Origin: a virus | DNA: 32,040 bases | Strand: one strand, 5' to 3' | Virus record (IMG/VR): IMGVR_UViG_3300027833_000148 | Location: 1-32,040 of that record | Shown: positions 1 to 32,040 of the stretch, piece by piece | Numbering within the stretch: the first letter of the stretch is position 1 | Layout of the letters: each line of letters begins with the position of its first letter | Notes under the pieces: model-generated | What the model was told of the DNA's origin: nothing | What the model saw: the letters and a program-made list of their open reading frames with translations, nothing else | Databases searched by the model: none | Position numbers and translations under genes: made by a program

Positions 1-1301
1 GTTTTATACCACCCTGTCATGTGGTCAAAAGTTCCAGAAGAAATGCCACCCGCTTCTGCGCCGGTTGTATTAGGCTTCAAGCGGTTGCCTGCGCCTTGTA
101 ATCTTGACATTGCAATCCAATCGTCTGAGGCACTAATTTCTTTTGATAATGCCCAATCAACTGGGAAGCCGCTCGTAAAAGCCTCTCCAGCGCTATTCAA
201 AGGATAACCCGGATTATGTAGTGCAAAAACCTCAGTCCCCGACTCAGGAGTCTTCATTGGTCTGCGGATGGCCATGTAGATAAATGTTGCATTAGCACTT
301 CCTGTAACACCACCACCATTCCCACCGAATCCAGTAGCATTTATATATTCAGAAGCAGTGCTAGATAGAGTTGCTTCATCGGCACTTGTATTGGGCCGCA
401 CATATTTGCCACCGGCAGTACCTTCAGATAAAAGTCCACGCATTGTGTCTAAAAGATTCCACGCACCTGAACCATCACTGCGTTTAACTAGAACCCATTG
501 AGGCTCAAATCCTGTGTTTGCAAAAAATTTAGCATTGCTATCAGTAGTAAAACTCCCACACTTAATAATATTCTCATCGCCATCATCACCAAAGCCTCCT
601 GCGTCTGAGGCGAATAGGTAGGCAACGTATGTTGCACCATTAGTTCCTACTCTAGCATCAGACCGCACAGTAAAGACAGAATCGGTTGGCGCTGTGTCAT
701 TCCATACCGTAATATCGTCCGTAGGTATGCCGGGCAGGTTTAAGTATAAGAACGCTTCTTGAGCAGTTACTGAAACGCCTTCTACATTGTCTATTGACGC
801 ATGATACACAGCCCAATCTGCCGCACTTGATGTGTTTTTAACTATTATACAAGCTGGCACACTGCCGAGTGCATGGGTAATATTCTGAGTAGCCCCCGTC
901 CCAGTATAAGTCACAACATCGAAGAATTTTTCAGCCTTGCGGAATGTCCATGAGGCAAAATCAATGCTGTTTTGATTGAGGTCACCTCTAGCTCCTATAG
1001 AAAACCCCGAAGCATCAAAGCTAGTAAGAGAATCACCATAAGTTGACTCGCCATTAGAAGTTGTCGAGTCTATCCTTTTAGTAGCACCTCTTTCCGTGTC
1101 ATAAAGACCGTGCGTTGCTGCGCTGTTCCTAGCTTTTATCCAAACCAAACCACCTTCACCAGCAAGGTCAAGACCGTTGGTAATAGTTTGAGTAGAGCTG
1201 TTACCGTCATACAAAAAAGTCGAGAAGACATCTTCAACGTATAAATTATCGCTGCCCGCATTACCCGAGGCTGCTTGAATTAATTTGTTACTAATTGACA
1301 T
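1..1301 (-). CDS. tail fibre-like protein, partial (C-terminus beyond window)
   Basis: About 433 codons are visible from an ATG at 1299-1301, and the frame stays open to base 1, so the gene is cut by the window edge. A good ribosome site (AAAGGAAATA) precedes the start, and a late promoter lies 38 nt further upstream. The protein is a clear paralogue of the next gene (1349-3280): the first ~34 residues are nearly identical, and later blocks such as AEKFFDVVT, YVAYLFASDAGGFGDDGDEN and IRRPMKTPE are shared, with divergent sequence between them. Repeated units of the type 'HxLGxxPxxIIVK ... VYH ... PTDSVF' suggest beta-sandwich modules like those in marine phage fibres or adhesins. A role in host recognition is inferred from location at the end of the baseplate/fibre cluster and from this modular pattern. 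Confidence 0.8.
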   Translation of the reverse strand, partial: MSISNKLIQAASGNAGSDNLYVEDVFSTFLYDGNSSTQTITNGLDLAGEGGLVWIKARNSAATHGLYDTERGATKRIDSTTSNGESTYGDSLTSFDASGFSIGARGDLNQNSIDFASWTFRKAEKFFDVVTYTGTGATQNITHALGSVPACIIVKNTSSAADWAVYHASIDNVEGVSVTAQEAFLYLNLPGIPTDDITVWNDTAPTDSVFTVRSDARVGTNGATYVAYLFASDAGGFGDDGDENIIKCGSFTTDSNAKFFANTGFEPQWVLVKRSDGSGAWNLLDTMRGLLSEGTAGGKYVRPNTSADEATLSSTASEYINATGFGGNGGGVTGSANATFIYMAIRRPMKTPESGTEVFALHNPGYPLNSAGEAFTSGFPVDWALSKEISASDDWIAMSRLQGAGNRLKPNTTGAEAGGISSGTFDHMTGWYK

Positions 1302-1339
1302 TTGAGTATTTCCTTTAATACCGTGATAATATTTCTATC

Positions 1340-1347
1340 TATTTATA
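1340..1347 (-). promoter_or_regulatory. late promoter TATAAATA
   Basis: A perfect T4-type late motif on the minus strand lies between two fibre genes, upstream of the ATG at 1301. By T4 spacing the leader would be about 33 nt and would contain the AAAGGAAATA ribosome site. It also lies directly beside the stop codon of the preceding gene. Confidence 0.65.
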
Positions 1348-1348
1348 T

Positions 1349-3280
1349 TTATGCTATCGCTAAGAAGATGTAAGTATCGTTAGTTGCGTTAAGTTGAGCA
1401 GGAGCTGCTGCTGTTACTGTAAAGCCACTAGAGAGTGGGTCAATGTAGTCGGTGTTAGTGACTTCTGCGTCTGTATCGTTTAGCAGTAGATACGGATCGT
1501 CACCTGAAACAATTCCTCTCACGCTGTCCCATACATACCAGCCCCCAGTAGAGTTTGTACGCTTAATCATTACAAATCTAGCACCTGCCGAGAATCCACA
1601 ATCTACATTTACGTCTGACCCTGTTGTACCTGTGTAGCTTCCTACTTTGCTCACTCCTGCTAGTGTGGCAAAGAGGTAGTTTATAACTTGTTGATTAGAA
1701 CCAGGCGCATAATCTTGAAATTGAGTAGCTGTCAAAGTTGATCCAAAAACAGCGAAACTTTGTTGTGCATTCGTGGAGCTCAAAGATAAATATTTACTCA
1801 GTCCTAAAGCTGAGTGATAAACATAAAACCCCCCAGAACTATCAGATTTAGAAATCATCATCTCTGGTACTACACCTAAATTATGATACTGGGCAGGTTG
1901 AACTCCTGTCTGTGTTGATTTTCTTGAGGTTATGTCAAAGAAACCTGTAGCTCGTTTAAAGCTGAACATTGAATATATGCCGCCTGAACTATTAACGTTA
2001 CTGTCAGCATTAACAGTTACACCATCTTGGAGAAATTCTACTAAGCCTGTTGAATCAGTTGATTCTGGTCTAGGGTCATTTGGGTAGTAAAACTTCCCCG
2101 TTCCTCGAAGACTATCGTAAATTCTTCTAAAGTTCCCGGAGCTGCTAGTATTACCAAAAATAGCCATACTACCCGAAGCCATATTTATATTGCTGGTTAC
2201 CTTTTTTCCCGCACTACCATTTCCTGTGTACTCGGGTGATGCAAAAACCTCAGTCCCCGCTTCAGGAGTCTTCATCGGTCTGCGGATGGCTATGTAGATG
2301 TGGAGGTCACTAGAAGCGTTTACCATATCTATTATGTTGCAACCTGTAGCAGTAAATTCTATAGCATTTACACCAAAAGATTCAATATCACTTTTATTCG
2401 CCCATAATCTTGCATCTTCTCCTCCGGTGTATACTCCTCTGCTATTATCAAACAGATTCCAATCGCCTGTGCCAACAGTTGACTTTATAAGCATAAATTG
2501 CGGCTCAAAACCTAAATTAACTGCCACAGGAGTGCCGCCGCCTGCGCCTGTATAACTCCCACACTTAACAATATTTTCATCGCCATCGTCTCCAAAGCCA
2601 CCTGCGTCTGAGGCGAATAGGTAGGCTACATAGGTTTCTCCTGAAATATTTACAGAATTCGCAGTTCCTACACTAAACACAGAGTCAGTAGGCTCTGTAT
2701 CATTAAAAGTGACAGAAGTAGTTGCAGAAGCGTTTGTACTATTTAAAGTTAAGTATTTAGTCGCTCCAGGAGACGTATGATAAACAATCCAAGACCGTGC
2801 AGCGGAGGTGCATTTAATTATTATCATTCCCGGAACTGAGCCAAGATTATGCGCTATAGTTCTTCCCGCAGTAGAATTTCCCGTCCAAGTCACAACATCA
2901 AAGAATTTCTCAGCCTTGCGGAATGTCCATGAGGCAACGTCATCGCCGTTGTAATTAAGCCCTAAATATGAACCAAGAGTGAAACCATTAGAGTTAAAAG
3001 ACGTAATCATTGTGTTGTTGTCATACTCTGCACTGGTTGCATTAGAAACTAAACCTTTGTCTCCTCCTCTTACTGTATCTATTAACATATGACCAAAAGC
3101 ATTGTCTCGGCTTTTACCCCAAACTAAGCCGCCTTCACCCGCTAAATCAATACCGTTAGTTATGACATTTGTAGAGCTGTTACCGTCATACAAAAAAGTA
3201 GAGAAGACATCCTCAACGTATAAATTATCGCTGCCCGCATTGCCCGAGGCAGCTTGAAGTAATTTTTTAGTAATTGACAT
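1349..3280 (-). CDS. tail fibre-like protein with repeated lectin-like modules
   Basis: 643 aa. The ATG at 3280 follows AAAGGAAATA, the same ribosome site as its paralogue at 1301. At least two copies of a unit are visible, with the pattern 'FFD(V/I)T... HNLG.VP.M(I/M)I.K ... VYH ... KYLSL ... YLFA ... K.GSYTG'. They lie in the N-terminal and C-terminal halves. Residues 1-34 (ending in a LYVEDVFSTFLYDG-like block) match the next gene and may be the attachment segment. No catalytic motif is visible. Its place after other fibre genes and its modular, Ser/Thr/Gly-rich make-up suggest a distal fibre or adhesin protein. Family identity and receptor are unknown. Confidence 0.8.
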   Translation of the reverse strand: MSITKKLLQAASGNAGSDNLYVEDVFSTFLYDGNSSTNVITNGIDLAGEGGLVWGKSRDNAFGHMLIDTVRGGDKGLVSNATSAEYDNNTMITSFNSNGFTLGSYLGLNYNGDDVASWTFRKAEKFFDVVTWTGNSTAGRTIAHNLGSVPGMIIIKCTSAARSWIVYHTSPGATKYLTLNSTNASATTSVTFNDTEPTDSVFSVGTANSVNISGETYVAYLFASDAGGFGDDGDENIVKCGSYTGAGGGTPVAVNLGFEPQFMLIKSTVGTGDWNLFDNSRGVYTGGEDARLWANKSDIESFGVNAIEFTATGCNIIDMVNASSDLHIYIAIRRPMKTPEAGTEVFASPEYTGNGSAGKKVTSNINMASGSMAIFGNTSSSGNFRRIYDSLRGTGKFYYPNDPRPESTDSTGLVEFLQDGVTVNADSNVNSSGGIYSMFSFKRATGFFDITSRKSTQTGVQPAQYHNLGVVPEMMISKSDSSGGFYVYHSALGLSKYLSLSSTNAQQSFAVFGSTLTATQFQDYAPGSNQQVINYLFATLAGVSKVGSYTGTTGSDVNVDCGFSAGARFVMIKRTNSTGGWYVWDSVRGIVSGDDPYLLLNDTDAEVTNTDYIDPLSSGFTVTAAAPAQLNATNDTYIFLAIA

Positions 3281-3292
3281 TAAATATTTCCT

Positions 3293-4570
3293 TTAAGAAA
3301 GTGCTAATCCCGCAACAAAGCCGTACCAAGTAGTACCGCCATCGCAAGTAATGAATACCAGAACGTCAGTGCCTGACGCTGTAAGAGTTGGTGCAGTTGC
3401 AGATGGCCAATCTACTGAAGCAGGCCAATTTTGTGCAGCAGACCCACCGTTGATCAATTTAATAGTGAAACCACAAAGCTCATCAGTTGCTGTAGGGTTA
3501 GTGAAAGTCCAAGTTGTAGCACCTGTAGTAGTCGCTGTGACTGAATTACCTAACGTCATATCAATGGTTTTAGCGCCTGTTGCGTTACCGATAGCATTAG
3601 TAATCTCGCCGTAATCTTTTAAGTTTATTGCTGATACTGTTTGATCTGCTCCTATAACTTCTCCTGCGAGAGTCATTCCTGTAATAGTAGGAGCAGTCCC
3701 TAGAACTGCCGCTCCAGTTCCAGTTTTTGATGTTACCCCAGTGCCTCCGTTTGCTACTGGAAGAGTGCCAGTGACATTAGATGCTAAGTTAGCAAAAGTA
3801 GTGCTAGTTGATCCAGTGCCTCCGTTTGCTATTGGAAGAGTACCAGTGATTTGTGAAGTCAAATCTACATTAGCTAAAGTGCCACCTAAAGTAAGATTGC
3901 CAGAGGTACTAACAGTTCCTGTTAATGTGATACCGTTAACTGTGCCAGTAGTGCCTACGCTTGTAACTGTTCCTCCGCTTGCCCTAACAAGTATAGAGCC
4001 GCCCATTCCAGAGTGATTTGTACAATAGTAATATAGATTATCAGGTGCATCTTGTTCTAACGTTACTTTAGTATATGACCCTGCACTGCCAGGTGTTCCT
4101 ACAGCAGTAACTCCTACTGTGTAAGCAGACCCTCCTCCATGTGTACCGTCTGCGGTAATACTTAACCGTAGAGGATGTCCTGCATTTGAACTATCAGATT
4201 GATCAAATATATATGATACAGAAGGCACTAATCTAGCAATTTGCTGTTCAGTTCCGTCTAAATAAAACTTATTACCTGATCCACTATTTGCTACCGTAAC
4301 TGCAATGCTTGAAGTTCCAGTTTTAGAATCAAGCTGTGTCTGAATTGCAGATGTGACACCTGTAGTAAAATTTATTTGTGCTGCTGTTGCAGTCACTCCT
4401 AAATTAGTTAGTGCAGTTGAAGCACTAGCTACGTCTGATAAGTTACTAGCCGCCGTCAATTTATTAGCAGTAGCCAGTTCTACTTCGGTCTTTAGATTCG
4501 TAAAGTTAGTATCAACCTCATTGTTGGTTAGCGGACTACCCTTAGTGGATCTTAACGTAATAGCTGCCAT
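3293..4570 (-). CDS. tail fibre-like protein with cupredoxin-like domain
   Basis: 425 aa. The start is an ATG after AAAGGG. Residues 1-30 hold the 'LTNNEVDTNFTNL' type N-terminus seen on many phage fibre proteins and echoed by the 161-aa protein at 27068-27553. Residues ~88-197 form a compact domain with GHPL (His132) and C183-T-N-H186-S-G-M189, the spacing of a type-1 copper cupredoxin. Residues ~240-285 carry two copies of the fibre motif GTLP(I/V)ANGGTG. The C-terminal ~95 residues form a beta-rich domain (TWTFTNP ... FITCDGGTTWYGF) also seen at the end of other phage fibres. It is probably a structural fibre or decoration protein. Copper binding is inferred from ligand spacing alone. Confidence 0.8.
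   Translation of the reverse strand: MAAITLRSTKGSPLTNNEVDTNFTNLKTEVELATANKLTAASNLSDVASASTALTNLGVTATAAQINFTTGVTSAIQTQLDSKTGTSSIAVTVANSGSGNKFYLDGTEQQIARLVPSVSYIFDQSDSSNAGHPLRLSITADGTHGGGSAYTVGVTAVGTPGSAGSYTKVTLEQDAPDNLYYYCTNHSGMGGSILVRASGGTVTSVGTTGTVNGITLTGTVSTSGNLTLGGTLANVDLTSQITGTLPIANGGTGSTSTTFANLASNVTGTLPVANGGTGVTSKTGTGAAVLGTAPTITGMTLAGEVIGADQTVSAINLKDYGEITNAIGNATGAKTIDMTLGNSVTATTTGATTWTFTNPTATDELCGFTIKLINGGSAAQNWPASVDWPSATAPTLTASGTDVLVFITCDGGTTWYGFVAGLALS
3741..3850 (-). repeat. two ~35-bp direct repeats encoding LP(I/V)ANGGTG
   Basis: Bases 3741-3775 and 3816-3850 match except at three positions, with a 75-bp period. They encode the GTLP(I/V)ANGGTG(V/S) fibre motif. Such repeats are common in phage fibre shafts and allow recombination. 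Confidence 0.8.
3980..4309 (-). other. cupredoxin-like domain (within 3293-4570 CDS)
   Basis: This is the ~110-residue domain coding for 'NKFYLDG ... YIFDQSDSSNAGHPLRLS ... YYYCTNHSGMGGSI'. The N-terminal His sits in an N-x-G-H-P context and the C-terminal loop is C-x2-H-x2-M, the arrangement of mononuclear blue copper sites. Confidence 0.6.
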
Positions 4571-4574
4571 TTAA

Positions 4575-4820
4575 TTACCCTTTGAAATTGAGTGCATCTA
4601 AGATTAGTTTTAAGGAATCTTTGATAGTTGACACTTCACATTTTAATGTATTTATATCATCTTCATATTGAAGAATTTTTTGATTTTTCGCATCTCTTAT
4701 ACTGCGAGCGTTTTTATATTCGGATAAAGCGGCATTGTCAGTAGTAACAATACTTTTTGAATGTGCATCCCGATAAAGACTAGGAGTGTCTTCTACTTTT
4801 AAGTATTTAGGTGAAGACAT
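4575..4820 (-). CDS. small structural protein with C-terminal coiled coil, unknown function
   Basis: 81 aa, lying 2 nt after the giant gene and 4 nt before the fibre gene, so part of the same operon. The N-terminus (KYLKVEDTPSLYRDAHSKSI) looks like a short beta segment found on small proteins of marine T4-like phages (from memory, not searched). Residues ~42-78 are charged, with heptad-like Leu/Ile spacing, and predict a coiled coil. It may be a minor virion protein or a fibre connector. The family is not named. Confidence 0.7.
   Translation of the reverse strand: MSSPKYLKVEDTPSLYRDAHSKSIVTTDNAALSEYKNARSIRDAKNQKILQYEDDINTLKCEVSTIKDSLKLILDALNFKG
4649..4656 (-). promoter_or_regulatory. possible internal late promoter TATAAATA
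   Basis: A perfect late motif lies on the minus strand inside the 81-aa gene, ~78 nt before the start of the cupredoxin-fibre gene. It could give that fibre separate late transcription. An 8-mer in AT-rich coding DNA can also arise by chance. Confidence 0.3.
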
Positions 4821-4822
4821 TA

Positions 4823-7800
4823 TTATACCTGCAACGCATATGCTCTAAGTCCGGAAGACTTAGGTATAACTGCTGTATCAGGGCTGAGATGTACAATCTT
4901 AACTGCAAAGTATTTGAATCCAGTATATGTTACAGTAGATTTAGTCACTGCCCCCAAGACTGCTGCGGATGAAGGAGACCCTCCAGATACAGTAGCAGTA
5001 ACAGTTCCAGTGTAACCTCGTCCAGGGTTTAGTATGCGTATAGCAGTAACTACATTTGAAGCATTAAGAACTGCTTCTGCGGTTGCTCCGAATCCATTGC
5101 CCTGTAATTTTGCACTAGCTCCTGTAATAGCAACAAGAGAATTTATTGTTAAAGTTAATGCTGTGTCTGATGATATAGAAGAAACAGTTCCTGCTACAGC
5201 GCCTGTGCTGTCTAAAAGAACAGACCCCACTTCAAGTTCAGTTTCAAATGCAGTGCCAGACCCAGTGACAGCAGTAGTGTTAGTCGCTGCGGTAAGTGTT
5301 CCGGTCAGTGCAACAGCATCAGTCAATGTTACTGTGGGTGCGCTTGAGTAACCTGCACCGCCTGATGTTATAGCGACTGCTGATATACGAGATACATCAT
5401 ACTCAAGTATTCCTGATCCGTTTACTCCCCATCCAGATGCTTTTGCGGGTATTTTGTATGAGTACTCTGCAAATGCTTCTGTTCCTACAAAAGGAGTTTC
5501 ATCGGCACCTAACTTCTTCCATGAGATTTCGTTTAAGAAATCGGCATCGTCTGCTGCGTTTAAAACTTTAGCATAAACTTCAACCGCTGTACCAGCAGGT
5601 ATCTTATTATCAAGATAGACTTTCAAGTCTTCTGCATCTTGTCCTTCCGCAAGAATTACTTGCCTTGAGATATACTTAGAATCTGCATTGCCACCCACTG
5701 CAACTTCTTCTGCAATTACTGGACTGTTGATCTTGTTAACAAGTGCTAACATATCTAAACCAGCTAAGTCTACCATTGGACCTACATTATTAGAAGTTGT
5801 AGATAATGTAAACTGAAGTCTACCTGTTTTACTTCCATTAAATGGTGAAACTTGCTCATTTGAATAGCTGTATATAGTTTTCTCTTCATCTAACTCTTCT
5901 GTTGATTGTATGCGTACATTAGAGTAAGTAGTGTTTGCACTAGTTGCTCCTGTTTTAGTAAATGCAATCTTAGGAGTTATAGTTCCCCTGTTATCAGGAT
6001 TGACAGTTGCAGCTTTAATAACATGTGCGCTTATTGCACGATTATTGATTGATGCAATATCAACATAAGTAGTGCCATTGCCTATCATGTCACCTACAGT
6101 AAAGTATCCATTAGTAACTTCAAGCTCGTATGTAGAGTTGCCTCTATCAAAGAACTTGTGAATTGCACGATTTAGTACCGCAGTAATTACTGCAACTGTA
6201 CTAGGACTTCCGCCGCCAGATAGTGTAATAGTAGGTGCTGATGTATATCCACTACCAGGATTAGTTAAAGTAATAGCTGTTACGGCTCCGCCAGATTCAG
6301 TAGCAGTTGCAGTAGCACCTGTGCCGCCGCCTCCACTAAATGCTATTGTAGGGGCTGAACTATATCCCGCACCAGCCGTGCCAATGGTAAACTTAAATCC
6401 ATGTATCGCATCAGCTTTAGTAAACTTAGGCGTGGGGATTTTACCATTTGTCAAAGTAGTGTCCCATGTTGTGTGATCTACTTTGATCCAATCCGTGTTC
6501 TTATTAGTAGTATTAAGAACGAAGTTAGTATTCACATCAAACTTGGCTCGTCTCAATACAAACATTAAATCTTCTGACTGATGTGCTGACCAGCTTCTGT
6601 TATTTGCTGAAGTGAATAAAACACCAGTGTGTGCTTGCTTACTGACTCGTGAAGTTTTTCCTAGTTCAGTTCCGCCTAACTCAGCAACATAAACTTCGTA
6701 ACCGGGATCATCTGCATCTGGGATTAGAACCATACAGTATTCAGTATTATTCTCAAGATGTACAGGGTTCTTAAACTTGAAATTTGTACTTTCATAATTT
6801 ATAGTACCATCACCATTGATAGTAGAAGTATAACAATGAGACCTTCTCATATGAACTTCACCATTAGGGATAATAGTAGTACCAGGTACACCATTTACCA
6901 TATTTCTAATTTGAAGTTTTATTCCGTTGTTATTTTCTTCTGCGGAAATTGATCTAAAGAATATATCAGCAGAAGTAATATACATGCCACCTGGCATATC
7001 TTCAACGAAGAATGTCTGTGCCGTTGGGTCTGAAGGCTCGCCATAAAGACCATAGTCTAAGCAGAACAAGTCAAAATCAGAGAAATCAAACTGGAATGCT
7101 TCTACTGCAACCGCAGCGAGAGTTGAGTCTGTAGTTGCATCATCTACAGTGTCAGTAAACGATGTTTTAGTGACCGGAACTGTAGCAGCAAGAGCATTGC
7201 CACCTGACAAGTTGCCAACAGTAAGTGACACTTTGTCAACAAAGTTGAAAGAATTAACCGCACTCGCAATTTCTGTATCGTCAAGCTCATCTCTAAACTT
7301 AGTTGCAGTAACCGTATGTACGCCGCCTGTATTACTATCAATATTGTTAGATACATCTTCAATTATAACTGAATTTACTGAAGCTTGTACAGTGGTAGTA
7401 GTCTTGGTTCCAGAATTATAGGTAGTCCCTTCTTCTGCAATTACAACTTTATTATTGATTGCCTTTGCTTGATCAAAAATGAAAGAATCTCTGTCATCAT
7501 AATCAATTGTGTATTGAGTACCATCAAACCGTTTCATAAGAGTAGTAGTTACTCCGTTGGCTTGGCTAACCGAAACTTCAATGTCTTGTTTGTTGAGTTC
7601 AGACGCAGTGACGCCAGTAGCTATCACTTCACCAGTAGTTGTCACTACTTCGTGGCGCACTGATGTATCCGAAGTTGCAAGAGTGGACTTTTCAACATTT
7701 GCAGCAGTCTGCACTGAAGCTAAAGTTGCTGAATCGGTAGTAGTAGTTTCTATGTGTCTTACTTCTGGAAGTATTGGGTCTGACGGCATAGGTGTCTTAG

Positions 7801-10800
7801 TAGCACCTGGGAAATTTATTCTAATATTCTTAGTGTGATTCGCAGTAAATATTGCTTGTGCAAATGAAGTAGTAGAAGTTATTGATTCGGCATTTGAAAC
7901 TTGAATTACCAAGTCTCCGGTTCTGAACTCACCGGTGTTTGCACTGATAGTAAAACTTCCTCTACCATTAGCATTAGATGTAAGTGATCCTTTTCTTACC
8001 CCATCCATCGTAATCATGTGCTGAGAATTTGGTAACAATCCTTCTACTGAACCACTAATAGAAACTGGTTGCATGAAAGTATCTGTCAAAGCATTGTGAA
8101 CAACACTAGTGTCTTCTGCTACATAATATGGAACTCTTTTCTCCCATATAGAAGTAGAGTTAGCTGGAATTGCTCCTTCAGTTATCCAATTTACGCCGTA
8201 TTCAGATTCCGTAGAAAAAGTACCTTGTCCGAAGTCAGGAGGATTTCCTCCAACAGTACTTGCTACTTGTTCCCAAGCTCCCCATTGTAGTTTCCAACCA
8301 GATGTAGTTCCGTCTGCCGCAAGTAAAGAACCTTGATTGAGGTGATCATACTCGCCGTTAATATTTTCGTAAGGCTCAGGCGAAGAGTTGAAATCATACC
8401 AACTATCTTGAGATGGTGTCAACGTAAGACTTCCATTGTAGCTACCAGTCGCAATAGGAGTTACTGCAGGTGTTACCGCAGTAGCATTAATAGTGACGGC
8501 AGTGGAAACTAGTCCATTATCCAGTGCAAGTGTGAAAGTTTCTGCTGCACTGTCAGCGTCTACTGTAGCAGCAAATGTAGCAAATGCATCACCGGCAGAA
8601 TCAACTGTAAAGTTACCTGTCAATGAGACGCCGCCGATATCGGCTGTAGTAACCCCAGTGATGGTATAAGGCACAAGTGTACCGGACGCTACGTTGTCTG
8701 TCTCAAGTGTTATAGTAAATGAACTGCCTTCGTTTACAGCAGTCTTTGATCTAACTAACGCATATGATGGTTGTCCTGCTGCAACTGGTACAGGAGGTGG
8801 AGATACTGCAACTGGAACTGTGGCAACTGCTGTTGGTGCAACGTCTGGTGTAGAGGGATCTGAAAATAGTAGTTCACTTACAACATTGCGATGCTTACTA
8901 GCTTGTAACTGACTTGTATATACTGATTCAAAAAATGGAACATGGAACATATCGCCAGTTTGACCAGCAGTAGTTCCTGATGCATCTGCTTTGAATCCTA
9001 TGATAGTTGTATCAAAAGCTGCACGGAGTTCACGATTTTTAATGTCAATAGAACACTTGTTATCTTGGTGTGTTACATTATTGATGCCGAAGCCAGTGAA
9101 CGAATCTACCATGAATCCGTTTTTGAACCTGTCAACTCCACTAGCATTTAGTATTTTAACTTCGCCTGCTTGCTTTTCTAATAAAGTAAGTGTGGTGTAG
9201 TATTCTAGATTTGAAATTCTTTCCTCTAGTCCACCAATATCACTCATAGTGTATCTTTTGTTTTTCTCTAAACGAATAGATAATGCTAAGTCTTGTCGTC
9301 CGTATGTCTTTGCTGCGGATTTTGCTAAACAAGGATATGGGGGCAAGAATCCTCTTGCAAGTGTCATTGCCTTCGGAGGAGCTTCTGGGGTTTTAGGATT
9401 AATTTCTGGTATGCTTTTTAGTACTCTGATAATGCCTTCAGCAGTGATAACAACTCTGTATGCTTCTGCTAAGTAGTATTCTAAGTCAGTAGTAAAGCTC
9501 AGTACAGGAACTGGATTGGTTAACCCATTTGACGGCCTGTCAATAGTTTCTATTATTGCTGGATTTACTGTTGCTCCTCCAATAGTAGTAGAGTTAGCGG
9601 CAGTATTTGCTATATAAGGTCTAAAGTCAATAGAGTTCTTTAGATCAAAAACTCCCCCAGTTGATGAAGAGTACAATGGAATTTCTTCAGTTTTAATTCC
9701 AGTTGAACCAGTATCGTCTACAGGATAAGAATCTACACAAGTGAAAGTAGGTCCAGATACTGTACGGCTGAAATAGTCTAGTTTTACTGTAATATATCTG
9801 AAAGTTCCAGTGTTGAGTGTACTGCCAATTCGTTTCTGGATAGAACCTAAGTTGTACGAGTTGTCTCGTTGGCCGTTATCTACAATAAAATCACGAGTAA
9901 CGTCTCGGACACCTGTCTCATAGTCTGCATTATCTGTTGCTAATATTTGTTTGACATTAAAGATATCACTTATGCCAAGAGAGTATTTTCCGCTTGCTGA
10001 GTTTGCATTAGTAGTAGCATCAATCTTGACCAATCTATTTTCAAGTAAGGCTTTTGCAATGGGGGCGGTGTTAGCAACTTGCGTATTTACAAATAATCTA
10101 ACGTCACGAGTTCCGCTTGCCGTAGTTCCGAGATCAATAGTTAGAGAAGTTCCGCTATTCTGAGTTACTTTCCCTGCGATTGGAATTATCTCGCCTTTCT
10201 TGAATGTAGTAGAATCTACAACAAACTCTGCCCTTGCAACTAGAGTCATGTTAGCTTCTGTTACTGCATTTGAAACTACGCCGTTGCCGAAAAAGAATGT
10301 CTGATTTGTTATGCCAGCAGCTACGTTTATTACACCAGCAGTATCGGCAGACAAGTCATACTCTTTTGTGAACTTAAAGTTGTAATCATATGCAGATGAG
10401 TTTGCTTGCAAAGTTTTAATGTGTGAATACGGAAGAGTCCAAATTAGCTTGTTGAAATTTGAATCATATACCTGTGCTTTGCCTCCAACTAATACAATAT
10501 CTGCAAATCCAGTTGCAGCAGTACTTTGGTAACTAATTCCTCTGACCGCAGTAAAGTCGCCGACAGACATTCTTATGTCGTATAAGTAAAGCTTATATAC
10601 TGCTGCTGCTGATCCTACTGTACCAGAGTGCAGAGAAATATGTCTAGTTTTAGCAGTACCTACTTTAGCGCCTGCAATAGAAGTAGCAGAGAAATTTGTG
10701 CCTGATACACCGTTCTGTACAGTATCATATAAGTCTACGATGCCATTTCCTACAGCACCGTCGCCTCCATCTATATCCCATGCGCCACATACATCATCTA

Positions 10801-11995
10801 CTAACACATAGTTACCAAAAGATGTTGATTGTGTTACTGTATCTTCAATTCTAGTCGCTGATGGTTTGTTTAAAGGAATAAGTTTTTCAGCAAACAGTTC
10901 AATTGGATACCCTGCAACATTAGCTTTTCCAGGTCTAATTGCTGCTATTAGTTTAGTTGAAAGTCCGCCTTGTCCTGTAGGAAGTTGACCATTATTTTTA
11001 CCATCATCTAAATGCTCACGGAAATATGTATGTAAGCCTTCTATTGCATAGTTTCCGTTTGCATTATATGCTCTATCGGCTATTATAGCGCCTATCTTTC
11101 CTAATTGATCTGTCTTAATTCTAGATCGTATAATCTGTCCAAACTGCCAAGTGGCATATTGATAAAAGTTATCAGGTACAGTTTCTGTATTGTTGAATGA
11201 TTTTAAAGATACCACAAAATTCAAACGATCTGCGCCAGGTGCATTATAATTAAACGAACCATTTGCAGGATCTAGTAGAGTATTGTCATCTGTAGAAGCA
11301 ACAACTTTTTCTGTTACAACAAATCCTATTTTTCTATCCGCTAAAAGAGTTATAGGGTCTATAAAGGTAGAAATTTCAGTTGTTCGTATAAAAGACCCAC
11401 GAGCATAAATGATGCCAGGAGATAAGGTTATATATGAAGTAAATCCAGAATATCTTGCACGATCACCTATAGCGGCTAACGAGGAATTATAAGTGACAAA
11501 AGTATGGCCGTTTAGAGTAGAGTTATTAGATTCTACTGTGAGTTTTTCATCCATTCCGAATTCAAGAAGGCCATTTGTGTTTGTACCAGCAGCTTGATCT
11601 ATATAAGAAATATATAGTATTTTAGTGTCAGGGGTTGCTCCAGTAGTACCAGTTTTTGCAGTAAGTACTTTTGCTTTGAGACCAGTAGTTGCTCCAACTA
11701 AAGTAGCACCGATATAATTTACCAGAGAGGTATTATCTATCGCAGTGCCGCCAAAATCAACATCAGTAACTTTAATATAAGCAATGCGGGTAATTTTCTC
11801 CTCACATCCGCTTATGATACCACCTTCTTTGAGGTTGTAACTAGCTAATTGTCCAAGTTGATCTGCAAGAGCAGTTTGAAGCTGAGTTAGCTCTCTCGCT
11901 TGAACGGCAACCCCAGGTTTGAATAATACCCGGTTATAGTTTTTTGTGCCGTCAAAATCGTCATAGTACGGAGAAGCATTTAGATTGAGAGCCAT
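4823..11995 (-). CDS. giant virion structural protein (DUF4815-like N-terminus)
   Basis: 2390 aa, the largest gene here. The ATG follows AGGAAAAATC. The N-terminus ([24 protein letters not shown]) and the block around residues 880-1000 ([28 protein letters not shown] ... [12 protein letters not shown]) match what I recall of large DUF4815 structural proteins of marine T4-like phages. Around residues 1078-1172 lies a Calx-beta or Ig-like domain ([14 protein letters not shown] ... [13 protein letters not shown]). Near residue 1657 is a jelly-roll-like block starting with [13 protein letters not shown]. Residues ~1865-1945 and ~2208-2348 hold GSGY/APT modules; the second set contains a nested '[11 protein letters not shown]' insert. 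It follows gp8, where T4 places gp9/gp10, so a peripheral baseplate or fibre-socket role is likely but inferred. Confidence 0.85.
4940..5380 (-). repeat. two GxGY modules in giant protein (C-terminal set)
   Basis: These code for '[14 protein letters not shown]' and '[15 protein letters not shown]', separated by a nested ~70-residue insert ([13 protein letters not shown] ... [12 protein letters not shown]). They are the same module type as in gp7-like and gp8. Confidence 0.7.
6160..6400 (-). repeat. two GxGY/APT modules in giant protein (central set)
   Basis: These code for '[20 protein letters not shown]' followed directly by '[19 protein letters not shown]', each about 35 residues. They are near matches to modules in gp8 and gp7-like. 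Confidence 0.75.
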
Positions 11996-12004
11996 TGATT
12001 TTTC

Positions 12005-13600
12005 CTAAAAATTGATTAGTGCTTTAATTGTTTCAACTTGATCTGCGGATCTGCTAATAGGTGATCTGTTCTCTATATACATGATATCACCGCTAGTCAC
12101 GCTTATCTCTGGATTTATAACACTATTTATACTCAATCCTGTGAGACTTTTTGTTGTATTCTCTAAAGTACTTGTTGCTGTTATCAACCCGATGATCGGT
12201 TGTAGATGTATTTGAAATGTGCCTAGTCCGTCATCTGCTAACTGAACTACAGTAAATTGTCCGCCATCATCAGTTGTAATATTGTCGTCTACTGCATATT
12301 GTGCGTTATTAGCAACATCAATAATGAATGAAGATGTTGCAGTGTTAGATGTCCAGATTGCAGAGTTGGTATAGTTATACAGATTCTTAATTAATCCTAT
12401 CTGTCTAAAATCATTTCCTATAATCAGATCCTTATTAGAATTTTCTGAAACAGACGCTACTATTCCTATAGTACTAGCAAACAATTCTTTTACAGGATTT
12501 GAACCATGTCCGGTTATCGGAGACAGTATAGCACGAGCGATTGCTCCGGTACCAGAACCAACACTTTGAGTAAATGTAATATTAGCAAAACTGTATCCAG
12601 AGCCTCTATTTGTGACAGTTATTCCTGTTATTGCGCCAGTATCCGCAGCAATTGTTGCAGTAGCCACTGCACCAGAACCGTCTCCTGTTATCGTGATCGT
12701 AACATCGCCGACGGTATAGCCTTGTCCACTGTTTGAAAGTTTTATTTTATCTACAGTACCCTTAACCGCAGTGCTTTCTACTGCTGATTGTAATGCTGGT
12801 AATGCATCGGCATCGCCAAGAACAAACGTAGCTGCTGCTCCACTGCCGCCGCCACCGGAGAAAGTTATGAGTGCAAAAGTATATCCTGATCCGGCGGTAT
12901 CTATAGTTACGCTAGTTACTGCATTTCCTGTCAATACGGCTGTAGCAGAACCTCCAGTGCCGTCACCACTAATATTAACTGTAGGTGCGCTAGTATAACC
13001 AGTGCCGCCAGCAGTAACAGTAACGCTATCAAGCTCACCATTCACATCATGGGTTGGGTTTCCAGTCAATTTTCTAACCGGAATATGTTCTACATCTAGG
13101 AACGCAGTTTCATCAGCAGATGTTACTTGAAACAAGAATTTCCAAATATAACCATCGTCAGTAGAAAATGTAGCTGTACCTGTATTGCTAGGCTTATTTG
13201 CTACTGCTCCATTATTATTGTTGTCAATACACTTATAAACTTTATTTTCATCAGTAATTACATAAAAGTTAGCGTCTGCTAAAGTAGTAGCCTCTGTATA
13301 CGATGGTCTAGTGGATGAATAATCATCATCATATGAATCGTAGACCGTGCCACTGACCCAATTAATTCTTCTAGCTAAGTGACATATATTAGCAGAAGTG
13401 ATTAACTGGGTAAACATTATGTTTTTTCTGAAATCTTTAGTATTGGTTTCAGCATCAACTGGTACAGGAGGAGCTTCATCATCTGTCCAAGCAGAAGTCT
13501 TGCCTAAAGAAAAATGAAGGTAATCATTCTTGTTTTGAACATCTCTATAAAATGAACGAGCTAATTCAACCCGACCTGACTTAGGAAGTAGTAGTGACAC
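12005..13600 (-). CDS. 8: baseplate wedge subunit gp8-like
   Basis: 531 aa. The start codon is GTG (13598-13600) with AAGG 8 nt upstream; no better ATG is nearby. The N-terminal ~200 residues follow the gp8 pattern of T4-like marine phages: RSFYRDV, DYLHFSLGKTSAW, a segment with INWVSGTVYDSYDDD, FYVITDENKVYKCIDNNNNG, DDGYIWKFLFQVT. Residues ~190-350 hold four GSGY modules with Gly-rich loops, so the protein is much longer than T4 gp8 (334 aa). In T4, gp8 is part of the baseplate wedge together with gp7 and gp10. Its position after gp6 and gp7-like agrees with this. Confidence 0.8.
   Translation of the reverse strand: MSLLLPKSGRVELARSFYRDVQNKNDYLHFSLGKTSAWTDDEAPPVPVDAETNTKDFRKNIMFTQLITSANICHLARRINWVSGTVYDSYDDDYSSTRPSYTEATTLADANFYVITDENKVYKCIDNNNNGAVANKPSNTGTATFSTDDGYIWKFLFQVTSADETAFLDVEHIPVRKLTGNPTHDVNGELDSVTVTAGGTGYTSAPTVNISGDGTGGSATAVLTGNAVTSVTIDTAGSGYTFALITFSGGGGSGAAATFVLGDADALPALQSAVESTAVKGTVDKIKLSNSGQGYTVGDVTITITGDGSGAVATATIAADTGAITGITVTNRGSGYSFANITFTQSVGSGTGAIARAILSPITGHGSNPVKELFASTIGIVASVSENSNKDLIIGNDFRQIGLIKNLYNYTNSAIWTSNTATSSFIIDVANNAQYAVDDNITTDDGGQFTVVQLADDGLGTFQIHLQPIIGLITATSTLENTTKSLTGLSINSVINPEISVTSGDIMYIENRSPISRSADQVETIKALINF
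12124..12131 (-). promoter_or_regulatory. possible internal late promoter TATAAATA
   Basis: A perfect late motif lies within the gp8 gene, ~129 nt before the ATG of the giant gene. It could boost transcription of the 7.2-kb gene. Chance occurrence is a real alternative. Confidence 0.25.
12540..13030 (-). repeat. four GxGY modules in gp8
   Basis: These encode [49 protein letters not shown] and GSGYSFANITFTQS, each followed by a G-A-x-A strand. The period is about 35-45 residues. Confidence 0.75.
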
Positions 13601-13614
13601 TATTTTTTACCTTA

Positions 13615-14058
13615 TTAAGATATTGTAATTGTCCAAGTTACTGTCATCGTATCGCCAGCACCTTTGTTAATAACCGAAAATACTGTACGACAAAGCATAG
13701 TGCCTGCAGAAGCTGCGTTTAAAATAGCTGCCTCAGTCAATGCACCAGTACCTGTTCCTGCAGCATAAGAAGCTACATAAGCAATAGATTCGCTAGTTAC
13801 AGTTGATGAGGTAAGAGCAACACGAGCTACTTCAGTTACTAGTGCAGTCTGGCCAGCTGCTGCTACGGTTGTACCGGAACCTACAGCCATATGTGTCATT
13901 GCTGTCGCTGTTGCATCTTTCATTCGTGAAGCAATATAGTCAAGACCAGTATCTACTACTAAATTTGGTATAGTAAAATCTTGCGTCACGTTTCCATCTT
14001 CGCCACGAACAACGATATTAACGCTGCCGGTAGCTTGTAATTTATCTTTATTAATCAT
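13615..14058 (-). CDS. small phage structural protein (tail/baseplate associated)
   Basis: 147 aa. The ATG at 14058 follows CCGGAGAC. The pattern 'VRGEDGNVTQDFTIPNLVVDTGLDYIASRM ... MAVGSGTTVAAAGQTALVTEVARV ... GALTEAAILNAA..GTMLCRTVF.VINKGAGDTMTVTWTI' is one I recognise from many myophage structural proteins usually labelled tail-fibre or virion protein. No signal peptide or catalytic motif is visible. It is the first gene after a late promoter and is followed 14 nt later by gp8. The strong Ala/Thr/Val content predicts a beta-sandwich. Its exact place in the particle is unknown. Confidence 0.75.
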   Translation of the reverse strand: MINKDKLQATGSVNIVVRGEDGNVTQDFTIPNLVVDTGLDYIASRMKDATATAMTHMAVGSGTTVAAAGQTALVTEVARVALTSSTVTSESIAYVASYAAGTGTGALTEAAILNAASAGTMLCRTVFSVINKGAGDTMTVTWTITIS

Positions 14059-14087
14059 TTCCGTCTCCGGGTTTATGTTATGTAATC

Positions 14088-14107
14088 TTAAACGGTCAAT
14101 CGTTTAA
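14088..14107. repeat. 7-bp inverted repeat (TTAAACG/CGTTTAA) in leader
   Basis: Perfect arms at 14088-14094 and 14101-14107 flank a 6-nt loop. It lies in the ~115-nt untranslated leader between the late promoter and the ATG at 14058. No T-run follows on either strand, so it is not a standard terminator. Confidence 0.5.
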
Positions 14108-14177
14108 CGAGACCGAAGTATATAATTTTTAAGCTCTTATTATGACTAAGTTGCTGCATGTGTCAGCGGCTTAAACA

Positions 14178-14185
14178 TATTTATA
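14178..14185 (-). promoter_or_regulatory. late promoter CTGTTATAAATA
   Basis: A perfect TATAAATA with the upstream CTGT extension, in the 167-bp gap between the gp7-like gene and the 147-aa gene. This is the longest intergenic gap in the minus-strand baseplate operon and marks a new transcription unit. Confidence 0.7.
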
Positions 14186-14225
14186 ACAGTCTTTTACCTG
14201 TTATGTGTCGTAATATAAAACAATA

Positions 14226-16280
14226 TCACGATATTACTGCTGAGAATGTTTCTGCTGTAGATGCACTATCTGCAAATCCTTTTGACATATTCTTAACCAT
14301 ACCAGCTCCAGTATATCCTACTGGTAAGTAACCCTGTTCAACATAAGCGTCATCAAATCCATCAGTCATTGTAACTGTGTTTACAATTGGTTGAGGTGTG
14401 AAATCTATATTAATTACATTAGAAGTATTTAATGTTTCTGTGAATGCTCTTACATACGACATAGTTAATACAACAGTTTCTGTAGGAGTAATAAGATCCT
14501 CAAACTTGAATATCTGTAAATTTACACCATCAGTTGTTATGCTAATAAACGGAGTGAAGTTTACATTATTAGTGATAATCAAATCACCAAAAACTTCCAT
14601 ACCAGCTGGATGTAATAGTTTTTTATAACTGGTCACCCATTCTGATTGTGGGCGAGATGACTTAATAATATATGAATATTTTTGATACTTAAAGTTGTCT
14701 TGTATTCGGTTTACGTCAGATAACTTACCTCGGTCATCTTTATATTTACCCTCTTTATTAAATAAGTAACCGGTATTGATTGTTATAATTAAACTTTCGC
14801 CAGTTTTAGATGTAATTGGTAGCGTAGTAGTCTGTACAGTAAACCTAGAACCAGGATCGATAACAGTCCAACTAGTTGGAGTATTTGTAGAATCTACTGA
14901 AGCTACTCGTGCAAACGCATTATTAGAGCCACCTATGACGGTGTAATCTTCTAAGAAATATCCAGATAGTGCGTAAGGTGAGCCATCACCCCCTGCTTCG
15001 TTAATAGAGAACACATCACCTACAGAAAACCCTGCATTACTTCCACTATATGATCCTGAGACTATAGATGTGAGAGACCTTCCTAGATATGCTTTTGCAT
15101 TCGCATTAGATCCAGCTTCGTCTCTGAGAACAATAAAAGACCTAACACTATCTGTATTTAAATCAATATCAACTGTTGCTTCGGTATAGTTAGAGCCGCC
15201 GGTGTCAACAGCAATTGCAGTCAACGCTCCATTTTCTACAGTTGCAGTTGCAGTTGCACCAGATCCGGTACCGCTATCGTTAATATCAATAATAGGAGCA
15301 GCTAGGTATCCAAAGCCGCCGTTAACGACTGTAATGGCTGTAATTGCACCGCCACTTATAGTTTTTGTAAATGTTGCTTGAGCCCCAGGTCCGGATATTG
15401 TTGTTACTGTTGGTGGCAATTCTACTACAGTTTCGTATTGCTGAGGTGCAGTATATGCAAGTTTCAATACACGAGAAATTGAGATCGGTATTGATTTCTG
15501 TACAGTAACGTTTCCAGTAGTCTCATAGTATTTTAAATCTGCTAACGTCCCTGAAAGATTAGAAACTTCATAATTATTAGCAGAGGTTACGCTTAATGTT
15601 TTTTCTTCAATCCATCTGCCATCAGAAGCTTTTAATATATCTTTGCTAGGATAGTATACATCAATATCTTCATTATATAATAATTTGAAAAAGGCTCGGA
15701 TTGATCTTTCAGATCCTTTAGATTCAAATATAGATTTTATATTTTTGTATAGATATTTTCTATCAATCTGCATTACTTGTGGGAAGTCAACTGCTAAGAG
15801 TTTTGCCCACTTATTCAATTCTGCATCGTTTGCATCATCAATATCAAAGTAATGTTGGTTCATTAACAAATTGATAGGATTAGATGGTTGATCCATGTAC
15901 TCGTAATATTTTTCAATAAATGTAACGAATAATGGGAAGTCTTCTCGTATAAACTCAGGTAGAACATATTTTATGTCTAAACTGCTTTTATTTGTATACT
16001 CTTGTGGAACGCCAGCTGCGGTAGATGTTAATGCAGCAAGAACTGCTCCAGACCCTCCGCCACCTGAAACAGTAACCGTAGGTGCAGAAGTATATCCAGA
16101 GCCAGAGTTAGATATAGTTACACTCTGAACTGCACCATTAAATATAGCTACTTGAGCGGTTGCACCAGTACCGCCGCCGCCTGTTATAGCTACAGTGGGC
16201 ACAGAAGTATATCCACTACCAGCAGCGGATATTGTTATAGAGGATACATACCTATAAAAAGATGGTATTTGGTGTGACAT
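14226..16280 (-). CDS. baseplate wedge protein, gp7-like by position
   Basis: 684 aa. The ATG overlaps the gp6 stop (TAATG), so translation is coupled to gp6. Residues ~10-85 hold two GSGYTS(V/A)PTV modules. From ~100 comes a conserved block, '[24 protein letters not shown] ... [24 protein letters not shown]', typical in my recollection of a baseplate protein that follows gp6 in marine T4-like phages. Two more GxGY-type modules lie around residues 300-370. Near residue ~550 is 'YSYIIKSS ... [16 protein letters not shown]'. T4 gp7 is 1032 aa, so length differs. The gp7 label rests mainly on gene order gp6-X-gp8. Confidence 0.65.
15170..15400 (-). repeat. two GxGY-type modules in gp7-like (central set)
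   Basis: These encode '[16 protein letters not shown]' and '[13 protein letters not shown]' with Gly/Ala-rich connectors; they are more degenerate than the N-terminal pair. Confidence 0.6.
16030..16250 (-). repeat. two GSGY/APT modules at N-terminus of gp7-like
   Basis: These encode '[20 protein letters not shown]' and '[20 protein letters not shown]', separated by a short strand ending in VQSVTISNS. They are near-identical to modules in gp8 and the giant protein. Confidence 0.75.
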
Positions 16281-18193
16281 TAGTAGCCTGCGTTATCTTC
16301 TGTTACTGTGATATCTAAGCCCGCCCTAGAGCCAACCGTTAGGTTAAGTGTAGTATCGTCTAAAGTCAAAATTGTATTATTAGAAGGAGTTGCTATTACT
16401 GCACTAGTAGAAACTGTAGAAGTTCTAGTAAGTATGCTAGTTGAAATATCTTTGGAATCATCGTGTGGGCGAGTTCGTACCCGAATTACAGTTTCAGTGC
16501 CAAATAATGACATCACAGTAATAGCAGGAATATTCAGCTTCCCTGTTGTATAATCTATTGTCCCAACAGATGCTAGCCGTGTTCCTACCGTATCAACAAG
16601 ATAAACAGTTCCAGTTCCATTATAATTAGGTGCTACTACAGATGCACCTGGCACATCTTGCAGTTTAACTTGATATGTTGCTCCCTCAATAGAAGCATTG
16701 AACCAAGTACTGTGCAATTCTCTTGGCTGAATTCTGCTGTTAAATGTAAAAGTATAGTTATCAACTACTCCGAGAGTAGTAGGCTTTAACCTCTCTTGTA
16801 TAGTAGGTGTAACGTTAACAGATATTATAGAAGGTGACACCGCCTTGATAGCATCATGGATCTGCGAATAATAAAAGTTTTTGTTCAGTTCGTTTAGATT
16901 TGTAGAAAAATAATCTGAAATTGCTACTGACACTGCACCACTGACTTGTCCCGAGGTAAGATTTGTCAAGTCGCTGTTGAAAACTACGCCTACTTTTAAT
17001 CCAATAAATTTGAAGATAGGATCAACAAACTCCGGAAGAATTGCTACTGGAGCTTTAGGTCCAATAATTGTATTTACAATATTGTCCTTATCTACCTCTG
17101 TGATGATTTGGCCTGAAATAGGATTCAAAGAAATAAATACTTTACCGTATATCGGAGGATCGTTTTTTTCTCCTCCCCAGACAGCAACTGATTTAATGTT
17201 AGCATTGCTTGCTAGTATGAGACTTTTGTAGTCTGTTGCAGAAACTGCTCTTTCTTTTGTAGCATTGTAAAGCGGAGCATTTTTTCGTATGCTGTCAATA
17301 CTTTCTCGTATTTGTCCACCGGATGCTGGTAATGTTTTTGTTGAATCAAAAGTTTTGACTTCATTGGATCCGGTCAATTCACTTGTGCAAGTAAATGTCC
17401 TACATAGATTAGCATCTACTCCAGATGAGACGATATAGTCTATTATAACTATATTATCTTCAGATAGTTTTTGTCCTATCACACCGTCACCAAATCTAAT
17501 TAAATATAGTCCGTCAACAGTTTCTTCTAAAAAATACGCCTTAGATGTATTTGTCAAATCTAACAAAGAAGAGTGTAGTAAAAATGTTTGTAAAGACAAA
17601 TCAGTGGTAGATGTTTGAACCCGAACTCTGAGAGTAGAAGTATCTATGTTAATATTAGGTATTGTAATAGGACCTGATAAATTATTTGAATCAATTATAA
17701 AGCTGTTACTTACACGAGTGCCTTCCTTTAGTAATAAACCACTAAATTTAAATCCGTCTGTACCATTAATGTCTTCCAGTGTCGCTGTTTTTGTTTCACT
17801 TGGATAAAAATTGAACGTAGTATTGTTGATCTTAGAAGAAAACACAGCATCTCTGGGGAGAGAATAAGTAGCGTCTGCATATCCAGAAGCAGGTGTAATG
17901 ATAAAATCTACACTAGCAGTGGCTGCTCGCCTTGATCTTGGTGTGTACCCAATGGATTTTGCTAATGATACAACAGAGCTTCTTTTAATAGCAGAATCTA
18001 TGAAAGATTCATTTGCTAACATATGAGCCAGTACAGCATTATAGTGCGTATTGTATGCAAGAGTATCTAAAAGAACAGACAAAGCAGATCCTTCAAAATC
18101 ATGGTCAGTAAACTCAGATTGAGCTTGCATAAATGTTTTTAAAGATTGTTTTATGTTGTCAAAATCTAGTTCTGTTACGTTTAATTGTGCCAT
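16280..18193 (-). CDS. 6: baseplate wedge subunit gp6
   Basis: 637 aa against 660 in T4. The N-terminal block '[60 protein letters not shown] ... [19 protein letters not shown]' is the diagnostic gp6 signature of T4-like phages. The central part ([15 protein letters not shown], '[12 protein letters not shown]' and '[23 protein letters not shown]') matches the gp6/baseplate J-like core. gp6 dimers form the inner ring of the baseplate that opens on contraction. The gene starts 4 nt after gp25 and overlaps gp7-like at its stop. Confidence 0.93.
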
Positions 18194-18197
18194 TAGT

Positions 18198-18620
18198 TTA
18201 TCTTAACCTTTTTAGATTGGCTGTTAGTTTTTGAGGCTTATCAATCCCTATAACGAAAAACATTATAGATACATCGTATGCATTTGTATCAAGATTTGCA
18301 ATAACACTAATAGACTGTATTTTTACTCTAGGCTCGTAGCTTGCCACAACATTTTTAATTGTAGCAGAAATTGAATTTGCAGTCAACTTTGACATAGGCT
18401 CAAACAAATATCCTCTCAGATTAGCTGCTTTGCCTGGATCAAACGGTCTCTCATAAAAGTTAGTGTTTATTAAAATCCTCAACGCCTGTTTCGCTGCGTT
18501 GACATCAACTAATTTGGCTACATCACTTGGTCCTTGTTCAGAGCCAGGCGTTTCCTTGGGAGTAAAACTCAAGTCTAAGTCTTTGTATAGTCTAGATATT
18601 TTTAAAGATTCTTTTGCCAT
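18198..18620 (-). CDS. 25: baseplate wedge subunit gp25
   Basis: 140 aa against 132 in T4; a gp25/GPW-type protein that nucleates the sheath and binds gp6 in the wedge. Family features include a short N-terminal extension (SRLYKDLDLSF), 'AAKQALRILINTNFYERPFDPGKAANLRGYLFEP' and the YEPRVKI block (Glu-Pro-Arg motif). The ATG is only 5 nt downstream of a TATAAATA late promoter and has no Shine-Dalgarno sequence, so the late transcript may be leaderless. gp6 follows directly. Confidence 0.92.
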   Translation of the reverse strand: MAKESLKISRLYKDLDLSFTPKETPGSEQGPSDVAKLVDVNAAKQALRILINTNFYERPFDPGKAANLRGYLFEPMSKLTANSISATIKNVVASYEPRVKIQSISVIANLDTNAYDVSIMFFVIGIDKPQKLTANLKRLR

Positions 18621-18625
18621 ATTAG

Positions 18626-18633
18626 TATTTATA
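18626..18633 (-). promoter_or_regulatory. late promoter CTGTTATAAATA, 5 nt before gp25 ATG
   Basis: TATAAATA is followed by five bases (CTAAT) and then the ATG. With T4 geometry (motif -13 to -6), +1 falls on the A of ATG. Confidence 0.7.
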
Positions 18634-18643
18634 ACAGGTTGAG

Positions 18644-19279
18644 TTATATTCCTATTGTATCTGGGATTTGAACATCAACAAAATTAGTTGCTGCGTCTTT
18701 TGCTTTCTTTACTGCATCTATTCTATACACAAATTCTTCTACTATAGGTATTTGTATTCCCAACAAGTCTGCAATAGGACTGCTTTTTGGTGTTGATATA
18801 GGAGTACCTTTTAATACAAATCCTGCGCCATCTTCTTCAAAGTTTGGGATTTTTTGACAGAGGTTATTTAAATCCAATGCCCCATCTTTTAATAGTTTAG
18901 GTATATCATCAATATCAATGTTTCCCAAATCTAATCCACTATATTTAGTCTTTAGATTAGATACTTGATTTGTAATGTCATCTACTGCTAGTTTTGCAGT
19001 GAGGATATCAGATGCAAATGACTGAATGTCAGCCTGCAATCCCTTTATCTCTTCTGGTATTTCAATCTCTGGAATATATTCTTTCAATTTACTAGTTACC
19101 AAAGATTGTATAGAAGCAGCATCGCTGGCCATAGCTACGATTGCTGCTGCATCAGTAATAGCTTGCCCCTGTGCAGGAGTAATTGGTATTTTGTCAATTA
19201 GCCCGTCTATAATCTCATCAGTAGTGCCGATAGACTGTGTAAGTTCTACTAGTTTTTCAGTTGCTCCGCATAAACTCAT
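18644..19279 (-). CDS. unrecognised virion-region protein between gp5 and gp25
   Basis: 211 aa. The ATG follows a strong AGGAG at 8-nt spacing. No signal or membrane segment is seen. The N-terminal half is helical and Ala/Ile-rich (PAQGQAITDAAAIVAMASDAASIQ), followed by 'EIEIPEEIKGLQADIQSFASDILTAKLAVDDITNQVSNL', which predicts a coiled coil. The C-terminus is Pro/Ile-rich (SPIADLLGIQIPIVEEF). A protein of this sort often sits between gp5 and gp25 in marine T4-like phages (from memory), so a hub or tail-tip accessory role is plausible. I cannot name the family. Confidence 0.75.
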   Translation of the reverse strand: MSLCGATEKLVELTQSIGTTDEIIDGLIDKIPITPAQGQAITDAAAIVAMASDAASIQSLVTSKLKEYIPEIEIPEEIKGLQADIQSFASDILTAKLAVDDITNQVSNLKTKYSGLDLGNIDIDDIPKLLKDGALDLNNLCQKIPNFEEDGAGFVLKGTPISTPKSSPIADLLGIQIPIVEEFVYRIDAVKKAKDAATNFVDVQIPDTIGI

Positions 19280-19288
19280 ATATTACTC

Positions 19289-20818
19289 CTAGTTAGGTAC
19301 AGCAGTTGTACCAGCAGAACTGCCAGAAACGATAGCATGTCTATGAGTTCCAAGATTAATAGATCCTTGTTGTACTATTGTACCTGACACGGTACCTGTC
19401 ACTGTTAATGCACCAGTTACGTTGTATGCTCCAGTGTGATTACTTATTCCAGTAATATTTCTAGTAGCAGCTACAATCGTTTGTAGAGGTGTTGCAATTG
19501 TCTGTGAGGCAGCAGCGGATAATGTCTGTACTGTACTTGCCTCAACTAATTGCACTGCTGCGGTTACTGTTTGATTTAGAGCAGCAGACAACGACATGTT
19601 TAAACTTAAAGCTTTGAAATCACCTGCAGGAGCATTCATACTAACATTACCTGTAGCACTCATCACTTTATAACCTAAAATAGCTGTGTTTGAGGTTGTT
19701 CCCACTGATATACTTGTCATATTTCCTCCAGTTGTCGCAAAAGAGCTGCCGCCTACTGTAGTTATGCTATCTCCTATGACCAAATCTGTTTTGCTTCCGC
19801 CGACTCTAAGTGCTTGGTCTCTTTTAATTGAAGAGCTTTGACCTGACAATACTTCTGTTAAATCGTTACCAACAATTTTAGTAACTCTATTTCCAGCTAC
19901 TGTGGTAAATAAATTGCCACCAATCTCTTGATACATGTCACCAGTTACGAGCATTCTAGCATCGCCGCCGATAGTGACATCACAAGACCCTTTGATATAA
20001 ACTTTTTTGTCTTTTAGTGTTATCTCGTATTCGTCACCTACGACCTTTGTAGTCTTTGATCCATCTGCTTGTATTTCGTAAAAAGTGCCGGCAGTATGAT
20101 ATTCGTGTATTCTTTCATTGTTGGGCGTGTCATCTACTTCAAATACATGGCCGCTTTCAGTTTCATTTACTTTGTTGTAAGGATACACAGAGCAGTTGTT
20201 ATTAAAATTAGGATCTTGATTAGATTCATTATAAGTGAAGTCAGCATCACCAAATCTAGGATGAGGTTCTTCCCAAGTTTCTCTAGTATAAACTGCATCT
20301 GGTATGTCAGATGAAACTGAGTCTACATGAGGAGCGGCTGCACGAGGAATCGCCTCTTGTCTTGCCGCTCTTTTGTTCACCAGACTAGAATGCTCTTCTG
20401 CTACTGCGTTTCTTGCTAATCTAGATAAATCTGATTCCTGTAGTCCGTTTAGACCTGTGCCTGTGTCACTTCTTGGATATATACCCGCTGGATCTGAAAA
20501 CCCTATCGTCGGATCTGTATTCTTATTTCTAGGTTTTCCTGCAAGACTGCCGACTATAACAGGCTGTTGTCCCTCATCTCCATCAGCAAAGAATCCTAAA
20601 ACAGATGCTCCTTGTATAAAATTGGGTGTTTCTCCGATACCAGAGATGCCCGCAGATGTAGTAGGAGACACAGGAACTGCCCAAGGCAAATCAGCAGTAG
20701 GAAGTTCTTCTTTAATTTCAGTATGATATCCGACAATTCTTACTTTGCATCTGCCGAGCATAGCAGGATCTACACGATCTTCTACTACTCCTATCCACCA
20801 ATTAAAACTAGGATACAT
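19289..20818 (-). CDS. 5: baseplate hub spike gp5 (no lysozyme domain)
   Basis: 509 aa from the ATG at 20816-20818. This start follows AAGAGG; a longer reading would begin at a TTG. The N-terminal ~95 residues are the gp5 OB-fold: WWIGVVEDRVDPAMLGRCKVRIVG, DLPWAVPVSPTTSAGISGIG, VLGFFADGDEGQQPVIVGSLAG. T4 gp5 (575 aa) has a lysozyme domain next; here there is only a ~90-residue linker ending in 'WEEPHPRFGDADFTYN'. From ~210, repeated VxGDxxxxVxG strands form the trimeric beta-helix needle. The C-terminus LGTHRHAIVSG carries an HxH pair (residues 492 and 494) like the iron-binding tips of P2-type spikes. It overlaps the gp27-like gene by 11 nt. Confidence 0.9.
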   Translation of the reverse strand: MYPSFNWWIGVVEDRVDPAMLGRCKVRIVGYHTEIKEELPTADLPWAVPVSPTTSAGISGIGETPNFIQGASVLGFFADGDEGQQPVIVGSLAGKPRNKNTDPTIGFSDPAGIYPRSDTGTGLNGLQESDLSRLARNAVAEEHSSLVNKRAARQEAIPRAAAPHVDSVSSDIPDAVYTRETWEEPHPRFGDADFTYNESNQDPNFNNNCSVYPYNKVNETESGHVFEVDDTPNNERIHEYHTAGTFYEIQADGSKTTKVVGDEYEITLKDKKVYIKGSCDVTIGGDARMLVTGDMYQEIGGNLFTTVAGNRVTKIVGNDLTEVLSGQSSSIKRDQALRVGGSKTDLVIGDSITTVGGSSFATTGGNMTSISVGTTSNTAILGYKVMSATGNVSMNAPAGDFKALSLNMSLSAALNQTVTAAVQLVEASTVQTLSAAASQTIATPLQTIVAATRNITGISNHTGAYNVTGALTVTGTVSGTIVQQGSINLGTHRHAIVSGSSAGTTAVPN

Positions 20819-22187
20819 TATCAACCTCTTCTTCCATTTCAACTTTCTCAGGGGCGTTGCTTATTCCGTTTTTGATTATCTCCATATTCATAGTATGTCT
20901 GTCAATCGTTATCCTATGATGTATTGCTGAAATAAGATACAGACCAGATAATAAAGGATCTAACACAGTAGACAAATCTTCATTAGGTGCCTCTGATGAT
21001 GGATATAAAACACTAATAAGGCGACCAACTTCTATGTCAGTTCTACCGGGTACTAACATCTCTAATTTGTTATTCTCAAACGATTTTAAATAACTCGCTC
21101 TTTGTAATCTTCTTGTCTGTAATTTATTAGAAGTACTACCATCTGGCAAATCTTCTTCATCCGTTAGACCGTAATCATTATATAATCCAGTATTATATGA
21201 GTTATAATTCTTTCTAGCTAAAGGATTTCTTTTCAGCGAAGCAGGTAAGGTGCTTACAGGGCCGGTTTTAGCAAACCTTTTCATGTCTTGTACAAAATCA
21301 AAATCAGCGTGAATAATTTTCTTAGTATAGAAATCGTACCCATCAACACTTGATGAAAATGCTCCATTGTTGTTGCCGGTTAGAGTATCTATAGTAGTTA
21401 ACATTTTAAGATTTTCAATTGCTGTTATGTCATCTGGCAATACATTTCCAGTAAATTTCTGACTAGAAATTCTTCTAGGTATTTTTGCACCATTTCTTTC
21501 TAATACATATTCATCAAAAGGGCCGTTGACACGCTGTTGATAAATTATTGATTCAATACTGGCAAAATAAAAAGCTTTATTCGTTTCAAAAAACAAATAA
21601 TCAGATCCCTCTAATGTAGCACCTTTTGATATCTTAGAAATGTAATTTAGATTTTTAAAAGGAGACCAATGATTAGAGGTGTATTTTATTGTGCTAACAT
21701 GCGGAGTGTCTAATATAACTAAAGGACGGTCAAGCTCTATATGCTCTTTATATATTTTTGCAACAACTTCATCTGTAGTTCCTTTATATGATTTAGTTAA
21801 TACAGTTGTTTGGTCTTCATTTCCTTCAATAGACATGAAAGATATATTATAGTATTGTGACCTATCATCATTCAAGATTCTATCAGAAATAGAATAAATT
21901 TGAAATGTTTTTTGTATTACATTAGATGGAGAATCTTCTAGTGTGGGAGTTCTCAATTTAATTCTGATATACTCATTTCCCATCAGAGGTAAATTTGATA
22001 TTAAGTTTATAGCATCAGCAACAATAAGGTTGCCAGACATGCAAGAATAAAATATATTCTCATATAAATTAATTTCTAACATAAATTCTGATATATCAGA
22101 CGTCTGTCCAGTATTAGGACTTATGATAGAAATATCTTCTATACGACAGTCACCAGCATGAATTAATACTTCATTCGATGGATCCAT
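20808..22187 (-). CDS. baseplate hub protein, gp27-like
   Basis: 459 aa (T4 gp27 is 391). It sits directly upstream of gp5, the partner on which gp27 forms a cup in T4. The N-terminal half has the hub pattern 'EFMLEINLYENIFYSCMSGNLIVADAINLISNLPLMGNEYIRIKLRTP', then 'KTFQIYSISDR' and 'YKGTTDEVVAKIYKE'. The C-terminal part has 'NKLEMLVPGRTDIEVGRLISVLYPS ... LLSGLYLISAIHHRITIDRHTMNMEII', typical of hub domains that coat the tube entrance. The tail EMEEEVD is acidic. It starts 1 nt after the gp53 stop. The label combines pattern and position; direct sequence similarity to T4 gp27 is weak. Confidence 0.75.
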   Translation of the reverse strand: MDPSNEVLIHAGDCRIEDISIISPNTGQTSDISEFMLEINLYENIFYSCMSGNLIVADAINLISNLPLMGNEYIRIKLRTPTLEDSPSNVIQKTFQIYSISDRILNDDRSQYYNISFMSIEGNEDQTTVLTKSYKGTTDEVVAKIYKEHIELDRPLVILDTPHVSTIKYTSNHWSPFKNLNYISKISKGATLEGSDYLFFETNKAFYFASIESIIYQQRVNGPFDEYVLERNGAKIPRRISSQKFTGNVLPDDITAIENLKMLTTIDTLTGNNNGAFSSSVDGYDFYTKKIIHADFDFVQDMKRFAKTGPVSTLPASLKRNPLARKNYNSYNTGLYNDYGLTDEEDLPDGSTSNKLQTRRLQRASYLKSFENNKLEMLVPGRTDIEVGRLISVLYPSSEAPNEDLSTVLDPLLSGLYLISAIHHRITIDRHTMNMEIIKNGISNAPEKVEMEEEVDNVS

Positions 22188-22188
22188 A

Positions 22189-22695
22189 TTATTTTGACAT
22201 CAATTCTTTATAATTAATTAGGAATCTCGCTAAAAGCTCTTTTTTCAACAAGAAAATTTGTCTTTTCTTTTCATTAATTTCAGATTCGTGCATGAAATTA
22301 GAAACCACTTCTACTGTACCATCAGAAATGCCAACCGGATCATAATCTACAATTATGGTGTTATCGGAAGCTAATCTATAGTGATGGTCATTAATATGAT
22401 TCCCTGCTCCATATTTATCGCTAGTATAATTATACATCTCAGAGTCTAGTTTAGGCCATTCATCGTGAAGACTGACGATATCATTAACAGTCAATATTAC
22501 CCAATGATATCTTGAAGAGCCATAAATGTTATTTGCTAATATATCAGGAGTTTCGCCCTCTTTGATATAATAAGACTCAAGAGCCAGCGCACTAGTTAAT
22601 TGTCTGTCTAGACCTACTCTTTGGAAGATGTCTTTAGTTACATTAATGTTATTATTGATTTTATATGAAAAATTAGGCATTGCTTTGAAAAACAT
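22189..22695 (-). CDS. 53: baseplate wedge subunit gp53
   Basis: 168 aa (T4 196). The ATG overlaps the gp48 stop (TAATG) and has AGGA upstream; M6 would be an alternative start with a poorer site. The motif 'YYIKEGETPDILANNIYGSSRYHWVILTVNDIVSLHDEWP' is the gp53/LysM-like block conserved in T4-like phages. The C-terminal helix (ESEINEKKRQIFLLKKELLARFLINYKELM) is also typical. gp53 clamps adjacent wedges in the inner baseplate. Confidence 0.9.
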   Translation of the reverse strand: MFFKAMPNFSYKINNNINVTKDIFQRVGLDRQLTSALALESYYIKEGETPDILANNIYGSSRYHWVILTVNDIVSLHDEWPKLDSEMYNYTSDKYGAGNHINDHHYRLASDNTIIVDYDPVGISDGTVEVVSNFMHESEINEKKRQIFLLKKELLARFLINYKELMSK

Positions 22696-23852
22696 TAGAA
22701 TCCGTCCTGTATTCTTTTGCTGGTGAGTGTTTCGAGTTCGGTGAATGCTAACTCTATGTTTATTTCTGCTGGAGCGCCTGGGTGATTTGTACTTTTAACA
22801 GTAGTGAACGCATCTTGGTTGCCGTAAGTTATTTTCATATCGGTTAATGCACAAGTTGATATTTTACTTAATTCTTTATTTTCATCACCCCTATACAGAT
22901 ATTTAATATCAAACTCAGAAGGATATTCTAAAAAAAGTCCTGTAGGATCGTTTTCAGGATGCATATGATATTTAAATAGTTGTATTATTTTTTTTACATT
23001 ATCATATTCGGTAGAGTTTCTAGGTGCAAACTTATAAGCAAATGCAAATTGTCTAAATCCTATGCTGTTAAACAATTGAGCTTTGTACGGATTGGCAACT
23101 TTACTTGATGCTAAATTTAAAGCAGCCCCGATTTCTCCAGTGAGTCCCAATTGAGACGGTAACTGAGCAGCGGCTTGAATTGCACCACGAAAAGCTAATT
23201 CACCTACACCGCTTACGTTGGATTTTATCATATCCACGAAGCCGCTAGAAGACTGAGCTTTCGCCCCTAAGCCAGCAAGAGCGCCAAGTTCTTTGTTTTC
23301 CCAGTTGGCACTGTATTTTGCAACAGGAGGCTGTGAAATATATAGTTCTATCATACCTAAGGTACGAATAGTATTTACTGTTTCAATTACTGCCGTCCCC
23401 TCTGCCAATTTGTACGCTGCATAACCACTGGCGCTGGCGGCAACTAATCCGGCAAAGGGGCTTCCTTTGCCGCCGGTGAAGCTTTTAATAATAGAAAACC
23501 CGGCGACCGCACCTGCTGCTGCCACCACTCCAGTAGAAGCCAAAGAATATTGTTCTGAAGTTGGTTTATTCTGTTCGGTTTTGTTTGCAATGAACTCTTT
23601 ATTGTCGGGGGCTAAATTTCCTCCTTGTTTAGCAGCGACTCTACTACTTTCTCTAGCGTTTATTTGAAACAAAACACTATGTAACTGCTCGGGATTCTCC
23701 GCAGAAGAATCCTCTGAGCTTAAATTTAGAGGATAACGATAAGTTTCCGCCGAAGTTAATTCAAACGGATTTTTAGCGGGAATAAATCCATTTTCGCCGA
23801 CATCGATTTCATCGGTGTTGTTATCTAAGTCAGCGTTTACTGTATCATTCAT
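22695..23852 (-). CDS. 48: baseplate tail tube cap gp48
   Basis: 385 aa (T4 364). The ATG has AGGA at 9 nt and a late promoter 33 nt upstream. The C-terminal block 'QLFNSIGFRQFAFAYKFAPRNSTEYDNVKKIIQLFKYHMHPENDP..LFLEYPSEFDIKYLY' is the gp48/gp54 tube-fold signature, ending in 'INIELAFTELETLT'. The N-terminus is acidic and probably disordered. Residues ~105-150 form an Ala/Gly-rich, mildly hydrophobic stretch. It likely caps the hub and starts the tube. First of a chain of overlapping genes gp48-gp53-gp27-like-gp5. Confidence 0.85.
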   Translation of the reverse strand: MNDTVNADLDNNTDEIDVGENGFIPAKNPFELTSAETYRYPLNLSSEDSSAENPEQLHSVLFQINARESSRVAAKQGGNLAPDNKEFIANKTEQNKPTSEQYSLASTGVVAAAGAVAGFSIIKSFTGGKGSPFAGLVAASASGYAAYKLAEGTAVIETVNTIRTLGMIELYISQPPVAKYSANWENKELGALAGLGAKAQSSSGFVDMIKSNVSGVGELAFRGAIQAAAQLPSQLGLTGEIGAALNLASSKVANPYKAQLFNSIGFRQFAFAYKFAPRNSTEYDNVKKIIQLFKYHMHPENDPTGLFLEYPSEFDIKYLYRGDENKELSKISTCALTDMKITYGNQDAFTTVKSTNHPGAPAEINIELAFTELETLTSKRIQDGF

Positions 23853-23885
23853 GTTTTGTATCCTGCTAAATGCATGTGTATGTAT

Positions 23886-23893
23886 TATTTATA
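23886..23893 (-). promoter_or_regulatory. late promoter CTGTTATAAATA upstream of gp48
   Basis: A perfect TATAAATA with the CTGT extension, in the 91-bp gap between the 57-aa gene and gp48. It gives a predicted leader of ~28 nt with AGGA before the ATG. Confidence 0.7.
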
Positions 23894-23943
23894 ACAGGAT
23901 TATCAATTGGACCTAGCTAAACTAAAGACCGTTTTGATTAACG

Positions 23944-24117
23944 CTATTCTTCTTTTGTGCTAACTATCTTATCCCACTTACCGATTGGACATGATGCCCA
24001 ATTTAGTCTAGTTTTAGCTGGCATCCAACAGCCACACTTTCTGCACTGACTGAGGAGTTTGTTTAGATGCTCACACTCATTGCATATTTTTGCTCTTTCT
24101 AAATGCTCTGGTTTCAT
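23944..24117 (-). CDS. 57-aa Cys-rich zinc-knuckle-like protein
   Basis: A short gene with ATG at 24115-24117 overlapping the upstream stop (ATGA), so translation is coupled. It has six cysteines: C12xxC15, C25xxC28xC30 and C43, in 'ICNECEHL', 'QCRKCGCWMP' and 'ASCPIGKW'. The pattern C-x2-C ... C-x2-C-x-C-x-M ... C-P-x-G-K-W is one I recall from tiny proteins scattered in cyanophage genomes. The arrangement suggests one or two zinc sites. Function is unknown; regulatory or assembly roles are guesses. Confidence 0.75.
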   Translation of the reverse strand: MKPEHLERAKICNECEHLNKLLSQCRKCGCWMPAKTRLNWASCPIGKWDKIVSTKEE

Positions 24118-25130
24118 TTTTTCTCCCCTTTTTTGTTGCCTCCAATATTTCCTCGTCCAGTAGATAGCGGGCGATAGAGTTCTCTCATTTCCAATGCTTT
24201 GTCAAAATAAAGTTTCAATCTTTCTTCATAATCTGGCATGAACTCAAACACTACACCTGACCAAGGACATGCCAAGATGTTAGCAATTGCTTTCTTTGCT
24301 GCTTCTTTCCCTTCTCTCTTCTGTATATATGTTATAATACGATGAAAAGGTTGATATACACCTGCACCAGATGCGCTCCAGAGTGACAGATCATACACCG
24401 TTTTGCCTAGTGCAGCTCCAGTTATAATCATCTCAGATGCAGTTGTACTGTAAACTGTTTCACATTGATCAAGCAGCTTGGCCCCTGAAATATTTTTAGG
24501 CAATACTTTTTGCCAACCACACTTGCTGCTAACCATTTTTAGTGCGTCATTGTGAGTTAGAGGGTGGGGTTTTACTCTGACATCATCTTCTTCTAATAAA
24601 AGTTTATCTAACGCAGAAGTGTCAATTAAGTCTAATAAGTTATGACCAGGAAGAAAAACAGCATGTTTTATATCATTATACTTGTCATCTAAGCTTTCTA
24701 GCTCGTATTTGTCAGCGAAAGAGGATACGAACTTTTCAAATAGCGCTTCACCTTCTTTTCCGGAATCTACTTTTGATGCAAAGTCAATTAAGCGACAGTT
24801 TACTTCTCTTGACTGTGTGGTGACCCATACACCACCGCCTGCAAATTCAGTATAAGTAAACTCACTAAAATTAGCACCTTGTATTGAACCAACATCATAT
24901 GTTATTGGCCAAGGCGAAAGAGAGCGAACTGATTCCTCAATTTCTACTGCCCACTTGTTTCTACTGGACCTAGAAGCAAATGGGCCTATTTTGTTTCTCT
25001 GAGTAAACTTATCTGACATTTTGTTTTCTGCCAGTCTAGGTTTTGCTTCTTCGTCTTTCTTCGGAGTTAAGTCTGTTTCTTCTAACTCAGTCGGCATATT
25101 GTGAATGCCGTTGTACAATTCAAGATCCAT
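24114..25130 (-). CDS. unknown protein, possible glycosyltransferase-like (GT-B) fold
   Basis: 338 aa. The ATG follows a GAG-type site and a late promoter 27 nt upstream. Residues 1-45 are charged and probably disordered. Residues ~156-250 read HAVFLPGHNLL, 'DDVRVKPHPLTH' (187-192), 'LLDQCETVYSTTASEMIITGAALGKTVYDLS'. The order HP-motif, then 'T-T-x-S-E' and a hydrophobic helix with GK, is like the donor-binding half of capsule-synthesis or KDO-transferase GT-B enzymes. The C-terminal 100 residues (PWSGVVFEF, YRPLSTGRGN) are not recognised. If real, it could glycosylate a virion protein. A structural role is equally possible given its place in the tail operon. Confidence 0.5.
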   Translation of the reverse strand: MDLELYNGIHNMPTELEETDLTPKKDEEAKPRLAENKMSDKFTQRNKIGPFASRSSRNKWAVEIEESVRSLSPWPITYDVGSIQGANFSEFTYTEFAGGGVWVTTQSREVNCRLIDFASKVDSGKEGEALFEKFVSSFADKYELESLDDKYNDIKHAVFLPGHNLLDLIDTSALDKLLLEEDDVRVKPHPLTHNDALKMVSSKCGWQKVLPKNISGAKLLDQCETVYSTTASEMIITGAALGKTVYDLSLWSASGAGVYQPFHRIITYIQKREGKEAAKKAIANILACPWSGVVFEFMPDYEERLKLYFDKALEMRELYRPLSTGRGNIGGNKKGEKK

Positions 25131-25156
25131 TACATATTCTCATTATATAAAAAAAT

Positions 25157-25164
25157 TATTTATA
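25157..25164 (-). promoter_or_regulatory. late promoter TATAAATA upstream of 24114-25130 gene
   Basis: A perfect motif overlapping the stop codon of the 169-aa gene; the predicted leader is ~21 nt. It lacks the CTGT extension. Confidence 0.6.
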
Positions 25165-25669
25165 CATCAAAAAATTCAAATAATTCTATTGCCCAAAGAT
25201 TATCAAGATTAGTAACATCCCGCAGTTCTTGCGCTTTTGCATCTAAATCTTCAATATTATCAGTCGGAGTGAGTCCTAGTCTGACTTCACTTGCATTCCT
25301 CAAAAATTTAGCGTCCAACTTAGCAAAGGCTTGTTTCCTTGCATTACGCAATTCTAAAATTCTATAATCTCTTCTACGTTCTATTTTTGCTTCTGGCACC
25401 TGAACCAACCCATATACTCTATCATATTGTCCAGTATCTTCATTGTAGATAGCGTCAACTGCTTCTATTGAGTGTGTGAGCGTCGGAACTAAATTTAAAG
25501 ACTTTAGTGATTTAGGTTCAACACACCTATAAGGCGTCCCTACCAATGAAAAATCAGATATAACATTTGGGAGAGTTGTTCCTTTTAGATGCTTATTTCT
25601 CAAATCTTTTTCAAATATAGGAAACTCTAATGCTAGATTGGTCTCCATATCTACTTTAACATATAACAT
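25160..25669 (-). CDS. probable tail fibre assembly/chaperone-like protein
   Basis: 169 aa. The ATG follows CCGGAGAC, like the 14058 gene. The N-terminus 'MLYVKVDMETNLALEFPIFEKDLRNKHLKGTTLP' and 'DFSLVGTPYRCVEP' follow the pattern of small phage proteins paired with fibre genes ('x-YP-x-DLRNxxxxxSFP' and a later YGV/PY segment). The second half (RRRDYRILELRNARKQAFAKLDAKF) is basic and helical, ending in an acidic tail. It directly follows the RNT/W repeat fibre gene (15-bp gap), which supports a chaperone role. Sequence evidence is suggestive only; it could be another virion protein. Confidence 0.55.
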   Translation of the reverse strand: MLYVKVDMETNLALEFPIFEKDLRNKHLKGTTLPNVISDFSLVGTPYRCVEPKSLKSLNLVPTLTHSIEAVDAIYNEDTGQYDRVYGLVQVPEAKIERRRDYRILELRNARKQAFAKLDAKFLRNASEVRLGLTPTDNIEDLDAKAQELRDVTNLDNLWAIELFEFFDV

Positions 25670-25684
25670 TTTTACTGTCTCCGG

Positions 25685-27055
25685 TTAATTAGTTGTCCAA
25701 CCAGTGGTTCTACTAGTTGTAACATTGGTATTTTGAGATTCTTGCGTACTCCAAGATGTAGTGGTATTATTATTCCATCCTGTGCTTGTATTTCTAGAGT
25801 CAGACTCTTCACCATCCCATGAAGTAGAAGTGGTGTCATTAGTAGACCATTGAGTCGGAACAGTTCCTGACCATGCAGTAGATGTATTCCTAGACTCCGC
25901 AACATCTTTTACAGTATTTCTAACATTACTGGGATTAGCCCAATAAGTAACGTAATATTGAGTAACATTAGTATTACGATTTGCGCTGGCACTAGTAATG
26001 TTATCCCAATATGTAGTCCAAGATGTTAAAGTTGTGCTACTAGTATTTGTATTAACTTCATAATCAGTAGGTTTAGGACCAGAGGCTTGCCAAGTTCGGG
26101 TTGAGTTTCTCCACGTATTAATTTGGTTTGTGCCAATCAACCGATTGGAACAGGAACTTGTTGTTGTATTGGTATTTGTATTTGTATAACTTGTGTTACA
26201 AGTCTGCCATGACGAGGGATAAGTTGTGTTGCAGCTAACATTACAAGTATAACAGTCCCGTATTTTGTAAGAAGCAGTGTACATTACGCAAGATCCAAGA
26301 CCTCTATCGTCTTCTGCACAGACGCCACCTGATGGTTGTATAAATCCCATCACAGAATAAGACTGATATTCAGCGACTGGGGCGCCACAGGAAATTAAAG
26401 TACAAGCTGGTGTGTATTGGGCAATTACCTGTTCTGCGGTATTATAGGTGTAACACCCGGTTTCAGTGCCAGCAACATCACGGGTTACTGTAGCACTCAG
26501 ACTAGTGCAAGTGGTATTTGGTACCTGAACACTTTTCACTATAGGAACATTGCTACACTCTGCCTGATACACCGGCTCATAATAAAAATAAGAAACTGAG
26601 TTAGTGCTGTTCGTGGTCCATTGAGTTGTGGTTTGTCGGGAAGAATTTCGGACGAAGCTCGGCCAAGTTGTAAGCGTTGAGCTGTTTGTATTTCTATCGT
26701 CAGAAGATACTACCCAATAAGAAACCCAGTAAGTAGCTTGTGTATAAGTTGTATGTGTGTTTCGTTGATCAAACCAGCTTGTACTAGTTGTAACAGTAGA
26801 AGTCCAGTTGGTAGAAGTATTTCTAGTTGCAGTTCCTGCAGTAGTACTGTTTGTGTTCCATGCTGTTGTGGTATTCCGGCTTGATAATCCTTCTGGATTA
26901 AAAGACCAAACAGTACTAGTTATTCTTGTTGTAGCAACGTCAGTATTAGAAGTAGTGTTTGTATTCCAAAAAGTAGACCACTCAGTAGAAAAACTGGTAG
27001 TTACCTCAGTGTTTTTAGACCCACCCTGAACAAATAATTTTCTAGTCCAACTCAT
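25685..27055 (-). CDS. RNT/W repeat tail fibre-like protein with Cys-rich centre
   Basis: 456 aa, extremely rich in Asn, Thr, Ser and Trp. Residues ~14-150 and ~315-456 consist of irregular repeats of the form RNT(S/T)TxW ... TSTSW (for example at 60-66, 78-84, 98-104, 389-395 and 421-427). This suggests a beta-solenoid or trimeric shaft built of short strands. Residues 165-302 interrupt the repeats with a different domain holding 12 cysteines (167-302). There is no signal peptide. Marine phage fibres with Ser/Thr/Trp repeats exist, so a fibre role is likely. It lies between a small fibre-like gene and a possible fibre chaperone gene. Confidence 0.7.
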   Translation of the reverse strand: MSWTRKLFVQGGSKNTEVTTSFSTEWSTFWNTNTTSNTDVATTRITSTVWSFNPEGLSSRNTTTAWNTNSTTAGTATRNTSTNWTSTVTTSTSWFDQRNTHTTYTQATYWVSYWVVSSDDRNTNSSTLTTWPSFVRNSSRQTTTQWTTNSTNSVSYFYYEPVYQAECSNVPIVKSVQVPNTTCTSLSATVTRDVAGTETGCYTYNTAEQVIAQYTPACTLISCGAPVAEYQSYSVMGFIQPSGGVCAEDDRGLGSCVMYTASYKIRDCYTCNVSCNTTYPSSWQTCNTSYTNTNTNTTTSSCSNRLIGTNQINTWRNSTRTWQASGPKPTDYEVNTNTSSTTLTSWTTYWDNITSASANRNTNVTQYYVTYWANPSNVRNTVKDVAESRNTSTAWSGTVPTQWSTNDTTSTSWDGEESDSRNTSTGWNNNTTTSWSTQESQNTNVTTSRTTGWTTN

Positions 27056-27067
27056 TATATTATGTCC

Positions 27068-27553
27068 TTATGCGAAGTCTCGCCAAGCTTGAACACCCAT
27101 AAACGTTACGCCGTCGTCTACAGTATCTAGGATGATCATGGTTTTACCAGTTGCATCTGTCTGTATTGCAGCGCCTGAATTGAACGTAGTTACTCCGGGC
27201 CAAGTTATAGATCCTGCGCCAGTGGCTTCTACTACTAGGTATAGGGTATTGACAGATCCTGCGGCTAGACCTGAAGCTGTAAATGTAGTATTTCCGGCTA
27301 TTTTACATATTACAGTGTCACCTAGAGCAGTATCTATATTAACAACACCTGACACATCTCCAAGATTTTGAACTTTACCTCGGATTATAGTATTAACTAG
27401 ATTATTTGCACTAATATCTTCTGCGTTTAAAGTACCAGTTGCAGTGCCATTCTGAGCTTCTAATTTATCGGAATTTAGATTGTTAAAATTGCCATCCATC
27501 TCAGAGGTAGTCAACGTTGATGCTTTATCGGTTCTTGTAACTATCGTAGCCAT
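27068..27553 (-). CDS. small tail fibre-like protein
   Basis: 161 aa. The ATG follows AGGAA. The N-terminus TLTTSEMDGNFNNLNSDKLE is the 'LT..E.D.NF.NL' motif found on phage fibre and attachment proteins, and it matches the start of the fibre at 3293-4570. The rest is a beta-rich domain (ALGDTVICKIAGNTTFTASG ... SITWPGVTTFNSGA ... MIILDTVDDGVTFMGVQAW) like the C-terminal domain of that fibre. So this protein is in effect that fibre without its middle. It may be a short fibre or collar component. First minus-strand gene left of the divergent promoter region. Confidence 0.75.
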   Translation of the reverse strand: MATIVTRTDKASTLTTSEMDGNFNNLNSDKLEAQNGTATGTLNAEDISANNLVNTIIRGKVQNLGDVSGVVNIDTALGDTVICKIAGNTTFTASGLAAGSVNTLYLVVEATGAGSITWPGVTTFNSGAAIQTDATGKTMIILDTVDDGVTFMGVQAWRDFA

Positions 27554-27626
27554 TGCTATTCCTATTAGATAAATAGTTTAAGTTTACTTTTTTACCTTTT
27601 ATTTATAATACAAATACATTCAACAT
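27554..27626. promoter_or_regulatory. divergent promoter region between minus- and plus-strand tail modules
   Basis: The minus strand has a perfect TATAAATA (27600-27607) 46 nt before the 27553 ATG, with AGGAA as ribosome site. The plus strand has GATAAATA (27568-27575), one mismatch from the late consensus, ~51 nt before the gp4 ATG. It also has a weak sigma70-like pair, TTTACT (27583-27588) and TATAAT (27604-27609), with 15-nt spacing. No Shine-Dalgarno sequence is visible before gp4. Confidence 0.55.
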
Positions 27627-28073
27627 ATGACTTATTCTAAACAGGTTTACTCGGGAAAATTCATCCCAAGAAATCCAAAAAAATACAAAGGAAACGTGAC
27701 CGGTATAATATATCGTTCCAGTTACGAATTGAAGTTTATGAATTGGTGCGACATCAGTGACTCTGTAATAGAGTGGGGGTCTGAAGAAATAGTAATACCG
27801 TATATTTCACCACTAGACAACAGAGTACATAGATATTTTGTTGACTTTTATGTGAAAGTAAGTAGCAAAGATAAAATAAGATATTGCTTAGTAGAAGTAA
27901 AGCCTTTTAGATTCACACAAGAACCGAAAATACCTAAAAGAAAAACAAAAAGATTTCTAAATGAAGTTAAACAATGGGGTGTAAATCTATCAAAATGGGA
28001 AGCAGCAAAAGAATTTTGTCTTGATAGAAATTGGGAGTTTATGATTATTACTGAGAAAGAACTCGGAATATAG
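27627..28073 (+). CDS. 4: head completion protein gp4
   Basis: 148 aa (T4 gp4 is 150 aa) and alignable by eye throughout: YSGKFIPRNPKKYKGN, IIYRSSYELKFMNWCD, VIEWGSEEIVIPY, RYFVDFYVK, LVEVKP, KRFLNEVKQWGVNLSKWEAAKEF. It joins the DNA-filled head to the tail. E34, D73 and E90-V-K92 fit the spacing of a PD-(D/E)xK nuclease-like core, so a terminus-trimming nuclease activity is possible. First gene of the plus-strand unit. Confidence 0.92.
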   Translation: MTYSKQVYSGKFIPRNPKKYKGNVTGIIYRSSYELKFMNWCDISDSVIEWGSEEIVIPYISPLDNRVHRYFVDFYVKVSSKDKIRYCLVEVKPFRFTQEPKIPKRKTKRFLNEVKQWGVNLSKWEAAKEFCLDRNWEFMIITEKELGI

Positions 28074-28074
28074 T

Positions 28075-28082
28075 TATAAATA
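28075..28082 (+). promoter_or_regulatory. late promoter TATAAATA, 5 nt before the 28088 ATG
   Basis: TATAAATA is followed by GTAAC and the ATG. +1 is predicted on the A of ATG by T4 spacing. It overlaps the gp4 stop codon region (28071-28073) only by proximity. No Shine-Dalgarno sequence precedes the ATG. Confidence 0.65.
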
Positions 28083-28087
28083 GTAAC

Positions 28088-28663
28088 ATGGCTAATCCTT
28101 TTACAGATATACAAACAAGCACCGGCGGCAATGATCGTAGTTTTAGATGGTATCAAGATGCTGTCCGTAAAGTTGCGGGTAACATAAGAAGTTTTGGTGA
28201 CGCATCTAGAACAGATATAGGAGAGTTTACCTCACAGCTAGAGCCGGGTAATATGTACATGTACATGTATGATCCTAAGAATAAAGACTCTCTTCCTTAT
28301 TGGGATCAGTTCCCCCTATGCTTACCATTTGATGATATGGCAGGTGGATTCGTTGGATTGAACTTGCATTATATACCACCAATGCTTAGAGCTAAGTTAT
28401 TGGGAGAATTGTTAAATTACACAGACAAAGAACTAACAGATAAAAGTAAGATAGAAGTTAAATGGAGTATGTTAAAGTCGTTCAGTAAGTTTCCTGGCGT
28501 CCAACCTACAGTGAAGAAATACTTGTATAGTCAAGTAAATAGTAGATTTCTAAAAGTAGATCCTGAACATTGGAAAGCATCTATATTTTTACCAACACAA
28601 AACTTCCAAGGTGCATCAGTACAGAAAGTGTACAAAGACAGCAGAGACATAATCAATGGCTAA
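28088..28663 (+). CDS. probable DNA end protector gp2-like
   Basis: 191 aa. The core motif 'MYMYMYDPKNKDSLPYWDQFPLCLPFDD ... GFVGLNLHYIPPMLRAKLLGELL' followed by 'VKKYLYSQVNSRFLKVDPEHWKASIFLPTQNF' is a conserved family in T4-like phages that I associate with gp2-type DNA end protector annotations. In T4, gp2 is encoded next to gp4 and protects packaged DNA ends from RecBCD. The position beside gp4 supports this, but T4 gp2 is longer (274 aa), so the name is tentative. It overlaps the next gene by 8 nt. The start codon lies on the predicted transcription start. Confidence 0.5.
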   Translation: MANPFTDIQTSTGGNDRSFRWYQDAVRKVAGNIRSFGDASRTDIGEFTSQLEPGNMYMYMYDPKNKDSLPYWDQFPLCLPFDDMAGGFVGLNLHYIPPMLRAKLLGELLNYTDKELTDKSKIEVKWSMLKSFSKFPGVQPTVKKYLYSQVNSRFLKVDPEHWKASIFLPTQNFQGASVQKVYKDSRDIING

Positions 28664-29276
28664 ATCGCTCACTAAACTAGAAAACTTCTTAACTCAAATA
28701 CGAACTCAGCATACTCCTAGGTCTGACCGCTTTGAAGTTGAATTTAACTTGCCGCCCGGACTGTCAGAATCTCAAGAATTTATGCAGACACTGAGTGTTT
28801 ATTGCGAAGAGGCTCAAATACCAGGATTAGCTGCTACTAATCTACCTGTTAAAATAGGAGCTTGGACTGAATATAGAACTCAGAATGTTGAATTTTTAAC
28901 AACAGAACTTTCCTTCACGTTTTTATGTGATGAGTTTTGGTCTGGAAGAGATTTTTTTGAAAACTGGATAAACCTTGCTGCTGATGTCAATTCTAAAGAA
29001 GTTGAATATTACGATAATTATGTAGCAGATATAACAGTAAAATCATTAAGCACCAAAGATGATGTATTAGCGGTTTGGAAAATTATTGACGCAACGCCGA
29101 AACTAATCAATCTGACTCCTGTCTCTTGGAGTAATCAAGGATTTATCAGAATGTCGGTGTCTTTTGCTGCTAAGAAGTGGGAAAGAATTTATGACAAAGT
29201 AGGGACTCAGTATACTGACGAAGAAAAAGCTAAGTCTTTGTTTGATGTTCTATTAGGACCAAAAAAAGCAGGATAA
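28656..29276 (+). CDS. tail tube-fold protein (gp54/gp19-like)
   Basis: 206 aa. The pattern 'RSDRFEVEFNLPPG ... YCEEAQIPGLAATNLPVKIGAWTEYRT ... LSFTFLCDEFWSGRDFFENWINLAAD ... ADITVKSL ... WKIIDATPKLINLTPVSWSNQGFIRMSVSFAAKKWE' is the tail-tube fold shared by T4 gp19, gp48 and gp54. gp48 is present at 22695-23852, and this gene sits before gp26-gp51-tape measure. That favours a tube initiator (gp54 role) over the major tube protein, which would normally follow gp18 elsewhere. The start overlaps the previous gene. Confidence 0.7.
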   Translation: MAKSLTKLENFLTQIRTQHTPRSDRFEVEFNLPPGLSESQEFMQTLSVYCEEAQIPGLAATNLPVKIGAWTEYRTQNVEFLTTELSFTFLCDEFWSGRDFFENWINLAADVNSKEVEYYDNYVADITVKSLSTKDDVLAVWKIIDATPKLINLTPVSWSNQGFIRMSVSFAAKKWERIYDKVGTQYTDEEKAKSLFDVLLGPKKAG

Positions 29277-29311
29277 TATTTAAAATTAATTTATAGTGGT
29301 TGGAGAATATA

Positions 29312-30004
29312 ATGGCATTACCAGTAATAGATACACCTACATTTGAGTTAGAAATCCCAGGAATGAAAGGCAAATTCAAATTTAGACCGTTCTTAGTCAA
29401 GGAAAATAAAATATTAACACTTGCCGCAGCATCTGAAAACTCGAAAGAAATGTATCTAGCGTGTTGTCAAGTAGTAGAGAATTGTGCGTTCGGAAAGATA
29501 ACAGGCACAGATTTAGCTATGTATCAGTTACAGTGGATATTTTTAAAGCTAAGATCAAAGTCTATTGGTGATCTACAGTCCTTTACACTAAAATGTGGAG
29601 AGTGTAACGACATGTTAAATTATGAAATGGACATCAATGATTTTGAGCTGGTTGGAAATACTGAAACAGCAGAGAAAAAAATAGAACTTAGTGACGATAC
29701 AGGAATTATGTTGAAGTACCCGTCGGCAGAAATACAAATGTTAGAAGAAGAAATAAGTGACACAGAAATACTGTTAAATTCTATATCGTATATTTACACC
29801 AGTGAAGAGATGATAAGACCTGAGGATGAAACAGTAGAAGAAATGGTAGAATTCATTGATAATTTACCAGTACATATGCTGAATGATGCTAAAGAGTTTT
29901 TTAGCAATATACCATCGTTAGTACACAAAGTACAATACACTTGTTCGAAGTGTGAAGCGAAGAATGAAATATTAATTAATGGATATGAGCATTTTTTCGC
30001 CTAA
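29312..30004 (+). CDS. 26: baseplate hub assembly protein gp26 (T4_baseplate family)
   Basis: 230 aa from the ATG at 29312, with GGAGA 5 nt upstream; a TTG twelve bases earlier is in frame but poorer. Family features: 'FELEIPGMKGKFKFRPFLVKENKILTLA', 'QLQWIFLKLRSKSIGD', a CxxC pair at C95/C98 and another at C211/C214, probably one zinc site. T4 gp26 (208 aa) acts in hub assembly and lies next to gp51. The gene ends in GAG CAT TTT TTC GCC TAA, which holds the heptamer T TTT TTC; a -1 slip there would continue into gp51. This makes it look like a tail-assembly chaperone of the G/GT type. Confidence 0.85.
   Translation: MALPVIDTPTFELEIPGMKGKFKFRPFLVKENKILTLAAASENSKEMYLACCQVVENCAFGKITGTDLAMYQLQWIFLKLRSKSIGDLQSFTLKCGECNDMLNYEMDINDFELVGNTETAEKKIELSDDTGIMLKYPSAEIQMLEEEISDTEILLNSISYIYTSEEMIRPEDETVEEMVEFIDNLPVHMLNDAKEFFSNIPSLVHKVQYTCSKCEAKNEILINGYEHFFA
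29992..29998 (+). promoter_or_regulatory. putative -1 frameshift heptamer T TTT TTC
   Basis: In the gp26 frame this is the canonical X XXY YYZ heptamer, 6 nt before the stop end. The -1 frame is open only from 29989 onward, so any slip must happen between 29989 and 30004, exactly where this heptamer lies. Confidence 0.6.
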
Positions 30005-30180
30005 CTCTTTCTCAGGATTCGCTTGAAAATTATTACAGGACGAATTTTTTGTTAATGCAAGAGCATCATTATAGTTTGACTGAATTAGAAAATATGATGC
30101 CTTGGGAAAGAGAAGTTTATATTGGTATGCTAATAACACATCTAAAAAAGAAAGCAGATAAACAACAGAGTAATCAATAA
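29992..30180 (+). CDS. 51: gp51-like baseplate hub assembly protein, likely frameshift extension of gp26
   Basis: The -1 frame encodes 'RLTLSQDSLENYYRTNFLLMQEHHYSLTELENMMPWEREVYIGMLITHLKKKADKQQSNQ', the compact pattern 'HYSLTELENMxPWERxxYxxML' of gp51-type proteins. No ATG opens it upstream of 30055, which would cut off the conserved-looking N-terminal part. A TTG at 30049 with AGGA (30037-30040) is the best independent start (43 aa). With a -1 shift at 29992-29998 the fusion with gp26 would be 289 aa. The stop overlaps the tape-measure ATG (TAATG). Confidence 0.7.
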   Translation, partial: FFRLTLSQDSLENYYRTNFLLMQEHHYSLTELENMMPWEREVYIGMLITHLKKKADKQQSNQ

Positions 30181-31919
30181 TGCTAATAGTATCAGGCGGA
30201 ATATCAGACGAGGGATTCAGTGGCTCTAGAGTTAGGGATACGGAAGACAAAAATCGGTTTACTAAAGAAGGAGCTGAATCTCTAATTAATTCTGTACGAG
30301 AAGCTACTAAGAAAACAAAAACAAACAATGCTGGTCTGAATAAGATTAGTGCTGCAAGCTCTATCATGGCAAAAGAAATTGCTAAAAATACAGAAGCAGT
30401 ACAAAAAGTATTAGCAGATGACGAGAAATCTCAAGAACAACTTGTAAAAGTTATGGAGATGATGGCAGACGCACAGAAAAAAACTGGCGAAGCTAGTGTT
30501 TCTGCAATCGAAGACTTGATGAAAGAAATCTCTATATTAAAAGAAATTGGTGGCACAGATTTAACTAACAATTTAGGACTAGATGAAGCTCAAAAATCAT
30601 TAGCATCTGGAAACGGTAGTACGATATCAGGATCTTTATTTAGAAAATTCACAAATGTAGATGAAGGTGTAACAGGACTAGACGCAGTAAAACAAGCATT
30701 CTCTCGTGAAAAGCTATTTGGATTAAAGCCCACAGCAAAAACACTAGAGAAAAGAGCAGATGCTAACGCTAAAATGTCACTGCAAGGATCTGCCATCTCT
30801 GGCTTAGTTAAAAGTGTGCTTGGAAACAAAAAAGAACAAGTTAAGGCCGTACAAGAAAATGCAGAAGGGTCGGCAGCATTTATAACTGGTACTGATAGAG
30901 CGTCTTTAGATAGCCAACAAGTAGATTTGTTGGAACAGATATTAAAACAACTGAAAATAATGGAAGAGGGAGGAGTATCCAACACAGGCGTGATGTCTGC
31001 TGCACTTGTAGGAGCAATAGCCGCTGCTTTGCCTACAATACTAACAACAGTTGTTGCTGGTGCAGGAATACTAAAACTGATTGATATGGTCAAAGAAAAA
31101 ACCGCACCTATGTGGGAAGAGTTTAAAAACAGACCAGAAAATGCTGAAAAGACTAACGAAGAATTGGTTAAAGATCTTAGAGTAGAAAACGGTTTAGACA
31201 ACAGAGTTAGTGATCCAAACTATGACATGACTCAAGATCCTGCATATCCATTGCTTAAAGCCAAAAGAACTGGTTTATATGATAAAGACTGGGTTGGAAA
31301 TAGTGAAGTTGATTTGAACATGCTCGCTGCAAGCAATAATCCTGCTCAGTTACAAGCAATTCTAGATGATGATGACATCAGTGCTTTAGATAGAATGCGT
31401 GTAGAAACGAGAATAAACCAACTCAATACAGAAGGCGATCTTGGACCAGTAAGACCTTCTATTGAACCTTCTTCTGCACCTACTGTAACTCCTGAAATAA
31501 ATCCAATAGATGGAAGAAGATCAGAAGGAGAATCAGTGACTGAGTTAGCTTCAATTGGTTCAATGCCACTAGTAGATTCAAATGGAAATACCGTATCTGA
31601 AAAAGTACAAGCAGGAGCGTCTGCAAAATCTTCTACTACTCCGTTGATGCTGAATATCAAAGCAAAAGATGTTCTTGGTGTTGCAGCAGAGGCAAATTTT
31701 CAACATATGATGTCACCCGATCCTACCCGGACTGCCGATGCTGTTAGTAATATGTCTGATTTGATGGAAAATATTATGAGCAGCATCACCAATAATATCC
31801 AGAATATAACAAATAATAATACAAGTGGCGGCAATACCGCACCTTCAATATTAGTATCACCGAGTGGTACAAAAAATAATGAATGGAACATGATAGACTA
31901 TCATAAAAGAATACATTAA
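30180..31919 (+). CDS. tape measure protein, gp29-like by position and length
   Basis: 579 aa, close to T4 gp29 (590 aa). The ATG overlaps the gp51 stop. The N-terminal half is highly charged, helical and coiled-coil-like (residues ~30-125). One hydrophobic Ala/Val-rich segment spans ~271-303 (MSAALVGAIAAALPTILTTVVAGAGILKLIDMV). The C-terminal half is rich in Pro/Ser/Asn, ending in 'ITNNNTSGG' and 'WNMIDYHKRIH'. Position right after gp26/gp51 matches the chaperone-then-tape-measure order of long-tailed phages. No clear sequence motif links it to gp29, so the name is by context. Confidence 0.65.
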   Translation: MLIVSGGISDEGFSGSRVRDTEDKNRFTKEGAESLINSVREATKKTKTNNAGLNKISAASSIMAKEIAKNTEAVQKVLADDEKSQEQLVKVMEMMADAQKKTGEASVSAIEDLMKEISILKEIGGTDLTNNLGLDEAQKSLASGNGSTISGSLFRKFTNVDEGVTGLDAVKQAFSREKLFGLKPTAKTLEKRADANAKMSLQGSAISGLVKSVLGNKKEQVKAVQENAEGSAAFITGTDRASLDSQQVDLLEQILKQLKIMEEGGVSNTGVMSAALVGAIAAALPTILTTVVAGAGILKLIDMVKEKTAPMWEEFKNRPENAEKTNEELVKDLRVENGLDNRVSDPNYDMTQDPAYPLLKAKRTGLYDKDWVGNSEVDLNMLAASNNPAQLQAILDDDDISALDRMRVETRINQLNTEGDLGPVRPSIEPSSAPTVTPEINPIDGRRSEGESVTELASIGSMPLVDSNGNTVSEKVQAGASAKSSTTPLMLNIKAKDVLGVAAEANFQHMMSPDPTRTADAVSNMSDLMENIMSSITNNIQNITNNNTSGGNTAPSILVSPSGTKNNEWNMIDYHKRIH

Positions 31920-31920
31920 A

Positions 31921-31948
31921 AAAGGGGCGTTAAGCCCCTTTCTCTTTT
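31921..31948. terminator. bidirectional intrinsic terminator
   Basis: An 8-bp stem AAAGGGGC (31921-31928) / GCCCCTTT (31934-31941) with loop GTTAA, starting 1 nt after the tape-measure stop codon. On the plus strand it runs into CTCTTTT. On the minus strand the stem is followed by TTTAAT, making a T-run with its last bases. It serves the two convergent genes on either side. Confidence 0.9.
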
Positions 31949-31964
31949 ACTGTCTGGCTAGTAA

Positions 31965-32040
31965 TTAGTCATCCATTGCTAGTTTAGCAAAGTAAGACAT
32001 TGTATCTTCTGTATCAGATGCTGTTGGAGTAGCGGCAGCA
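31965..32040 (-). CDS. partial C-terminus of a convergent gene, possibly gp32-type ssDNA-binding protein
   Basis: Only 25 codons are visible, ending at TAA 31965-31967: 'AAATPTASDTEDTMSYFAKLAMDD'. The Pro/Thr-rich, acidic tail ending in 'SYFxKLAxDD' resembles the acidic C-terminal tail of T4-like gp32 proteins, which binds replication partners. Such a short tail is weak evidence. The gene terminates at the shared hairpin. The rest lies to the right of the window. Confidence 0.4.
   Translation of the reverse strand, partial: AAATPTASDTEDTMSYFAKLAMDD

Follow-up and report, generated by a model that had tools for sequence, protein, structure and literature searches.

A putative -1 frameshift joining gp26 to a start-less gp51 in T4-like phages

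Frameshifted tail assembly chaperones are textbook material. The lambda type of frameshift is said to be conserved among long-tailed phages, "except T4" (PMC5009743), and the statement in the initial annotation that no such shift is described for T4 itself agrees with this. The question is raised again by a stretch of viral DNA of 32,040 nucleotides (IMG/VR record IMGVR_UViG_3300027833_000148; hereafter the window), in which a gene for gp26 ends just where a second frame that encodes a gp51-like sequence opens in -1: are these two genes, or one? The initial annotation had proposed that they correspond to the G/GT pair of lambda. The conserved heptamer, the arrangement of the frames, purifying selection that acts on the -1 frame on both sides of the gp26 stop and a T4 gp51 that is already fused, all established by comparing sequences, support this proposal, as does the likeness of the gp26 model to an HK97 protein, and it is very probable that gp26 and gp51 form a G/GT-type chaperone pair, one gene that is read two ways via -1 frameshifting.

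The gp26 gene of the window ends GAG CAT TTT TTC GCC TAA and, as the initial annotation had read it, T TTT TTC lies in phase at 29992-29998 (Table 1). TGA at 29986-29988 does close the -1 frame, which then stays open from 29989 through 30180, and the reported lack of an ATG before the conserved region of gp51 is borne out, the earliest candidate starts being TTG 30049 and ATG 30055, which are 19 and 21 codons past the slip and within the conserved block; no start is found across the conserved first 19 residues. As in a G/GT pair, the second frame overlaps gp26 in -1 and offers no start codon ahead of its conserved part. T_TTT_TTC is not rare in this A+T-rich record, with 11 copies observed on both strands and 9.7 expected; of these only the gp26 copy lies in sense orientation in a long predicted gene, where it is in phase and 3 nt ahead of the stop, and the remaining ten copies are antisense to long predicted genes. 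The overlap and its heptamer were read correctly and are far beyond chance.

Table 1. Features of the window around the predicted shift site
Feature	Position	Strand	Remarks
gp4-like head closure protein	27627..28073	+	phrog_218 E 7.3e-61
gp2-like DNA end protector	28088..28663	+	phrog_429 E 1.3e-54
Tail tube-like protein, upstream of gp26	28656..29276	+	phrog_45 tail tube E 4.3e-26
gp26 (TAC-N, short chaperone)	29312..30004	+	230 aa; ATG 29312; stop TAA 30002-30004
TGA shutting the -1 frame immediately upstream, leaving gp51 without an upstream start	29986..29988	+	
Slippery heptamer T_TTT_TTC	29992..29998	+	X_XXY_YYZ phase for -1; from sequence
gp51 coding region, -1 frame, predicted C-terminal part of long chaperone (TAC-NC)	29992..30180	+	FFRLTLSQDSLENYY...; stop TAA 30178-30180
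Codon linking heptamer to gp26 stop	29999..30001	+	in relatives 0-frame residue variable, -1 frame Arg kept
Weak stem-loop, possible stimulator	30014..30048	+	z -1.57 over 51 nt, -0.22 over 78 nt
579-aa ORF in tape-measure position	30180..31919	+	assigned by position only; start overlaps gp51 stop by one base

For comparison 184 gp26 ORFs were collected from IMG/VR and from named phages, among which 158 heptamer-bearing representatives at <90% identity make up a non-redundant set. An in-phase T_TTT_TTN is present at the gp26 end in 181 of the 184 ORFs (158 non-redundant), G+C-rich phages included; the three ORFs without it belong to T4 and to two Ackermannviridae-like relatives. About half of the loci were fetched via the gp51 frame, with a possible bias, and the 80 IMG/VR loci that were fetched via gp26 alone make an unbiased set: the heptamer is found in 80 of these 80, and the -1 frame is open for at least 50 codons in 77 of them, four of the 80 contigs stopping within the frame. 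That relatives would keep both the heptamer and the start-less gp51 was a prediction of the initial annotation, and both are kept. The last base of the heptamer is C in 140 of the 181, T in 30, A in 10 and G in one, and the distance from the heptamer to the stop is mostly 3 nt in the 158 representatives. In five IMG/VR loci (L127, L142, L079, L146 and L156) the heptamer stands 24 nt before the gp26 stop, rather than 0-9, with a longer overlap of the frames.

Inside gp26 genes the background of in-phase T_TTT_TTN is 30 in 34,216 codons, and only nine of 144 other Phe-Phe pairs in these genes are slippery. At the site itself the wobble base ahead of Phe-Phe is always T (log10 P -33.9 from the gene's own codon usage, with the sequences treated as independent) and the first Phe codon is always TTT (log10 P -28.3 on the gene's own codon usage, relatedness being ignored). 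Past the slip the -1 frame of the relatives is open for 54-69 codons, against a median of 4 for the +1 frame.

The codon between the heptamer and the stop is informative as it can be read in both frames. In the 0 frame its residue varies (Gly, Val, Ala, Glu and others; 2.67 bits), whereas read in -1 it gives Arg in 109 of 130 cases (1.06 bits), because its first base is G in 102 of the 104 cases where the heptamer ends in C and its second base is free. That Arg is kept in -1 and the 0-frame residue is free argues for selection on the -1 frame ahead of the gp26 stop, and we regard this codon as the strongest single argument for a frameshift. Judged from these codons, the -1 frame would be translated before the gp26 stop is reached, and re-initiation after that stop cannot account for the Arg pattern. 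Furthermore, among the close relatives of the window the changes past the slip are mostly synonymous in -1 and mostly replacing in the other frame, with 15 synonymous and 2 replacing codons in the -1 frame between the window and one of them (L107); as in a G/GT pair, coding selection on the second frame extends across the junction.

These observations bear on the possibility that gp51 is a separate short protein whose translation is coupled to that of gp26 or re-initiates at the gp26 stop or beyond it, from TTG 30049 or ATG 30055 in the window, for instance. The records of S-PM2 and P-SSM2 do annotate a gp51 start only a few codons from where gp26 stops, that of S-PM2 being an ATG just past the stop, and the first ATG of the -1 frame falls at codons 0-14 in 34 of the 158 representatives and upstream of the slip in a further 10. 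In the other 114, however, it comes no earlier than codon 15 or does not occur, and a start so far downstream would delete the conserved block FFR....S.ENYY.TNF. A separate gp51 would also leave unexplained both the -1 frame Arg before the gp26 stop and a heptamer that is fixed even where an ATG is available, and we consider it very unlikely.

Upstream of the heptamer a Shine-Dalgarno-like 4-mer ends at a distance of 6 to 12 nt in 99 of the 158 representatives, compared with 5.4% at other positions. It often lies on a Glu-Gly pair, where GAG is used in 51 of 79 cases as opposed to 26 of 102 elsewhere (Fisher p 1.8e-7). This preference for GAG is confined to the site, which suggests that the Shine-Dalgarno-like element is probably selected at the RNA level, as a stimulator like that of dnaX. 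The -1 frameshift of Escherichia coli dnaX shares with ~63% of the relatives a Shine-Dalgarno-like sequence upstream of the slip site, but it occurs in another gene and on another heptamer, and the window's own clade differs from it in that the element upstream of the heptamer is absent. A conserved upstream stimulator of the Shine-Dalgarno type is apparently new.

The same element has to be set against the idea that RNA polymerase slips on the run of T and produces mixed mRNAs, the fusion then being translated from the altered ones. Runs of seven or eight T do occur in some relatives, as this would require, but 118 of the 158 representatives have only six, a run shorter than is usual for polymerase slippage. 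Furthermore the C, A and G seen at the last base of the heptamer fit tandem tRNA re-pairing, and an upstream Shine-Dalgarno-like element would act on ribosomes and not on polymerase, all of which makes slippage during transcription extremely improbable as the source of the fusion.

Downstream of the site the evidence for a stimulator is of a different kind. The initial annotation had suggested folding the RNA that follows the heptamer, and for the window the result gives no clear support to such a stimulator: by the z scores of the candidate stem-loop (Table 1) the RNA has hardly more structure than shuffled sequence, the bases that pair shift from one close relative to the next, and a consensus fold of nine close relatives, weak at -1.6 kcal/mol, lacks the stem of the window. 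This candidate was rejected. Across all relatives the 75 nt downstream have a mean z of -1.28, compared with -0.29 in a control region, and are thus modestly stabler than shuffles, so that downstream structure may help the shift in some lineages. No Rfam match was found at the shift site.

As to what the two frames encode, a profile search matched gp26 of the window to PF12322 with E 3.6e-45 and 154.8 bits over positions 2-219 of 219, the curated cut-off being 24.5 bits, and to phrog_150, the T4 gp26 family, over its full length (E 6.8e-45). The product of the -1 frame was assigned to phrog_634 (gp51, baseplate hub assembly catalyst) with E 1.8e-26. The same product aligns with the C-terminal 50 positions of phrog_150, the gp26 profile, from which it follows that fused members are present in that family. 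In the window the -1 frame product itself has no PF12322 match, in contrast to the two-gene arrangement of T4-type phages in which gp51 has its own PF12322 domain, and the 32-kb record, possibly a fragment, contains a single copy of PF12322.

The AlphaFold model of gp26 from the window has a pLDDT of 90, and after structural realignment its best matches in the PDB are the HK97 tail assembly chaperone (2ob9, Z 7.5) and YqbN (3klu, Z 6.6), followed in third place by an unrelated protein (Z 2.9). The 2ob9 match spans only residues 1-85 of gp26 and a Z below 8 may be fortuitous, yet with the two top matches far above the rest the likeness of the model to the HK97 chaperone is hard to dismiss. For the long form a naturally fused T4-type gp51 was modelled in place of the frameshift fusion, and it gave no match to a chaperone, although chaperone chains may be missing from the set that was compared. 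Foldseek alone returned nothing significant for either model, and a PDB sequence search with gp26 and the T4-type gp51 gave no credible match.

T4 offers a comparison of another sort. Both T4 proteins have PF12322, and the C-terminus of T4 gp51 is homologous to the -1 frame of the window; unlike in the window, gp26 and gp51 of this member of the Straboviridae are two separate, divergently transcribed genes, with no heptamer. T4 gp51 consists of its own gp26-like domain (PF12322, residues 1-201) followed by the gp51 family in one ORF, and when compared by eye it is co-linear with the predicted fusion ...HFFRLTLSQDSLENYYRTNFLLMQEHHYSLTELENMMPWEREVY, whilst T4 gp26, on the opposite strand, is the PF12322 domain alone. 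In T4-type gp26 genes the matching residues are encoded by TTC TTT or other non-slippery codons, and neither T4-type gp26 nor any of the gp51 ORFs examined contains an in-phase heptamer. The heptamer is missing if the long form is encoded by a gene of its own and present if gp51 exists as a short -1 frame, except in the two Ackermannviridae-like cases; T4-type phages are a natural control in this respect. Both states occur within the Straboviridae, the heptamer being present in Vibrio phage Va3 and Aeromonas phage phiAS5.

In the Ackermannviridae-like relatives a gp51-like -1 frame follows gp26 at 3241-3400 of L020 (Salmonella phage S118; MPWHLDLL..., unannotated) and at 3097-3275 of L021 (Vibrio phage D509; MPWHLMSL...). 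Their gp26 genes end without a canonical heptamer, as GAG ATT TTC ATT TAA in S118 and TCA CTT TTC AAG TAA in D509, and D509 carries TAATG, where re-initiation is possible.

We think it rather likely that the -1 shift is general for the long gp26/gp51 chaperone in the T4 superfamily outside the T4-type phages, marine members included, most lineages having a dnaX-like internal Shine-Dalgarno sequence, and that the T4 branch dropped it via gene duplication, with the fusion hard-wired as gp51. In phiAS5, which we take to be an Aeh1-like phage, the gp51 frame is present and start-less. It was remarked in 2010 that gp51 of cyanophage and marine vibriophage is short of ~200 N-terminal residues and that Aeh1 is without gp51 (PMC3037559). 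Since the missing residues are those of gp26 and the phiAS5 frame has no start, a general shift, if true, would explain both the cyanophage gp51 that "lacks" these residues and the Aeh1 that "lacks" gp51.

The position of the pair was given in the initial annotation as just before the tape measure. The genes around it form a T4-like tail module, in which the minus strand carries those for the baseplate wedge, hub-lysozyme and tube cap and the order on the plus strand is gp4, gp2, tail tube-like protein, gp26, gp51 and the 579-residue ORF. ORFs in the same position in HTVC008M, phiM12, Va3 and Cr30 match tape-measure PHROGs, whereas the ORF at 30180-31919 of the window has no tape-measure match in profile or pairwise searches. 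A small ORF separates gp51 from the large ORF in 43 of 152 relatives and is absent in the window. Also in this region of the window are a 338-residue protein among the tail genes (24114-25130, minus strand), which matches phrog_26179 of unknown function, and a 456-residue protein (25685-27055, minus strand) that is rich in Thr, Asn, Ser and Trp, has many RNTST-like repeats and has no Pfam or PHROG match.

With no tape-measure match for the ORF downstream in the window, and with T4 gp26 and gp51 listed as hub assembly chaperones (PMC3004832), the frameshifted pair could be real and yet have baseplate hub assembly as its task in place of chaperoning the tape measure and tube. This is unlikely in view of the resemblance of the gp26 model to the HK97 chaperone and of the tape-measure-like proteins downstream in relatives. 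The T4 tape measure gp29 is itself counted among the hub proteins (PMC3004832), and therefore the two roles may be one.

For the G/GT-type pair a mechanism can be proposed by analogy with lambda. We infer both the slip and the ratio of its products: most ribosomes would halt at TAA 30002-30004 and release the short chaperone gp26 (TAC-N, like lambda gpG), and a fraction, with tRNA-Phe in both the P and the A site on T_TTT_TTC, would move back by one base and read ...HFF-RLTLSQDSLENYY..., giving a gp26-gp51 fusion (TAC-NC, like gpGT). If the two act as they do in lambda, the gp26 part would coat the tape measure protein and the gp51 part would recruit tail tube subunits, and both forms would be excluded from the virion. 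The gpG protein of lambda is smaller than the 230-aa gp26 of the window. Lambda gpG/gpGT (Levin 1993; Xu 2004, 2013, 2014) nevertheless share with the pair predicted for the window a short and a frameshift-extended form, a -1 shift near the 3' end, a slippery heptamer, a place in the tail gene cluster and probably the tape-measure position, the heptamer T_TTT_TTC differing from that of lambda. In Vandenendeviridae and Andersonviridae, which are other phage families with the motif GTTTTT, the short chaperone gene likewise has a conserved -1 shift at its 3' end, and the downstream frame is misannotated as a separate gene (PMC12846349).

The window pair would add to the known class of frameshifted tail chaperones. 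In 2022 Vladimirov, Gautam and Davidson (Virology 566:9-15) reportedly identified the chaperone genes of T4-like phages (TAC-N/TAC-NC), and the title of their paper, which argues for a mechanism other than frameshifting in T4-like phages, speaks against the present reading. Papers that cite that work state that some T4-like phages have a short and a fused gene in place of frameshifting (PMC10885494, citing Vladimirov et al. 2022) and that T-rich signals are known in T4-like short chaperone genes (PMC12846349, citing Vladimirov et al. 2022), and so a part of the general claim may already be contained in the 2022 paper. Among the papers searched, none that describes this shift in cyanophages was found.

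A general shift would bring marine T4-like phages under the rule that long-tailed phages frameshift their tail chaperones, to which a major review lists T4 as the exception, and would make the T4 branch a clear instance of gene duplication taking the place of frameshifting. It would also correct routine annotation, as many records list gp51 as a separate gene or omit it. In the public records of S-CAM1 (L197) and S-PRM1 (L198) the gp51 frame is unannotated, with a gap of 184 nt from gp26 to the next gene.
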